Source of the DNA: Demequina zhanjiangensis
Lineage (GTDB): Bacteria; Actinomycetota; Actinomycetes; Actinomycetales; Demequinaceae
NCBI RefSeq assembly: GCF_030418315.1
Contig: NZ_JAUHPV010000005.1
Location: forward strand, 186,001 to 250,000
DNA length: 64,000 nucleotides
Direction: 5' to 3'
Both the position numbers and the translations under genes were made by a program. Positions 1 to 64,000 of this stretch are shown here, piece after piece. Position 1 is the first letter of the stretch. Every line of letters begins with the position of its first letter. Under the pieces are notes generated by a model. That model saw only the letters and a program-made list of their open reading frames with translations, did not search any database and was not told the DNA's origin.

Positions 1-1238
1 GCCAGATCAACCTGCACGACGCGATTCGGGGCACGATCTCGTTCACGAACGCGGAGGGGAAGGTCTACTCGCTCGGCGAGCGGACCCCGACCATCGTGTT
101 CCGTCCGCGAGGCTGGCACCTGGTGGAGCAGCACCTGGTGCACGAGGACGCTGACGGCCACCGTCACTCCGCGTCGGCGTCGTTGGTGGACTTCGGTCTG
201 TACCTGTTCCACAACGCGCACGCGCTCGTGGACTCGGGCCGAGGACCCTACTTCTACCTTCCGAAGATGCAGGGACGCCTCGAGGCGCGACTGTGGAACG
301 ACGTCTTCAGCTACGCCGAGTCCGAGCTCGGGCTCCCATACGGGACGATCCGCGCCACGATGCTGATCGAGACGCTGCCCGCGGCCTTCGAGATGGAGGA
401 GATGCTCTATGAGCTGAGGGACCACTGCGCAGGTCTGAACGCCGGTCGCTGGGACTACATCTTCTCGGTCATCAAGACGTACCGGGACAGGGGAGCGCGC
501 TTCGTCCTGCCCGATCGGTCCGCGATCACGATGACGGTGCCCTTCATGCGGGCGTACACCGAGCTCCTGGTCTCCACCTGCCATCGACGGGGCGCGCAGG
601 CGATCGGCGGGATGAGCGCCTTCATCCCCGACCGACGCGACGCGGAGGCCAACGCACGCGCGCTCGCCCAGGTGAGCGCCGACAAGCGGCGGGAGGCCCA
701 CGACGGCTTCGACGGCACATGGGTGGCGCACCCTGGACTCATCGACGCTGCCCGTGCGGAGTTCGACTCGGTCCTGGAAGGGCGCGCGGATCAACGCCAC
801 CGCCTTCGTGACGAGGTGTCCGTGTCACCGCAGGACCTCCTCGACGTGCGCATCCCTGGCGCCCAGGTCACCGACGGCGGCGTGAGGCAGAACGTCGAGG
901 TCGGCCTCGCCTATCTGGACAGCTGGCTGCGCGGCATCGGAGCCGCCGCGGTGCACGGCCTCATGGAGGACGTGGCGACGGCGGAGATCAGCCGGACGCA
1001 GCTGTGGCAGTGGATCCGGCACGGCGTGATCACAGCGGAGGGCACTCGCGTGACCCGCGAGCACGTCTCCCAGGTGATCGACGACGTCCTCGCGCAGGCG
1101 CCCCGCTCCGGTGAGGACAGGTGGGACGACGCAGCGGAGCTGCTGCGGGAGGTGGCGCTGGCGGAGGAGCTGCCCGCGTTCCTCACGGTTCCCGTCGGCG
1201 CGCGCTACCTGTCGGAGAGGATCCCGGTCGCTGCGTAG
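1..1238 (+). CDS. aceB: malate synthase A, 3' part (5' end outside window)
   Basis: Condenses glyoxylate and acetyl-CoA to malate, the second step of the glyoxylate shunt, in the cytosol. The reading frame is open from position 3 to the stop at 1238 (411 residues). The family is usually about 530-540 residues, so roughly the first quarter lies upstream. The family signature DHCAGLNAGRWDYIF is intact, as are the RATMLIET segment and WVAHPGL near the C-terminus. An isocitrate lyase gene would be expected upstream, but that is outside the window. The last 34 nt overlap the convergent membrane-protein gene. Identity is certain; only the start is unseen. Confidence 0.96.
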   Translation, partial: QINLHDAIRGTISFTNAEGKVYSLGERTPTIVFRPRGWHLVEQHLVHEDADGHRHSASASLVDFGLYLFHNAHALVDSGRGPYFYLPKMQGRLEARLWNDVFSYAESELGLPYGTIRATMLIETLPAAFEMEEMLYELRDHCAGLNAGRWDYIFSVIKTYRDRGARFVLPDRSAITMTVPFMRAYTELLVSTCHRRGAQAIGGMSAFIPDRRDAEANARALAQVSADKRREAHDGFDGTWVAHPGLIDAARAEFDSVLEGRADQRHRLRDEVSVSPQDLLDVRIPGAQVTDGGVRQNVEVGLAYLDSWLRGIGAAAVHGLMEDVATAEISRTQLWQWIRHGVITAEGTRVTREHVSQVIDDVLAQAPRSGEDRWDDAAELLREVALAEELPAFLTVPVGARYLSERIPVAA

Positions 1239-1861
1239 GAGCCGCGGGCACGGCGCTGGCGTCGTGCCCGCGGCCCTGCGGCCGCGAGGAGTCGCAGGAG
1301 CGCGGCGACGGCGACTCCGGCAAGCACGATCGCGCCCACCGTCTGCGCGATCGCCACAGCACCGCGTGCGGGGTCGAGGAAGGGGTACGGCACCCAACCG
1401 TCGTGGAAGGCGCGGACGAGCAGGTAGCCCATCCACGCTGCCGGGAGGGTCATCACCGTCCACAGCATGCGCCAGCGCGGCAGGCGCGCGCCGCCGATCA
1501 GGAGCCAGTCCAGGGCGAGGATCAGGCCTGCGCCGCCGTGCAGGATGGCGTTGACCAAGGGGAACTTGGGACTCGTGTAGGGAGCGAGCATGGTCCAGTA
1601 CACGACTCCGACCACCACGAGGTAGGTGGCTGCGTTCACGCGGAGGCTCGCCACCCAGTCCGGCTCCCGCGATCCCGCGAGCGCCGCGGCGACAAGTGCG
1701 ACGATGCCGGCGATGTTCGCGAGCGGGGTGAAGTAGCCGGGCAGCTGCGCCCAGGTGAATGTGCCGTACGTGAGATCTGCCCAAGCCTGGATGCCAAGCG
1801 AGACTGTGATCACGGCCGCGCCGGACAAACGGGACAATTGGGTCAACATTGACCTGTCCAT
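1205..1861 (-). CDS. Pr6Pr-family integral membrane protein
   Basis: A 218-residue protein with about six hydrophobic segments and conserved Trp, Tyr and His residues in the loops, resembling the Pr6Pr (FAR-17a/AIG1-like) membrane family. No reaction is established for these bacterial members. The ATG at 1861 is preceded by TAAAGT 7 nt upstream, so the mRNA is probably leaderless. Its 3' end overlaps the malate synthase end by 34 nt in convergent orientation, so the Arg-rich tail shares DNA with the other gene. Family assignment comes from the overall pattern and is moderately sure. Confidence 0.75.
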   Translation of the reverse strand: MDRSMLTQLSRLSGAAVITVSLGIQAWADLTYGTFTWAQLPGYFTPLANIAGIVALVAAALAGSREPDWVASLRVNAATYLVVVGVVYWTMLAPYTSPKFPLVNAILHGGAGLILALDWLLIGGARLPRWRMLWTVMTLPAAWMGYLLVRAFHDGWVPYPFLDPARGAVAIAQTVGAIVLAGVAVAALLRLLAAAGPRARRQRRARGSYAATGILSDR

Positions 1862-1868
1862 GGCTCCG

Positions 1869-1874
1869 ACTTTA
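1869..1874 (-). promoter_or_regulatory. -10 element, probable leaderless start of the Pr6Pr gene
   Basis: TAAAGT on the minus strand ends 7 nt before the ATG at 1861. That places the transcription start at or next to the start codon. No good -35 hexamer is visible. Confidence 0.45.
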
Positions 1875-1990
1875 CCTGAGCGTGATCGAAAAGTGATCTG
1901 AAAGTCGCCGTGTCGTGATGTTTTGCACGCATGGCCGCACGAGGACGCCCGCCGGGACCAACATCACCCGAGTCGCCTGGCGCGGCTCTC

Positions 1991-1996
1991 TACGAT
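1991..1996 (+). promoter_or_regulatory. -10 element, probable leaderless start of the HxlR gene
   Basis: TACGAT lies 6 nt before the ATG at 2003. This spacing decides the start: an upstream in-frame ATG at 1931 would lie ahead of the promoter and adds a low-complexity extension. Confidence 0.5.
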
Positions 1997-2002
1997 CGAG
2001 GT

Positions 2003-2467
2003 ATGACCCGTCCGTCGCCGGAGAGCACCGAGCCGGCCTCGCTCCACTCCTGCACGGAGCTCCCTTCCAGGGACGTGCTGGACAGGATCGCGGATCGCTG
2101 GAGCATCGCGGTGATGCGCGTGCTCGCGGAGCAGGGGCCTCAGCGCTTCGGCGCGCTCGAGCGGGCGCTCCCAGGGATCTCACGGAAGATGCTCACGCAG
2201 ACCCTCAGAGGGATCGAACGCGACGGGATGATCACCCGCACCGTCTTCCCCGAGGTGCCCCCGCATGTCGAGTACGGCGCCACGGAGCTCGGGATCGCCT
2301 CGTTGGGTCCGATCGATGTGCTGTGCGAGTGGTCGCGGCGCTACATGCCGCAGGTCGAGCAGTCACGGCGCGACTACGACGCCGCGCATGCCGATGCAGG
2401 TGCCGACGCTCCGACCACGGGAGCGTCGGCACCGGCAGATCTCAGGCGTCCGACTTCGCAGGGATGA
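2003..2467 (+). CDS. HxlR/DUF24-family transcriptional regulator (QorR-like)
   Basis: A 154-residue winged-helix regulator of the HxlR family. The helix-turn-helix covers about residues 20-85, with the typical [10 protein letters not shown] and [12 protein letters not shown] segments. From the chosen ATG the N-terminal cysteine is residue 17 (LHSC). In the actinobacterial redox sensor QorR and in YodB-type regulators an N-terminal Cys at about this place senses quinones or diamide; that part is family knowledge. A second Cys sits in VLCEW. The convergent neighbour is an NmrA-type quinone reductase, the kind of gene QorR controls, so a redox role is likely. The gene ends overlap by 26 nt. The C-terminus is a low-complexity Ala/Pro tail. 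Confidence 0.85.
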
Positions 2468-3386
2468 CCCAGGTCGCCGCGGCCTGGTCGATGATGTCGC
2501 CCACCGTGAGCTGGGGGCGCCCGATCAGGCGCTCCACGTCGTCGGAGTAGTTGTCGAGCAGCCCGTCGCGGATCGCGGCCTCGTTCGTCACGATGTCCTC
2601 GCTGCACCACGGGTACGGCGAACGGGAGAAGTCGCCTGTGGCCTTGCGAGGGATGTAGAGCGAGTCGTAGTACGCGTACAGGTCAGGCTCGGGCATCGAG
2701 TCGTAGGTCAGCTCCACACCGGCCTTCTCGGCCACCAGGGCGCACAGCGCGCCGACGGTCACGGCCTCGCGCCCGGTCACGTCGTACGCGGTGTTGGGCT
2801 CGCCGTCGCCCAGCAGCAGCGCCGCTGCGGTCGCTGCGCAGTCCGCCTTCGCCACGAGGTAGGCGGGAGTGTCTCCGGCGCAGGTGCGCCAGCGGCCCTC
2901 CTCGAGCGCGATCTGCGCGAACGCGTAGATGTAGTTCTCGAGGTACAGGTTGTCCCTGAACACGTTCCACTGCAGCCCGGACTCGCGGATGTAGACCTCG
3001 GTCGCGTGGTGGTCGATGATCACGACCTGCTCGTCGTTCGCCTCGCCCGCGCCGTAGCCCGACGAGTAGACGATGCGGCCGACGCCGGCGGCCTTGAAGG
3101 CGTCCACGACGTTGCGGTGCTGCTGCTGGCGAACCTCGCCCACGGTCATGGCCGACACCATGAATCCCGCATCGGCGCCGGCGAAGGCCTCAGCGAGCTG
3201 CGCGGGATCGGAGTAGTTGGCCTCACGGATCACCGCGCCCGCCGCGGTCCATGCCTTCGCCTTGTCGGCTGGGATCCGGTCGGGGAAGGGGCTGGTGAGG
3301 ATGAGCTGGTCGCCGCTGACCCGCTCCAGGACGTTGTCGACGACCATGCCGGAGAGCTTTCCGTCCACGCCGGTGATGAGATACAT
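2442..3386 (-). CDS. NmrA-type SDR, NAD(P)H:quinone oxidoreductase-like (QorB/YtfG)
   Basis: A 314-residue atypical short-chain dehydrogenase with an N-terminal Rossmann fold. The glycine motif is in the form TGVDGKLSG, which differs from the usual GxxGxxG. The middle segments ([23 protein letters not shown]) match the QorB/YtfG/NmrA group, which reduces quinones or binds NAD(P) as a sensor. AAAGG lies ahead of the ATG at 3386. It converges on the HxlR regulator with a 26-nt overlap and diverges from the DCC-protein gene across 162 nt containing an operator-like dyad. The function is assigned by family plus the QorR-like neighbour. Confidence 0.82.
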
Positions 3387-3469
3387 GCGCTGCCTTTCGA
3401 GAATCGCGTGTGGCGGGGACCGTCGCCAGGCTAGCTATCGCATGATCAGGCTGGTAGAAGGCACTTTCG

Positions 3470-3495
3470 GGTAACCTAGGTCACCTCCCGGTGAC
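3470..3495. promoter_or_regulatory. operator-like dyad and hairpin between quinone reductase and DCC genes
   Basis: GGTAACCTAGGTCACC (3470-3485) is an inverted repeat with 7 of 8 pairs matching. It overlaps a second repeat, GTCACC-TCCC-GGTGAC (3480-3495). It sits about 55 nt before the DCC gene start and about 85 nt from the quinone reductase start. It is a candidate site for the nearby HxlR regulator, but its binding specificity is unknown. Confidence 0.4.
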
Positions 3496-3536
3496 GGTGC
3501 ATGGACCAGGCACGATGCGGTGCTCCCGTCGGGAAG

Positions 3537-3542
3537 TAGCAT
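3537..3542 (+). promoter_or_regulatory. -10 element, probable leaderless start of the DCC gene
   Basis: TAGCAT lies 6 nt before the ATG at 3549, matching the leaderless arrangement seen at several other genes in the window. Confidence 0.5.
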
Positions 3543-3548
3543 CGATCC

Positions 3549-4007
3549 ATGGACAGAGGGATCGTCATCTTCGATGGCGACTGCGGGCTGTGCAACGGCT
3601 TCGTGCGATGGCTCATGCGAGTCGATCGGCACGGTCGCTTCGCCATCGCGCCGAACGCCGATGAGGTGGGCAGGGCTGCGCTCGAGGTGGTCGGCGTGCC
3701 GTGGGGCCTGACGTCCGACACTCTCGTCGTGATCATCCGAGGAACCCCGCTTCTTCGCTCCGCGGCGGTGCTGGGAGTGCTCCGTGAGCTCAGTCGGCCG
3801 TGGCGCGTGATGGCAGGGGCAGGGCGACTCGTGCCGCGGCGCCTCCGTGACGCCATGTACGATGCGGTCGCGCGTCGGCGCAAGGTGCTCAGCGGTCGGG
3901 TGCGGGCGTGCAGGGTCGCCGATGCAGACGAGAGGCGACGCTGGAGCGCGCGGCTCGCCACCGTGCAGGACTTGGAGGCGCTCGCCGTCGCGGCGAGGAC
4001 ATCCTGA
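3549..4007 (+). CDS. DUF393 / DCC-family thiol-disulfide oxidoreductase
   Basis: A 152-residue protein with the family-defining DGDCGLCN motif near residues 9-16 (CxxC thioredoxin-like site), followed by the DUF393 core ending near residue 115. Members are predicted thiol-disulfide exchange proteins; their substrates are mostly unknown. There is no signal peptide, so it is cytosolic. It is transcribed alone and ends at a strong bidirectional terminator facing pyruvate phosphate dikinase. Confidence 0.88.
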   Translation: MDRGIVIFDGDCGLCNGFVRWLMRVDRHGRFAIAPNADEVGRAALEVVGVPWGLTSDTLVVIIRGTPLLRSAAVLGVLRELSRPWRVMAGAGRLVPRRLRDAMYDAVARRRKVLSGRVRACRVADADERRRWSARLATVQDLEALAVAARTS

Positions 4008-4008
4008 C

Positions 4009-4051
4009 ATGGCGGAGGCCGCCCCCGTGGTGTGAGGACGGCCTCCGTCAT
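4009..4051. terminator. bidirectional hairpin terminator between DCC gene and ppdK
   Basis: A 13-bp stem (4009-4021 with 4039-4051), perfect except one G-U pair, encloses a 17-nt loop. There is no U-tract, as is usual in high-GC actinobacteria. It lies between two convergent genes. Confidence 0.8.
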
Positions 4052-4083
4052 GGACGGGATCGGGCTGGTGGCCCGATCGCCGG

Positions 4084-6804
<2,721 letters not shown>

Positions 6805-6944
6805 GGGGCACCCCTTTGTGCTGGTCCTTCGTGAGCCCGCCTCGTCGCGGGTCCTCCCAGTCTTACCCCGGCGGGGCCTACCAGGGGGGACCAAGGGCCT
6901 ATCAGGGTGGCCATGGGTCCCAGAGGAGCGCGCCGAAGCCGAGG

Positions 6945-6950
6945 TAGCCT
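6945..6950 (+). promoter_or_regulatory. -10 element, probable leaderless start of the DHOD-like gene
   Basis: TAGCCT ends 8 nt before the ATG at 6959, and no Shine-Dalgarno sequence is visible. Confidence 0.4.
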
Positions 6951-6958
6951 CCCTCACG

Positions 6959-8017
6959 ATGCATGCCTTCTACGATCCGACCCGCACCTACGAGGACAAC
7001 CTCGCCGAAGGGCCGTTCGGCGTTCCCGCCGACGCGGTCGCGACCCGGGCGGGCACCGTGCCGCTGTGGGGTGAGAGGGTGACGACCGCGTTCGGCATCC
7101 CCGCGGGGCCGCTCGTCGGGTCCGCGGCGTGCGCGGCGGCGTTCCGAGCAGGGTTCGACGTCAACGTGTACAAGACGGTCCGCACCCGCGCGCATCGCGC
7201 GCACCCGTTCCCGAACACGCTCGCCGTCCACCTCGACGGCGATCTCACGCCTCAGACCCCGATGCCGCTTCTGGCCGATGACGACTGGGAGCGCGCGAGC
7301 AGCATCTCGAACTCGTTCGGAGTTCCGTCGGCCGATCCCGACGTGTGGCAGCCGGAGATGGCCCGTGCGGCCGCGGCGGCCGGCCCTGGGCAGCTGCTTG
7401 TCGGTTCGTTCCAGGGCACAGTCGGCTCTGGTGACGGCTCGGTGGAGTCGTATGTGGCCGACCATGTCGTCGCCGCACGCCTGGTGAAGGAGACCGGCGT
7501 GCGTGCGATGGAGATGAACCTGAGCTGCCCGAACGAGGGCACGAACCGACTGCTCTGCTTCGACGCGCCGCTCGTCGCCCGCATCGCCCGGGCGGTGAAG
7601 GAGGAGGTCGGCGACGTTCCGCTCGTGCTGAAGCTGGCGTACTTCGCGGAGGATGCGGCGCTCGAGGAGCTCGTCGCCGCGACCGATGGCGTGGTCGACG
7701 GCTACGCGGCGGTGAACACCATGCCCGCGCGCCTCGTGGATGACGCGGGCGCGCAGGCACTGCCCGGCGAGGGGCGTGCCGTCTCGGGCGTGTGCGGCCG
7801 CGCGATCAGGTGGGCCGGGCTCGAGATGACCGCGCGTCTCGCGCGCCTTCGCGAGCACAGGGCTTCGCGTGTGCGTCTGATCGGCGTAGGCGGAGTCCTC
7901 TCGGTCGAGGACCGTGCCGCCTATGTCGACGCCGGGGCAGACGTCGTCATGTCCGCCACCGGTGCGATGCTCGACCCGTCGTTGGGGCGCGCGGTGCGCT
8001 CTGCAGACCGGGTGTGA
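6959..8017 (+). CDS. class 1 dihydroorotate dehydrogenase-family flavoprotein
   Basis: A 352-residue FMN-dependent TIM barrel of the PyrD family. The hallmark MEMNLSCPNEG is present; its Cys190 is the position of the catalytic base in class 1 enzymes. The C-terminal phosphate-binding loops GVGGVLS and GADVVMSATGAM are intact. It most likely oxidises dihydroorotate or a related dihydropyrimidine. No other pyrimidine gene is nearby, so the physiological substrate is not settled by context. It is divergent from ppdK across 154 nt that hold a short CCCCG-G-CGGGG dyad (6866-6876). Confidence 0.85.
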   Translation: MHAFYDPTRTYEDNLAEGPFGVPADAVATRAGTVPLWGERVTTAFGIPAGPLVGSAACAAAFRAGFDVNVYKTVRTRAHRAHPFPNTLAVHLDGDLTPQTPMPLLADDDWERASSISNSFGVPSADPDVWQPEMARAAAAAGPGQLLVGSFQGTVGSGDGSVESYVADHVVAARLVKETGVRAMEMNLSCPNEGTNRLLCFDAPLVARIARAVKEEVGDVPLVLKLAYFAEDAALEELVAATDGVVDGYAAVNTMPARLVDDAGAQALPGEGRAVSGVCGRAIRWAGLEMTARLARLREHRASRVRLIGVGGVLSVEDRAAYVDAGADVVMSATGAMLDPSLGRAVRSADRV

Positions 8018-8182
8018 GCCTGGCTCGCCGCGACACGCCGGAACGCCCCTGACGACACGCCGAGGTCGCCCATCTTTCTGTCATGCCTCTGACGGCGTGA
8101 TCCCGCACGGGCAGCGACTTCAGGAAGACGGCAAGACGCCTTCAGGGGCTGAGTGTAGGACCAAGGGCCCAGAGCCGTTCGA

Positions 8183-8229
8183 CTACGACATCTAGCGTGA
8201 ATCCACCGAAGCAACACTAGATGTTGTGG
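8183..8229. promoter_or_regulatory. tandem NrdR boxes upstream of nrdD
   Basis: The box at 8214-8229 matches the NrdR consensus (acaCwATATwTwGtgt) at 13 of 16 positions. A weaker copy at 8183-8198 keeps the core C..A..AT..T.G. Their starts are 31 nt apart, about three helical turns, the spacing NrdR box pairs usually show. NrdR represses ribonucleotide reductase operons when dATP is high. Confidence 0.7.
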
Positions 8230-8296
8230 TGGAGGCGGCTGACAGTCGGCAAGGTGCCGGCCCCGGGACGTGTCGCTGCCACAGGAGGGAGACACC

Positions 8297-10555
8297 GTGA
8301 GCATCGTCGAGAGCGACAGCGCCGCAGAGGCGTCCACCACGACCGCGACCACCGCAGGTCTCAACATCGTCAAGCGCGACGGACGGACGCTGCGCTTCGA
8401 CGACTCGCGCATCCGGGCCGCCCTGATCAAGGCGTACAAGGAGGTCAATGGACCCCTGTCGCCGCTCGATGAGCGCACCGTCAACGAGATGGTCGCACGC
8501 ATCGACGCCGAGATCGCCACGCGCTTCGCCGACACCGTCAAGATCTACGAGATCCAGAGCGTGGTCGAGCACGTCCTGCTCGAGGCTCGCCTCTACGACG
8601 TCGCCCGCGCCTACATCGACTACCGCGTCCAGCGCGACTTCGCCCGCTCGCAGGCCACCGACCTCAACCACTCGATCAACAAGCTGCTCGAGAAGGACCA
8701 CACGGTCGTCAACGAGAACGCCAACAAGGACGCCGAGGTCTTCAACACGCAGCGCGACCTCACCGCCGGCATGGTCGGCAAGTCGATCGGTCTGCGCATG
8801 CTCCCGCCCCACGTCGCGAACGCGCACCAGAAGGGCGACATCCACTACCACGACCTCGACTACCACCCCTACGCGCCCATGACGAACTGCTGCCTGATCG
8901 ACTTCAAGTCGATGCTGTCGAAGGGCTTCCGCATCGGCAACGCGCAGGTGGAGCCCCCGAGGTCGATCGGCACCGCCACCGCGCAGATCGCACAGATCAT
9001 CGCGAACGTCTCGTCGTCCCAGTACGGGGGTGCGACCGTCAACCGCATCGACGAGCTCCTGGCGCCCTACGCCAAGCTCAACTACGACAAGCACGCGTCC
9101 GAGGCGGAGCGCTGGATCGACGACGAGCACAAGCGGCTCGCCTACGTCGAGGAGCGCACGCGCAAGGACATCTACGACGCGATGCAGTCGCTCGAGTACG
9201 AGATCAACACGCTCTTCACCTCGAACGGGCAGACCCCCTTCACCTCCGTCGGCTTCGGTCTGGGCACAGGCTGGTACGAGCGGGAGATCCAGAAGGCGAT
9301 CCTGCAGATCCGCAGGCGCGGCCTGGGCAAGGAGGGGCGTACGGCGATCTTCCCGAAGCTGCTCTTCACGCTCAAGCGCGGGCTGAACCTGTCCGAGGGC
9401 GACGCCAACTACGACATCAAGCAGCTCGCGGTGCAGTGCGCGACCGAGCGCATGTACCCGGACATCCTGAGCTACGACAAGGTGGTCGAGATCACCGGCT
9501 CGTTCAAGGCCCCGATGGGCTGCCGGTCGTTCCTCCAGGGCTGGACCAACGAGGCAGGGGAGGACGAGGTCGAGGGTCGCATGAACCTCGGCGTGGTCAC
9601 GCTCAACCTTCCTCGCATCGCGCTCGAGTCCGACGGCGACCTGGGCGCCTTCTGGGCGCTTCTCGAGGAGCGCCTGCAGACCATGCGCGACGCGATCATG
9701 TTCCGGGTCGACCGGTGCAAGGAGGCCGTGCCTGGGAACGCGCCGATCCTCTACCAGCACGGTGCCTTCGGGCAGCGTCTGTCCGCCGGGCAGGACGTCG
9801 ACGAGCTCTTCCGGAATGGGCGTGCGACCGTGTCGCTCGGCTACATCGGCCTGTACGAGGTCGCGACGGCCTTCTACGGGCCCGAGTGGGAGTCGAACCC
9901 TGAGGCGAAGGAGCTCACGCTGAGCGTCATGGCGACGCTCAAGGATCACGCGCTGACCTGGGCGTCCGAGTCCGGCTACTGGGTGAGCGTCTACTCGACC
10001 CCGTCCGAGAGCCTCACGGACCGCTTCTGCAGGCTCGACAAGGAGCGGTTCGGCTCGGTGCCTGACATCACCGACAAGGACTACTACACGAACAGCTTCC
10101 ACTACGACGTCCGCAAGAACCCCACCCCGTTCGAGAAGCTCGACTTCGAGAAGGACTACGCGCCGTTCACGGGTGGCGGGTTCATCCACTACTGCGAGTA
10201 CCCGGTGCTGCGCCAGAACCCCAAGGCGCTCGAGGCTGTCTGGGACTACGCGTACGACCGCGTGGGCTACCTGGGGACCAACACCCCGATCGACCGCTGC
10301 TACGAGTGCGGCTTCGCCGGCGACTTCGACCCCACGGCGGAAGGCTTCGCGTGCCCCTCATGCGGGAACGAGGACCCTCGCACGTGCGACGTCGTGAAGC
10401 GCACGTGCGGCTACCTCGGCAACCCCCAGCAGCGCCCCATGGTGCACGGTCGCCACGTGGAGATCTCCTCCCGCGTCAAGCACATGGACGGCGACGTCCG
10501 GGTGCCGCTCTCTGCCGGGCACGAGGGCGGCAGCGCGCCGACCTCCCGTCCGTAG
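8297..10555 (+). CDS. nrdD: anaerobic ribonucleoside-triphosphate reductase
   Basis: The oxygen-sensitive class III glycyl-radical enzyme that makes dNTPs anaerobically. 752 residues from the GTG at 8297, chosen because AGGAGGG sits 8 nt upstream. An ATP-cone covers about residues 20-110, followed by the ten-stranded barrel with cysteines in PMTNCCLIDF and PMGCRSF. A C-terminal zinc site (CYECGF and CPSCG) and the glycyl-radical motif RTCGYLG (radical Gly near 704) complete it. It is followed 9 nt later by its activase. The pair implies dNTP synthesis without oxygen, so the host is probably facultatively anaerobic. Confidence 0.97.
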   Translation: MSIVESDSAAEASTTTATTAGLNIVKRDGRTLRFDDSRIRAALIKAYKEVNGPLSPLDERTVNEMVARIDAEIATRFADTVKIYEIQSVVEHVLLEARLYDVARAYIDYRVQRDFARSQATDLNHSINKLLEKDHTVVNENANKDAEVFNTQRDLTAGMVGKSIGLRMLPPHVANAHQKGDIHYHDLDYHPYAPMTNCCLIDFKSMLSKGFRIGNAQVEPPRSIGTATAQIAQIIANVSSSQYGGATVNRIDELLAPYAKLNYDKHASEAERWIDDEHKRLAYVEERTRKDIYDAMQSLEYEINTLFTSNGQTPFTSVGFGLGTGWYEREIQKAILQIRRRGLGKEGRTAIFPKLLFTLKRGLNLSEGDANYDIKQLAVQCATERMYPDILSYDKVVEITGSFKAPMGCRSFLQGWTNEAGEDEVEGRMNLGVVTLNLPRIALESDGDLGAFWALLEERLQTMRDAIMFRVDRCKEAVPGNAPILYQHGAFGQRLSAGQDVDELFRNGRATVSLGYIGLYEVATAFYGPEWESNPEAKELTLSVMATLKDHALTWASESGYWVSVYSTPSESLTDRFCRLDKERFGSVPDITDKDYYTNSFHYDVRKNPTPFEKLDFEKDYAPFTGGGFIHYCEYPVLRQNPKALEAVWDYAYDRVGYLGTNTPIDRCYECGFAGDFDPTAEGFACPSCGNEDPRTCDVVKRTCGYLGNPQQRPMVHGRHVEISSRVKHMDGDVRVPLSAGHEGGSAPTSRP

Positions 10556-10564
10556 CCGCCGACG

Positions 10565-11158
10565 ATGGCCCGCGATCCCATCCCTCGGCTCTGGGTCGCC
10601 GAGAAGGTGAGCCATGGCTACGTCGCCGACTACAAGCCGTTCTCATTCGTGGACGGCGAGGGCGTGCGATGCAGCCTCTACGTGAGCGGATGCCTGTTCA
10701 AATGCGACGGCTGCTTCAACGAGGACGCGTGGAGCTTCCGGTGCGGCAGGCCGTACGACGACGCGTTGCAGGAGCAGATCCTCACCGACCTCGCGCACGA
10801 GTCCATCCAGGGGCTCTCGCTCCTGGGCGGTGAGCCGTTCCTCAACACCCAGGTGGCGCTGAGCATCGTGACGGCGCTGCGTGAGCGGTTCGGCAGCGCC
10901 AAGGACATCTGGTGCTGGACCGGCTATACGTTCGAGGAGCTGATCGTCGACTCGGAGGACAAGCGTGCGCTGCTGTCGCAGATCGACGTGCTCGTCGACG
11001 GTCGGTACGAGCATGAGCTCCGTGACCTGACGCTGCCTCACCGGGGCAGCAGGAATCAGCGAGTCCTCGATGCGCGGGCGTCGTTCGCGCACGGCGCTGC
11101 GGTTCCCTACTCCCGGATCGAGGATCCGCTCGGGAGGATGGAGCAGCACGTCGCCTGA
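10565..11158 (+). CDS. nrdG: anaerobic ribonucleotide reductase activating protein (radical SAM)
   Basis: A 197-residue radical SAM activase that installs the glycyl radical in NrdD. The cluster motif CxxxCxxC is at Cys43, Cys47 and Cys50, followed by the SAM-binding LLGGEPF motif. It is somewhat longer than the roughly 155-residue E. coli protein, with a basic C-terminal extension. The ATG follows nrdD by 9 nt, so the two are co-transcribed. A weak hairpin follows the stop. Confidence 0.95.
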   Translation: MARDPIPRLWVAEKVSHGYVADYKPFSFVDGEGVRCSLYVSGCLFKCDGCFNEDAWSFRCGRPYDDALQEQILTDLAHESIQGLSLLGGEPFLNTQVALSIVTALRERFGSAKDIWCWTGYTFEELIVDSEDKRALLSQIDVLVDGRYEHELRDLTLPHRGSRNQRVLDARASFAHGAAVPYSRIEDPLGRMEQHVA

Positions 11159-11173
11159 CGCCGTGTGCGCGTG

Positions 11174-11188
11174 CCCGCCGAGGGCGGG
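11174..11188 (+). terminator. weak hairpin downstream of nrdDG
   Basis: CCCGCC-GAG-GGCGGG forms a 6-bp stem with a 3-nt loop, 15 nt after the nrdG stop. It is short and has no U-tract. Confidence 0.4.
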
Positions 11189-11212
11189 TGGAAGGATCGA
11201 CGTGCAACCCTT

Positions 11213-11218
11213 TAGCAT
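11213..11218 (+). promoter_or_regulatory. -10 element of the KstD-like gene
   Basis: TAGCAT; the predicted transcription start 6-8 nt downstream falls on the first bases of the perfect dyad at 11225-11244. Confidence 0.5.
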
Positions 11219-11224
11219 GGAGCA

Positions 11225-11244
11225 ACCGGACAACGCTGTCCGGT
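11225..11244. promoter_or_regulatory. perfect operator-like palindrome before the KstD-like gene
   Basis: ACCGGACA-ACGC-TGTCCGGT is a perfect 8+8 inverted repeat with a 4-nt centre, a form typical of TetR operators. It sits just downstream of the -10 element, so a bound repressor would block initiation. No regulator gene adjoins it. Confidence 0.65.
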
Positions 11245-11266
11245 CTGTCTAGAGGGAGAGACGTAG

Positions 11267-12913
11267 ATGGCTCATTGGGACGAGGAGATCGACCTTCTGG
11301 TCGTCGGCACCGGAGCGGCGGCGATGTCCGCCGCGATCGCGGCTGCCGATGAGGGAGTGGAGGTCGTGGTCGTCGAAGGATCCGACAAGTGGGGCGGCTC
11401 GACGGCGATGAGCGGCGGCGGCTGCTGGCTCCCCACGCACCCCGCGATGAAGCGACTCGGTGTCGACGACTCGAAGGAGAAGGTGCTCACCTATCTCGAC
11501 GCATGCGTCGGCACGCCTGAGGAGGTGGGGCCCGCATCGTCACTGCCGCGACGCGAGGCGTTCGTGGACCACGCACCCGTCGTGTTCTCGTGGCTCGAGC
11601 GCCACGGCATGGTGTGGAAGCCCGCGAAGGCGTACCCGGACTACTACCCGGACCTGCCCGGCGGCATCGCAGGTGGCCGCACGGTCGAACCTGCGCCGTT
11701 CAACACGAAGAAGTTCGGTGACTGGTGGGACTCGGCGCGCAAGGAGCTCCCGCCCATCCCGCTCTTCGCGGGAGACACGTATCTGCTCGCACGCGCGTGG
11801 TCGACGTTCTCCGGCATGATCGGTGGCGCGAAGATGGTCTTCCGCACGCTCGGCGGGCTCGTCACCCTCCAGCGGCTCTCGGGGCTGGGGATGTCGCTCG
11901 CCGCGCGCCTGATGTGGATCTCCAAGTTCGAGCAGGGGACCGACGTGCGGCTCTCGACGCCCCTCACTGACCTCGTGGTGGAGGACGGTGCGGTCGTCGG
12001 CGCGGTTGTCACCGGCCCTGACGGTGAGCGCCGCATCCGTACCCGCAAGGGCGTGCACCTGGGGGCGGGCGGCTTCGATCACAACAAGGAGATGCGCCTG
12101 AAGTACCAGGGCGTCGAGGGGAGCTCCTCCGGTAACCCCTACAACACCGGCACCGCGATCGAGATCGGCATGAAGCACGGCGCCGACGTGGCGCTCATGG
12201 ACGACGCGTGGTGGGGGCCGTCTGTGGCGCCGACGTCCGAGAGCGGTCCGATCTTCCTCGTCTCCGAGCGGTCGATGCCGTACACGATCGTCGTGGACCA
12301 GGACGGCAAGCGGTACGTGAACGAGTCCACCAGCTACGTGGACTTCGGCCACGCGATGCTGGAGAACGGCATGGAGCGTTCCGAGCCGAGCTGGATGATC
12401 CTGGACCGTCGGCACCGTCGCCGCTACATGAACAACGCGTTCCTCATGGGCTCCAAGAAGTTCTACGACGAGGGTCTCGCGGTGAAGGCGGACACCCTCG
12501 AGGAGCTGGCCGAGGCCATGGACGTGCCCAAGGAGAACCTGAAGGCCACGATCCAGCGGTTCAACGGCTTCGCCCGCGACGGCGTGGACCAGGACTACGA
12601 CCGCGGCCACGACGCGTACGACAACTACTACGGCGACCCCACGCACGGACCCAACCCCAACCTGGGCGAGATCGCCTACGGGCCCTTCGTCGCGATCAAG
12701 ATCGTGCTCGGCGACCTCGGCACGAAGGGCGGCCTCCTCACCGACGAGCACTCGCGGGTGCTCGACACGAAGGGTGCGGTCATCGACGGGCTGTACGCCG
12801 CGGGCAACTGCTCGGCATCCGTGGTCGGACGGACCTATCCGGGCGCCGGGTCGACGCTGGGCCCGGCCCTCGTCTTCGGGTACATCGCGGGCAAGCACGC
12901 CGCGACTCGCTGA
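11267..12913 (+). CDS. FAD-dependent 3-ketosteroid dehydrogenase-like oxidoreductase
   Basis: A 548-residue flavoprotein of the fumarate reductase/3-ketosteroid delta1-dehydrogenase superfamily. The N-terminal FAD site reads VVGTGAAAMSAAIAA (about residues 11-25), followed by GGSTAMSGGG. The C-terminal SVVGRTYPGAGSTLGPALVF closely resembles the KstD C-terminal FAD/substrate motif. Likely chemistry is insertion of a double bond into a 3-ketosteroid or similar cyclic ketone with FAD as acceptor. AGGGAGAG precedes the ATG. It is a single-gene unit bounded by an operator and a terminator. No steroid-ring gene is adjacent, so the true substrate is open. Confidence 0.82.
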   Translation: MAHWDEEIDLLVVGTGAAAMSAAIAAADEGVEVVVVEGSDKWGGSTAMSGGGCWLPTHPAMKRLGVDDSKEKVLTYLDACVGTPEEVGPASSLPRREAFVDHAPVVFSWLERHGMVWKPAKAYPDYYPDLPGGIAGGRTVEPAPFNTKKFGDWWDSARKELPPIPLFAGDTYLLARAWSTFSGMIGGAKMVFRTLGGLVTLQRLSGLGMSLAARLMWISKFEQGTDVRLSTPLTDLVVEDGAVVGAVVTGPDGERRIRTRKGVHLGAGGFDHNKEMRLKYQGVEGSSSGNPYNTGTAIEIGMKHGADVALMDDAWWGPSVAPTSESGPIFLVSERSMPYTIVVDQDGKRYVNESTSYVDFGHAMLENGMERSEPSWMILDRRHRRRYMNNAFLMGSKKFYDEGLAVKADTLEELAEAMDVPKENLKATIQRFNGFARDGVDQDYDRGHDAYDNYYGDPTHGPNPNLGEIAYGPFVAIKIVLGDLGTKGGLLTDEHSRVLDTKGAVIDGLYAAGNCSASVVGRTYPGAGSTLGPALVFGYIAGKHAATR

Positions 12914-12921
12914 CGTCACGC

Positions 12922-12962
12922 ACGAAGGCCGCCTCCGTCTGCGCGACGGGGGCGGCCTTCGT
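12922..12962. terminator. strong bidirectional terminator (KstD-like gene / fadD)
   Basis: 12922-12939 pairs with 12945-12962: 12 perfect outer pairs, continuing to about 18 pairs including one G-U, around a 5-nt loop. It separates two convergent genes. Confidence 0.88.
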
Positions 12963-12996
12963 CATGCGGGCCGGAGCGCGCTCCGGCGCGTCCTGC

Positions 12997-14724
12997 TCAG
13001 TCCTGCGATGCGGCCTCGCGCTCGCGCAGCGCGCGCCGCAGCACCTTGCCCACGTTGGTCTTGGGCATCTCGTCGATGAACTCGATCACGCGGGGGCGCT
13101 TGTAGCCGGTGAGCCGCTCCTTGAGGAAGGCCTTGAGCGCCTCCTCGGTCAGCGAGTCGTCGCGGCGCACGATGAAGAGCTTCGGCACCTCGCCCGCACG
13201 CTCGTCGGGGATCGGGATCGCGCCCGCCTCCGCCACGAGCGGGTGCATCATGGCGGCGTCCTCGATCTCGCCCGGGTACACGTTGAAGCCGGACGCGACG
13301 ATGATCTCCTTCTTGCGGTCGACGATGGTGAAGAAGCCGTCCTCGGACATCACCGCGACGTCTCCCGTGAGGAGCCAGCCGTCCTCGGTGAGCACGCGGC
13401 TCGTCTCCTCATCGTTGTTCCAGTAACCGCGCATCACCTGCGGCCCCTTCACCGCGAGCTCGCCGGCGGTGCCGATCCCCACGGGGCGCGCCTCGTCGTC
13501 CACCACGCGCACGTCGGTGGAGGGCAGGGGGACGCCGATGGTGCCGATCCGCGGCGGGATGTGCGTGGGGTTCACGGAGACGACGGGGGAGGCCTCGGTG
13601 AGGCCGTAGCCCTCGATGATCTCGGTGCCGACCGTCTCCTTCCACCGTTCCGCGACCGCGGTGCGGACCGCCATGCCGCCTGCGACGGTGAGGCTGAGCC
13701 GCTTGAGATCGATGTCCTTGAACGTCGGCTCGTCGAGGAGGGCGCCAGCGAGGGTGCTGACAAGCATGATCCCGTCGGGACGCGCCTTGTCGAGCTCCTT
13801 GACGAACCCCTTGATGTCGCGGGGGTTGGTGATGAGCACGGTGTGGGAGCCGAAGCGGTAGAAGCCCAGGCAGTTCACCGTCAAGGCGAACACGTGATAG
13901 AGCGGGAGCGCCGCGATGATCGTCGACTGCCGCTCCTCGCCTAGCGTGGCGCGGATCTGCGCCATGAACTGCTCCTGGTTGGACAGGAGGTTGCGGTGCG
14001 TGAGGATGGCGGCCTTGGCGCCTCCCGTCGTGCCGCCCGTGTACTGCAGCAGCGCGATGTCGTCGAGCGTGACCCCGGGGTCGGTGAAACGCTCGGTGCG
14101 ACCGAGCGCGATGGCCTTGCGGAACGGGACCGCGTGGGGCAGGTGGTAGTCGGGCACCATCTTCTTCACCTTGTCGGCGACGAAGTTCACGATGGTCCGC
14201 TTCGGCTGAGGCAGCAGGTCCCCGACCTCGGTGACGATCACATGCTCGATGGACGTCGAGGGGAGCACCTCCTCGACCTTGTGGGCGAAGTTGGCGAGCA
14301 CCAGGATCGCCCGGGGCTGGGCATCCTTGAAGACGCCCACCATCTCGCGTGTCGTGTAGAGCGGGTTCGCGTTGACGACGACGAGTCCTGCACGAAGCGC
14401 CCCGAAGAACGCCACGGGGTACTGCAGCACGTTGGGCATCTGGATGACGAAGCGGTCGCCCTTGTGCAGCCCCAGGTCGTGCTGAAGGAAGGCAGCGAAC
14501 CTGGTCGCGAGCGCGTCGACCTGGTTGAACGACAGGGTGCCGCCCAGGTTGGAGAACGCCGGCGCATCGCCGTGGGTGGCGGCGGCCGCAGCGGCGAGCT
14601 CGCCGAGCGACACCTCGGTCAGCTCAGGAATGGTGCGAGGCACCGAAGGTCCGTAGTAGTCGAACCAGGGACGGTCCTCGCCGCCTACCGGGTCGTCGAC
14701 GCGACCGTGCGTCGTCTCGTCCAT
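12997..14724 (-). CDS. fadD: long-chain acyl-CoA synthetase (AMP-forming)
   Basis: Activates fatty acids to acyl-CoA through an acyl-adenylate, for beta-oxidation. 575 residues with the AMP-binding P-loop QYTGGTTGGAKAAI, the GYGLTEASPVV motif, the hinge TEDGWLLTGDVA and the C-terminal lysine region (TNVGKVLRRALRE). The start at 14724 is preceded by AGGAGG; the open frame continues far upstream but that part is antisense to nothing conserved and lacks a start signal. It lies downstream of the FadA2-FabG4-HtdX operon on the same strand but is separated from it by a hairpin, so it probably has its own promoter. Confidence 0.93.
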   Translation of the reverse strand: MDETTHGRVDDPVGGEDRPWFDYYGPSVPRTIPELTEVSLGELAAAAAATHGDAPAFSNLGGTLSFNQVDALATRFAAFLQHDLGLHKGDRFVIQMPNVLQYPVAFFGALRAGLVVVNANPLYTTREMVGVFKDAQPRAILVLANFAHKVEEVLPSTSIEHVIVTEVGDLLPQPKRTIVNFVADKVKKMVPDYHLPHAVPFRKAIALGRTERFTDPGVTLDDIALLQYTGGTTGGAKAAILTHRNLLSNQEQFMAQIRATLGEERQSTIIAALPLYHVFALTVNCLGFYRFGSHTVLITNPRDIKGFVKELDKARPDGIMLVSTLAGALLDEPTFKDIDLKRLSLTVAGGMAVRTAVAERWKETVGTEIIEGYGLTEASPVVSVNPTHIPPRIGTIGVPLPSTDVRVVDDEARPVGIGTAGELAVKGPQVMRGYWNNDEETSRVLTEDGWLLTGDVAVMSEDGFFTIVDRKKEIIVASGFNVYPGEIEDAAMMHPLVAEAGAIPIPDERAGEVPKLFIVRRDDSLTEEALKAFLKERLTGYKRPRVIEFIDEMPKTNVGKVLRRALREREAASQD

Positions 14725-14824
14725 GGGCCATCCTCCTTGACGGTATGAAGTGATGCGCGAGCCGCCGAGGACCGAGCGTGGCTCAGGCCGAGGCCCACAC
14801 AGGCTACCCGTTCTCAGTGTTGCG

Positions 14825-14857
14825 TCCACGCCGACCCGCGGGCCTGGTCGGCGTGGA
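14825..14857 (-). terminator. hairpin terminator after the HtdX-like gene
   Basis: An 11-bp perfect stem (14825-14835 with 14847-14857) with an 11-nt loop, just past the stop of the MaoC-type gene and 100 nt before fadD. Confidence 0.75.
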
Positions 14858-14867
14858 GGGAGCGGAC

Positions 14868-15719
14868 CTAGCGGTCGATCTCCATCACCATGTACGGCCG
14901 CGCCCCATCGCGCGACGTGACGGCGGCGTGGAGGACATCGTCGTCCTCGTACGCTCTGAAGCCGACGGTTCCGGGCAGCAGGAGCGGCTTCGCGAACCCG
15001 ACCCGAACGGTGTACGACTCCGGCAGCCGCTGCTCCAGGGCCGCGAGCGCCCGGGCGTGAGTCCACATCCCGTGGATCACTGGGCGGGGGAAGCCGAAGG
15101 CGCGCGCCATCACGCGGCTCGTGTGGATCGGGTTCGGGTCGTGCGAGACGGACCTGTACCGGCGCCCCAGGTCCGCGGGCAGTCGCCAGCGGCCCTGCGG
15201 CATGCCGGGCTCGAAGCCGAGGTGCGGCATCTTGGCGGGCTCGCCCGCGACCTCCACCCCGCGGGCGAGGTATGTGCTCACGCCGTCCCAGACCACCTCG
15301 TCGTCCACGCGGATCTGGCCCACGAGGTCCACGAGCGCGCCCTTGGCGTGCCGGCGGAGATGATCGGCGCGCACCTCGAGGGTGAGCCGTTCCGTGGCGC
15401 CGACGGGCCGGTGCAGCGTCATCTCGTTGCTCACGTGGACCGCCCCCACGAGCCGCACCGAGCTCGACCTGTCGCCGAGCAGATGCACGTGGAGGGGGAA
15501 GGTGAGCACGTGCAGCCACGTCGGCGGCACCGTCGAACGCAGGGTGAAGCCGCACACCCGGCTGTACTCCGCGAGGCGGGCGGGGTCGGGCGTCCAGTCC
15601 TGCACCACGGCCGCGTGCGCGGGGATGCGCGCGGTGTGCGAACGGGAAGGGAGCAACGCGTGAGCGAACGCGGGACCCATCGCCGGGGGAGCGTTCAACG
15701 TCTGTGCCGCGACGGTCAT
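14868..15719 (-). CDS. MaoC-family (R)-3-hydroxyacyl dehydratase (HtdX-like)
   Basis: A 283-residue double-hotdog protein with the hydratase-2 motif HDPNPIH (Asp194, His199) in the C-terminal half. It hydrates enoyl thioesters or dehydrates (R)-3-hydroxyacyl thioesters. The start codon overlaps the FabG4 stop as ATGA, so translation is coupled. Gene order thiolase, high-molecular-weight FabG4 and MaoC matches the M. tuberculosis fadA2/fabG4/htdX neighbourhood, which supports a shared lipid elongation or degradation role. Confidence 0.9.
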   Translation of the reverse strand: MTVAAQTLNAPPAMGPAFAHALLPSRSHTARIPAHAAVVQDWTPDPARLAEYSRVCGFTLRSTVPPTWLHVLTFPLHVHLLGDRSSSVRLVGAVHVSNEMTLHRPVGATERLTLEVRADHLRRHAKGALVDLVGQIRVDDEVVWDGVSTYLARGVEVAGEPAKMPHLGFEPGMPQGRWRLPADLGRRYRSVSHDPNPIHTSRVMARAFGFPRPVIHGMWTHARALAALEQRLPESYTVRVGFAKPLLLPGTVGFRAYEDDDVLHAAVTSRDGARPYMVMEIDR

Positions 15720-17065
15720 CACGCACCCACCAGGTTCTGACCGCACACCCTGACGACCTGACCGGTGACGCCCTGGGACGCAGGGTCGAGCAGGTATCCG
15801 ATCGTCTCGGCCACGTCGACGGGTCGACCACCTTGGCTCAGGCTGTTGGACCGCCTGAACACCTCGCGCTGGACGAACGGGATGCGCGCCGTCATGTCGG
15901 TCTCGATGAAGCCCGGAGCGACCGCGTTGACAGTGATGCCACGCGCGGCGAGATCGGGGGCCATGGCCTGCACGAGACCCGCGACGCCCGCCTTGGAGGC
16001 CGCGTAGTTGGTCTGACCCTTGTTGCCCGCGAGCCCGGAGGTGGACGCGACTCCGACGATCCGGCCGCCGCTGAGCAGCCCACCGTCCACGCTGGGGTCG
16101 AGAAGCACCTCGTTGATCCTCATCTGGGAGACGAGGTTGACCTCGAGCACCGAGGCCCATCGCGCCGCGTCGGTGTTGGCGAGCATCTTGTCCCTCGTGA
16201 TGCCGGCGTTGTGGACGATTCCGTGGATCCCTTCAGCGCGCGCCGCCACATGGGCGGCGATGCGTGCGCCCGCGTCGGGGGCAGTGATGTCCAGCTGGAG
16301 GGCCGTCCCGGCCACCTCGTTGGCGACGGCGGCGAGCGACTCCCCTGCGGCGGGGATGTCCACGGCGACGATCGTGGCACCGTCACGCGCGAGCGTCCGT
16401 GCGATCGCGGCGCCGATGCCCCGTGCGGCGCCCGTGACCACGATCACGCGCCCGTCGAGAGGGCGCTGGGAGTGAGGCGCGACCTCGTCGGCAGGCTCGA
16501 CCTGCCACGTCTGGCCGTCCACGAAGGCCGACCGGCCCTGCAGCACGAAGTCGAGCGTCGAGGCGAGCTGCTCGGGGCCTGCGCCCTCGGCCACCCGCAC
16601 CAGGTTCGACGTGGCCCCCTTGCGCAGCTCCTTGGCGACCGTCCTGTCGATGCCATCGAGCGCGCGGGCGACGGACCGCTGCTCCCAGTCGCCGGTGCCT
16701 GGCCGGCCGAGCAGGATGATCCTTCCGGCGCCCTCGAGGCCGCGTACGGCTGGGCGGAGGACCGCACGCAGCTGCTCAAGCTGGTCGACGCGGGTCAGCG
16801 CCGTGGCATCGACGACGAGCGCACCGATCCTGTCGCCGTAGCCGGGCACCGGATCGTCGCCCGAGTCGAGCACCGGCGCTTCGTACGGACGGCCGAGCAG
16901 TGTGAGCGTGTCCGCGCCGAGCGTGGAGTCGCCGAGGGCGGCCAGCACGATCGGACCGGACGGATAGGTGCGGCCGCGACGAAGCCTGGGCGGCTCCGCG
17001 AGCCCGGCCTTGGCGGCGACCTTGCGACCGACGGGGGACGTGAACGCCTTCTCGAGCACTGACAT
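15719..17065 (-). CDS. FabG4-type high-molecular-weight 3-oxoacyl-ACP/CoA reductase
   Basis: 448 residues, close to the 454 of mycobacterial FabG4 and far longer than ordinary FabG (about 250). An N-terminal flavodoxin-like half (residues 1-205) lacks a clear cofactor motif. The C-terminal half is a full SDR: TGAARGIG, NNAG-type HNAG, active-site Ser, and NYAASKAG carrying the catalytic Tyr and Lys. It reduces 3-oxoacyl thioesters using NAD(H) in the characterised homologue. ATGA overlaps join it to the thiolase before and the MaoC gene after. Confidence 0.9.
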   Translation of the reverse strand: MSVLEKAFTSPVGRKVAAKAGLAEPPRLRRGRTYPSGPIVLAALGDSTLGADTLTLLGRPYEAPVLDSGDDPVPGYGDRIGALVVDATALTRVDQLEQLRAVLRPAVRGLEGAGRIILLGRPGTGDWEQRSVARALDGIDRTVAKELRKGATSNLVRVAEGAGPEQLASTLDFVLQGRSAFVDGQTWQVEPADEVAPHSQRPLDGRVIVVTGAARGIGAAIARTLARDGATIVAVDIPAAGESLAAVANEVAGTALQLDITAPDAGARIAAHVAARAEGIHGIVHNAGITRDKMLANTDAARWASVLEVNLVSQMRINEVLLDPSVDGGLLSGGRIVGVASTSGLAGNKGQTNYAASKAGVAGLVQAMAPDLAARGITVNAVAPGFIETDMTARIPFVQREVFRRSNSLSQGGRPVDVAETIGYLLDPASQGVTGQVVRVCGQNLVGA

Positions 17066-18333
17066 CACACCGCCTCCAGGAGGACGACGAGCCCCTGGCC
17101 GCCGGCGGCGCATACCGAGATCAGCCCTCGGGATCCGGGACCGCGCTCGTGCAGCAGCTTCGCGAGCGTGGGGACCAGCCGCGCGCCGGTGGCGGCGAAC
17201 GGATGCCCGGTGGCGAGCGACGAGCCCGTGACGTTCAGATGGTCGCGGTCGATCGTGCCGATCGCTCCGTCGAGACCGACCGAGGTGCAGTAGTCCTCGT
17301 CCTGCCAGGCCTTGAGCGTCGCGGCGACGGTCGAGGCGAACGCCTCGTGGATCTCCACGAGATCCATGTCGGCGATGCTGAGCCCCTGCCGCGCGAGGAT
17401 CCTTCCGGTGGCCGCGACCGGCGCGAGCAGCAGGTCGGCGCCGGTGGGGTGGTCGACGGCGGCGACCTCAGCGTCGACGATGCGGGCCAGCGCGGGCAGG
17501 CCCTGCTCCTTGGCCCAGGCCGCATCGGCGAGGAGGACCGCTGCCGCGCCGTCGGAGAGCGCTGTCGAGTTGCCTGCCGTCATCGTGCCGTTGTCCCCGC
17601 CGAACACGGGACGCAGCTTCGCGAGCGCCTCCATGGAGGTCTCAGGCCGAAGGATCGCGTCCTTGGCGAGGCCCAGGTACGGGGTGACGAGGTCGTCGAA
17701 GAAGCCTGACTCCCACGCGGCGGCGAGGTGGCGGTGCGAGGAGACGGCGATCTCGTCCTGCTCCTCGCGGGTGACCTGCCAGCGCTCGGTGGTGAGCGCC
17801 TGGTGCTCGCCCATCGACAGTCCGGTGCGGGGTTCCTCGACACGGGGCGCCAGGGGAGCGAGGTGGGAGGGACGGAGCTTCGCGAAGGCGGCGAGCCGGG
17901 CCTTCGCGGAACGCGCGGCGCTCGCCTGCAGCAGGATGCGGCGGAGCGGGTCGCTCACGGAGATGGGCGCGTCGGATGCCGTGTCCGTGCCTGCGGCGAT
18001 CCCGTGGGTCAGCTGACCGAGCGCGATCTTGTTCGCGATGTACATGGTCGTCTCGAGCCCGGTGGCGCACGCCTGCTGCAGGTCGCACGCCGGGGTCTCG
18101 GGGGCGAGCGCGGAGCTCAGGACAGCTTCGCGGGTGAGGTTGAAGTCGCGCGGATGCTTGAGGACGGCGCCTGCGGCCACCTCTCCTACGCGCGTGCCGG
18201 CGAGTCCGTAGCGGGCGACGAGCCCGTCGAGCGCGGACGTGAGCAGATCATGGTTCGAGGCCTCGCGCAGCGGGCCGCCCGACTTGGCGAACGGCGTGCG
18301 ATTGCCTCCGACCACCACGACGTCGTGGTTCAT
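17065..18333 (-). CDS. acetyl-CoA acetyltransferase / thiolase (FadA2-like)
   Basis: A 422-residue thiolase. The acylated nucleophile is Cys89 in the motif CATG, HEAF is present, the GHPFAATG histidine is intact, and the C-terminal catalytic Cys is in VCAAGGQG. It cleaves 3-oxoacyl-CoA or condenses acyl-CoAs. GGAGG precedes the ATG at 18333. It is the first gene of the thiolase-FabG4-HtdX operon and is divergent from a TetR gene, with two palindromes in the 76-nt gap. Confidence 0.92.
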   Translation of the reverse strand: MNHDVVVVGGNRTPFAKSGGPLREASNHDLLTSALDGLVARYGLAGTRVGEVAAGAVLKHPRDFNLTREAVLSSALAPETPACDLQQACATGLETTMYIANKIALGQLTHGIAAGTDTASDAPISVSDPLRRILLQASAARSAKARLAAFAKLRPSHLAPLAPRVEEPRTGLSMGEHQALTTERWQVTREEQDEIAVSSHRHLAAAWESGFFDDLVTPYLGLAKDAILRPETSMEALAKLRPVFGGDNGTMTAGNSTALSDGAAAVLLADAAWAKEQGLPALARIVDAEVAAVDHPTGADLLLAPVAATGRILARQGLSIADMDLVEIHEAFASTVAATLKAWQDEDYCTSVGLDGAIGTIDRDHLNVTGSSLATGHPFAATGARLVPTLAKLLHERGPGSRGLISVCAAGGQGLVVLLEAV

Positions 18334-18365
18334 GGTGCCTCCGTTGAGTGTGGGAACTTCACCGA

Positions 18366-18392
18366 TACCGACGGTAGCAGATACTCCGAGTA
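18366..18392. promoter_or_regulatory. pair of 11-nt palindromes between FadA2-like and TetR genes
   Basis: TACCG-A-CGGTA (18366-18376) and TACTC-C-GAGTA (18382-18392) are both perfect dyads of form TAC-N5-GTA, with centres 16 bp apart. They lie between divergent start codons, so they probably bind the adjacent TetR protein and control both directions. Confidence 0.65.
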
Positions 18393-18397
18393 CGCGG

Positions 18398-18403
18398 TAT
18401 ATT
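18398..18403 (+). promoter_or_regulatory. -10 element, probable leaderless start of the TetR gene
   Basis: TATATT lies exactly 6 nt before the ATG at 18410, directly downstream of the palindrome pair. Confidence 0.55.
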
Positions 18404-18409
18404 GACGTC

Positions 18410-19042
18410 ATGACCGGGGTCAGAGTGGACGGCAGGGACACCCGCTGGGCGGAGCACCGCGCGGAGCGGCGACGCGAGCTGGTCTCCCATGCGCTCCGAG
18501 CCATCCGCGCCCACGGCGCGAGCGTCGGCATGGACGAGATCGCTGCCCGTGCGGGCACCTCCAAGACCGTCATCTACCGTCACTTCGGCGACAGGGCGGG
18601 CCTCTACGCCGCGATCGTGGACTCGGTGCACCACTACATCCACGACGGCCTGACGGCCGCGCTCGAGGCGTCGGAGGCGGGGGACCTGACCTCGCTTGTG
18701 CACGACCTGGCCGACGCATACATGCGGCTCGTGGATCGTGACCCGGAGATCTACCGGTTCGTGCTGCACCGCCCACCCTCGGCTGCCGATCCCAGCCTGG
18801 ATCCGGCAGGCGCCCTGACCGACCTCATGGGCGCTCACGTCGCCGACGCGATCGCAGCCCACCTCGTGATGCGCGGGCTCGATCCCGCTCCGAGCGAGAC
18901 GTGGGGACACGGCCTCGTCGGGTTCATCCGCGCCTCCGCGGACCACTGGATGGCCTCAGACCCGCGTCCCCCGCGAGACAGCGTCGTCACGCAGATCACC
19001 ACGCTCTTCGGTCCCGCCTTCATGGAGGCGACCGCTCCCTGA
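18410..19042 (+). CDS. TetR-family regulator of the lipid cluster
   Basis: A 210-residue TetR repressor. The DNA-binding domain covers about residues 18-65 (MDEIAARAGTSKTVIYRHF), followed by a helical ligand domain typical of acyl-CoA-responsive members. The start at 18410 is set by the leaderless -10 spacing. It is followed after 26 nt by the acyl-CoA oxidase and is divergent from the thiolase operon. It most likely represses both until an acyl-CoA ligand appears (inference). Confidence 0.88.
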   Translation: MTGVRVDGRDTRWAEHRAERRRELVSHALRAIRAHGASVGMDEIAARAGTSKTVIYRHFGDRAGLYAAIVDSVHHYIHDGLTAALEASEAGDLTSLVHDLADAYMRLVDRDPEIYRFVLHRPPSAADPSLDPAGALTDLMGAHVADAIAAHLVMRGLDPAPSETWGHGLVGFIRASADHWMASDPRPPRDSVVTQITTLFGPAFMEATAP

Positions 19043-19068
19043 CCCCGACACCCATGGAGGTACCGACA

Positions 19069-21021
19069 ATGACGTCGACCGACACCCGCCCCTCATCTCA
19101 GACGCCCTCGGAGCGGCTCACGAGCCTCGGCTCCCGGCTGCGCGCCCAGCTCGACGGCCCGTACGGCCATGAGCGCGCGGCGGCCCGCGCGGAGTTCCCC
19201 GCTGAGAACCTCCTGCGCGACCCGGAGCTCGGCGTCGAGGAGTCGCGGGACTGGGTCCTCGATCGCCTTCGCGAGCTCGAGGCGGCAGGGTTCGGCTCTG
19301 CAGGCGTGCCCGACGGGGCGAACTCGGTCTCGGACCCCCTCACCGCAGTCGTGACCTTCGAGACGCTCGCGCACGGCGATCTCTCGGTCACGATCAAGTC
19401 CGGCGTGCAGTTCGGGCTCTTCGGCGGCGCAGTGATGAACCTGGGAACCGAGTGGCACCACGAGACCTACCTGCCGGACATCACCGCCCTGAGGCTCCTC
19501 GGGGCCTTCGCGATGACGGAGCTGGGCCACGGGTCCGACGTCCAGCACCTCGAGACCACCTTCACCTACCTGCCCGAGACCGACGAGATCGAGGTGCACT
19601 CGCCGACGCCCGGCGCGACCAAGGCCTACCTGGGCAATGCCGCCACCCACGGCACCATGGCGGCAGTGTTCGGCCAGCTTCAGGTGGACGGCGTGAACCA
19701 TGGCGTGCACACGGTGCTCGTGCCGATACGCGACGATGAAGGTCGGGACGCTCCTGGCGTCACCACGGGCGATCACGGCCATAAGGGGGGACTGCTCGGC
19801 GTCGACAACGGCACCCTTCGCTTCGACCACGTGCGCGTGCCTCGCCGCATGCTTCTCAACCGCTACGGCGGCATCGCCGACGACGGGACCTACGAGTCTT
19901 CGATCGAGAACCCGAACCGCAGGTTCTTCACCATGCTCGGCACGCTCGTGAGGGGGCGGGTCTGCATCGCAGCCGGCTCCGGCATCGCCGCGCGCCGCGC
20001 GCTGTCGATCGCCGTCCGCCACGGCTTGCGGCGCCGCCAGTTCCCGGCGCCCGGGCGTCCGGAGGGGGTGCTGCTCCTCGACTACCAGACCCATCAGCGA
20101 CGCCTGCTGCCGCTCGTGGCGCGCAGCTATGCGCTCGGCTTCGCGCAGAACGAGCTGACGGGCCGCCTGATCCACATCCAGGGCGGGGGAGAGCACACCG
20201 AGGAGGACCAGCGCGAGCTCGAGCTGCGCGCCGCGGGCCTCAAGGCGATGACCTCACGCTTCGCGAACGACGCGGTCCAGGAGGCCCGCGAGGCCTGCGG
20301 CGGAGCCGGGTACATGAGCGAGAACCGCATCGTCGGCATCCGCGAGGACGTGGACGTGTTCGCCACGTTCGAGGGTGACAACACGGTGCTCCTGCAGCTC
20401 GTGGCCAAGGGCATGCTCGGCGGCTACGCGGAGGAGTGGAAGGCGCTCGATCGCGCGGGCGTGATGCAGGCGACCACGCGCATGGTCGGCGAGGCAGTCG
20501 GGGAGCGAACGTCAGCCCGCCTGCTCTCGCAGAGGCTCGCCGACACCGCGCGCCGGGGGCCTGAGAGCACGACCCTCGTGGATCGCGGCTGGCACGCGCT
20601 CATGTTCGAGGAGCGCGAGAAGCATGCGCTCGGATCGCTCGCGCGCCGCATCCGCGCCGCCACGAAGGGAGGGGGAGACCGCTTCGAGGCGATCAACCGC
20701 CTGGGTGGGCACATGCAGTTCGTCGCGAGGGCGCACGTGGAACGGCTCGTGCTCGAGGCCTTCATGGAGGCGCTCGACGCGTGCGAGGACCCCGAGACGA
20801 GGGACGTGATGGAGCGCGTGTGCTCGCTCTACGCGCTCAGCTCGATCCACGAGGACCGGGCCTGGTTCATGGAGCACCAGAGGATCTCCACCGGCCGGTC
20901 GAAGGCGATCGGCGACCAGATCGATGCCCTGTGCCGCGAGCTGCGGCCCCACGCGCTGCCGCTCGTCGAGGGGCTCGGTGTCCCCGCGGAGTGGCTGCGG
21001 GCGGCGATCCTCGAGGACTGA
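19069..21021 (+). CDS. acyl-CoA oxidase / large acyl-CoA dehydrogenase
   Basis: A 650-residue FAD enzyme of the ACOX type, longer than ordinary 380-residue acyl-CoA dehydrogenases because of a C-terminal helical ACOX domain. MTELGHGSDV is the substrate/FAD loop, ACGGAGYMSENRI and FATFEGDN carry the catalytic Glu and FAD contacts. It introduces the trans-2 double bond into acyl-CoA, probably passing electrons to oxygen to give peroxide. A glutathione peroxidase gene lies directly downstream in convergent orientation. GGAGG precedes the ATG at 19069. Confidence 0.9.
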   Translation: MTSTDTRPSSQTPSERLTSLGSRLRAQLDGPYGHERAAARAEFPAENLLRDPELGVEESRDWVLDRLRELEAAGFGSAGVPDGANSVSDPLTAVVTFETLAHGDLSVTIKSGVQFGLFGGAVMNLGTEWHHETYLPDITALRLLGAFAMTELGHGSDVQHLETTFTYLPETDEIEVHSPTPGATKAYLGNAATHGTMAAVFGQLQVDGVNHGVHTVLVPIRDDEGRDAPGVTTGDHGHKGGLLGVDNGTLRFDHVRVPRRMLLNRYGGIADDGTYESSIENPNRRFFTMLGTLVRGRVCIAAGSGIAARRALSIAVRHGLRRRQFPAPGRPEGVLLLDYQTHQRRLLPLVARSYALGFAQNELTGRLIHIQGGGEHTEEDQRELELRAAGLKAMTSRFANDAVQEAREACGGAGYMSENRIVGIREDVDVFATFEGDNTVLLQLVAKGMLGGYAEEWKALDRAGVMQATTRMVGEAVGERTSARLLSQRLADTARRGPESTTLVDRGWHALMFEEREKHALGSLARRIRAATKGGGDRFEAINRLGGHMQFVARAHVERLVLEAFMEALDACEDPETRDVMERVCSLYALSSIHEDRAWFMEHQRISTGRSKAIGDQIDALCRELRPHALPLVEGLGVPAEWLRAAILED

Positions 21022-21043
21022 GCGGTGCCGCGCCGGGCCTCCG

Positions 21044-21538
21044 TCAGCGGGCGAGCTCGGCGCGGATGTCCTCAGCGATCGCGGCGGGCTCGGTGGTGGG
21101 CGCGTAACGGCGCACCACCGAGCCGTCGCGAGCCACCAGGAACTTGGTGAAGTTCCACTTGATGGGACCGCCCGTGAGCACGCCCCGCGTCTCCTTCTTC
21201 AGCCATCGGTAGAGCGGGTGCGCGTGCGGCCCGTTGACGTCGATCTTGTCGAACATCGGGAAGCTCACGCCGTAGTTCCGCTGGCAGAAGTCCCCGATCT
21301 GCTCCGCGTCGCCGGGCTCCTGGCCCGCGAACTGGTTGCAGGGGAATCCGAGGATCTCCAGGCCCTCCTCGCGCAGGTCCTGGTACAGCGACTCCAGCCC
21401 CTCGAACTGCGGGGTGAGCCCGCACTTCGACGCAGTGTTGACCACCAGCACCACCTTGCCGACGTACTGCTCGAGCGGCTGGTCGGTGCCGGTGAGGTCG
21501 ATGGCGCGGAAGTCTCCGAGATGAGCGGTGGTTGTCAT
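21044..21538 (-). CDS. glutathione peroxidase-family peroxidase
   Basis: A 164-residue thioredoxin-fold peroxidase. The peroxidatic residue is Cys in [11 protein letters not shown] (not selenocysteine), and [12 protein letters not shown] and WNFTKFLV complete the catalytic set. Such bacterial Cys enzymes generally use thioredoxin or mycothiol systems rather than glutathione. The ATG at 21538 is chosen over the longer frame because the family starts here. It is convergent with the acyl-CoA oxidase, whose product could be a substrate. Confidence 0.93.
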
Positions 21539-21684
21539 GTCCACGAGTCTCGCATGAGAGCGCCCCCGGCTGAAGGCCCCCGCCGCCGGAACACTTCTGC
21601 ACACCTGTAGCGTTGCACCTGGCGCGCACCGCGCCCTGCTCGACGGCGAGCGACCTGTCCGTCCCCTCTCAGATCGGCGTCGTC

Positions 21685-22938
21685 ATGACCGCACTCAGCC
21701 CCGCCCGCACACGCCTCGCGCTGCTGGCGCTCGCTCTTGGAGGCTTCGGGATCGGTGCGACCGAGTTCGTCGCCATGGGCCTGCTGCCGGACATCGCGCG
21801 CGACCTGCTTCCTTCTCTGTACGCGGAGGACCCGGACGCAGCGCTCGCCCGTGCCGGTCTGATCATCTCGGCGTACGCGGCCGGTGTCGTCGTCGGGGCT
21901 CCGGCGATCGCCGCGTTCGCCGCACGCTTCCCGCGCAAGAGGCTGCTGACCGTGCTTGCCGTGGTGTTCACCGTCGGGACCGTGGCGTCCGCGCTCGCCC
22001 CGACGTTCGAGCTCGTGGTGGCAGCACGATTCGTCGCGGCGCTGCCGCACGGCGCGTACTTCGGCGTCGCGGCGCTCGTGGCAGCCGAGCTCATGGGGCC
22101 GGGAAAGCGCGGCCGTGCGGTCGCGCTGGTCCTCACGGGCCTCACGGTGTCGAACGTGGTGGGCGTTCCCACCATCACCTACCTGGGCCAGCAGGCGGGA
22201 TGGCGTGTCGCGTATCTCGCGGTCGCCGCGATCTTCGCGGCCACCACCGTCGCGATCCTCGCGGTCGTGCCGTGGCAGGCGGGGGACCCTGCGGCCACCG
22301 TCCGGCGCGAGCTGGGGGCGCTGGCGCGTCCCGCGGTGTGGCTCGCGCTTCTCACGGGAGCGCTGGGGTTCGGTGGATTCTTCGCCGTCTACAGCTACGT
22401 CTCGCCCCTGGCGACCGGCGTCACCGGCACTGCCGAGTCGTTCGTGCCGTGGGCGTTGGTGACCCTCGGCCTGGGAATGACCGCCGGCAACCATGTGGGC
22501 GGAAGGCTTGCGGACAGCAGTCCGATGCGGGCCGTCTTCCTGCTGTTCGGCGGGTTCGCGGCCTCGCTGCTGGTCCTGATACTCGCGGCGGCGACCGTGC
22601 CCGGTCTGCTCGCGGGGCTGTTCCTTGTGGGGGCCTCCTCGGCGGCGCTGTCGCCTGCGGTGCAGACGCGGCTCATGGACGTCGCGGGGGAGAGCCAGAC
22701 CCTCGCGGCGGCGCTCAACCACTCGGCGCTGAACATCGGAAACAGCCTGGGAGCCTTGCTGGGCGGCGTCGTCATCGCGGCGGGCTGGGGCTATCTCGCA
22801 CCGGCATGGCTGGGGCTCGTGCTGTGCGTGCCCGGCGTGCTGTTCGCGCTCGCCGGATGGGCCGTCACGCGCCGGTCGGCCCCCTCGGCGCCTGCCGAGC
22901 CGACGCGCGAGCACGTGCGTGTCGGCGCCGCCGAATAG
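21685..22938 (+). CDS. MFS drug-efflux transporter (DHA1, AraJ/Cmx-like)
   Basis: 417 residues with twelve predicted membrane segments. The N-terminal GIGATEFVAMGLLPDIA and the RFPRKR loop are typical of DHA1 exporters of the AraJ/Cmx (chloramphenicol) group. It likely exports hydrophobic compounds by proton antiport. There is a gap of 146 nt to the divergent peroxidase, with no clear operator. Start ATG at 21685 begins the conserved first helix; the ribosome site is weak. Confidence 0.87.
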   Translation: MTALSPARTRLALLALALGGFGIGATEFVAMGLLPDIARDLLPSLYAEDPDAALARAGLIISAYAAGVVVGAPAIAAFAARFPRKRLLTVLAVVFTVGTVASALAPTFELVVAARFVAALPHGAYFGVAALVAAELMGPGKRGRAVALVLTGLTVSNVVGVPTITYLGQQAGWRVAYLAVAAIFAATTVAILAVVPWQAGDPAATVRRELGALARPAVWLALLTGALGFGGFFAVYSYVSPLATGVTGTAESFVPWALVTLGLGMTAGNHVGGRLADSSPMRAVFLLFGGFAASLLVLILAAATVPGLLAGLFLVGASSAALSPAVQTRLMDVAGESQTLAAALNHSALNIGNSLGALLGGVVIAAGWGYLAPAWLGLVLCVPGVLFALAGWAVTRRSAPSAPAEPTREHVRVGAAE

Positions 22939-22980
22939 CCTGCTAGTCGCTCGTATTGGTGGACGTGTCACCCGGTTCCC

Positions 22981-23009
22981 TTGACAGGACTTTGGTCCCG
23001 GTCTAGCGT
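22981..23009 (+). promoter_or_regulatory. sigma70-type promoter of the HAAT/ketone-body operon
   Basis: TTGACA (22981-22986), a 17-nt spacer, then TAGCGT (23004-23009). It is the only textbook -35/-10 pair in the window. The transcript start is expected near 23016, about 54 nt before the first gene. Confidence 0.75.
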
Positions 23010-23017
23010 CAGCAGCA

Positions 23018-23037
23018 ACCTGAATCACCTTTCAGGT
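23018..23037. promoter_or_regulatory. inverted repeat at the 5' end of the operon mRNA
   Basis: ACCTGAA-TCACCT-TTCAGGT, a perfect 7-bp repeat with a 6-nt centre. It begins next to the predicted transcription start. It could be an operator for the operon's own TetR or a 5' stabilising hairpin. Confidence 0.55.
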
Positions 23038-23069
23038 CAGGACCCTTCAATGGCGAAAGGTACCCACCG

Positions 23070-24281
23070 ATGCGTGCTACAAAGACGTTGCTCGCGGGGG
23101 CCGCAGCAGTCGCTGCGCTCACGATCGCAGGATGCGCTCCCTCCGAGACCGAGGCGGACACCACGACGTCCGCATCCGATGCCGCTGAGACGACCACCGA
23201 GGTCACAGTCGGCATCATCACCTCCGAGACCGGCGTCCTCGCCGGCTACGGAGAGCAGTACCTCGCGGGCTTCCGCGCAGGACTGGACTACGCGACCGAC
23301 GGCACGAACATGGTGGGCGACACCATGATCAACGTCGACTATCGCGACGACGCAGGCGATGTCGACAAGGCCGTGACGATCACCAAGGAGCTGATCGGAT
23401 CGGGCGTGAACATCATCGCCGGAACCGTCTCCTCCGGCGTCGCGCTCTCCGTCGCGGAGCAGGCCGAGCAGAACCAGGTGCTCTACATCTCCGGCCCTGC
23501 AGCCGCAGACGCGATCACCGGCATCAACGACTACACGTTCCGCTCAGGTCGCCAGTCCTCCCAGGACGTCGCGACCGCAGGAACGTTCCTGGACGACATC
23601 GCGGGCAAGGACGTCCTCGTCTTCGCTCAGGACTCGGCGTTCGGACAGGGCAACGTCGCAGCCGTCGATGCGATCCTCGGCACCCAGGGTGCGACGGTGG
23701 ACTCACTGCTCGTCGCCGAGGACGTCACCGAGTTCACGACGTTCGCCCAGCAGGTCGTCGACGCCGATCCTGACCTCGTGTTCGTCGCCTGGGCCGGCGC
23801 CACCTCCGGTGCGATGTGGGAGGCGATGAGCCAGCAGGACGTGTTCGCCAGCATCCCGGTCGTCACCGGACTCGGCGACGCCGCCACCTTCGGCGCGTAC
23901 GGCGCGGCGAGCGAGCAGATCTCGTTCCTCAACCACTACTTCGCGGGCGGACCGTCGAACTCCGTCAACGACGCGATGGTCGCGGCGATCGAGGCCGAGG
24001 GCGGCACCGCCGACCTCTTCAGCCCCGACGGATTCAACGCCGCGCTCATGATCGTCCACGCGATCGAGGCAGGCTACGACGACGTCGACGCCATGATCTC
24101 CGCCCTCGAGGGCTGGACCTTCGACGGGCCGAAGGGCACCACGACGGTCCGTGCAGGTGACCACGCCCTCATCCAGGAGATGTACCAGGTCTCCCTCGTC
24201 GCCGACGGCGACAGCTACGCGCCGGAGCTGCTCTCGACGGTCGCGGCTGACGACGTGGCCCCCGCCGAGGCGACGGAGTAG
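23070..24281 (+). CDS. HAAT-family ABC importer, substrate-binding lipoprotein (LivJ-like)
   Basis: A 403-residue periplasmic-type receptor of the LivJ/Leu-Ile-Val binding protein fold. It has a lipoprotein signal with lipobox TIAGC (Cys22), a Ser/Thr/Glu-rich linker to about residue 45, and then two lobes. It captures the substrate outside the membrane for the permease encoded downstream. Annotation as a branched-chain amino acid receptor would be generic; the co-transcribed 3-hydroxybutyrate and CoA-transferase genes point to a short-chain hydroxy- or keto-acid. AAAGG lies ahead of the ATG. Confidence 0.9.
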   Translation: MRATKTLLAGAAAVAALTIAGCAPSETEADTTTSASDAAETTTEVTVGIITSETGVLAGYGEQYLAGFRAGLDYATDGTNMVGDTMINVDYRDDAGDVDKAVTITKELIGSGVNIIAGTVSSGVALSVAEQAEQNQVLYISGPAAADAITGINDYTFRSGRQSSQDVATAGTFLDDIAGKDVLVFAQDSAFGQGNVAAVDAILGTQGATVDSLLVAEDVTEFTTFAQQVVDADPDLVFVAWAGATSGAMWEAMSQQDVFASIPVVTGLGDAATFGAYGAASEQISFLNHYFAGGPSNSVNDAMVAAIEAEGGTADLFSPDGFNAALMIVHAIEAGYDDVDAMISALEGWTFDGPKGTTTVRAGDHALIQEMYQVSLVADGDSYAPELLSTVAADDVAPAEATE

Positions 24282-24288
24282 CCCCGGC

Positions 24289-25056
24289 ATGAGCACCACC
24301 AGCCAGCCTCCTTCCCTGCAGGTCGAGGGCGTGGGCCTCCGCATCGGCGGAGCCACGATCCTCGACGGGGTGGACCTCGACGTCGCGCCAGGCGCGATGA
24401 TCGGAGTGATCGGACCCAACGGTGCAGGCAAGACCACGCTGTTCAACGTGATCTCCGGCATCATGCGGCCGACGGCTGGCAGCGTGACCCTGGGCGGCAC
24501 CGACATCACCTCGATGTCGGTGCCCGCTCGGGCCCGCGCGGGCCTGGGACGCACGTTCCAGACCTCGAGCTACTTCCCACGGCTGAGCGTGCGCGAGAAC
24601 GTGCGCATCGCGGCCCAGGTGCAGCTCGGCGGCAACTACACCTTGTTGAGGTTCCCCCGCCGAGGCGACGAGGCGACCCGCCGCGCCGAGGAGGCCCTCG
24701 AGGCCGTCGGCCTCTCGCACCGCCTCGACACTCCCGCCGGGGACATCTCCCACGGCGACAAGCGCAAGCTTGAGATCGCCACCCTGATGGCGATCGACAC
24801 AGGCATCGCCCTGCTCGACGAGCCGATGGCAGGCGTCGGCTCCGGAGACGTCGACGGTCTCGTCGCCCGCATCCGCGAGCTCCACGGGGGCGGACGCCGC
24901 ACAGTCCTCATGGTCGAGCACCACATCGACGTGCTGCTCGGCCTGGTCGACATGGTCGCCGTCATGCACGGCGGGTCGATCCTCGCCTACGACACCCCGG
25001 AGCAGATCATGAGCAACCCGGTCGTCCAGAGCGCCTACCTGGGGAACGCCGCATGA
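24289..25056 (+). CDS. HAAT-family ABC importer ATPase (LivG-like)
   Basis: A 255-residue ATPase with Walker A GPNGAGKTT (residues 42-50). The signature loop has the LivG-type variant ISHGDKRKLEIA and the Walker B is IALLDEPMAG. It follows the lipoprotein gene by 7 nt. With the LivF-like ATPase it forms the motor heterodimer of the importer. The start at 24289 begins the conserved beta-strand; the longer frame upstream overlaps the lipoprotein gene. Confidence 0.92.
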   Translation: MSTTSQPPSLQVEGVGLRIGGATILDGVDLDVAPGAMIGVIGPNGAGKTTLFNVISGIMRPTAGSVTLGGTDITSMSVPARARAGLGRTFQTSSYFPRLSVRENVRIAAQVQLGGNYTLLRFPRRGDEATRRAEEALEAVGLSHRLDTPAGDISHGDKRKLEIATLMAIDTGIALLDEPMAGVGSGDVDGLVARIRELHGGGRRTVLMVEHHIDVLLGLVDMVAVMHGGSILAYDTPEQIMSNPVVQSAYLGNAA

Positions 25057-25778
25057 GCGAGCCGATCCTCACGGTCGACGGCATGAGCGCCTCGATCGGT
25101 GGGCAGCAGGTCGTGGAATCGGTCACCTTCGAGGTGCCGAGCACCGGTATCACCGCCGTGCTCGGCCGCAACGGCGTCGGCAAGACGTCGACGCTGCGCG
25201 GCATCCTCGGGCTGATCAAGCGTCAGGGCCGCGTGACGCTCGCGGGCGACAGGATCGACCACGAGCCGACGCACAAGATCGTGCGGCGCGGCATCGGATA
25301 CGTGCCCGAGGACCGCGAGGTCTTCGCCTCGCTCACCGTCGCCGAGAACTTCGCCCTCGCCGAGCGTCAGGCCGCGCCGCGCCGCGAGTTCGTCGCCGAG
25401 CTCTTCCCGGACCTGGTCGCCCGCAGCAAGCAGATGGCCGGCACGCTCTCCGGTGGTCAGCAGCAGATGGTCTCGGTCGCCCGAGCCCTGCTGAACGACA
25501 ACCGCCTGCTGCTGGTCGACGAGCCCACCAAGGGCTTGGCCCCCAGGATCGTCGGCGAGGTGGCCGACGCGCTCGAGGAGGCCTCGCACACGGTCCCGAT
25601 GCTGCTCGTCGAGCAGAACCTCGAGGTCGTGCGCCGACTCGCGACCGATGCGATCGTGATTGACAGCGGCCGCGTCGTCCACCGCGGCGACGCCAAGGAG
25701 CTGCTTGACGACGCCGCGCTCACCAAGCGTCTGCTCGGAGTGCACGGCGAGGCTCCGGCGGGGGAGGCGCACGCATGA
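25053..25778 (+). CDS. HAAT-family ABC importer ATPase (LivF-like)
   Basis: A 241-residue second ATPase with Walker A GRNGVGKTS (residues 38-46), a canonical LSGGQQQ signature, and Walker B LLLVDEPTKGL. The segment YVPEDREVF is typical of LivF. ATGA overlaps connect it to the LivG-like gene before and the permease after. Confidence 0.92.
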   Translation: MSEPILTVDGMSASIGGQQVVESVTFEVPSTGITAVLGRNGVGKTSTLRGILGLIKRQGRVTLAGDRIDHEPTHKIVRRGIGYVPEDREVFASLTVAENFALAERQAAPRREFVAELFPDLVARSKQMAGTLSGGQQQMVSVARALLNDNRLLLVDEPTKGLAPRIVGEVADALEEASHTVPMLLVEQNLEVVRRLATDAIVIDSGRVVHRGDAKELLDDAALTKRLLGVHGEAPAGEAHA

Positions 25779-26653
25779 GCACCCTCGTCCTCGTCCTCGC
25801 CACCGGCGTCGGGCTCGGCGCCCTCTACTTCCTCGTCGCCTCGGGCCTGAGCCTGATCTACGGGCTCATGCACGTCCTCAACTTCGCGCATGGCGTCTTC
25901 CTCACCCTCGGCGCGTTCATCGGCTGGGAGGCAGCACAGCGCATGGGCGCGTCGGGCTGGGCCGCCTTCGTGGTGTCGATCCTCGTGGGCGGCATCGTCG
26001 GCACCCTCTTCGCGACCGTCACCGAGCTCGCGCTGATCAGGCCGCTCTACGAGAGGCACATCGAGCAGGTGCTCGTGACAGTCGGCCTCGCGTTCGCGGC
26101 CGTCGCGCTCTTCGAAGGCATCTGGGGCTCGGACCCGCTCTACATCTCCGGGCCCGCGTGGCTCGACGAGACCACCTCGCTGCTCGGGGCACGCATCCCG
26201 AACGTCTACTTCGTCCTCATGATCGCGGCGACCGCGCTTCTGGCCAGCCTCGTCGTGTTCCTCAAGTACACGCGCTTCGGCATGATCATCCGCGCAGGCG
26301 TCGAGAACAGGGCGATGGTGACGGCCCTCGGCATCGACGTGAAGAAGTCCTTCACGCTCGTCTTCGCCATCGGCGGCTCGGCAGCAGGCGTCGGCGGCGT
26401 GCTCGCCGCGCACTACACCGGCTACGTGTCGGCCCACCTCGGACAGGGCCTGCTGATCTTCGCGTTCATCGTCACCGTCATCGGAGGTCTGGGCTCCCTC
26501 GCCGGCGCGGCGATCGCGTCAGTGCTCGTCGCCGTGCTTCAGCAGCTCGCCAACTACTACCTGGGTGGCACCGGCGACTTCATCGTCGTCGCCGCCCTCG
26601 CCGTCGTCCTCCTGGCACGACCCAGGGGACTGCTCGGAAGGAGGCCCGCGTGA
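25775..26653 (+). CDS. HAAT-family ABC importer permease (LivH-like)
   Basis: A 292-residue permease with about eight membrane helices. GLSLIYGLMHVLNFAHG near the N-terminus and the conserved cytoplasmic loop RAGVENRAMVTALGID are characteristic of LivH. It pairs with the LivM-like permease. Start ATG overlaps the ATPase stop. Confidence 0.92.
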   Translation: MSTLVLVLATGVGLGALYFLVASGLSLIYGLMHVLNFAHGVFLTLGAFIGWEAAQRMGASGWAAFVVSILVGGIVGTLFATVTELALIRPLYERHIEQVLVTVGLAFAAVALFEGIWGSDPLYISGPAWLDETTSLLGARIPNVYFVLMIAATALLASLVVFLKYTRFGMIIRAGVENRAMVTALGIDVKKSFTLVFAIGGSAAGVGGVLAAHYTGYVSAHLGQGLLIFAFIVTVIGGLGSLAGAAIASVLVAVLQQLANYYLGGTGDFIVVAALAVVLLARPRGLLGRRPA

Positions 26654-27765
26654 ACGCGCTCATCCGCTCCTACGGAGCCGCGGCGTTCGGGGTCGCGCTC
26701 GTAGTCCTCATGGCCCTGCTTCCCTTGCTCAACATCTCCATCCCCGGGGTCCTGCCGACGCCCACCTACCAGCCCGGTGCGCTGGCGATGCTCTCGCTCG
26801 CCATGGTGTTCTCGGCGCTCGCGCTGTCCTACAACATGCTGCTCGGCACGGGAGGCATGCTCTCGTTCGGTCACGCGCTCTACTTCGGCGCCGGCGCCTA
26901 CGGTCTGGGCATCATCCTCGCCAACCTCGGCGTGCCGCTGTGGCCGGGAGTGGTGCTCGCGCTCGTGGGCGGCCTCGCGATCGCCTTTGTCACGGGCGCG
27001 ATCAGCATGCGGGTCACGGGGATCCCCTTCGCCATGGTGACGCTCGCGTTCGCCCAGGCCGGATCGGTCCTGGTGCGGCGCAACTCGTCGATCACCGGTG
27101 GAGAGGAGGGGCTCTCGCTTGAGACCGACCATGTGCCCGACTTCCTGGTCGGGGTCGCGAACACGCGCAACCTCTACTGGCTCACGCTCGCGCTCCTCGT
27201 GGTCGTCTACCTGGTAGCTCTGTGGGTCGATCGCTCACGGCTCGGGCATCTCGCGTCCGCTGCCCGTGAGAACGAGCTGAGACTGCGTGTGCTCGGTCTT
27301 GAGCCGAACCGCGCGAAGCTGGTGCTGTTCCTCATCGCCGCGGTCTCCGCCTCGTTGGCCGGCGTGGGGTACATCCTCCTCCAGTCAGGCACAGTGCCTC
27401 GAGCCGTGTCGGCCGACCTCACCATCACGGTGCTCGTGATGGTGGTGCTGGGCGGGGTCGGCTACCGCTGGGGTGCGATCCTCGGAGGGTTCCTCTACAC
27501 GGTGCTCGACCAGCGCCTCACGGTGCTCGCGGGATCCGAGGCGATCGAGTCGCTGCCATCGGTGCTCAGGGTGCCGCTCAGCGAGCCGCTCTTCCTCCTG
27601 GGTACGCTCTTCATCCTCGTCGTGATGTTCCTGCCGGGCGGCATCGCCGGCACCGTGCAGTCATGGTGGGCCCGCCGCAGCGGCGGTCGCCCGCGCGACG
27701 AGCTGGGGGAGCTCGAGGACGACGCCGAGGAGGTCCTCGAGCCGGCGGAGACGAGGCGGTCATGA
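26650..27765 (+). CDS. HAAT-family ABC importer permease (LivM-like)
   Basis: A 371-residue permease with about ten membrane helices. It has the LivM hallmark ALSYNMLLGTGGMLSFGHA and the EAA-type loop ARENELRLRVLGLEPNRAK. The C-terminus extends about 35 residues as an acidic tail, longer than usual. GTG at 26650 overlaps the LivH stop (GTGA), which sets the start. Confidence 0.9.
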   Translation: MNALIRSYGAAAFGVALVVLMALLPLLNISIPGVLPTPTYQPGALAMLSLAMVFSALALSYNMLLGTGGMLSFGHALYFGAGAYGLGIILANLGVPLWPGVVLALVGGLAIAFVTGAISMRVTGIPFAMVTLAFAQAGSVLVRRNSSITGGEEGLSLETDHVPDFLVGVANTRNLYWLTLALLVVVYLVALWVDRSRLGHLASAARENELRLRVLGLEPNRAKLVLFLIAAVSASLAGVGYILLQSGTVPRAVSADLTITVLVMVVLGGVGYRWGAILGGFLYTVLDQRLTVLAGSEAIESLPSVLRVPLSEPLFLLGTLFILVVMFLPGGIAGTVQSWWARRSGGRPRDELGELEDDAEEVLEPAETRRS

Positions 27766-29291
27766 CGTCCTCCCGCCACACCGTCGGCCGCTGGCTGCTC
27801 GACTCTGCGGACCGTCGGCCAGCCCACCCGGCGATCGACGACAGGGGTGTGGTCCTCACCTACAAGGAGGTGGCGGCCCGTGCCCGGGACCTCGCCGCCC
27901 GCCTCGCGGGCGCCGGCTACGGCGCGGGGGACCGCATCGCCACGGTGTCGGGCACGTCGGCCGATCACGTCGTCGCGTTCTTCGCATGCGCTCTCACCGG
28001 GCTCACCTTCGCACCGCTGTCGGTACGCCTCGCTCCCGCGGAGCTCGGTGCGCTGCTCACCCGGACGGACCCGGCGTTGATCCTGGTGGACGAGGAGCAC
28101 GAGCGGCTGCTCGCCTCCGCGCTCGAGGCGGAGCCGCAACGGTGCCCGCGTGCGTCGCTCGGCACCGCGGGAGTCGAGAGCCACGCGCCTGGGAGCGCAC
28201 GGCCCACGCCCGCACGCGCCGCCGCGGACTCCGATCCGCTGCTGCTGATCTTCACCTCCGGTGCCGAGGCGGCGCCCAAGGGGGTCCTGCTCAGCCACGA
28301 GGCCTGCTTCTGGACCAACCTTGCGCTCGACCAGGCGATGCCTCTGCGCGAGGACGACGTCGTGCTGTGCGTGCTGCCGCAATATCACGTGGCGGCATGG
28401 AACGTGCAGCCGCTTCTTGCATGGCGCACCGGAGCCACAGTCGTGCTCGAGCGCGGCTTCTCGCCCTCGCGCGTGCTGAGCCTGCTCGAGACCCGGGGCG
28501 TGACCGCGATGATGGGCGTCCCCACGCAGTACAGGCTGCTGCTCGACGATCCCGCGTGGGACCAGACCGATCTCGCCACCCTCAGACTCGCCGTCTCAGG
28601 TGGCGCACGGCTGTCGCCAGAGGTCGCGCAGGCATGGCGAGAGCGTGGCACGCCGTTGACACCCGGCTACGGACTGACAGAGGCCGGGCCCAACACCCTC
28701 CACCTTCCGGCGGCGCAGGCGGCCGACGCCCCAGAGGCCGTCGGCGTGCCGTACCCGCACGTGGAGGTGTCGCTGCGCGATCCCGAGTCGGGGCTCGTGC
28801 TCGAGGGCGCAGCCGCCGGCGAGCTGTGGGTGCGCTCCCCGTCGCTCTTCAGCGGATACCTCGACGACCCCGCCGCGACCGCGCAGGTCCTCACGGACGG
28901 CTGGCTCCGCAGCGGCGACCTCGCGTCCCGGGACGAGTCCGGCCGCTACTCGATCGTCGACCGGATCAAGGACATCTACATCTCCGGCGGGGAGAACGTC
29001 GCGCCCGCGGAGGTCGAGCGGGTGCTCGAGTCGCACCCGCTGGTCGCGCGCGCCGCCGTCGTCGGAGTTCCCGACGACGTCTGGGGAGAGCGAGGCGCCG
29101 CCTTCGTGCGGCCCGTCGCCGGAGCAGTCCTCACGCGAGACGAGATGGAGGCGCACGCACGCTCCCTGCTCGCCGGATTCAAGGTGCCCGTCCAGTTCAC
29201 CATCGTCGAGGACCTGCCCACAGGGACGCTCGACAAGGTCGAGAGGCGCCACCTGCGGGAGCGTGCCGTCGCCGAGAGGAGGACCCGATGA
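27762..29291 (+). CDS. acyl-CoA synthetase (AMP-dependent, class I adenylate-forming)
   Basis: A 509-residue ANL-superfamily ligase that would activate the imported acid to its CoA thioester. The GYGLTEAGPN motif, the hinge TDGWLRSGDLASRD and the C-terminal catalytic lysine region PTGTLDKVERRHLRE are intact. The P-loop reads FTSGAEAAPKGVLLS: the usual TSGTTGxPKG has lost its Thr-Thr-Gly core, which is unusual though the Lys is kept. ATGA overlap with the permease gene before it. Confidence 0.86.
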   Translation: MTSSRHTVGRWLLDSADRRPAHPAIDDRGVVLTYKEVAARARDLAARLAGAGYGAGDRIATVSGTSADHVVAFFACALTGLTFAPLSVRLAPAELGALLTRTDPALILVDEEHERLLASALEAEPQRCPRASLGTAGVESHAPGSARPTPARAAADSDPLLLIFTSGAEAAPKGVLLSHEACFWTNLALDQAMPLREDDVVLCVLPQYHVAAWNVQPLLAWRTGATVVLERGFSPSRVLSLLETRGVTAMMGVPTQYRLLLDDPAWDQTDLATLRLAVSGGARLSPEVAQAWRERGTPLTPGYGLTEAGPNTLHLPAAQAADAPEAVGVPYPHVEVSLRDPESGLVLEGAAAGELWVRSPSLFSGYLDDPAATAQVLTDGWLRSGDLASRDESGRYSIVDRIKDIYISGGENVAPAEVERVLESHPLVARAAVVGVPDDVWGERGAAFVRPVAGAVLTRDEMEAHARSLLAGFKVPVQFTIVEDLPTGTLDKVERRHLRERAVAERRTR

Positions 29292-29989
29292 CCCAGCTCG
29301 ACGAGCAGGAGGAGGTTCCCGTCTCGCAGGCGACAGGGAAGCCTCTCACCACGCGCGGCCAGGCCACGCGAAGGCGCCTCCTCGAGGCCGCGGAGGAGGT
29401 CTTCGCCGACGCCGGCTATCACGAGGCGTCGATCGTGCGCATCACCGAGCGCGCGGGCATCGGACTCGGCACCTTCTACCTGTACTTCGACTCGAAGCAG
29501 ACGATCTTCGAGGCGCTCGTGCTCGACCTCAACAGCCGTGTGCGACAGGCCATGTCGACCGCCATGGAGGGCGCACGGGACCGCATGGAGGCGGAGCGGC
29601 TCGGCTTCGAGGGGTTCTTCCGCTTCACCGCGGAGCACCCTGCGCTGTACCGGGTCGTCCGGGAGGCCGAGCTCGTCTCGCCCGAGACCATGCGTGAGCA
29701 CTACGCGAGGATCGTCGCCGGCTACCGGGAGGGACTCACCGCCGCGCAGCACGATGGCGAGATCGACGCTGAGCTCGATCCCGAGGTGACGGCCTGGGCC
29801 CTCATGGGCATCGGCGAGCTCATCGGGATGCGCTACGTGCTGTGGGAGCGGGACGCGGGCGGGCAGGCGCCGCAGGCGATCGACCCCGCCGTGCTCGACG
29901 CGGCGATGCGGGTGATCGACGGCGCGCTCCGTCGGGGACCGCGCCACGACGCCGCAGACAAGACCACCGGATCCGACGAGGAGGCGTGA
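29288..29989 (+). CDS. TetR-family regulator inside the ketone-body operon
   Basis: A 233-residue TetR protein with an HTH around residues 40-70 (SIVRITERAGIGLGTFYLYF) and an elongated N-terminus. The ligand domain resembles those of acyl-CoA-type regulators. It is translationally coupled to both neighbours (ATGA before, TGATG after). It likely controls the operon promoter at 22981, where an inverted repeat lies at the transcript start. Confidence 0.85.
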   Translation: MTQLDEQEEVPVSQATGKPLTTRGQATRRRLLEAAEEVFADAGYHEASIVRITERAGIGLGTFYLYFDSKQTIFEALVLDLNSRVRQAMSTAMEGARDRMEAERLGFEGFFRFTAEHPALYRVVREAELVSPETMREHYARIVAGYREGLTAAQHDGEIDAELDPEVTAWALMGIGELIGMRYVLWERDAGGQAPQAIDPAVLDAAMRVIDGALRRGPRHDAADKTTGSDEEA

Positions 29990-30741
29990 TGGCCGAGCAG
30001 GACATGACGGGTCGCAGGGCCCTGGTGACGGGCGGGGCGAGCGGGATCGGCCTCGCATGCGCGCGTGCGTTCGCTGCGAGGGGTGCCGCCGTCACGATCG
30101 CCGACTTCAACGAGGAGGCTGCACATCGGGCCGCAGACGAGGTCTCGGGCACCGCATGGGTGGTCGACCTGTCGGACACCGAGTCGCTCGACGATCTCGA
30201 GCTCGACGTGGACGTCATCGTCAATAACGCGGGCATCCAGCGCGTCAGCCCGCTCGAGGACTTCCCTCCGGATGCCTTCAGGCTCATCCAGGACCTGATG
30301 CTCGTCTCGCCCTTCCTCCTCATCCGCGCCGCCTTGCCGGGGATGTATGAGCGGGGGTGGGGACGGATCGTGAACCTCTCCTCGGTGCACGGGCTTCGGG
30401 CCTCGCCCTTCAAGTCGGCGTACGTGGCCGCCAAGCATGGGCTTGAGGGCCTGTCCAAGGTGACGGCGCTTGAGGGCGGCCCCCACGGGGTGACCTCCAA
30501 CTGCATCAACCCCGGGTACGTGCGGACGCCGCTCGTGGAGAAGCAGATCGCAGATCAGGCGAGGGTCCACGGCATCCCCGAGTCCGAGGTCGTCGAGAAG
30601 GTGATGCTCACCGAATCCGCGGTGAAGCGCCTGGTCGAGCCGTCGGAGGTCGCGTCCCTCGCCTGCTGGCTGGCGTCGGACGACGCCGGCATGGTCACCG
30701 GGGCCTCGTACACGATGGACGGCGGATGGTCGGCCCGATGA
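29989..30741 (+). CDS. 3-hydroxybutyrate dehydrogenase (SDR)
   Basis: A 250-residue SDR with TGGASGIG at residues 14-21, NNAG at 79-82 and the catalytic set Ser131/132, Tyr145 and Lys149. SSVHGLRASPFKSAYVAAKH and the C-terminal VEKQIADQA..HGI segment are specific to 3-hydroxybutyrate dehydrogenases. It oxidises (R)-3-hydroxybutyrate to acetoacetate with NAD. The next steps, CoA transfer and thiolysis, are encoded immediately downstream. Confidence 0.9.
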   Translation: MAEQDMTGRRALVTGGASGIGLACARAFAARGAAVTIADFNEEAAHRAADEVSGTAWVVDLSDTESLDDLELDVDVIVNNAGIQRVSPLEDFPPDAFRLIQDLMLVSPFLLIRAALPGMYERGWGRIVNLSSVHGLRASPFKSAYVAAKHGLEGLSKVTALEGGPHGVTSNCINPGYVRTPLVEKQIADQARVHGIPESEVVEKVMLTESAVKRLVEPSEVASLACWLASDDAGMVTGASYTMDGGWSAR

Positions 30742-31640
30742 CGAAGCGAGAGATCGATGTCGCCGTGGACGGAGGCAACCTTCGTGTCGCGGTCTGGGAA
30801 CCGGACGGAGCGGTGCGGGGCGAGGTGGTCGCGGTGCACGGGATCACGTCGTCCCACCTCGCGTGGCAGTGGCTCGCGGACGCGGCACCGGACCTGCGCA
30901 TCGTCGCTCCCGACCTCCGTGGGCGCGGACGCTCGCAGGAGGTCGCGCCGGGGCAGGGGATGGCGACGCACGCCGACGACCTCGCCGCGGTGGTCGAGAC
31001 GCTCGGGCTCGACAGGCCCGTGCTGCTCGGCCATTCGATGGGAGCGTTCGTGTCTGTCGTCGCCGCGCACCGCCACCCCGACATCGCGAGGGCGCTGATC
31101 CTCGTGGACGGCGGTCTCCCGCTCGGGATCCCCGAGGGCGTCACCGCCGACCAGGCGATGACCCAGGTGCTCGGCCCCACAGCGCAGCGGCTCCAGATGC
31201 GTTTCGCGGACGTCGACGCCTACCTGGACTTCTGGCACCAGCATCCGGCCTTCACCGAGGCGTGGTGCGCCGAGCTCGAGGACTACTTCGCGTACGACCT
31301 CGTGCCCGCCGACGGCTCGCTCCGTCCCGCGACGTCCTACGACACGACGGCGCGTGACACCGAGGATCTGATCGCCGGGGAGGACCTGCCCCGCGCGTGG
31401 AAGGCGCTGGCTCTTCCCACCTGGATGCTCACGGTCCCCCGCGGGCTCACCGACCAGCCTCCGGGCCTGTACCCGGAGCCCCTGCTCGCCCCGCTGCTCG
31501 AAGGCACGGACGTGCGGCACACCCGGAATCCCGACTTCAACCACTACACGATCACCATGACGCCCGAAGGGGCGGCCACGGTGGCGGAGCTGCTCGACGA
31601 TGCGCTGCTCGCCACCCCGGTTCGAGGAGGACAGGCATGA
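30738..31640 (+). CDS. alpha/beta hydrolase of the ketone-body operon
   Basis: A 300-residue alpha/beta hydrolase with nucleophile GHSMG (Ser100), oxyanion segment VHGITSSH and a C-terminal His in FNHYTITM. No signal peptide, so it acts in the cytosol. Its position between the 3-hydroxybutyrate dehydrogenase and CoA-transferase genes, joined by ATGA overlaps on both sides, suggests it hydrolyses an ester of a hydroxyacid, such as 3-hydroxybutyrate oligomers, or a lactone. The substrate is inferred from context only. Confidence 0.85.
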   Translation: MTKREIDVAVDGGNLRVAVWEPDGAVRGEVVAVHGITSSHLAWQWLADAAPDLRIVAPDLRGRGRSQEVAPGQGMATHADDLAAVVETLGLDRPVLLGHSMGAFVSVVAAHRHPDIARALILVDGGLPLGIPEGVTADQAMTQVLGPTAQRLQMRFADVDAYLDFWHQHPAFTEAWCAELEDYFAYDLVPADGSLRPATSYDTTARDTEDLIAGEDLPRAWKALALPTWMLTVPRGLTDQPPGLYPEPLLAPLLEGTDVRHTRNPDFNHYTITMTPEGAATVAELLDDALLATPVRGGQA

Positions 31641-32413
31641 CTGGCAAGACAGTCGCGACCGCCGCCGAAGCGGTCGCGGACATTCACGACGGCGCCTCGC
31701 TCGCCGTCGGCGGCTTCGGGCTGTGCGGCAACCCCATGGCGCTCATCGACGCGCTCCTCGCGCAGGGCACGACCGATCTCTCGGTCGTGTCCAACAACTG
31801 CGGAGTCGACGACTGGGGGCTGGGTGTCCTGCTCGGTGCCGGCCGGCTCCGCAAGATGACCTCGTCGTACGTGGGGGAGAACAAGGAGTTCGAGCGCCAG
31901 TTCCTGTCCGGCGAGCTCGAGGTCGAGCTGACGCCGCAGGGCACGCTCGCCGAGAAGCTCCGCGCCGGCGGCTCGGGGATCGCGGGCTTCTTCACCCAGA
32001 CGGGAGTGGGCACGCAGGTCGCGGAGGGCGGGCTTCCGCGAAGGTACGACGGCACCGGCGCGGTCGCCGTCGCGTCGCCTCCTAAGGAGGTCCGCACCTT
32101 CGACACCGCGCGCGGTCCCCGGGAGTTCGTCCTCGAGGAGGCGATCACCACCGACTTCGCCCTCGTGCACGCCGCTGTCGGCGACACCCTCGGCAACCTC
32201 GTGTTCCACAGCTCGGCAAGGAACTTCAACCCCCTCGCCGCGATGGCCGGCCGGGTATGCATCGCCCAGGTCGAGACGCTCGTGGAGCCAGGGGAGATCC
32301 CGGCCGACGCCGTCCACCTTCCGGGCGTGTACGTGCACAGGATCCTCGAGGTGGGCACCGACATCGAGAAGCGCATCGAACGGCGCACCGTCGCCGAGAA
32401 CGGAGCGAGCTGA
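31637..32413 (+). CDS. scoA: 3-oxoacid CoA-transferase, subunit A
   Basis: A 258-residue alpha subunit of a family I CoA-transferase (SCOT type). GGFGLCGNP near residues 22-30 and the [20 protein letters not shown] segment are family hallmarks. With subunit B it moves CoA from succinyl-CoA (or another donor) to acetoacetate. It is coupled to the hydrolase gene by ATGA and followed by subunit B after 1 nt. Confidence 0.93.
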
Positions 32414-32414
32414 C

Positions 32415-33056
32415 ATGGCCCTCACACGACCCGAGATGGCAGCACGTGCCGCACTCGAGCTTCACGACGGGGAGTACGTCAACCTGGGCATCGGGCTCCC
32501 GACGCTCGTGCCGAACCACATGCCCGCGGGCGTCTCCGTGACGCTGCAATCGGAGAACGGCATCCTGGGCGTCGGCCCATACCCCGCCGAGGCCGACGTC
32601 GACCCGGACCTCATCAACGCAGGCAAGGAGACGGTGACTGTAGGCGAAGGAGCCGCCTACTTCGACTCGGCCCTCAGCTTCGGCATGATCCGCGGCGGCA
32701 AGATCGACGCCGCGATCCTGGGCGCGATGCAGGTCTCCGCGTCGGGCGACCTCGCGAACTGGATGATCCCCGGCAAGATGGTGAAGGGGCCCGGCGGCGC
32801 GATGGACCTGGTGCACGGTGCCGGACGGCTGATCGTGCTCATGGAGCATGTGGCGCGCGACGGGTCGCCCAAGATCGTCGAGCAGTGCTCGCTTCCCCTC
32901 ACAGGGCGGGGCGTCGTCGACCGCATCATCACCGATCTGGCGGTCATCGACGTCACGCCGGACGGGCTCGTGCTGGTGGAGACCGCGCCAGGCGTGACGA
33001 CCGACGAGGTCGTCGCGGCCACCGAGCCTGAGCTGCGCATCGGCGTGCGCGCATGA
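32415..33056 (+). CDS. scoB: 3-oxoacid CoA-transferase, subunit B
   Basis: A 213-residue beta subunit with the catalytic glutamate Glu47 in SENGILGVG and the conserved [14 protein letters not shown] segment. It completes the heteromeric SCOT enzyme with the preceding gene. Its stop overlaps the thiolase start as ATGA. Confidence 0.94.
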
Positions 33057-34231
33057 GCGACATCGTCATCGTCGGCGCTGTCCGCACGCCTCAGGGCAGG
33101 CTCCAGGGCGCGCTGTCCTCCCTCACCGCCGTCGAGCTGGGCGCAGCGGCCATCAACGGGGCGCTCGCGCACGCAGGGGTCGATGCCGCGTCCGTCGGAC
33201 AGGTCATCATGGGACAGGTGCTGCAGGCCGGGTGCGGCCAGAACCCCGCACGGCAGGCGGCGATCGCGGCGGGCGTGCCGTGGAGCGCTCCGGCTGTCAC
33301 CGTGAACAAGGTGTGCCTGTCGGGGCTCGCTGCGGTGATCGACGCCTCGCGGGTCCTCCGGCTCGGCGACGCCGACGTCGTGGTCGCGGGCGGCATGGAG
33401 TCCATGTCACAGGCCCCGCACCTGCTCACCGGCACCCGCCGCGGCTGGAGCTACGGCTCCGTCGAAGCGCTCGACCACATGGCCCACGACGGGCTCACGG
33501 ACGCGATCGACCGCGAGAGCATGGGCCTGTCCACCGAACGTCATAACGCGCGGCTGCGCGTGTCCCGTGAGGCGCAGGACTCGATAGCCGCGCGCTCGCA
33601 CCAGGCGGCGGCCGCCGCACAGGTGGCCGGCCTCCTCGACGGGGAGATCGTTCCTGTGGAGGTGCCCCAGCGCCGTGGCGAGCCGGTGACGGTCGCCCAG
33701 GACGAGGGGGTGCGCGCCGACACCACCGAGGAGCGGCTTGCGGGCCTTCGACCTGCGTTCGACCGCGAGGGCACGCTGACCGCAGGCAACTCGTCGCAGA
33801 TCTCAGACGGCGCCGCGGCGCTCGTCCTCACCACCCGCGCCTACGCGGACCGCCACGGCCTGACGGTACTCGCGACCCTTGGCGCGTACGGGCAGGTCGC
33901 GGGCCCCGACAACTCGCTCCAGGAGCAGCCGGCCCATGCCTTGCTCGCCGCGTGCGAGAAGGACGCCGTCGCGCCGACCGACCTGGACGTGATCGAGATC
34001 AATGAGGCCTTCGCGGCCGTGGTGGCGCGGTCCGCCGAGGTGCTGGGCGTCTCTCCTGAGACCGTGAACGTCGAGGGTGGTGGCATCTCGCTCGGCCACC
34101 CGATCGGCGCTTCGGGCGCACGGCTCGTGGTCCACGCCGTCCATGCGCTGAACCGTCGTGGTGGCGGCACGGCAGGCGTGTCACTCTGCGGCGGCGGAGG
34201 TCAGGGAGAGGCGCTGCTGCTCACCGCGTAG
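33053..34231 (+). CDS. acetyl-CoA C-acetyltransferase
   Basis: A 392-residue biosynthetic/degradative thiolase II of PhaA/AtoB length. Nucleophile Cys88 (NKVCLSG), His349 (GHPIGASG) and Cys379 (CGGGGQG) form the catalytic triad. It splits acetoacetyl-CoA to two acetyl-CoA, the last step of the operon's proposed pathway. It is the last gene of the operon; no clear terminator follows. Confidence 0.95.
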
Positions 34232-34344
34232 CGATAAGCGACGCCTCCCGTGGGGCGGTGAAACCTGCGCGTCATCCGGATACAGCACAATGGTGCGGTT
34301 CGCGTCGCCGAGTCAGGCCGACGCCTGTATCTCGGAGGACCACA

Positions 34345-36301
<1,957 letters not shown>

Positions 36302-36334
36302 CCAGAGCCCCGCGCACGGGTGTGGGACGCTGAC

Positions 36335-37240
36335 ATGGTGACGTCACCGCCCCCGGACGACCCGAGCGTCCCTCCACCGTTGCCCGCGCACCGTGACCCG
36401 GCAGATGCCTGGGTGTTCGCGGACTCGGGCGAACGGTACTGGGGCCTGTACGGCGCCGCGGGCCTTCTGGCACACGACCCAGCGCGTGGGGTGCTGCTGC
36501 AGCACCGCGCCGCATGGAGCCATTTCGGCGGCACCTGGGGCATCCCGGGTGGTGCGAGGCATCTGGGGGAGTCGGCGCTCGAGGGCGCCCTTCGGGAGGC
36601 GGAGGAGGAGGCCGCGGTGCCTCGGAACGCCCTGGTGCCGGTGGCCGAGCACACGCTCGACCTTGAGATCTGGACCTACACCACCGTGGTCGCACGCGTC
36701 GACACACCCTTCGAGCCGGAGGTGGCGGATGCGGAGTCGCTGTCTCTCGCATGGGTGGGGATCGACGCCGTGACCGATCTTCCGCTTCATCCTGGACTCG
36801 CCGACGCGTGGCCCGTTCTCAGGACGCTGCTCGAGGCGCGGCCCGCTCTCCTCGTCGACACCGCGAATGTGGTGGGCTCGGTGCCCGACGGCTGGTGGCG
36901 CGATCGCGCGGGATCCACCACCGCCTTGCTCGCGGCCGTGGCCGACGCGATAGCGAGCGGCCTCCCGGGCGATCCTTGGGGGATCGAGGGCGGGCGCGTG
37001 ATGCCGCATGTCGTGGCGGTGCTCGAGGGCGATGCCCGGTCTGCCGAGAGCGCGCTACCCGTGCGTGCGGTCAAGGCCGAGCGCGATGGCGACTCCGAGA
37101 TCGTCGCGCAGGCCAGCGCGCTTGCTTCCGAAGGTTTCGCCGTCACGGTCGTCACGTCGGATCGCGGTCTCCGCGCACGGCTCCCTGAAGGTGTCAGGAC
37201 CGTCGGCCCGTCGTGGTTGAGGGAGCTCCTCCCCGGCTGA
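36335..37240 (+). CDS. NUDIX hydrolase fused to a NYN (PIN-like) domain
   Basis: 301 residues. The N-terminal domain is NUDIX with the box G-x5-E-x7-REAEEEA near residues 72-94 (last Gly replaced by Ala). The C-terminal domain (about 165-300) begins LLVDTANVVGS and ends with VVTSDRGLRAR, the acidic-residue pattern of NYN/PIN-like nucleases. Together they suggest a nucleotide or RNA-end processing enzyme; the substrate is unknown. The ATG at 36335 gives the normal NUDIX start. It converges on a TetR gene. Confidence 0.82.
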   Translation: MVTSPPPDDPSVPPPLPAHRDPADAWVFADSGERYWGLYGAAGLLAHDPARGVLLQHRAAWSHFGGTWGIPGGARHLGESALEGALREAEEEAAVPRNALVPVAEHTLDLEIWTYTTVVARVDTPFEPEVADAESLSLAWVGIDAVTDLPLHPGLADAWPVLRTLLEARPALLVDTANVVGSVPDGWWRDRAGSTTALLAAVADAIASGLPGDPWGIEGGRVMPHVVAVLEGDARSAESALPVRAVKAERDGDSEIVAQASALASEGFAVTVVTSDRGLRARLPEGVRTVGPSWLRELLPG

Positions 37241-37269
37241 CGCAGACGCGCCGGAGCGAGGTCGGCCGC

Positions 37270-37875
37270 TCAGGCGGGCGACAGCCCGGGCTCGACGATC
37301 CGCCAGAGGGTGTCCGCGAAGCCCCTGCCGAGCGGCATGCGGGTCAGCAGCAACCGGTGATAGATGGGGGAGAAGAGGGCATCGATCACCGCCTCTGCGT
37401 CGAGGTCCTGCCTGAACTCGCCGGTGATCATGCCGTCCGAGAGGATGCGCGCGGCCACCTCCCGGCGAGGGCTGAGCCAGTGCTCGATGAAGGCCGTGCG
37501 CACCTTCTCGTTCGTGAGGGCACCGGCGGCAAGCGCGCGCAGCGGTCGTCCTGTGTCGGGGGCCGAGAGGATCTCCACCGCGTCGACGACCTGGGCTCTC
37601 AGGCGAGCGGCGGCGGTGCCCTCGGAGTCGTGGTCCAGAGACCAGCGCGTGCGCTCGAGCATCGCGTCGAGCAGAAGCTCCTGGGGGCTGTCCCACCATC
37701 GGTAGAGCGTGGTCCGGCTCGCTCCAGCCTCCTGGGCGATGCGCTCGAAGCCGAGCTCCACGCCGCTCGCCATCGCGAGGTTCGCCGCGGCTTCCAGGAT
37801 GCGCTCGCGCAGCGCAGGGTCCCGGGGCCGCCCGCGAGTGCGGGCGCCGGGTGCGGGCGCGGACGAGGTGGACAT
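37270..37875 (-). CDS. TetR-family regulator beside poxB
   Basis: A TetR protein of about 201 residues from the ATG at 37875; an in-frame ATG at 37887 is equally possible, and neither has a clear ribosome site. The HTH (GFERIAQEAGASRTTLYRWW) follows a RGRPRDP lead typical of the AcrR/TetR_C_11-like group. It is divergent from poxB across about 170 nt, so it may regulate it. That gap is locally AT-rich (TATTAT at 37987-37992) with a GGCGCG/CGCGCC hairpin at 37995-38014. Confidence 0.82.
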   Translation of the reverse strand: MSTSSAPAPGARTRGRPRDPALRERILEAAANLAMASGVELGFERIAQEAGASRTTLYRWWDSPQELLLDAMLERTRWSLDHDSEGTAAARLRAQVVDAVEILSAPDTGRPLRALAAGALTNEKVRTAFIEHWLSPRREVAARILSDGMITGEFRQDLDAEAVIDALFSPIYHRLLLTRMPLGRGFADTLWRIVEPGLSPA

Positions 37876-38043
37876 CGTGTCCAGCATATCCGTCGTGCAC
37901 GTGGGTCCCGGCGTCAGGCGCGCGGTCGACCCGTGTCGCAGCGCTCGAGGGAGACGGGAATACACTTAATGAACGCGGCGTACACATATTATGCGGCGCG
38001 ACGCCTGGCGCGCCATGACTCTCACAGGACGGAGGCACGGACG

Positions 38044-39789
38044 ATGGCCGATACGGTGGCGAACACCTTCATCGACACACTGGTGCGCGCGGGGGTGACC
38101 CGCATCTGGGGCATCGCGGGCGACTCGCTCAACGCGCTCACAGACGCGCTGCGCGTGGACGGACGCATCGAATGGATGCACACGCGGCACGAGGAGGCGG
38201 CCGCCTTCGCGGCGGGCGCGGACGCCGACGTGACCGGCCGGCTCGCTGTGCTCGCGGGCAGCTCGGGTCCGGGGAACCTCCACTTCATCAACGGCCTCTT
38301 CGATGCGCAGCGCAATCACGTCCCGGTGCTCGCGATCGCGTCGCACATCCCGCTCGACCAGATCGGGAGCAACTACTTCCAGGAGACCCACCCGCAGGAG
38401 CTGTACCGCGAGTGCTCCGTCTACTCCGAGCTCGTGAGCGACGCCTCCCAGCTCCCGTGGGTGCTTGAGACCGCGATGCGCGCCGCCGTGGAGCGCAAGG
38501 GCGTCGCGGTGGTGACCGTGCCGTCGGACATCTTCTTCCAGCCTGCACCGTCGCGACGCCCCACGGCCCCGATCACGGCCTCGGCCTCCCGCGTGACGCC
38601 CTCGGAAGGTGAGCTGAAGGCTGCCGCCAAGGCGCTGAACGCCGCGGAACGGGTCACCATCCTGGCGGGCTCGGGCGTCGCAGGGGCCCACGAGGAGGTC
38701 ATGGCGCTCGCCGAGCGCCTCCAGGCGCCGATCGTCCACGCGATGCGAGGCAAGGAGCACATCGAGTACGACAACCCCTACGACGTCGGGATGACCGGGC
38801 TCATCGGATTCTCGTCCGGCTACCGCGCGATGGAGAGGGCCGACGCGCTCCTGATGCTGGGCACCGACTTCCCCTATCGCCAGTTCTATCCCGAGAACGC
38901 GACGATCGTGCAGGTGGACATCCGCGGCGAGAACCTGGGCCGCAGGACCCCGATCGACGTCGGGCTCGTCGGCGATGTCGCCTCCACGTCCGAGGCACTG
39001 CTGCCGCTCCTGCGAGCGGGACGCGAGGGTCGCCACCTCCGCGACGCCGTGAAGCACTATCAGCGGGCGCGCAAGGACCTGGACGAGCTGGCGAACGACG
39101 ACGGCAGGAAGCCGATCCATCCGCAGTTCCTCACGCGCACCGTGTCGAAGGTCGCGGCAGACGACGCGATCTTCACTGCGGATGTGGGCAGTCCGACGGT
39201 GTGGGCAGCCCGCTACCTCGACATGACGAAGGAGCGTCGGCTTCTGGGCTCCTTCAACCATGGATCCATGGCGAACGCCCTCTCGCAGGCGCTCGGGGCT
39301 CAGGCGGACAACCGTGATCGCCAGGTCATCGCACTCTCGGGCGACGGGGGCCTCACCATGCTGATGGGAGAGCTGCTGACCGCGGCCCAGAACGATCTGC
39401 CGGTCACGATCGTCGTCTCGAACAACTCGTCGCTCAACTTCGTGGAGCTCGAGATGAAGGCTGCGGGCATCCCGACCTACGCGACCGGCCTCGACAACCC
39501 GGACTTCGCCGCCGTCGCTCGTGCGATGGGCATCCACGGGATCCGCGTCGAGGACGGGAAGGACCTGGAGCCCGCTCTGCGCGAGGCGCTCGCCACACCG
39601 GGTCCAGTGCTCGTGGATGTCGTCACGGCCCGTGAGGAGCTGACGCTGCCGCCGACGATCACGACCGCGCAGGCCAAGGGCTTCGCGCTGTGGGCGCTCA
39701 AGACCGTCATGTCAGGACGCGGGGACGAGCTTCTCGACCTCGCCGACACCAACGTGTGGCGACGAGTGTCGAGGGGCCGACAGCGCTGA
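38044..39789 (+). CDS. poxB: pyruvate dehydrogenase (quinone), PoxB-type ThDP enzyme
   Basis: A 581-residue ThDP- and FAD-dependent enzyme, the size of E. coli PoxB (572). It oxidatively decarboxylates pyruvate to acetate and CO2 and passes electrons to the quinone pool. The catalytic Glu is in RHEEAAAFAA. GSSGPGNLHFINGLFDA is characteristic of the PoxB group, and the ThDP-Mg motif GDGGLTMLMGELLT is intact. GGAGG stands ahead of the ATG at 38044. It is a single gene ended by a strong terminator. Acetate from it could feed acyl-CoA synthesis. Confidence 0.93.
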   Translation: MADTVANTFIDTLVRAGVTRIWGIAGDSLNALTDALRVDGRIEWMHTRHEEAAAFAAGADADVTGRLAVLAGSSGPGNLHFINGLFDAQRNHVPVLAIASHIPLDQIGSNYFQETHPQELYRECSVYSELVSDASQLPWVLETAMRAAVERKGVAVVTVPSDIFFQPAPSRRPTAPITASASRVTPSEGELKAAAKALNAAERVTILAGSGVAGAHEEVMALAERLQAPIVHAMRGKEHIEYDNPYDVGMTGLIGFSSGYRAMERADALLMLGTDFPYRQFYPENATIVQVDIRGENLGRRTPIDVGLVGDVASTSEALLPLLRAGREGRHLRDAVKHYQRARKDLDELANDDGRKPIHPQFLTRTVSKVAADDAIFTADVGSPTVWAARYLDMTKERRLLGSFNHGSMANALSQALGAQADNRDRQVIALSGDGGLTMLMGELLTAAQNDLPVTIVVSNNSSLNFVELEMKAAGIPTYATGLDNPDFAAVARAMGIHGIRVEDGKDLEPALREALATPGPVLVDVVTAREELTLPPTITTAQAKGFALWALKTVMSGRGDELLDLADTNVWRRVSRGRQR

Positions 39790-39796
39790 ACGAGCA

Positions 39797-39838
39797 GAAG
39801 GGCCGCGCCTGGTCCTCAACGGCCGGGCGCGGCCCTTC
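39797..39838. terminator. bidirectional terminator between poxB and VOC gene
   Basis: A 13-bp perfect stem (39797-39809 with 39826-39838) and a 16-nt loop, directly after the poxB stop and facing the convergent VOC gene. Confidence 0.85.
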
Positions 39839-39857
39839 CTCGCGTGGGCGGGTGACG

Positions 39858-40820
39858 CTACGCGGACACGACCACCGTGGTGCCCCACGGGTCAGCCGTG
39901 GTGACCACGTCGCCCTCTCGCTCGTAGGCGACACCGTGCTCTCCGAGCCGCTGCTCGAGCGCATCGAGCTCGGCGGTGGAAGCGACCTCGACGCGCACCT
40001 CCGAGAGGCCGCGCGACTCGGGTCGTGGTCCGGCGCCCTCGGATGACCACACGTTCACCGCGAGATGGTGGTGGTACCCGTCGGCGGAGAAGAACAGCGC
40101 GCCCTCCGAGCGAGAGGTCACAGCCATGCCGAGCGCGTCCTCGTAGAAGGCCTCCGCCGCCTCGAGCTCGCCGCCCCTCAGGTGCACGTGCCCCATGGTG
40201 AGCCCTGCAGCGGCGATCTCCTCAGCGGCGCCGTCCAGGTGCTCCGCGATGAACGCGTTGGGGTCGAGCGCGTAGCTGCCCATCGTGACCTCTCCGCCCG
40301 TCCAGGTCCAGGTGTCTGCGGGACGGTCGACGTAGAGCTCGACCCCGTTGCCCTCGGTGTCCACGAAGTAGAAGGCCTGGCTCACGGTGTGGTCGGCTGA
40401 GCCGACGAAGGACGTCGGGTACACGGTCGCGGTGCGCAGGATGGCTGCCGCGAGGCTTGCCTCATCGGTGTACAGGAACGCGGAATGGTAGAGACCGGCC
40501 TCGCGTTGGTCGTCGGCGGCAGCGTCCGACGGGACGATGCGCAGCAGCTCCACGCCGTCCATGCCGAGGGTCAACGCCGACGCCTGGGAGTCGAGAAGCT
40601 CAAGCCCGACTCCATCGATGTAGAACTCCGAGAGCGCAGCAGGGTCTGCCGAGGCGAGCTCGACCGCTCCCATGTGGGTTCCAGGGCCGAGGGCGGAGGC
40701 AGGGATGGACTCCGCGGACGCGGAGCGGGTGAGCAGGATCACGACGGCAGCGATCGCGACCAGCGCGACAGCGCCAGCCGTGACGACGACGGCGCGTCTG
40801 CGGGAACGTGCGAGTGGCAA
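39858..40820 (-). CDS. membrane-anchored two-module VOC (glyoxalase/dioxygenase-fold) protein
   Basis: 320 residues. A basic N-terminus (ARSRRR) and one hydrophobic helix (about residues 10-30) anchor it; two VOC modules follow (about 50-170 and 195-320). Module starts HMGAVELAS and MGHVHLRGG and ends such as NGVELYVDR resemble CatE-like catechol 2,3-dioxygenase proteins. The bulk would lie outside the membrane, unusual for this fold. The TTG at 40820 is preferred because GAGGAG lies 6 nt upstream; the TTG at 40838 has no ribosome site. Enzymatic function is not shown. Confidence 0.78.
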   Translation of the reverse strand: MPLARSRRRAVVVTAGAVALVAIAAVVILLTRSASAESIPASALGPGTHMGAVELASADPAALSEFYIDGVGLELLDSQASALTLGMDGVELLRIVPSDAAADDQREAGLYHSAFLYTDEASLAAAILRTATVYPTSFVGSADHTVSQAFYFVDTEGNGVELYVDRPADTWTWTGGEVTMGSYALDPNAFIAEHLDGAAEEIAAAGLTMGHVHLRGGELEAAEAFYEDALGMAVTSRSEGALFFSADGYHHHLAVNVWSSEGAGPRPESRGLSEVRVEVASTAELDALEQRLGEHGVAYEREGDVVTTADPWGTTVVVSA

Positions 40821-40864
40821 GGGGGACTCCTCAGTCAATCGATACAGGCGTCAAGCACAACGAC

Positions 40865-40894
40865 GCCCGGCCGGAGATTGCTCCCCGGCCGGGC
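40865..40894 (-). terminator. hairpin terminator after the F420-reductase-like gene
   Basis: GCCCGGCCGG pairs perfectly with CCGGCCGGGC across a 10-nt loop, 17 nt past the stop at 40912. Confidence 0.8.
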
Positions 40895-40911
40895 CTGGTG
40901 ATGGTGGGAGG

Positions 40912-41490
40912 TCAGCGGACCACGCCGAAGCCGCCGGTCCACGAGATCTTCTCCGCGGCCGCGAGGGTGAGCTGCAGGAAGCCGAAGGCCTCGAGCTCGT
41001 GCGCGCGCTTGAGGGCGCCGGCATCGATGGCCGACACGCCGCCGGCCTCGACGGCGGCAGCCAGGGTGGCCTTGGCGTCGGCGTCATCGCCCGCGATCTG
41101 CACGGTCGTGCCGAGCTCGCCGACCTTCTTGCTCGCGAGGGTCGCGGCGAAGGTGGTGTTGAAGGCCTTGAGCACCTTCGAGGCGGGGAGCTTCGCCTGG
41201 ATCTCAGCGGCGGCAGAGCTGCCCACCGGAACGACGAGCGAGTCGAACGTGGAGAAGTCGAGCGGGTTGGTGATGTCGACGACGATCTTGCCCTCGAGCT
41301 GCGAGGCGTATGCGTCGATGATCGCGTCCACGGCGGGGTAGGGGACCGCGAGCACGACGATGTCGCCGGTGATCGGAGCGGTGCCGGACTCGCCCTCGGA
41401 GATGTAGGTGACGGAGGCGCCGCCGTCGGCGAGCAGGCCGCCGATCGCGTTCGCCATGTTGCCGGTGCCGAAGATGGTGGTGGAGGTCAT
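40912..41490 (-). CDS. NADPH-dependent F420 reductase-like NAD(P)-binding protein
   Basis: A 192-residue single Rossmann-domain protein with GTGNMANAIG at residues 8-17 and the FNTTFAATL segment of the F420-dependent NADP reductase family. Members pass hydride between NADPH and F420 or act on other substrates; F420 use is not shown here. It is divergent from a MarR gene across 105 nt containing two identical-arm palindromes, so it is the likely target of that regulator. AAGGAAGAG precedes the ATG. A hairpin GCCCC/GGGGC lies in its 5' leader (41511-41522). Confidence 0.85.
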   Translation of the reverse strand: MTSTTIFGTGNMANAIGGLLADGGASVTYISEGESGTAPITGDIVVLAVPYPAVDAIIDAYASQLEGKIVVDITNPLDFSTFDSLVVPVGSSAAAEIQAKLPASKVLKAFNTTFAATLASKKVGELGTTVQIAGDDADAKATLAAAVEAGGVSAIDAGALKRAHELEAFGFLQLTLAAAEKISWTGGFGVVR

Positions 41491-41527
41491 GTCGCTCTTC
41501 CTTTCAGGGCGCCCCTCGGGGCAATTG

Positions 41528-41576
41528 GTTGTATCTACAACTAGAGACTGTAGCGCATCATTGTTGTAGATACAAC
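41528..41576. promoter_or_regulatory. twin MarR operators GTTGTA-N2-TACAAC
   Basis: Two perfect palindromes with the same arms, at 41528-41541 and 41563-41576, have centres 35 bp apart. The second covers the presumed -35 of marR (TTGTTG, 41561-41566). The first lies in the leader or promoter of the divergent gene. They are the obvious binding sites of the adjacent MarR protein. Confidence 0.82.
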
Positions 41577-41583
41577 TATCCGC

Positions 41584-41589
41584 TACGAT
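41584..41589 (+). promoter_or_regulatory. -10 element, probable leaderless start of the MarR gene
   Basis: TACGAT lies 6 nt before the ATG at 41596 and 17 nt after a TTGTTG -35-like hexamer. Confidence 0.6.
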
Positions 41590-41595
41590 AGGGGC

Positions 41596-42180
41596 ATGGA
41601 CACACGCACGGACAGCCTGCTGCGGCAGGAGGAGCGCGTCGCGATCGCGCGCCTGCATGCGCTGCTGGAGCTGCTTCCGGCCGCGCTCGACAAGAAGCTC
41701 GCACCTGCCTCGCTGACCGCCTTCGAGTACACCCTTCTCGAGGCGCTCGACGAGGCGCCCTCGGGCACGCTCCGCCTCAGCAGGCTCGCCTCGCGCACCA
41801 ACGCGACGCTGCCGCGCCTGTCGCGCGTGGTGACGGCGCTCGAACGCAAGGACTTCGTGGTCCGCGAGCAGTGCCCTGACGACGGACGCGCCTTCAACGC
41901 CGTCCTGACCGCCCACGGCCGTGAGGCGCTGCGGTCCACCCAGCCGCTTCACGCGGAGGCGGTGCGCACGATGGTGCTGGACGACCTGTCAGAGGACGAG
42001 GTGGAGGATCTCGCCCAGCTGTGCCTCAAGATCCTGGGACGGCTCGACCCCGACCGACGCCTCGAGGTGACGGCCTGCCTGGCCGATCCGGCGCCGGCGT
42101 GCGCGGCCGACCCTGCACCCGTGCCCACCTGCGACGCAGACCCTGCGCCGGCGTGCGCCGCGGACCCTGAGCCCTACTGA
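41596..42180 (+). CDS. MarR-family regulator with Cys/Pro-rich C-terminal tail
   Basis: 194 residues. The winged helix-turn-helix covers about residues 40-130 (RLSRLASRTNATLPRLSRVV, then the wing with PDDGRAFNA). The last 36 residues are an atypical tail of repeated ADPAPAC-type units with four cysteines, absent from usual MarR proteins. The tail might bind metal or act as a redox switch (inference). It presumably binds the twin operators upstream. Its stop overlaps the convergent TetR gene by 7 nt. Confidence 0.88.
   Translation: MDTRTDSLLRQEERVAIARLHALLELLPAALDKKLAPASLTAFEYTLLEALDEAPSGTLRLSRLASRTNATLPRLSRVVTALERKDFVVREQCPDDGRAFNAVLTAHGREALRSTQPLHAEAVRTMVLDDLSEDEVEDLAQLCLKILGRLDPDRRLEVTACLADPAPACAADPAPVPTCDADPAPACAADPEPY
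42083..42177 (+). repeat. imperfect in-gene repeat encoding the DPAPAC tail
   Basis: Near-identical copies of a unit spelled gaccctgc.ccggcgtgcgc give the repeated ADPAPAC peptide at the MarR C-terminus. The copies suggest local duplication within the gene. Confidence 0.6.
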
Positions 42181-42761
42181 GCCACTCCTGGTCCCTCCAG
42201 CGGCAGGGGAGTGAGCGCGAGCACCTGTGCGACGACCTCCGTCGCCTCCATCTCGGGATGAAGCACCAGCCATGACAGCGCGGCGCCGACGAGCGCACCC
42301 ATGAACGCGCCGGCGGTCATCTCCGTGACGGCACCTCGCGTCTCGGAGGCCGGCAGGGAGTCACGCAGTGCGACGAGGTACACCTCCACCAGCCCAGCAC
42401 GGGCCGAGGCGACGGCGCCATTCCACGGGCGATCCGTACGGAAGAGCTCGGCGGCCATGACCTTCGCTCGGTCGGTGTTCTCCCGCAGCGCCTCGAGCGT
42501 GGCCTCCGATACGGCGGCAAGAGCGCCCGGACCCGGCGACTCGAGTCGGGCCGCCTCGACACGCACCCGCAGCGCCTCGAAGCCGTCGCGCATGACGGCC
42601 TCGAAGATCGCGTCCTTGTTCGGATAGTTGTAGTAGAGGCTGCCCTTCGCGACCCCTGCCTCGTCGGCGACGGCGTCCATCGTCGCCGACGAGATGCCCT
42701 GGCGCGCGGCGACGGTGACGGCAGCGGCGAGGATCGCCTGCCTGGTGCTGGGGCGTGCCAT
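42174..42761 (-). CDS. TetR-family regulator of the YhgE/ABC operon
   Basis: A 195-residue TetR protein with its HTH at about residues 25-45 (MDAVADEAGVAKGSLYYNY). It is the last gene of a minus-strand operon: ABC ATPase, YhgE/Pip membrane protein, TetR. A gap of 23 nt separates it from the membrane protein. It most likely represses the operon through the palindrome at 45689-45702. Confidence 0.88.
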   Translation of the reverse strand: MARPSTRQAILAAAVTVAARQGISSATMDAVADEAGVAKGSLYYNYPNKDAIFEAVMRDGFEALRVRVEAARLESPGPGALAAVSEATLEALRENTDRAKVMAAELFRTDRPWNGAVASARAGLVEVYLVALRDSLPASETRGAVTEMTAGAFMGALVGAALSWLVLHPEMEATEVVAQVLALTPLPLEGPGVAQ

Positions 42762-42784
42762 TGCTCCTCCTGGAGGCCGCGCGG

Positions 42785-44935
42785 TCAGATGGACAGCTCA
42801 GGGTGCAGACGTGCGATCGTCCACACCTTCTGACGCCCCGCAGCGATCGCGCTGATCGTGAGCGAGACGGCCAGGAGCCCCACCATATAGGCGAGCGCCG
42901 CCCAGAAACGTGCGTCGACGCCGCCTCCGATCATGGCGCGCAGACCGTCCACGACGTACGACGCGGGCATGAAGGGATGGAGGATCTGGAAGAACCGCGG
43001 CGAGGTCTCGACGGGGTAGGTGCCGCTCGACGACGAGAGCTGGAGCATGAGGAGCACCAGGCTCACGACGCGTCCAGCCGCCGACCCCAGTAGCACGACG
43101 AACATCTGCTGGAGGGCCAGGAACGCGAGCGTCGTGAGCAGCACGAAGAGCGTCATACCGAGGAGGTGCACGGGCGACACGCCGATCAGAAGCACGAGGA
43201 CGAGCACCATGATGAGCGTCTGACCGAGCCCCAGGAGCGCGGCAGGCACGAAACCCGTGAGCACCGTGCGCAGGCCGGAGGCGCGTGTGCCCAGCAGCCG
43301 CACCGGAAGCGGACGGAGGATCAGCCACGTGATGAGCGCGCCGACGAACGCCGCCAGAGCGATGAAGAACGGTGCGAAGCCTTCGCCGAAGCCCTGCGTC
43401 TCGTTCTCCGTCATGGCCTCGAGCGCCACGGGGTCAGCCATCACCTCGGACATGCTCGCCGCTTGGGAATCCGAGTAGTGCGGGGCGCGCGAGGCGCCGT
43501 CGCGCAGTGCGGAGGAGAGGTCGCCCGCACCGGCCGATACCTGGTCCGCTCCGTCGGCCAGCGTCACGCCCCCACCGAGCGCGTCGTCCACGCCGGAGGC
43601 AAGCCGCGCGGCGCCGTCTTCGAGGTCGTCTGCGCCGTGTGCGAGCCGAGACGCGCCCCCGGAGACCTCAGAGGCGCCGGCCGAGAGAGTCGTCGCGCCC
43701 GCGGAGACGTCCCGCGCTCCGCTGGCCGCAGCGCGCGCCCCCTGCGCGAGGCTGTCCGCTCCCTGCTCCGCCTCCGTGGCACCCGCCGCAAGATCACCGG
43801 CGCCGGAGTCGAGCGCGGAGATCGCCCCCACCAGGTCAGGCGCCGCATCGGCGAGGGTGCTGGTGCCCTGCGCCAGCTGCGACGCGCCCGCTGCCAGGTC
43901 GGTGAGGCTCGAGCCTTGAGCGCGGAGCGCCGCGTCGACGTCAGCCAGGCTCGCGGTCGGGTCCGCCGCGGCGATCTGAGAGATCAGACCCAGGGCGCCC
44001 CTCAGCTGCGTGGCGCCCGTGTCGAGGGCGGCGGCGTCGTCCGTCAGCGTCGCGGTCTGCTCGTCGAGCGCGGACAGACCCTGGGACAGGTGCTCCGCGC
44101 CGGTGGACAGCGTCGCCAGTCCTCCGTCGAGGTCCTCCGCACCCGACGCGACCGCGTCGGTGCCATCGGCGAGGCTCGACGCTCCCGCCGCGAGCGAGCC
44201 GGCGCCTGCGGCGACCTGAGTTGCTCCGTCGGCGAGATCCCCCGCGCCGTCCGCGAGAGTCGAAGCGCCTGCGGAGAGGTCCTGCGCTCCCGCGTCGAGT
44301 CCTTGCAGGCCCTCCTCGAGCGCTGCGGCACCGTCGGCGACCTCGGTGGTCGCGTCGTCAAGCGTCGCGGCGCCGTCGGCCGCGTCAGAGAGTCCGGCGG
44401 AGAGCGCGTCTACCCCCTCGATGAGGAGCAGCGACGTGCGCGCCGCGGTCGTGTCGGCGACGGCCTCGTGCACGCGGTCCATCGCGGTACGTCCGAGAGT
44501 GGTCGCCAGGAAGCTGTTGGTCTCGTTGTAGTGCACCTCGAGCGGTGCTGTCACGGGGTCAGCGGAGTCCACGGAGGCGAGAGACGCCGAGAAGTCGGCG
44601 GGGATCGTGACGGCGAAGTAGTACTCGCCGTGCGCGACCCCTTCCGCAGCGTCGTCGGCATCGGTCAGCACCCACCCGAGGTCCGCCGACTCGACCAGCT
44701 CGGTGACCACCTCGGCACCGGCATCGATCGTGGTGCCGTCGGAGAGCGCCACCGGCTGATCCTCGTCGACGAGCGCCACGGCGATCTGATCGAGGTTCTC
44801 CGTGGGCGACCAGAACGCCCACAGGTACAGGGCGCCGTAGATGAGCGGGATGAACAGGAGCACGCCGAGCGCGACGCGAGGAAGGACGCCCGCGCGGAAG
44901 CGCGTGAGCTCGGTGCCGGGGGAGAGGACGGACAT
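42785..44935 (-). CDS. YhgE/Pip-family membrane protein with ABC-2 type permease domain
   Basis: 716 residues. One membrane helix near residues 18-42, an extracellular region, a long stretch of GAxxLxx heptads (about 181-310 and 348-480), and five to six membrane helices from 520 to 705 of ABC-2 permease type. The family includes the phage infection protein Pip of Lactococcus and ESX/type VII-linked YhgE proteins. It may form an exporter with the ATPase encoded just upstream. Regulation by a TetR in the same operon fits an efflux or envelope-stress role. Confidence 0.9.
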   Translation of the reverse strand: MSVLSPGTELTRFRAGVLPRVALGVLLFIPLIYGALYLWAFWSPTENLDQIAVALVDEDQPVALSDGTTIDAGAEVVTELVESADLGWVLTDADDAAEGVAHGEYYFAVTIPADFSASLASVDSADPVTAPLEVHYNETNSFLATTLGRTAMDRVHEAVADTTAARTSLLLIEGVDALSAGLSDAADGAATLDDATTEVADGAAALEEGLQGLDAGAQDLSAGASTLADGAGDLADGATQVAAGAGSLAAGASSLADGTDAVASGAEDLDGGLATLSTGAEHLSQGLSALDEQTATLTDDAAALDTGATQLRGALGLISQIAAADPTASLADVDAALRAQGSSLTDLAAGASQLAQGTSTLADAAPDLVGAISALDSGAGDLAAGATEAEQGADSLAQGARAAASGARDVSAGATTLSAGASEVSGGASRLAHGADDLEDGAARLASGVDDALGGGVTLADGADQVSAGAGDLSSALRDGASRAPHYSDSQAASMSEVMADPVALEAMTENETQGFGEGFAPFFIALAAFVGALITWLILRPLPVRLLGTRASGLRTVLTGFVPAALLGLGQTLIMVLVLVLLIGVSPVHLLGMTLFVLLTTLAFLALQQMFVVLLGSAAGRVVSLVLLMLQLSSSSGTYPVETSPRFFQILHPFMPASYVVDGLRAMIGGGVDARFWAALAYMVGLLAVSLTISAIAAGRQKVWTIARLHPELSI
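43496..44395 (-). repeat. heptad (21-bp) coding repeats in the YhgE gene
   Basis: Successive 7-residue units of form G-A-x-x-L-x-x, roughly 18 before and 18 after a short break (residues 321-347), encode a long extracellular rod. The DNA repeats are degenerate, so the constraint is on protein. Confidence 0.8.
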
Positions 44936-44960
44936 GGTCGGGCCTTCGTTCTGTGCTGAG

Positions 44961-45674
44961 TCAGCGGGTGAGGAGGAGTGCGGAGGTCAGCTCAGGTGCG
45001 AACAGCGCGACGTCGCGCGGATCGGCGGATCCGACGACGACTGCGGTCCCGCCCCGAGCGATGGCCTCGAGCCGCGAGGCGACGTGGGCGCGCTGCTCCG
45101 GATTCTTCACCGCATCGAGATCGTCGATGAGGAGCAGTCGCGGGCGCTCCACGAGCGCAAGCGCGATGCGGAGCAGCAGGTCCTGGCTCTCGGAGAGATC
45201 GCGGACGAGCTCTCCCGCCGGCGGTGCGGGCGTGTCCCCGAACACCGGCATCAGAGCAGCATGCACCTGCTTCTCGGCGGGACGGGGCACGCGCCGATAC
45301 CAGGGCGCTGTCCACGTCTGGCGTTCGTGGAGCACCTCCGAGACACGCGCCGCGCCATCAGGTCGGTCGATCGGGTCGAAGCCCGCGAGCGCCGTGATCC
45401 TGCGCAGGTCGCGCCCGCGGGTGGTCACGTCGAGCCCGAGGGTGCGGATCCGGCCGCCCGTGAGGCGCATGCGCCCTCCCATGCTCAGCAGCAGCGAGGT
45501 GCGACCGCTGCCGCGGTTTCCGATCACGACGGTCACGGGGGTGTCGAGGCGGGCGGTGACCGGGCCGAAGACGGGCGCCCGTCGGGTGGCGACGGCGGCG
45601 CGGTCGATGACGAGCGTCGGCGTCGCGTCGGCCGGGTGGGTGGTGCGTGAGGGGGTGGAGATCTCGACTGTCAT
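44961..45674 (-). CDS. degenerate ABC-type ATPase partnered with YhgE
   Basis: 237 residues with an ABC ATPase layout but altered catalytic motifs. Walker A reads GNRGSGRTS (residues 52-60), with Arg58 replacing the catalytic Lys. The signature is LSESQ instead of LSGGQ, and Walker B is LLLIDDLD with Asp for the catalytic Glu. It may bind ATP weakly or act as a non-hydrolysing partner of the YhgE protein encoded 25 nt downstream. ATG at 45674 is supported by AAGGAG; an upstream in-frame ATG would lie inside the operator. Confidence 0.8.
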   Translation of the reverse strand: MTVEISTPSRTTHPADATPTLVIDRAAVATRRAPVFGPVTARLDTPVTVVIGNRGSGRTSLLLSMGGRMRLTGGRIRTLGLDVTTRGRDLRRITALAGFDPIDRPDGAARVSEVLHERQTWTAPWYRRVPRPAEKQVHAALMPVFGDTPAPPAGELVRDLSESQDLLLRIALALVERPRLLLIDDLDAVKNPEQRAHVASRLEAIARGGTAVVVGSADPRDVALFAPELTSALLLTR

Positions 45675-45688
45675 GTGCGCTCCTTTGT

Positions 45689-45702
45689 ACTGACTAGTCA
45701 GT
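45689..45702. promoter_or_regulatory. TetR-type operator of the YhgE/ABC operon
   Basis: ACTGACTAGTCAGT is a perfect 14-nt palindrome 14 nt upstream of the ATPase start. An overlapping repeat ACTAG-N5-CTAGT extends to 45707. The TGACT/AGTCA arms resemble many TetR sites in actinobacteria. Confidence 0.72.
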
Positions 45703-45746
45703 CTAGTACGGACGCGGGACACCCGTGACACCGTGTGCCACGCGGC

Positions 45747-46382
45747 CTACTGCGTCAGGCCGCTCACGAACTCCTCGACCTCGGCCAGCGTCTGCTCATC
45801 GATGCCGTGCCCGAGCCCACGGTGCACGCGGATCGTGGGGGAGGCGTGCGCGGGAAGCCATCGCTCCATGCGCGCCACCTCGGCGGGCGGGATCACGGGA
45901 TCGGCGTCACCGCGGGACCACAGCACTCGTGGTCGCTCTTCAGAGAGGCGGGCGTCCGTCGGCGACGGAGCATCGACGACGAACCCTGACAGCACGATCG
46001 TCCCCGCCACCCGCTCGGGCCGGGAGCGAAGCAGCTCGAGCGCCATGAGGCCGCCCTGCGAGAATCCGAGAGGGATGAGCGGAGCGCCGGCCGGCGCATG
46101 GGCGTCGATCCAGTCCCACAGCGCCTCCGTCGCCCGGTTCACCTCGTCCAGGTCGTAGGCGAGAGTCGGCGGCGTCAAGGCGAACCACGCAGCGCCTCCG
46201 AAGCCCATCTCGAGCGGGGCGCGCACGGAGGCCCAGGGCACTCCTGACGGAAGCATCGGCGCGAGGCCCGCCAGGTCGTGCTCGTGCGAGCCGAATCCGT
46301 GCAGCAGGAGCAGCACGGGCTCCGTGCTGTCCGACTCGGGCGAGGGCCAGGACGACGAGTGGATCGACTGAAGCGCTGTCAT
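45747..46382 (-). CDS. phospholipase/carboxylesterase-family alpha/beta hydrolase
   Basis: A 211-residue cytosolic hydrolase of the Abhydrolase_2 type. Nucleophile in GFSQGG, Asp in RGDADPVIP and His in GLGHGID form the triad; LLLLHGFGS gives the oxyanion region. It hydrolyses carboxylic esters or lysophospholipids; the natural substrate is unknown. It is divergent from the HAD gene and 72 nt upstream of the ABC gene, with the TetR operator between. Confidence 0.88.
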   Translation of the reverse strand: MTALQSIHSSSWPSPESDSTEPVLLLLHGFGSHEHDLAGLAPMLPSGVPWASVRAPLEMGFGGAAWFALTPPTLAYDLDEVNRATEALWDWIDAHAPAGAPLIPLGFSQGGLMALELLRSRPERVAGTIVLSGFVVDAPSPTDARLSEERPRVLWSRGDADPVIPPAEVARMERWLPAHASPTIRVHRGLGHGIDEQTLAEVEEFVSGLTQ

Positions 46383-46483
46383 GCGCCCCAGTATGGCCCG
46401 CGGCGGGTCGACCTCGCGGTGCCAGGTAGCATGCCAGCGAGTGCCAGCCCCGCTCCGAACCCACGAAAGGCGGACCACCGACC

Positions 46484-47308
46484 GTGCAGCTGCCCCCTTC
46501 TCCGATCGACCTGAGGCTCGTCGTCTGCGACATGGACGGCACGCTGCTCGACGAGCACAAGCGCATCCCGGAGCGGCTGTGGCCCCTGCTCGAGGAGCTG
46601 GGCCGGCGGGGCATCGCCTTCGCTCCCGCCTCGGGCAGGCAGTACGCGACGCTCGCGAAGCAGTTCGGCGAGGTGGGCTCCCATCTCGACTACATCGCGG
46701 AGAACGGCGCACTCGTCATGAGGGAAGGGGCCGAGGTGAGCTCGAGCCCGCTCCCGGCGTCGGATGTGCCCGCGCTCGTCGAGGCGCTGCGCGAGCATGC
46801 AGCGTCGGGCGCCGACCTGGGGATCGTGCTGTGCGGGAAGCGCTCGGCCTATGTCGAGCGCACCGATGAGGCCTTCTTGAGCAAGGTGGAGCACTACTAC
46901 AAGGCGTTGACGGTCCTGGAGGACCTGGGCACCGCGGAGGACGAGTTCCTCAAGATCGCCGTCTACGACTTCGGCGGGGCAGAGGGCACGGCCGCTTCGC
47001 TGGCGTCGTTCGAGGACCACCTGCGCGTGGTCGTCTCCGATCATCACTGGGTCGATGTGATGGCACCTGGAGTGAACAAGGGAAAGGCGCTCGCTGCGCT
47101 TCAGCGGTCTCTGGGCATCACGCCGAGTCAGACCGCGGTCTTCGGCGACTTCCTCAATGATCTGGAGATGATGGGGGAGGCGGAGCTGTCCTTCGCCATG
47201 GCCAACGCTCACCCGGAGGTTGCAGCGGCGGCGCGCTACCGAGCCCCCTCGAACGCCGAGGAGGGCGTCATCACCGTGCTCGAGGAGCTGCTCGCGCGCC
47301 TCGGTTAA
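46484..47308 (+). CDS. Cof-type HAD-IIB sugar-phosphate/FMN phosphatase
   Basis: A 274-residue HAD phosphatase with motif I DMDGTLLDEH, motif II in APASGRQ, the IIB cap, and motif III/IV Lys plus GDFLNDLEMM. It dephosphorylates sugar phosphates, FMN or PLP. GTG at 46484 is the start because the frame begins here and AAAGGCGG precedes it. A TAGCAT -10-like hexamer lies at 46427-46432. Its stop codon overlaps the CsoR-type palindrome of the next gene. Confidence 0.9.
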   Translation: MQLPPSPIDLRLVVCDMDGTLLDEHKRIPERLWPLLEELGRRGIAFAPASGRQYATLAKQFGEVGSHLDYIAENGALVMREGAEVSSSPLPASDVPALVEALREHAASGADLGIVLCGKRSAYVERTDEAFLSKVEHYYKALTVLEDLGTAEDEFLKIAVYDFGGAEGTAASLASFEDHLRVVVSDHHWVDVMAPGVNKGKALAALQRSLGITPSQTAVFGDFLNDLEMMGEAELSFAMANAHPEVAAAARYRAPSNAEEGVITVLEELLARLG

Positions 47309-47323
47309 TACCCCATGGGGTAT
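47308..47323. promoter_or_regulatory. CsoR/RcnR-type operator palindrome
   Basis: ATACCCCATGGGGTAT is a perfect 16-nt palindrome of the C4/G4 kind bound by CsoR-family copper or persulfide sensors. It overlaps the HAD stop codon and the -10 element (47321-47326) of the following gene, so binding would block its transcription. No csoR gene is in the window. Confidence 0.72.
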
Positions 47324-47326
47324 CGT
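47321..47326 (+). promoter_or_regulatory. -10 element, leaderless start of the CPVC membrane protein gene
   Basis: TATCGT lies 6 nt before the ATG at 47333; its first three bases are the end of the CsoR-type palindrome. Confidence 0.55.
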
Positions 47327-47332
47327 GGTGGC

Positions 47333-47809
47333 ATGACGACGATCATTGACGCTCTTCGCCAGTGGCCCGCCCGCCGGTGGTGGTTCGCCACCGGCACCGC
47401 ACTCGCGACCTTCCTCTTCATCGCGATTCCGACCGACCTGATCCCGAACCCGATCTTCGGACGAGAGATCCCCCCGACGCCGTGGTCGTGGTGGGCGTTG
47501 GGCCTCAGCTCGGTGCTCGCCGGGCTCGTCGCCGCCACCTATGTCGCCACTCCCGAGGAGGCACGGAGCGAGCGCGAGGGGCGGCTCGGGATGGCCGGCG
47601 GGATCGTCACGTTCTTCGCCGTCGGATGCCCCGTCTGCAACAAGCTCGTGCTTCTCGCCCTCGGATACACCGGCGCGATCCAGTGGTTCGAGCCGATCCA
47701 GCCCTACCTCGCGCTCGGCGCGATCGTCCTCCTGGGGTGGGCCTTCGTCGCACGCGTGCGACGCGAGCAGTCCTGCGTGATCCGCAGCGTCCCGCAGCCG
47801 GTCGCCTGA
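47333..47809 (+). CDS. small membrane protein with CPVC motif, CsoR-site controlled
   Basis: 158 residues with four predicted helices (about 17-36, 50-71, 87-113, 123-141). VGCPVCNK at residues 98-104 places a CxxC pair (Cys99, Cys102) inside or at the edge of the third helix; a further Cys lies at 148. I do not recognise an established function. The CxxC pair plus the metal/persulfide-sensor type operator suggest copper handling or sulfur/thiol redox at the membrane (inference). The start is fixed by the leaderless -10 and by the palindrome just upstream. Confidence 0.82.
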   Translation: MTTIIDALRQWPARRWWFATGTALATFLFIAIPTDLIPNPIFGREIPPTPWSWWALGLSSVLAGLVAATYVATPEEARSEREGRLGMAGGIVTFFAVGCPVCNKLVLLALGYTGAIQWFEPIQPYLALGAIVLLGWAFVARVRREQSCVIRSVPQPVA

Positions 47810-47843
47810 CAGGCGCCATCCGGCGCGGGACGCCGCAGGGGCA

Positions 47844-48491
47844 TCACGCGACGGCAGCCTCCCGCGCCTGGTAGGCCTGCATGGCGCCCATGGCGTCGGC
47901 GAGGGCGTTCGCGCCCTCCTCGAACAGCGTCACCGCATCCGTGCTCGGGTCGGTGAGGAACACCTTCTCGGCGGCGTAGAGGCACGAGAACGCAGCGCCT
48001 GCGATGGCGCTCGCCGCCACCTGGCTCATCTCGCGCCCCGCGCGGTGCTCGCGCGTGATGAGGGCGCGCACCGCGAGCTCGACGTTGTGGCGCCGGCGGT
48101 AGTTCCGCGCGGCGTGCAGGCGGGGCGACTCGGCCACGATCTGCGCGAGCTGCGACTGCGAGGCGCGCTCGTCCCCCTCGGACAGGAAGCGCTCCACGAC
48201 GCGGAAGGACTCCGTGACGGCCGCGAGCGACGGAATGTCGTCGGGCATGCCGAGGATCGCGTCGGCGATCTGCTCACCGAGGTCGTCGTAGTAGTGAAGG
48301 AGCACTGCGTCCTTCGTCTCGAAGTGGCGGAAGAAGGTGCGGCGAGAGACGCCGGCCCTCTCCGCGATCATCTCGATGGTGGTCTCGTCATAGCCGTTCT
48401 CGACGACGAGCGAGCGTGCTGCGCCGGCAAGGGCTGCGCGCACGCGGCGACGGGCGGCCTCGCGTGCTCCGATGGGTCGTTCTTCAGTCAT
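47844..48491 (-). CDS. TetR-family regulator
   Basis: A 215-residue TetR protein with an HTH near residues 35-65 (TIEMIAERAGVSRRTFFRHF) and a C-terminal helical domain like those of actinobacterial MftR/AcrR-type regulators. Start ATG at 48491 is supported by TAGAAT 8 nt upstream. It follows the MFS gene on the same strand by 57 nt and may regulate it, although it seems to have its own promoter. Confidence 0.86.
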   Translation of the reverse strand: MTEERPIGAREAARRRVRAALAGAARSLVVENGYDETTIEMIAERAGVSRRTFFRHFETKDAVLLHYYDDLGEQIADAILGMPDDIPSLAAVTESFRVVERFLSEGDERASQSQLAQIVAESPRLHAARNYRRRHNVELAVRALITREHRAGREMSQVAASAIAGAAFSCLYAAEKVFLTDPSTDAVTLFEEGANALADAMGAMQAYQAREAAVA

Positions 48492-48499
48492 GGTCAACG

Positions 48500-48505
48500 A
48501 TTCTA
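48500..48505 (-). promoter_or_regulatory. -10 element, near-leaderless start of the TetR gene
   Basis: TAGAAT on the minus strand ends 8 nt before the ATG at 48491. A GTGA-CAC-TCAC dyad (48507-48517) lies just upstream. Confidence 0.42.
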
Positions 48506-48548
48506 CGTGACACTCACTCACATTTGAGAACGCATGGTCCCGATGACC

Positions 48549-49793
48549 CTAGTCGACGACAGCTCCCTCGGCGGCGTCGTCTCGCGGAACCGACTCGCCG
48601 CGGGTGGACCTGAACCACGGCACCGCCACGAGCACAGGGATCAGCATGACTGCCGCCACCAGGAGCGACGGACCATACCCGGCCGACGCAGCCACGAGCC
48701 CCGGCACCACGGCGCCGATCACCGAGCCGGGATAGGTGAACAGGTTGACCCTCGCGACGATCTCGTCGGACCGGCTCGGCTCAAGGTCGCCGGCCGCCGA
48801 ATAGGCGAGCGGGACGAGCGCGCCCACCCCCGCGCCTGCCAGCGCGACCCCCAGGAACACCGCGCCGACCGTAGGCAGCAGTGCCATCATCGCGAGCCCG
48901 ACCGCGCCGACCATCGCGGTGACGGCCGCGAGCGGCGCCCGGCCCCAGCGCCGCACCACCAGATCGGAGCCGAGCCGGCTGACGAGCGTCGCCACCTGAT
49001 AGGTGCCGTAGCCCAAGGGAGCGATCGCGAAGGCGAGCCCCGCGACGGTCCACGTGCCCGTGACCGCGAGCTCGTCGTGCAGATACAGCGTGGTCCACGT
49101 GCTCAGGGTCGAGTCCGCGGTGAAGGCTGCGAAGACCACGAAGCCCACCAGCAGCAGTCCGAGCGTGGGGATGCGAGTCCGGGCGGCCTTCTGCTCTGCG
49201 GTCGTGGCGCGCACCTCGCGCGTCCGGTCGAAGATGCGCGCGCCCACGCCGGCGACGCTCGCGGCGACCACGGCGGCGACTCCGAGAGCCAGTCCGGCGC
49301 CGAGCGCCGATCCCGAGGCGCCCGACATCAGCACCGCGCCCGCCGCTGACGCCGCCGTGGCGGTCGCGAAGAACGAGCCCATGACCGCGCGGCCGATGCG
49401 ACGCTGGACGAGGACGGCCTGCATCGCCGCCGAGGCATCGACGCCGCCCAGGCCCAGGCCGTAGACGCCGAAGAAGGCCCAGAAGAGCGGGAACGGCACC
49501 GGCAGGAGCACGACGCACAGCGCGGCCGCCTGTGCTCCGAGCGCCAGCATCAACGAGGTGCGGGAGCCCCAGCGGACGGAGACCCGATCCGCGAGGATGG
49601 AGCCGAAGGCCGCCCCGACCACCACGGTGAGCGTGATGAGCGACACGGTCTCCTCGTCGATGCCGTACCGGTCCCGGAAGAAGGGGAGCGCGGTCACCAC
49701 CGTCGCGTAGCTGAGACCTTGGGCGGCGTACGCGGCGGTGACGCCCAGCCGCTCGGTGCGCTGAGGAACGCCTGTGGGGACGAGCGCGGTCAT
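48549..49793 (-). CDS. MFS transporter of the SCP2/aminotransferase cluster
   Basis: A 414-residue major facilitator with twelve hydrophobic segments. The loop ADRVSVRWGSR matches the MFS signature between helices 2 and 3. It is likely an exporter or sugar/drug-type MFS; the substrate is unknown. It starts 9 nt after the aminotransferase stop, so it belongs to the SDR-TetR-SCP2-aminotransferase operon and may export the pathway product. Confidence 0.87.
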   Translation of the reverse strand: MTALVPTGVPQRTERLGVTAAYAAQGLSYATVVTALPFFRDRYGIDEETVSLITLTVVVGAAFGSILADRVSVRWGSRTSLMLALGAQAAALCVVLLPVPFPLFWAFFGVYGLGLGGVDASAAMQAVLVQRRIGRAVMGSFFATATAASAAGAVLMSGASGSALGAGLALGVAAVVAASVAGVGARIFDRTREVRATTAEQKAARTRIPTLGLLLVGFVVFAAFTADSTLSTWTTLYLHDELAVTGTWTVAGLAFAIAPLGYGTYQVATLVSRLGSDLVVRRWGRAPLAAVTAMVGAVGLAMMALLPTVGAVFLGVALAGAGVGALVPLAYSAAGDLEPSRSDEIVARVNLFTYPGSVIGAVVPGLVAASAGYGPSLLVAAVMLIPVLVAVPWFRSTRGESVPRDDAAEGAVVD

Positions 49794-49802
49794 GACCTCA
49801 CC

Positions 49803-51065
49803 TCACCCGTTCCGTGCGGCGACGAGCCGGAAGGCCTCGTCGGCGATCTCAAGGGTGCGGGACACGTCGTCGTCGGTGAGGGACGCGTTGAGGAAGTGGT
49901 TGTGATGGGACGTGACCCACAGACCTCGCTGGACGCATTCCGCGACCCATTGCTGGTGGAGCATGAGCGAGTCGTCGTCGGCGAGCCTCAGATAGAACAG
50001 CGCGGGCTCCCCGGACGCGACCATGGTGAGACCGTGCCGGGCGGCAGCAGCGACGATCCCCGAGGTCACCTCCTCGCCGCGCGCCCGGAACAGCGAGGGC
50101 GCATCGATCTCCTTGAGCTTGGTGATCGTCGCGATCGCCGCCGCGAACGGGACGGCGCTCATCCAGTACGAGCCTGTATAGGTCAGGGACGCGACCGATT
50201 CCTTGAGCTCGTCCTTGCCGCAGAGCGCCGACAGGTTGTATCCGTTGCCGATCGCCTTGCAGAAGCAGATGAGATCCGCCTCGATCCCGTAGTGATGGTC
50301 CGAGCCCGCCAGGTCGAGCCGCCACCCCGCACGCACGTCGTCCATGATGAGGACCACGCCGTACTTGTCGCACAGGTCGCGCACGCCCTGCCAGTAGCCA
50401 GGCGCGGGAAGCACGTTGTCCACGAAGTTGCCGTGCATGTAGGGCGTCGAGATGAACGCGGCGATCTGCCCCTCGTGCTCCTGGAACATGCGCTCGAGCC
50501 CCGCGAGATCGTTCCAGGGCACATACAGGTTGTGGGCTACGTCCTCCTCAAGGACGCCGGGGTAGTCGAGCTTCTGGGTCCACGGGGCGACGCCGTGGTA
50601 GTACCCCTTGACGAAGACGATCTTCTTGCGACGGGTGTGCGCCCGCGCGGTCATGATCGCGAGGGTCGTGGTGTCGCCGCCGTTCTTGGCGAAGAACGCC
50701 CAGTCGGCCGACGCGACGGTGTCGACGAGCAGCTCGGCCAGATCGATCATCATGGTCGACGGGAGGGTCACCACATCCTCGACGCGGGCTTGCGCCGCCG
50801 CTGCCGCATCGACATCAGGGTCGCGATAGCCGAGCACGTTCGGACCGTAGCCGCACATGTAGTCGATGTACTCGTTGCCGTCGATGTCCCAGAAGCGGGA
50901 GCCTTCGGCGCGCGACGAGAAACGGGGGAACGCACGGTTCGGGATGAAGCATCCCTCCGAGGGACCGAGGTGTCCCGGCACTCCCGCGGGGATGACCTTG
51001 GCCGCACGGTCGAACGCCTCGAACGAGGCCTGGTACGTGTAGGGGGCGAGGGGCGTCTGGGTCAT
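49803..51065 (-). CDS. class III aminotransferase, glutamate-1-semialdehyde aminomutase-like
   Basis: A 420-residue PLP enzyme. Lys270 in FCKAIGNGY is the Schiff-base lysine and DDVRAGWR the PLP-ring Asp region. The phosphate loop reads KNGGDTTTLA where the true GSAM has SGTEA-type sequence, and the rest differs enough that hemL function is doubtful. Related enzymes act in secondary pathways on amino-ketones or amino-acids. It is placed 2 nt after the SCP2-like gene and 9 nt before the MFS gene, so it is part of the same operon. Confidence 0.85.
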   Translation of the reverse strand: MTQTPLAPYTYQASFEAFDRAAKVIPAGVPGHLGPSEGCFIPNRAFPRFSSRAEGSRFWDIDGNEYIDYMCGYGPNVLGYRDPDVDAAAAAQARVEDVVTLPSTMMIDLAELLVDTVASADWAFFAKNGGDTTTLAIMTARAHTRRKKIVFVKGYYHGVAPWTQKLDYPGVLEEDVAHNLYVPWNDLAGLERMFQEHEGQIAAFISTPYMHGNFVDNVLPAPGYWQGVRDLCDKYGVVLIMDDVRAGWRLDLAGSDHHYGIEADLICFCKAIGNGYNLSALCGKDELKESVASLTYTGSYWMSAVPFAAAIATITKLKEIDAPSLFRARGEEVTSGIVAAAARHGLTMVASGEPALFYLRLADDDSLMLHQQWVAECVQRGLWVTSHHNHFLNASLTDDDVSRTLEIADEAFRLVAARNG

Positions 51066-51067
51066 GT

Positions 51068-51844
51068 TCAGTCTCCGAGGTAGTGGCCGACGCGGTCGAG
51101 GATGCGGCTGACGTTGTCGAGCATCGGGATGTAGCCGCGCATGCCCAACGTGCCGTCGCAGATGGAGCCGAGCGCGGATGCCCGTCCGGCGAGGACGTCT
51201 CCCGCGACTGTCAGGTCGGCGAACCTGAGGGCCGCCCTGGGCGGTGCGCTCGGTGCGGTTCTCACGAACGCGAAGTCGGAGTCGTCCACCCGCAGGCGCA
51301 GGTCGATCTGGTCCCCGACCTCGAGCGCGACCTCACCGTCAGGAACCATCGAGGCGCTGAACCGGCCCGACCGGTCGTGGTTCGCGACCTGCGCGATCGC
51401 CGCGGCAGCGACGTGGAGGGTCATCACGGTGGAGGTCTCGGCGAACTCAGGGTCCGACAGATCGGAGGGACCGGGCCGGAGGTATCTTCCGAGCAGGTCC
51501 GCGAGCTCTGAGAAGGGTCCGACCAGGAAGCGCAGCCCCGCAGGCGACCCGAAGGGGATGGGCTGCGCGGCGCCGTCGACCATCCTGTTGAGGTGCGCGG
51601 GAGAGGTGAAGCGCAGCGTGACCTTGCGCGCACCGGCGGCGGCGCCGGGCGTCACGCCCTCGCGGGTGAAGGTGTACGCGGCCTCTGCCACACCCGGCGC
51701 CTTGAACAGCACCGTGGTCGGCTTGTCGAGCGCCGCGAGGGCCTGCGCGGCCTCCGGCACTCGTGCGACCAGCACGGGCAGGGCGCCCAGGACCGCGTGA
51801 GCGTTGATGTGCGCTGTCACGCGCGGGTCGAGCTCGGTGAGCAC
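51068..51844 (-). CDS. SCP2-like protein of unknown function
   Basis: 258 residues with no membrane segment. The segment ALRFADLTVAGDVLAGRASA and the GYIPMLDNVSRILDRV end resemble the SCP2 sterol-carrier fold; an earlier VTLRFTSPAHLNRMVDG may be a second, related half. Such proteins bind hydrophobic ligands or form accessory domains of acyl-transfer enzymes. GTG at 51844 is supported by GAGGAG upstream. It stands between the TetR and aminotransferase genes. I infer ligand binding for the pathway substrate; there is no direct evidence. Confidence 0.68.
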   Translation of the reverse strand: MLTELDPRVTAHINAHAVLGALPVLVARVPEAAQALAALDKPTTVLFKAPGVAEAAYTFTREGVTPGAAAGARKVTLRFTSPAHLNRMVDGAAQPIPFGSPAGLRFLVGPFSELADLLGRYLRPGPSDLSDPEFAETSTVMTLHVAAAAIAQVANHDRSGRFSASMVPDGEVALEVGDQIDLRLRVDDSDFAFVRTAPSAPPRAALRFADLTVAGDVLAGRASALGSICDGTLGMRGYIPMLDNVSRILDRVGHYLGD

Positions 51845-51853
51845 TTCGTCTCC

Positions 51854-52465
51854 TCAGCTGGGGTCGGGCGTCGTGGCCAGGGCGGCCAGGGCGTCGGCGT
51901 GGAAGCGGGCGGTGGCACGTGCGGCGGCGGTGTCGTGGTCGGCGAGCCATGTCGTCGTGATGCCGTCGAGCACCGTGACGGTGTGGCGGGCGAGCTCTCC
52001 CACGGGCCTCTGCCACGTCGCTCCCGCGGCGGTGGCAGCCTGCGCGAGCAGTGCGGCGACGAGCCGGTACGACTCCTCGTAGCGCCCCGGCCCGGCCGGG
52101 GATCCGAGGCGTGCGCGTGAGGCGTGGAGCATGAGCTCCAGGAATGCGAGCTCGTGTCCCGGACGCTCCTCGAGGAGGTCGATGTAGCGATCGAGCCCCG
52201 CGTGGATCGCGTCGCGCAGCGACGCGTCTCCGGCAGAGGCGAGGCCCTCCTCGGCGACGAGCCGCTCGGACGCCGTCACCTCGTCCGCGGCGGCCGTGAG
52301 CAGGTGGTCGACGCTGTCGAAGGCGTAGTGGAGCGCACCGAGGGGCATGTCCGCCTCCTGGACGATGCGCCGCGCGGTGGCTCCCGCGATACCGTCGCGC
52401 TGGATGACGGCGAGGGTGGCTGCGACGAGGAGTCGTCGACGCTCCTCGAGGGGGATGCGGGCCAT
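51854..52465 (-). CDS. TetR-family regulator of the SDR/aminotransferase cluster
   Basis: A 203-residue TetR protein whose HTH starts almost at the N-terminus (ATARRIVQEADMPLGALHYA, residues 29-48). It lies 3 nt after the SDR and 9 nt before the SCP2-like gene, so it is embedded in the operon. The perfect palindrome at 53272-53287 is the obvious operator. Confidence 0.87.
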   Translation of the reverse strand: MARIPLEERRRLLVAATLAVIQRDGIAGATARRIVQEADMPLGALHYAFDSVDHLLTAAADEVTASERLVAEEGLASAGDASLRDAIHAGLDRYIDLLEERPGHELAFLELMLHASRARLGSPAGPGRYEESYRLVAALLAQAATAAGATWQRPVGELARHTVTVLDGITTTWLADHDTAAARATARFHADALAALATTPDPS

Positions 52466-52468
52466 GGT

Positions 52469-53251
52469 TCAGTCCTTCGTGAGCGAGCCCGCGACGGCGA
52501 GCGCGGTTCTGGTGGGGACGAGTCGGGGGGCGAGCGCCGTGACCCGGTTGCGCCAGCCGGCGACTCGCGTGGGTCCGGCGCGTCGCTGACCGAGCGCGTC
52601 GAAGGCATGGTCGATGACCTGGGGGACCGTGAGCATCTGGCCGACCTTGAACCGCTCCGATCCTGCTACCTGGAAGAACTCGGTCTCCGTGGGGCCGGGG
52701 CACAGCGCGAGCACCTTGAGCCCGGTTCCCTGAGCCTCCTTCCACAACGCCTCGGTGAGAGTGCGGACGTAGGCCTTGGAGGCTCCGTAGAGGGCCAGAT
52801 GGGGCAAGGGCTGGAACGAGGCCGTGCTCGCGACGTTGACGAGGACTGCGGACTCATGCGCGAGGAGGCGGGGGAGCAGGAGCACGCTCAGCTCGGTGAG
52901 CGCGACCACGTTGACCTGGAGCAGTCCGGAGACGTCGGCGATGTCCGCGGTGGCGAGCGGTCCGTCGATGCCGAAGCCTGCGTTGTTCACGAGCCCGTCC
53001 GGGTTCATCCCGCGAGCGTCGATCTCCCGCACAAGGCGCTCGGCGGCCCCGGGGAGCGCCAGGTCGGCTTCGATCGGCACCGCGCGCACGCCGTGCGCGC
53101 TGCTGAGCTCCTCCGCGAGCACGCCGAGCCGGTCGAGCCGGCGTGCGACGAGGATGACGTCGGCGCCAGCGGCGGCGAACCGTCGCGCGAACTCGGCCCC
53201 GAAGCCTGAGCTCGCGCCTGTGATGACGACGCAACCGGGTGTGGTGGTCAT
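52469..53251 (-). CDS. short-chain dehydrogenase (17-beta-HSD-like)
   Basis: A 260-residue classical SDR with TGASSGFG (residues 11-18), NNAG, Ser in NVASTAS, and YGASKAY carrying the catalytic Tyr and Lys. LALCPGPTETEFF is the typical loop. It belongs to the group annotated as steroid or ketoacyl dehydrogenases and would oxidise or reduce a hydrophobic alcohol or ketone. It is the first gene of the minus-strand operon. The C-terminus has a hydrophobic stretch. Confidence 0.88.
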   Translation of the reverse strand: MTTTPGCVVITGASSGFGAEFARRFAAAGADVILVARRLDRLGVLAEELSSAHGVRAVPIEADLALPGAAERLVREIDARGMNPDGLVNNAGFGIDGPLATADIADVSGLLQVNVVALTELSVLLLPRLLAHESAVLVNVASTASFQPLPHLALYGASKAYVRTLTEALWKEAQGTGLKVLALCPGPTETEFFQVAGSERFKVGQMLTVPQVIDHAFDALGQRRAGPTRVAGWRNRVTALAPRLVPTRTALAVAGSLTKD

Positions 53252-53271
53252 CTACCTGCCTCTCTCGATTC

Positions 53272-53287
53272 TTGGACGTTCGTCCAA
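53272..53287. promoter_or_regulatory. perfect TetR-type operator before the SDR operon
   Basis: TTGGACG-TT-CGTCCAA is a perfect 7+7 palindrome about 20 nt ahead of the SDR start, in its promoter region. The TetR encoded in the operon is the expected ligand. Confidence 0.75.
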
Positions 53288-53447
53288 TGGAGGCCACTGA
53301 ACACGTAGCGAGGCGGGCGCGGCAAGTACGGGGTCCAAGAATTAACGCACCCGTAACACCCGGACACGCTCACGTCGCATGCGTGGCAACCAGGTGAAAG
53401 ACTGAAAGCGCACGGCCACATCACCCAGCAGGAGGGAGCGGATCACC

Positions 53448-53873
53448 ATGATCACCAGCAAGGCGACCACCCGATGGCAAGGCGGACTCTCGGACGGAAA
53501 CGGACGGACGAGCCTCGAGTCAGGCAACGCTGACGTCGCCGTCGACTGGCGCAAGCGGTCCACGGGAGAAGGGACGTCGACGACTCCAGAGGAGCTGCTC
53601 GCAGCCGCTCACTCCGCCTGCTTCGCCATGGCGCTCTCACACGCGCTCGAGCAGAACGGCACGCCGCCGCTCGAGATGCGCACCGACGCGCGGGTCCAGT
53701 TCGTGCCGGGCGAGGGGATCACGTGGAGCATGCTCACGGTCCACGCGCATGTGCCGGGGATGGAGGTGCTCGAGTTCACGAGGATCGCGGAGCAGGCCAA
53801 GGAGGACTGCCCCATGTCGAAGGCGCTCGGCGCGATAGACGTGAGTCTCGAGAGCGCTACTCTCCAGGAGTGA
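53448..53873 (+). CDS. osmC: OsmC-family peroxiredoxin
   Basis: A 141-residue OsmC-type protein that reduces organic hydroperoxides through two cysteines, Cys58 (SACFA) and Cys121 (EDCPMSK). TTPEELLAAAHSACF is the family hallmark, and the MSKAL end marks the OsmC rather than Ohr branch. GGAGGG precedes the ATG. It is a single gene whose end overlaps the convergent LysR gene by 17 nt. Confidence 0.92.
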   Translation: MITSKATTRWQGGLSDGNGRTSLESGNADVAVDWRKRSTGEGTSTTPEELLAAAHSACFAMALSHALEQNGTPPLEMRTDARVQFVPGEGITWSMLTVHAHVPGMEVLEFTRIAEQAKEDCPMSKALGAIDVSLESATLQE

Positions 53874-54786
53874 CGGCGCCCACCGTCGCATCCTCGCCTC
53901 CCACGCTTCGCGCCGCCTCCTCGAGGGCGCGCCTCAGCGCGACGACGGCGGGATCCGTGGCGGAGACCGCGCGTGCCGCAGTGAAGACCCCGCGGAACAC
54001 CGCAGGGGACAGAGGCCGTGCATGACTGACGAGCTCCGGGCGCGCCCACATCAGGCCGGGCAGCAGGCCGACTGCGAGGCCTGCAGAGATGAACGCGGCA
54101 TGCGACTGCAGGTCGGCCGATTCGAACCGCACGTCGGGCTCGAAGCCTGCGAGTCGGCAGGCCTGCTCAGCGAAGTGTCGAGTAGCGGTGCCGCGGGGTT
54201 CCATCACCCACGGTGCCGACGCGACGTCGCCGAGGGCCCGCGCCTCCTCCCAGGGCCCGGCCACGCACAGGCGGATCTCGTCCCTCACGAGCGTGCTGCG
54301 CACCATGTCGGGATAGTGCGGTGCGGAGTGATGGGGGTACTCCTCCGCGACCACCAGGTCGAAGTCCCTCGCCCACGTCTCGGCCAGCGCGGCCCCGGGC
54401 TCGGACTGTGTCACGTTCACCCGCACGCCGGGGTGGGACTGTGCAAGCGCCTGCAGCGCCCGGGGGATCAACGCGAGCGCGGCCGACTGGAACACGGCCA
54501 GCCGTACAGTGCCACCGACCGCTCCGCTCTCGGTGCGGAGCTCCGCCTCGGCGCGCTCCATGACGGACAGCAGCTCGTCCGCGCGCGCCACGAGCCGCTC
54601 GCCTGCCGGGGTCAACCGCAGCCGCCGGCCGGTGCGGACCGTCAGCGGCACCCCGGCCTCCCGTTCGAGCGTGGACAGCTGCTGCGAGACCGCGGAGGAG
54701 GTGTATCCCATGGCGTCGGCGGCCTCCGCGATGGTGCCGCGCTGGGCGAACTCCTTGAGCATCGAGAGGCGGGTCAGATCGAGCAT
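53857..54786 (-). CDS. LysR-family regulator divergent from putA
   Basis: A 309-residue LysR-type regulator. The HTH is near residues 18-45 (GTIAEAADAMGYTSSAVSQQ), and the effector domain runs from about 90 to 290. It is divergent from the proline dehydrogenase gene across 107 nt, the usual layout for LysR targets. The 5' end of its own mRNA appears short (TTAACT 6 nt before the ATG). A role as proline-responsive activator is an inference from position. Confidence 0.88.
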   Translation of the reverse strand: MLDLTRLSMLKEFAQRGTIAEAADAMGYTSSAVSQQLSTLEREAGVPLTVRTGRRLRLTPAGERLVARADELLSVMERAEAELRTESGAVGGTVRLAVFQSAALALIPRALQALAQSHPGVRVNVTQSEPGAALAETWARDFDLVVAEEYPHHSAPHYPDMVRSTLVRDEIRLCVAGPWEEARALGDVASAPWVMEPRGTATRHFAEQACRLAGFEPDVRFESADLQSHAAFISAGLAVGLLPGLMWARPELVSHARPLSPAVFRGVFTAARAVSATDPAVVALRRALEEAARSVGGEDATVGAVTPGE

Positions 54787-54814
54787 GGAATCAGTTAAGC
54801 ATCACTACCCCTTA

Positions 54815-54825
54815 TTGCGAAGCAA
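54815..54825. promoter_or_regulatory. LysR-box-like dyad between lysR and putA
   Basis: TTGC-GAA-GCAA, a perfect 4+4 inverted repeat in the divergent intergenic region, is a T-N9-A motif rather than the classic T-N11-A. It is the best LysR-site candidate there. Confidence 0.4.
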
Positions 54826-54893
54826 CGTGAACTGGTGCTGAACAGACATCGCACCCAGACTGTGATGTCATGGAAGCATCCGGAGGAGCAACG

Positions 54894-57800
54894 ATGACCA
54901 GGACGGCACCCTCGTCGCACCATGACGACGTCGCCTCCCACACGCCCGACGCTGTCACCGCGCAGGTGCGCGCCTGGCTCGAGGACTCGCGACGGTACCG
55001 GGTGACCGGCGCAGCGGCCATGCTCGCCGACCTGCTCGACCGCGAAGGCGGACTCGCGTTCCTGACGCAGTTCGTCGACGAGGTCATCCGGCCCGAGGAC
55101 AGGCGGGTGGCCGCGCGGAGTCTTCGCGCACTCTCGCGCCAGAGCGAAGGCCGGCTCGCACCGTGGCAGAGGGGAGCGCTCGCGCTGGGCTCCGTCGCGT
55201 CGCGCCTCATGCCCGGGCTCGTCGTCGGCGCCGCACGCCTCACCGTCCGCACGCTCGTGGGCCACCTGATCGTCGACGCGACCCCCAAGCGGCTCGGGGG
55301 AGCGCTCGCCCGGCTGCGCCGCGACGGCCACCGGTTGAACGTCAACCTGCTCGGGGAAGCGGTCCTGGGACAGCAGGAGGCCTCGCGCAGGCTCGCCCGC
55401 ACCGAGGAGCTCCTCTCGAGGACCGATGTCGACTACGTCTCGCTCAAGGTCTCCGCAGCCATCGCCCCGCACAACCCGTGGGCGCTCGACGAGTCCGTGG
55501 GCCACATCGTCGACACCCTCCGTCCGCTGCTGCGCAGAGCCCGGTCCGCCGGCGGCTTCGTCAACCTCGACATGGAGGAGTACAGGGACCTCGACCTCAC
55601 CACGGCCGTGTTCATGGAGCTGCTCGGCGAGGAGGAGTTCAGATCGCTCACCGCCGGCATCGTGCTCCAGGCCTATCTGCCTGACTCGCTCCCGGCGATG
55701 CATCGTCTCCAGGAGTGGGCCGCCGCCCGTGTCGAGGACGGTGGAGCCCCGATCAAGATCCGCCTGGTCAAGGGCGCCAACCTGTCCATGGAGAAGGTCG
55801 ACGCCGAGATCCACGGCTGGCCGCTCGCCACGTGGGGCTCCAAGGCGGAGTCCGACGCCCAGTACAAGCGCCTGCTGGACTACGCGCTCACCCCTGAGCG
55901 CACCAGGGCCGTCCGAATCGGGGTCGCCGGGCACAACCTCTTCGACATCGCGCACGCCCACCTGCTCGCGGCCGAGCGCGGTGTGAGCGACGCGATCGAC
56001 TTCGAGATGCTCCTCGGCATGGGTGAGCACGTCGCCAAGGCCGTCGCGAAGGATGTCGGCTCGCTGCGCCTGTACACGCCCGTGGTGCACCCCAAGGAGT
56101 TCGACGTCGCGCTCGCCTACCTCGTGAGGCGGCTCGAGGAGGTCGCGAGCAAGGAGAACTTCATGTCCTCGCTCTACCGTCTCGACGCGGACCCGCAGGT
56201 CTTCGCTCGCGAGGAGTCGCGCTTCCTCCAGTCATGGAAGCTCGCCGCCGAGCCCGTCGTGGACTCGTATCGAGACGTCCAGCGACCCGAGCCCGGGACT
56301 GATGACGCGCCGTTCACCAACGCCGCTGACATGGACCCCTCGGTCGCCTCCTCACGGGCCTGGGCCGACGCCATCCGCGCCAGGTCTGCAACCTCGACCT
56401 TGGGAGTCGACACGCTCGCGGCCGCACGGATCGAGTCCGCTGACGCGCTCTCCGACGAGGTCACGGCGGCCAAGAGCGCGGCACCCTCGTGGGCGGGCCA
56501 GGGAGCCGCGGCGCGGGCCGCTGTGCTGCGTCGCGTCGCCCAGGAGCTGGAGCAGCGTCGCGGCGCGCTGGTCGAGGTCATGATGTCCGAGGCGGGCAAG
56601 ACCGTCGACCAGGCGGATCCCGAGGTCTCCGAGGCGATCGACTTCGCGCGCTACTACGCCGAGCGGGCCGTCGAGCTCGAGGGTCTCGAGGGCGCACGGC
56701 CTGTGCCGCGCGAGGTCACAGTGGTCACGCCTCCATGGAACTTCCCTGTCGCGATCCCCACCGGCTCGACGCTCGCCGCCCTCGCGACAGGAAGCGCCGT
56801 GGTCCTCAAGCCCGCCGAGCAGTCGCCTCGATGCGGCGCCGTGCTCGCCGAGGCCATGTGGGCGGCGGGAGTGCCCCGCGAGGTCCTGCGGCTGATCGAT
56901 ATCGATCCCGAGCAGCTCGGCGACGCCCTGCTGAGCGACCCGCGCGTGGACCAGGTGATCCTCACCGGCGGGTTCGAGACCGCAGCACGCTTCCTGTCGA
57001 TCCGGCCCGACCTCAAGCTGTTCGCCGAGACGAGCGGGAAGAACGCCATCGTCGTCACCCCCTCCGCAGACCTCGACCTCGCGGTCCGGGACATCGTGGC
57101 GTCGACGTACGGCCACGCGGGCCAGAAGTGCTCGGCTGCGTCGCTCGTGATCGCCGTCGGCTCGGTGGCCACCTCGCACCGCTTCCTCACGCAGCTCGAG
57201 GACGCGGTCCGCTCGCTGACCGCCGGCCCCGCCGACTCTGCCAGCACGCAGATGGGCCCCGTCATCGAGCCCGTCCGGGGCAAGCTCGAACGCGCCCTCA
57301 CCACGCTCGAGCCGGGTGAGCGCTGGATCGTGGAGCCGCGCCCGCTCGACGACTCCGGACGCTCCTGGACCCCCGCGCTCAAGGCGGGCACCCGACAGGG
57401 CTCCTTCTTCCACCTCACCGAGTGCTTCGGCCCCGTGCTGTCGGTCATGGCCGTCGGCACGCTCGACGATGCGCTCCAGGTGCAGAACGCCGTCGACTAC
57501 GGCCTCACCGCCGGCATCCACTCGCTCGACCCCGCCGAGGTGTCGCACTGGATCGACAGGGTGCAGGCAGGGAATGTCTACGTGAACCGTGGGATCACGG
57601 GCGCGATCGTGCAGCGCCAGCCGTTCGGGGGGTGGAAGCGCTCAGTCGTCGGGCCCACGTTCAAGGCAGGCGGGCCGCACTACCTCTCGTCACTGGTCGA
57701 CTGGGAGCGCACGGAGATCGCTCAGGCGGAGCCACGGTCCCCTCGCTTGAAGGCGTTCCTCGACAGGGCGCAGGCTCCTGCGTGGGTGCGTAGCGCTGTC

Positions 57801-58286
57801 GCGGCCGACGAGGTGGCGTGGGAGGAGCAGTACGGCGCCGCTCTTGATCGCAGCGGGCTCGCATGCGAGGTGGACGCACTGCGCTACCGGCCCGCGGAGG
57901 TCGACATCCGCTGGGACGGCGAGGCTTCTACCGACGATCTGATCCGTGCCTGTGCGGCGCACTTCGTCACCGGGGGAGAGGGCGTCGTCTCGGCTCCCGT
58001 GCCGCTGCCCGGCCCCCTCGCGCTCGCACTGGACGAGCTCGACATCGATCTGCGTCTGGAGGACGACGCGATGTGCCTGCAGCGCGCGTCGGCTCACGAG
58101 GGGACGAGGGTCCGCGCCGTGGGACGGCTCGTCGGCAACACGGTCGTCTCGGTGTTCGATCACGCAGTGACGGCATCTCCGCATCTCGAGCTCACGCCGT
58201 TCCTGCGGGAGCAGGCGGTGTCGCTCACGGCTCACCGGTACGGGACGCCGTTCGAGGCCGCTCGCGCCATCGCCGCCCGGCTGTAG
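54894..58286 (+). CDS. putA: bifunctional proline dehydrogenase / glutamate-semialdehyde dehydrogenase
   Basis: 1130 residues. It oxidises proline to P5C in an FAD-dependent PRODH barrel (about 100-460, with the GHNLFDIAHAHLLAAERG segment), then P5C to glutamate in an aldehyde dehydrogenase domain (about 500-960; catalytic Cys746 in GHAGQKCSAAS). There is no N-terminal ribbon-helix-helix, so it is not a self-regulating PutA. A C-terminal extension of about 150 residues follows the dehydrogenase, as in larger PutA types. The ATG at 54894 is preferred over 54870 because GGAGGA lies at the right distance. The divergent LysR probably regulates it. Confidence 0.94.
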   Translation: MTRTAPSSHHDDVASHTPDAVTAQVRAWLEDSRRYRVTGAAAMLADLLDREGGLAFLTQFVDEVIRPEDRRVAARSLRALSRQSEGRLAPWQRGALALGSVASRLMPGLVVGAARLTVRTLVGHLIVDATPKRLGGALARLRRDGHRLNVNLLGEAVLGQQEASRRLARTEELLSRTDVDYVSLKVSAAIAPHNPWALDESVGHIVDTLRPLLRRARSAGGFVNLDMEEYRDLDLTTAVFMELLGEEEFRSLTAGIVLQAYLPDSLPAMHRLQEWAAARVEDGGAPIKIRLVKGANLSMEKVDAEIHGWPLATWGSKAESDAQYKRLLDYALTPERTRAVRIGVAGHNLFDIAHAHLLAAERGVSDAIDFEMLLGMGEHVAKAVAKDVGSLRLYTPVVHPKEFDVALAYLVRRLEEVASKENFMSSLYRLDADPQVFAREESRFLQSWKLAAEPVVDSYRDVQRPEPGTDDAPFTNAADMDPSVASSRAWADAIRARSATSTLGVDTLAAARIESADALSDEVTAAKSAAPSWAGQGAAARAAVLRRVAQELEQRRGALVEVMMSEAGKTVDQADPEVSEAIDFARYYAERAVELEGLEGARPVPREVTVVTPPWNFPVAIPTGSTLAALATGSAVVLKPAEQSPRCGAVLAEAMWAAGVPREVLRLIDIDPEQLGDALLSDPRVDQVILTGGFETAARFLSIRPDLKLFAETSGKNAIVVTPSADLDLAVRDIVASTYGHAGQKCSAASLVIAVGSVATSHRFLTQLEDAVRSLTAGPADSASTQMGPVIEPVRGKLERALTTLEPGERWIVEPRPLDDSGRSWTPALKAGTRQGSFFHLTECFGPVLSVMAVGTLDDALQVQNAVDYGLTAGIHSLDPAEVSHWIDRVQAGNVYVNRGITGAIVQRQPFGGWKRSVVGPTFKAGGPHYLSSLVDWERTEIAQAEPRSPRLKAFLDRAQAPAWVRSAVAADEVAWEEQYGAALDRSGLACEVDALRYRPAEVDIRWDGEASTDDLIRACAAHFVTGGEGVVSAPVPLPGPLALALDELDIDLRLEDDAMCLQRASAHEGTRVRAVGRLVGNTVVSVFDHAVTASPHLELTPFLREQAVSLTAHRYGTPFEAARAIAARL

Positions 58287-58292
58287 CGACGC

Positions 58293-58333
58293 GGGTTCCG
58301 CCGGCGTCGTCCCACACGTCGTCGGCGGAACCC
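58293..58333. terminator. bidirectional terminator after putA
   Basis: GGGTTCCGCCG (58293-58303) pairs perfectly with CGGCGGAACCC (58323-58333) across a 19-nt loop, between putA and a convergent flavoprotein gene. Confidence 0.85.
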
Positions 58334-58334
58334 C

Positions 58335-59417
58335 TCAGACCGGCCACGGTTCGGTGCCGTCAAGGAAGGCGGAGACGCGCCAGGCCGTCCTTCTCGCCGC
58401 CCGCGCCGCGGAGATCGTCGACGCCTGACCGCCGTACCCCGCGAGCAGCAGTCCCGGGACCTTCACCACCCTGCTGTCGTCGACCTTCACGCCGCCTCCC
58501 GGCTCGCGGATCCCCAGCGGCTCAAGGTGATCGAGGGCGGGGGAGAAGCCGAGCGCCCAGATCACCGCATCGGCCTGCCACACGGTGCCGTCCTGCTCCT
58601 GGAACCCGTCCGCCACTGCTCGCCGAGGCATGGGTGTCGCGTGGAGCAGCCCCTTGGCACGCAGCCGTCGTACAGGAGGCGTCGAGGGGATGCCCGTGCT
58701 CGCCACGATCGAGGGAAGCGGCTCGCCTGCACGCGCAGCCGTGTCCTGGGCCGCGACGGCCGCGCGCCCCCGGTTGAGGCCCAGCTCCGACGTGGTGTCC
58801 TCGAAGATCCTCGGAGGGCGGCGCGTGTACCACCGCACGCCAGCCGCGACGGTGGACACCTCGTCCAGGAAGCCGATCGCGGAGAGTCCGCCACCGACGA
58901 CCGCGACCCGCAGCCCCGCGAAGCGCGCCGCTCCTGGGTAGGACGGGGTGTCGACCTGCAGGCCCGCGAAGTCATCCACTCCCGGGAGGTCGGGCGTTCG
59001 GGGTCGCGTCCAGGTGCCCGTGGCGCTCACCACGACTGGCGCCTCGAGGCGAGGGACGACGCTGCCCGGCGCTGTCTCAAGCGTGAAGAACCCGCCGGAC
59101 CTGCTGACGCTGTCGACGCGCGCCGGGCGCGCGACGGCCAGGTCGTACGCGGCCTCGTAGGCGCTCATGATCTCCGCCACCACCTCGCGCGCGGGCCGTC
59201 CAGCCGCGGCGTCGGAGAAGCTCAGACCCGCCTCGCGCATCCCAGGCAGATCCGCAAGGGCGTGGGTGCGGCCCAAGGTGAGCGAAGGCCATCGATGCTG
59301 CCACGCGCCTCCCGCGCCAGGCCCAGCGTCCAGCACTGTCAGCCGTGCGCCGAGGTGCCGCAGGTGATACGCGACGGCCAGACCGGCCTGTCCGGCGCCG
59401 ATGACGGCGACGTCCAC
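58335..59417 (-). CDS. FAD-dependent monooxygenase (CzcO-like)
   Basis: A 360-residue two-dinucleotide-binding flavoprotein with FAD site GAGQAGLAVAYHL (residues 7-19) and NADPH site VVGGGLSAIG near 185. VVSATGTW and the FSPALDHL end fit the CzcO/Baeyer-Villiger-like flavin monooxygenase group. It lacks a C-terminal membrane helix. It begins with GTG at 59417, 3 nt after the MarR stop, so the two genes form one transcript and the MarR likely responds to its substrate. Confidence 0.85.
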   Translation of the reverse strand: MDVAVIGAGQAGLAVAYHLRHLGARLTVLDAGPGAGGAWQHRWPSLTLGRTHALADLPGMREAGLSFSDAAAGRPAREVVAEIMSAYEAAYDLAVARPARVDSVSRSGGFFTLETAPGSVVPRLEAPVVVSATGTWTRPRTPDLPGVDDFAGLQVDTPSYPGAARFAGLRVAVVGGGLSAIGFLDEVSTVAAGVRWYTRRPPRIFEDTTSELGLNRGRAAVAAQDTAARAGEPLPSIVASTGIPSTPPVRRLRAKGLLHATPMPRRAVADGFQEQDGTVWQADAVIWALGFSPALDHLEPLGIREPGGGVKVDDSRVVKVPGLLLAGYGGQASTISAARAARRTAWRVSAFLDGTEPWPV

Positions 59418-59420
59418 GCG

Positions 59421-59879
59421 TCAAGCGGTCGGATCGGTAGCCATCACCACGCGCATCAGCGTGGTGGCGAACTGCGGCGCGATGTCGGGGGTGATGCGCG
59501 AGGTGTAGGCCTCACGGACGGCGTTGGCGAAGACGAGCAGCGCCGGCTCGAGCACCTGGCTGCCCTCCGGCGTGAGCCCTACCCACGTGCCGCGGAGATC
59601 CTCCTCGCACACCACGCGCTCCACCAGCCCACGGCGCTCCATCCGCGAGACCTGGTGGGAGATGCGGGACTTCTCCCACATGAGCATCTCGCCGAGCGAG
59701 CCCACTCGCACACGCTGGTTCTCCGCGGTGGACAGGGCGTGAAGGATCTCGAAGTCGGCCGCCGAGATGCCGGCATCGGCCTGGAGCCGCTGCTCGACGC
59801 GATTCCACAGCTGACGAGACATCAGCGCGAAGGATCTCCACAGCGCCCATTCGCGCTCGTCAAGCGGCATCTCGGTCAT
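59421..59879 (-). CDS. MarR-family regulator upstream of the flavin monooxygenase
   Basis: A 152-residue winged-helix regulator. Its HTH covers about residues 55-90 (LGEMLMWEKSRISHQVSRME), followed by the wing with EEDLRGTWVGL. It is co-transcribed with the flavoprotein gene and divergent from a methyltransferase gene. The start at 59879 is set by TACTCT 6 nt upstream (GGAGGT directly touching the ATG is too close to be a ribosome site). Confidence 0.88.
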   Translation of the reverse strand: MTEMPLDEREWALWRSFALMSRQLWNRVEQRLQADAGISAADFEILHALSTAENQRVRVGSLGEMLMWEKSRISHQVSRMERRGLVERVVCEEDLRGTWVGLTPEGSQVLEPALLVFANAVREAYTSRITPDIAPQFATTLMRVVMATDPTA

Positions 59880-59885
59880 ACCTCC

Positions 59886-59891
59886 AGAGTA
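59886..59891 (-). promoter_or_regulatory. -10 element, probable leaderless start of the MarR gene
   Basis: TACTCT on the minus strand ends 6 nt before the ATG at 59879. Confidence 0.5.
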
Positions 59892-59932
59892 GCGAGGCCC
59901 AACCGGGACCTCTCGCCGCGGCGCGCCGGGCC

Positions 59933-59938
59933 TAGGGT
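59933..59938 (+). promoter_or_regulatory. -10 element, probable leaderless start of the methyltransferase gene
   Basis: TAGGGT lies 6 nt before the GTG at 59945. Confidence 0.5.
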
Positions 59939-59944
59939 GGGGCC

Positions 59945-60589
59945 GTGGACCATCCTGACGACTTCCGGCTGCCAGCTCCAGACCACGAGCGGCGCGAGTT
60001 CTGGAACGCCCGCTACGCGGCGGGTGCCGCGTGGTCCGGACACGTGAACCCCGCGCTCGAGCAGGTCGCCTCAGCGCTCGAGCCTGGCACCGCGCTCGAC
60101 CTGGGATGCGGCGAGGGCGGAGATGTTCTCTGGCTTGCAGAGCACGGGTGGAGTGCGACAGGCATCGACGGCGCCGCTCCCGCGCTCGCCCGCGCACGGG
60201 AGGAGGCATCTCGGCGCTCGGTCGGCTCGCGCGCCACGTTCGTCGAAGCGGACCTCTCCCAGTGGTGGCCCGAGCTGCGCTGGGACCTCGTGACGTGCCA
60301 CTACCTGCATGAGGCGGCCGCGTTGAGGGAGTCCGTGCTCCGCGCGGCAGCCGGCGCCGTGGCCCCGGGCGGCACCTTGCTGGTCGTCGGTCACCACCCT
60401 GACGAGCCGGAGGCGCTGCAGGGACCGCATCGCGACCAGCGATTCACCGCCGAAGCACTCGCGGGATCGCTCCAGCTCGGTGACGGTTGGGCGGTGCGCG
60501 CAGCCTCGCGACCTCGCACCTCGGTCAGGGAAGGTCGGACGGTGGAGCGGCTCGACGCCGTGCTGATCGCCGAGGCCCCGGCGCCCTGA
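59945..60589 (+). CDS. class I SAM-dependent methyltransferase
   Basis: A 214-residue Rossmann methyltransferase of the TehB/thiopurine-like group. Motif I is LDLGCGEGGD (about residues 52-61), the acidic residue ending strand 2 is in ATGID, and EADLSQWW gives motif II. The methyl acceptor is unknown; relatives detoxify small molecules. The GTG start is supported by the leaderless -10. The N-terminus REFWNARYA is typical of the family. Confidence 0.88.
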   Translation: MDHPDDFRLPAPDHERREFWNARYAAGAAWSGHVNPALEQVASALEPGTALDLGCGEGGDVLWLAEHGWSATGIDGAAPALARAREEASRRSVGSRATFVEADLSQWWPELRWDLVTCHYLHEAAALRESVLRAAAGAVAPGGTLLVVGHHPDEPEALQGPHRDQRFTAEALAGSLQLGDGWAVRAASRPRTSVREGRTVERLDAVLIAEAPAP

Positions 60590-60684
60590 GCCTCATGTGC
60601 GCTGCGGTCGCGCCTCGGCACGGCCTCGCGGCTACGCTGGAGGTGCGGACACCGCGGTCCGCCCACTGCGAAGGGAGAGCTGTC

Positions 60685-60834
60685 ATGGACGGCAACGCGA
60701 CCGACACCCGTCGTTACACCTACGAGCAGATCCGGGCGAAGGAGATCGCCCGCGGCGCCACCGAGGACGAGGCCGCGAAGGTCGCGGCGGAGACCGTGGA
60801 CAAGGTCATGGCCGAGAAGGGTCTCAAGGACTGA
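60685..60834 (+). CDS. small charged helical protein of unknown function
   Basis: A 49-residue protein predicted to be almost all helical and highly charged (YEQIRAKEIARGATEDEAAK). Short proteins of this type are widespread in actinobacteria and are often annotated loosely as plasmid-stabilisation proteins; no role is shown. GGGAGAG lies upstream of the ATG. An inverted repeat GCGGAC/GTCCGC lies in its leader (60645-60662). It sits alone between a methyltransferase and the PgsA locus. Confidence 0.72.
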   Translation: MDGNATDTRRYTYEQIRAKEIARGATEDEAAKVAAETVDKVMAEKGLKD

Positions 60835-60857
60835 CACCTCCAACGACGAGGCACGTC

Positions 60858-60863
60858 TAGACT
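60858..60863 (+). promoter_or_regulatory. -10 element, near-leaderless start of pgsA
   Basis: TAGACT ends 8 nt before the GTG at 60872. Confidence 0.45.
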
Positions 60864-60871
60864 CGTGCGGC

Positions 60872-61459
60872 GTGGAGACCTCTCGCGCCATCTGGACCAT
60901 TCCGAACCTCATCAGCGTGGTTCGGATCGTCCTCGTCGCGGTCTTCGGTGCGCTTCTCGTCGCCGAGCAGGACGGGTGGGCCATCGTCGTGCTGGCGGCT
61001 GCCGGGGTCTCGGACTTCCTTGACGGGTTCCTGGCGCGGCGCTGGGGCCAGGTCACGCAGCTCGGCCGGATCCTCGATCCCACTGCCGACAGGCTCCTGA
61101 CGATCGTGGTCGTGCTCGGGCTGCTCGCGCGCGACATCATCCCGTGGTGGCTCGTGCTGGTGCTGCTCGCGCGCGACGTGATGGTCGGGGTCGTGCTGCT
61201 CTACGGCTGGTCCAAGCGCGTGAGGTCGCCGCACGTCACCTATGTGGGCAAGGCCGCGACCGCCGCGCTGTACGTGTTCTTCCCGCTCGCCTACGTCTCC
61301 TTCGAGCGGGTGGATGTGCTCCACACCATCGCGATCGTCGGTGCCAGCCTCGCAGCGGTGGTGTACTGGTGGGCCGGCGTGGGCTATGTCCGCGATGTGC
61401 TCTCGCGGGTGGCGGACAGCGCGCGCGCCGCAGAGGAGAGCGACGCCTCACCCGCCTAG
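60872..61459 (+). CDS. CDP-alcohol phosphatidyltransferase (PgsA-like)
   Basis: A 195-residue membrane enzyme with five to six helices that transfers a phosphatidyl group from CDP-diacylglycerol to an alcohol such as glycerol-3-phosphate. The complete CDP-OH motif D-x2-DG-x2-AR-x8-G-x3-D-x3-D is present from Asp48 to Asp73. GTG at 60872 is supported by TAGACT upstream. It precedes the GarA-like gene, matching the order seen around pgsA and garA in other actinobacteria. Which alcohol it uses (phosphatidylglycerol phosphate, inositol or cardiolipin) cannot be read from the sequence. Confidence 0.92.
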   Translation: METSRAIWTIPNLISVVRIVLVAVFGALLVAEQDGWAIVVLAAAGVSDFLDGFLARRWGQVTQLGRILDPTADRLLTIVVVLGLLARDIIPWWLVLVLLARDVMVGVVLLYGWSKRVRSPHVTYVGKAATAALYVFFPLAYVSFERVDVLHTIAIVGASLAAVVYWWAGVGYVRDVLSRVADSARAAEESDASPA

Positions 61460-61492
61460 AATGCAAGTGCCCCCTCGATGCCTGGAGAGACC

Positions 61493-61918
61493 ATGACCTA
61501 CGACGAGAGCCCCGTCGAGCGCACCATGTCGCTCGGCTCGGGCGTCCCTGCCAGCGATGACACCGGCCCCTACCGTCTCTCGCCGCAGGACCAGGCGGCG
61601 GTCGACGCGCTCGCCGACGACCACGCGCTGCTGATCGTGCACCACGGACCGAACGCCGGCGCGCGCTTCCTGCTGGACGTGGACGTCACGACCGCTGGTC
61701 GATCCGTCTCGGGCGACATCTTCCTCGATGACGTCACCGTGAGCCGCGAGCACGCCCAGTTCGTGCGGCAGGGCACCGCCTTCACCGTGAAGGACTCCGG
61801 TTCGCTCAACGGCACCTACGTCAACCGGGAGCCCGTCGCCGAGGCGGAGCTGCACGAGGGCGACGAGGTGCAGATCGGCAAGTACCGGCTCACGTTCTAC
61901 CCGGGACGTCGCGCGTAG
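61493..61918 (+). CDS. garA: FHA-domain regulator, GarA/OdhI homologue
   Basis: 141 residues. A flexible N-terminus is followed by an FHA domain (about residues 46-138) with the phosphothreonine-binding set Gly69-Arg70, Ser84/His87 and Asn106-Gly107. GarA/OdhI binds and inhibits 2-oxoglutarate dehydrogenase and controls glutamate metabolism; phosphorylation of an N-terminal threonine by Pkn kinases turns it off. Here the candidate is Thr11 in VERTMS, where the classic motif is ETTS. The ATG at 61493 is chosen because GGAGAG precedes it. TAGAAT at 61457-61462 overlaps the pgsA stop and could be its promoter. Confidence 0.9.
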   Translation: MTYDESPVERTMSLGSGVPASDDTGPYRLSPQDQAAVDALADDHALLIVHHGPNAGARFLLDVDVTTAGRSVSGDIFLDDVTVSREHAQFVRQGTAFTVKDSGSLNGTYVNREPVAEAELHEGDEVQIGKYRLTFYPGRRA

Positions 61919-61924
61919 GTCTCG

Positions 61925-62665
61925 ATGCCCTTCGCCGCTCACGCCGCCTCCTCGCCGGAGCCTCGCGCGCGCCAAGGCGCTGACGCGCGGGCCGCGGAGG
62001 GGACGTGGCCCCATCAGCTGTCGCACGAGCCGCTGCTGCGCGTCTCTGATGTCCTGAGGCTCGTCCAGCCGGAGTTCCCCACGCTCACGCCGTCGAAGCT
62101 CCGCTTCCTCGACTCGCACGGGCTCGTGTCTCCGGTGCGCACGCCGTCCGGGTATCGGCAGTACTCGCCCGCAGACGTGGAACGTGTGCGTTTCGTGCTG
62201 CGCCAACAGCGCGATCACTACCGCCCGCTCGCGGTGATCGCCGAGCGTCTCGAGGCGCTCGATGCTGGAACCATGCATGAGGCGGTGAGCCCGCGACCCA
62301 CGGAGGACGCGACACCCGCCTACCTCGACCGGGATCAGCTCGCGCGTGCCGCTGGCGTGGACCGCTCGGTGGTCGACGCGTGCGCGGACTCGGGGCTCCT
62401 CGGACAGGAGTCCACCTCGGGGTTCGAGTCCGAGGGCGTGCACGCGATCGTGGCGGCGCGTGGCTACCTCGAGGCCGGGGGAGATGTGCGCACCCTGCGC
62501 GCGCTCGTGCGAGCCGCCGACAGGGAGGCTGAGCTCGCGCATGCGGTCGCCGGTCCGCGCAGGGCCAGGGGAGACGCCGAAGGCGCGGAAGGCGCGGCTA
62601 CTGCGATGGCTGACGCCTCAGTCGCGCTCTTCGCGGCCGCGCTGCGCCGCGCCTCACTGTCCTAG
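61925..62665 (+). CDS. MerR-family regulator (FtsR/Rv1828-like)
   Basis: A 246-residue MerR-type protein with a winged HTH near residues 38-100 (KLRFLDSHGLVSPVRTPSGYRQYS) and a C-terminal effector domain. Gene order after garA and length match Rv1828/FtsR, which activates ftsZ expression in Corynebacterium and binds DNA as a dimer. It starts 6 nt after the garA stop, in the same operon. The N-terminal 30 residues are low-complexity, so the true start may lie a little downstream. Confidence 0.87.
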   Translation: MPFAAHAASSPEPRARQGADARAAEGTWPHQLSHEPLLRVSDVLRLVQPEFPTLTPSKLRFLDSHGLVSPVRTPSGYRQYSPADVERVRFVLRQQRDHYRPLAVIAERLEALDAGTMHEAVSPRPTEDATPAYLDRDQLARAAGVDRSVVDACADSGLLGQESTSGFESEGVHAIVAARGYLEAGGDVRTLRALVRAADREAELAHAVAGPRRARGDAEGAEGAATAMADASVALFAAALRRASLS

Positions 62666-62755
62666 AGGCGACGGGCCGCGTGGCTCCGGTCGTGGCGGCG
62701 CGACACGCGGTACCGTGAAACCAGGATGTCGCGGGTTCAGGGGCCATGTACCTCT

Positions 62756-62776
62756 AACCTTGAACCACAGGTTGAA
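62756..62776. promoter_or_regulatory. repeat element upstream of the second MerR gene
   Basis: AACCT-N8-AGGTT (62756-62773) forms an inverted repeat, and TTGAA occurs twice 12 nt apart (62760 and 62772). MerR-type regulators bind such sites; either MerR protein could be the partner. It is 17 nt upstream of the next start. Confidence 0.5.
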
Positions 62777-62792
62777 GCTCTGGGGAGGAACG

Positions 62793-63371
62793 ATGGCAGA
62801 GGAAGACGAGAAGCGGGTTCCCGTCATCGTGGATCAGGGCGTGCTGTTCGCTGACGGCATCGCCGACCTGGACGAGAACGCGGGCTACCGCGGTCCCATC
62901 GCATGCAAGGCGGCCGGCATCACGTATCGCCAGCTCGACTACTGGGCCCGGACGGGCCTCGTGGAGCCGACGGTGCGGTCGGCGACCGGCTCCGGGACCC
63001 AGCGCCTCTACGGCTTCCGAGACATCCTCGTGCTGCGCGTCGTCAAGCGACTGCTCGACTCGGGTGTCTCGCTGCAGCAGATCAGGCTCGCGGTGCAGCA
63101 CCTGCGTGACCGCGGTGTCGAGGACCTCAGCCGCATCACCCTCATGTCCGACGGAGCCTCGGTGTACGAGTGCACCTCCGATGACGAGGTGATCGACCTG
63201 GTCCAGGGCGGCCAGGGCGTGTTCGGCATCGCGCTCGGCAAGGTCTGGCGCGAGCTGGAGGGTTCGCTGTCCGCGCTGCCGACCGACCGGGGCGAGCCCG
63301 GACCGCAGGCCGATCCCGGAGTGGTCGACGAGCTCGCCGCACGTCGCGCCCGCCACAGTCAGGTCGGCTGA
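62793..63371 (+). CDS. MerR-family regulator (Rv1830-like)
   Basis: A 192-residue MerR protein with a HTH at about residues 32-70 (YRQLDYWARTGLVEPTVR) and a C-terminal region ending in an acidic/Ala-rich tail. It corresponds to the second MerR of the GarA locus (Rv1830-like), a predicted regulator of growth-related genes. GGGGAGGA stands ahead of the ATG. The DUF151 gene usually found between the two MerR genes is absent here. A strong terminator follows. Confidence 0.87.
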   Translation: MAEEDEKRVPVIVDQGVLFADGIADLDENAGYRGPIACKAAGITYRQLDYWARTGLVEPTVRSATGSGTQRLYGFRDILVLRVVKRLLDSGVSLQQIRLAVQHLRDRGVEDLSRITLMSDGASVYECTSDDEVIDLVQGGQGVFGIALGKVWRELEGSLSALPTDRGEPGPQADPGVVDELAARRARHSQVG

Positions 63372-63398
63372 CAGACCCCGCTTTCGTACTTTCTCGCC

Positions 63399-63424
63399 AC
63401 TCCTGGGCCCTAAGGCCCAGGAGT
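63399..63424 (+). terminator. hairpin terminator after the MerR gene
   Basis: An 11-bp perfect stem (63399-63409 with 63414-63424) with the 4-nt loop CTAA, 28 nt after the MerR stop. Confidence 0.88.
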
Positions 63425-63493
63425 TCGCGTATCCGGGGTGCTTCACCTACTCTGCAAACCTGGCAAGATAAAGACATCGTCGAAGGGAAGTCA

Positions 63494-64000
63494 ATGTTCT
63501 CCAAGGTGCTTGTCGCCAATCGAGCCGAGATCGCCGTGCGCGCCTTCCGCGCCGCCTATGAGCTCGGCTCCAGCTTCGTCGCAGTGTTCCCGCACGAGGA
63601 TCGGATGTCGGAACACCGCCTGAAGGCCGACGAGGCGTACCAGATCGGCACACCGGGAGAGCCTGTGAAGGCCTACCTGGACATCGACGAGATCCTGCGG
63701 GTCGCGAAGCACTCGGGCTCCGACGCGATCTACCCGGGCTACGGCTTCCTTTCGGAGAACGTCGAGTTCGCCCGCCGGGTGCGCGAGGCCGGTCTCACCT
63801 TCATCGGCCCGCCGCCCGAGGTGCTGGAGAAGGCCGGCGACAAGGTCGCGGCCCTCAAGGCTGCGCGCGAGGCAGGCGTGCCTGTCCTCCGTTCCTCGGA
63901 GCCCTCGAAGGACACCGAATGGCTCGTGGAGGAGGCCGACAAGATCGGCTTCCCGATCTTCGTCAAGGCCGTCGCCGGCGGTGGCGGCCGCGGCATGCGG
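63494..64000 (+). CDS. pyc: pyruvate carboxylase, N-terminal part (3' end outside window)
   Basis: The first 169 codons of a biotin-dependent carboxylase, open to the window edge. MFSKVLVANRAEIAVRAFRA, AVFPHEDRMSEHRLKADEAY and GYGFLSEN match actinobacterial pyruvate carboxylases rather than acyl-CoA carboxylase subunits. The ATP-grasp glycine loop GGGGRGMR lies at the edge. It carboxylates pyruvate to oxaloacetate. The nearly invariant ANRGEIA motif reads ANRAEIA, with Ala for Gly, a possible variant. AAGGGA is ahead of the ATG. Confidence 0.9.
   Translation, partial: MFSKVLVANRAEIAVRAFRAAYELGSSFVAVFPHEDRMSEHRLKADEAYQIGTPGEPVKAYLDIDEILRVAKHSGSDAIYPGYGFLSENVEFARRVREAGLTFIGPPPEVLEKAGDKVAALKAAREAGVPVLRSSEPSKDTEWLVEEADKIGFPIFVKAVAGGGGRGMR

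Follow-up and report, generated by a model that had tools for sequence, protein, structure and literature searches.

The window analysed here, a 64,000-nucleotide stretch of the Demequina zhanjiangensis genome, carries a gene for a membrane protein with a CPVC motif, preceded by a palindrome. This raises two questions: which signal controls the gene, and what does its product do? Where annotated, its relatives are all listed as 'hypothetical protein', and the way in which persulfide or other sulfane sulfur crosses the cytoplasmic membrane, or is reduced there, is poorly known. The locus is organized as follows:

46484..47308, plus strand: upstream HAD-IIB (Cof-type) hydrolase gene, with its stop codon abutting the operator
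47308..47323, no strand: predicted CstR/ScCsoR-type operator ATACCCCATGGGGTAT, found in 20 of 21 readable congeneric orthologues and matching the ScCsoR site (PMC7533328)
47321..47326, plus strand: predicted -10 element TATCGT, whose TAT is shared with the right arm of the operator; TATNNT is invariant in 20 orthologous promoters
47333..47809, plus strand: CPVC membrane protein gene (158 amino acids), predicted leaderless, with four predicted helices
47627..47638, plus strand: C99-P-V-C102 motif, within predicted helix 3; identical in all 56 aligned members
47774..47776, plus strand: C148 codon, directly past helix 4, aligned to MerT C76 and invariant in the 56-member alignment

Promoter of the CPVC gene

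The palindrome ATACCCCATGGGGTAT is exact, of the form ATACCn6GGTAT, and is the sole copy in the window when up to three mismatches are allowed (chance expectation 0.04). Its first base is the final base of the TAA stop codon (47306–47308) of the upstream hydrolase gene, which itself probably lies outside the sulfur system. An earlier note on this DNA had called it a CsoR-type palindrome, and it does equal the site ATACCn6GGTAT bound by ScCsoR of Streptomyces coelicolor, a regulator whose sensing needs both its cysteines and which hydrogen polysulfide (HSnH) releases from its site (PMC7533328).

A screen of 44 Demequina genomes identified the CPVC protein in 22, with readable upstream DNA in 21. 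The operator is kept 9 nt (10 in one) 5' of the start codon in 20 of these, and is absent from one, the 50% identical orthologue. All 20 promoters have the same layout, with the operator followed by TATNNT, then 6 nt (7 in one), then ATG or GTG. The centre of the operator is free among orthologues (AT, CT, AC, TT, AG and others), and the flanking DNA is variable. Because the spacing and the TATNNT element are conserved in 20 orthologues, two further proposals of the earlier note are supported, namely that the mRNA is leaderless and that the operator overlaps its predicted -10 element. The ORF caller had placed the start at ATG 47315; I rejected this choice, as that codon falls within the palindrome's variable centre and is not conserved. 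The conserved start at 47333 gives a protein of 158 residues and agrees with the numbering C99 and C102 used previously.

In Demequina the CPVC gene is monocistronic, with no partner beside it. Its minus-strand neighbours (window 47844–49793) are a TetR regulator resembling the mycofactocin regulator MftR (sub-threshold) and an MFS transporter.

Predicted regulator and target genes

The whole genome encodes a single CsoR-family protein (G000:C11:104243-104509), away from the CPVC gene as had been anticipated. Its two cysteines are kept, and a glycine occupies the position of the copper-CsoR histidine. No histidine was found at this metal-ligand position in any of 57 relatives, including those adjoining CPVC genes in other genera, and the closest match in the PDB, a CsoR-family entry, has asparagine there. 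Judged by these residues, the regulator is of the CstR type, with two cysteines and no copper-ligand histidine.

A genome-wide scan for further copies of the palindrome, using ATACCCCNNGGGGTAT, revealed 20 places (3 exact, 7 with one mismatch and 10 with two), against 1 for the reversed control. At one mismatch the palindrome is present in 42 of the 44 Demequina genomes, and the control in none. The two near-complete genomes that lack it are G028 and G038, and in neither was a CsoR gene detected; in a third, 85% complete genome (G037), palindromes are present and the CsoR gene was not found.

Besides the CPVC gene, the best sites precede a gene adjoining csoR, whose CoA-disulfide-reductase-like product includes the start of a rhodanese domain, and the genes for a rhodanese lipoprotein (a secreted rhodanese), an FmdB zinc ribbon protein, a DoxX protein, a thioredoxin, an SQR-like flavoprotein, a second CoA-disulfide-reductase-like protein, and a SLAC1/TehA transporter, from which an AdhE-like gene, identified from reading the sequence, diverges. 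The region between these last two contains two palindromes (L006/L019; G000:C13:107388-107526), which suggests that fermentation or anion export is under the sulfur regulator. A one-mismatch palindrome also stands before a gene for a 58-residue cysteine-rich protein (MCSPATCPRCGKTTWTGCGNH..., L009, minus strand, about 1286–1462), with no match in Pfam or NCBIfam. The palindrome is absent from both copper ATPases of the genome. It is likewise absent from its CcdA/DsbD and DsbA homologues, which counts against the model proposed below.

The earlier note had left open whether the protein is a copper or a sulfane-sulfur membrane factor; of these, the evidence favours the sulfur branch. Sulfur fits better than copper because the regulator is of the CstR type, the operator matches the ScCsoR site, the targets are sulfur and thiol genes, and the copper ATPases are free of the palindrome. 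Copper regulation was rejected after the palindrome had been sought at the copper ATPases and not found. Both marks of a Cu(I)-CsoR regulon are missing, the Cys-His-Cys copper site in the regulator and the operator at the copper ATPases, and those of a CstR/ScCsoR regulon are found: an operator at the promoter, a repressor with two cysteines and no histidine, and operators at rhodanese and SQR-type genes. From this pattern the CPVC gene is very probably under CstR-type regulation, and the function of its product is probably related to sulfur.

Sequence and structure analysis of the CPVC protein

As the earlier note proposed, four helices are predicted. The arginine-rich N-terminus and the C-terminal loop point to an N-in topology, with C148 inside and the CPVC motif in helix 3. 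An AlphaFold model has a mean pLDDT of 83, but of about 58–67 around the CPVC region. With the model weak at the motif, a Foldseek search gave no hit with E under 1 and pointed to no clear relative in structure; DsbB/VKOR was not among the fold matches, and the CcdA/DsbD fold had no clear match. A sequence search of the PDB with the family profile gave no match, and no enzymatic domain was found when sought. A DUF998 match (E 2.4e-4) was dropped since it occurs in 2 of 56 members only, as were Acyl_transf_3 and other weak membrane-protein matches, which are inconsistent among members.

A further signal came from the mercury transporter MerT. The Pfam model (PF02411) scores 18.2 bits, under its cut-off of 32.9, and the NCBIfam model (NF010314) 21.8 bits, under its cut-off of 150; the latter has sub-threshold matches in 35 of 56 members (best E 2.3e-5). 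As no protein in 296 genomes of the phylum scores above the MerT cut-off, MerT of the Cupriavidus plasmid pMOL28 was taken for comparison. Aligned to it with hhalign, the family profile gives a probability of 91% (P 9.6e-7, 33% identity over 61 columns); the alignment covers the C-terminal half of the CPVC protein and places C99 on MerT C24 and C148 on MerT C76. In a control run MerT scored 42.3, against at most 27.7 for 76 unrelated membrane-type ORFs, 16.8 for reversed MerT and 10 for MerE; four Cryobacterium tandem paralogues of the CPVC protein scored 74–87. Because the profile match is above the controls while single sequences stay sub-threshold, common descent with MerT is likely, though remote, yet the protein is not MerT.

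That it is nonetheless a mercury transporter proper, a diverged MerT, is extremely improbable: the widespread sub-threshold matches and the hhalign result speak for it, but the Pfam score is under the cut-off, the motif is CPVC and not CC, there are four predicted helices against the three reported for MerT (PMC3466566), the regulation points to sulfur, and no mer genes were seen in the annotated neighbourhoods examined.

Distribution of the family and conserved gene partners

A search of a species-level genome collection returned 535 stretches encoding CPVC relatives, of which the best 80 were kept, and the family thus has at least several hundred members. It reaches actinobacteria, alphaproteobacteria and haloarchaea, with plasmid-borne relatives in Rhodococcus, Streptomyces, Thermomicrobium, alphaproteobacteria and haloarchaea. 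In the alignment of 56 members neither CPVCNK nor C148 varies, and CPxCN is kept in haloarchaea and alphaproteobacteria; C148 is missing from some distant members, which counts against the model below. An accessory subunit or sensor that carries out no transfer chemistry and owes its co-regulation to an accident of operon history would agree with the lack of an enzymatic domain and with the monocistronic gene of Demequina, but no other feature is as well conserved across the domains of life as CPxCN, and I regard this explanation as very unlikely.

Gene partners were counted within 5 kb in 65 non-Demequina loci; as many of these come from Cryobacterium, the loci are not independent samples. 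Of the 65, 50 have one or more sulfur or thiol genes and 40 have the palindrome (at one mismatch), whereas a scrambled control occurs in none. Genes of the metallo-beta-lactamase fold, persulfide-dioxygenase type, occur in 26 loci, a CstR-like gene in 25, a secreted-type rhodanese in 23, and a DsbA-like gene together with CcdA also in 23. The other 15 loci lack every one of these partners in their vicinity, which counts against the proposed model.

The gene order is CPVC-DsbA-CcdA in Nocardioides and Knoellia and DsbA-CcdA-CPVC in Arthrobacter and Pseudonocardia, and in several partner operons the reading frames overlap. Haloarchaeal, alphaproteobacterial and mycobacterial members adjoin DsbD, TlpA, DsbA or thioredoxin genes, and the haloarchaeal and alphaproteobacterial ones also CcdA, TusA or TauE genes. 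These arrangements, with their tight overlapping operons, favour an electron relay, in which the CPVC pair would cycle between dithiol and disulfide and no sulfur atom would cross the membrane. Together with CcdA and a DsbA-like thioredoxin, the protein would maintain extracytoplasmic proteins or persulfides in the reduced state (or, in the manner of DsbB, in the oxidised one). However, hhalign against a CcdA partner detected no sequence similarity (probability 0.1%), the detected kinship is with MerT, a carrier, and the thiol-relay partners of Demequina neither co-localise with the CPVC gene nor share its operator, save the cytoplasmic thioredoxin. I consider an electron relay rather unlikely, though a serious contender.

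Some relatives in Rhodococcus, Mycolicibacterium and Pseudonocardia have copper-gene surroundings, which likewise counts against the proposed model: near them lies a P-type ATPase gene, one for a CsoR-family regulator or a multicopper oxidase, or CopY/M56 genes. Together with the MerT kinship and the copper branch of the earlier note, this would suit a soft-metal transporter, for example for Cu(I), acting in MerT style in copper supply or detoxification. Yet no palindrome occurs in the stretch read around these copper-context relatives, and in Demequina the only CsoR-family protein lacks the histidine ligand and the regulon is one of sulfur and thiol genes that leaves out both copper ATPases. 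I consider a copper transporter distinctly improbable.

Several arrangements were noted alongside. A Streptomyces plasmid (L160:1-12435) carries a sulfane-sulfur gene set in the order CsoR-CPVC-thioredoxin-CcdA-rhodanese-TauE-rhodanese-rhodanese, adjoining a Tn3 transposase and a recombinase, and is likely a mobile reactive-sulfur tolerance island. Five Cryobacterium loci (L089, L091, L094, L107 and L110) have a tandem CPVC paralogue directly downstream of the CPVC gene, which keeps the WPARR-like start and is missing the CPVC motif; the L089 copy has CTTC in its C-terminal tail. Haloarchaeal CPVC genes (L164:4414-4962, L165:4399-4947, L168:4483-5037) overlap an upstream gene whose product, another membrane protein, carries a GCASCG motif and has weak similarity (hhalign P 9e-4) to the CPVC family.

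Proposed mechanism

The model that I favour, with about even confidence, is that the CPVC gene is a unit of a CstR regulon whose repressor is released by persulfide, and that its product is a MerT-related membrane thiol relay passing sulfane sulfur or a disulfide, or else reducing equivalents, from extracytoplasmic to cytoplasmic thiol proteins or back; the sequences suit sulfur transfer and pure electron transfer alike. What they do show is the operator and promoter layout, the content of the regulon, the type of regulator, the conservation and gene partners of the family and its distant kinship with MerT; repressor binding, inducer, topology, cargo and direction are what I infer from them.

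At rest, the regulator would sit on the palindrome and block the overlapping -10 element. Persulfide or polysulfide would modify its two cysteines, upon which it would leave the DNA, and leaderless CPVC mRNA would be made, together with the mRNAs for the two CoA-disulfide-reductase-like enzymes, the secreted rhodanese, the SQR-like flavoprotein and the thioredoxin. The CPVC pair of helix 3 may then take over a sulfane sulfur, or else a disulfide, from a thiol carrier outside the cytoplasm, which would be the rhodanese lipoprotein in Demequina and a DsbA-like protein elsewhere, and C148, on the cytoplasmic side, would help to pass it on to cytoplasmic reductases. For a relay of sulfur specifically, my confidence falls a little short of even.

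An unannotated family that conserves a thiol pair is thus assigned by its operator to the reactive-sulfur response and by its sequence to the vicinity of MerT, which makes a 'hypothetical protein' a directly testable candidate for a membrane sulfur or thiol relay. Three points go beyond the earlier note: the distant kinship with MerT, the partnership with DsbA and CcdA, and the occurrence in more than one domain of life. No paper on a family of this kind turned up in literature searches for a sulfur protein resembling MerT.

Comparison with known systems

The CcdA/DsbD proteins are membrane electron conduits with a thiol pair next to a proline. The CPVC protein resembles them in this pair, and its gene partners CcdA and DsbA-like genes, but the sequences have no detectable similarity.

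A close regulatory parallel is the ScCsoR regulon of S. coelicolor, which has the same 16-bp operator and likewise places a rhodanese under a two-cysteine CsoR-family repressor; persulfide dioxygenase and TauE genes adjoin many CPVC relatives. However, no CPVC membrane gene is among the four genes described for it (PMC7533328), and the Demequina targets, unlike those of ScCsoR, lie dispersed around the chromosome, with CoA-disulfide-reductase-like, SQR-like and thioredoxin genes among them. With the CstR persulfide sensors of Staphylococcus and others, the likeness lies in the type of regulator, a cysteine pair without histidine; their operators and targets vary by species, and the pairing of regulator and operator in Demequina is a prediction.

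Compared with MerT (PF02411), which has a vicinal Cys-Cys in its first helix, the CPVC protein has CPVC instead, an extra N-terminal pair of helices, and predicted regulation by sulfur. The MerT kinship suggests a source for mercury transporters. It also invites a more speculative, and on balance unlikely, parallel, in which the Demequina system would be the sulfur counterpart of MerP-MerT-MerA: a secreted rhodanese or a DsbA-like carrier would give sulfane sulfur to the MerT-related relay, and the relay to a cytoplasmic persulfide/disulfide reductase, a flavoprotein of the MerA superfamily, with one persulfide sensor inducing them all. The analogy is worth noting because the CoA-disulfide-reductase-like flavoprotein belongs to the superfamily of MerA. 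If it were true, MerT would have branched off, as a specialised form, from an older bacterial and archaeal family of membrane sulfur or thiol relays.
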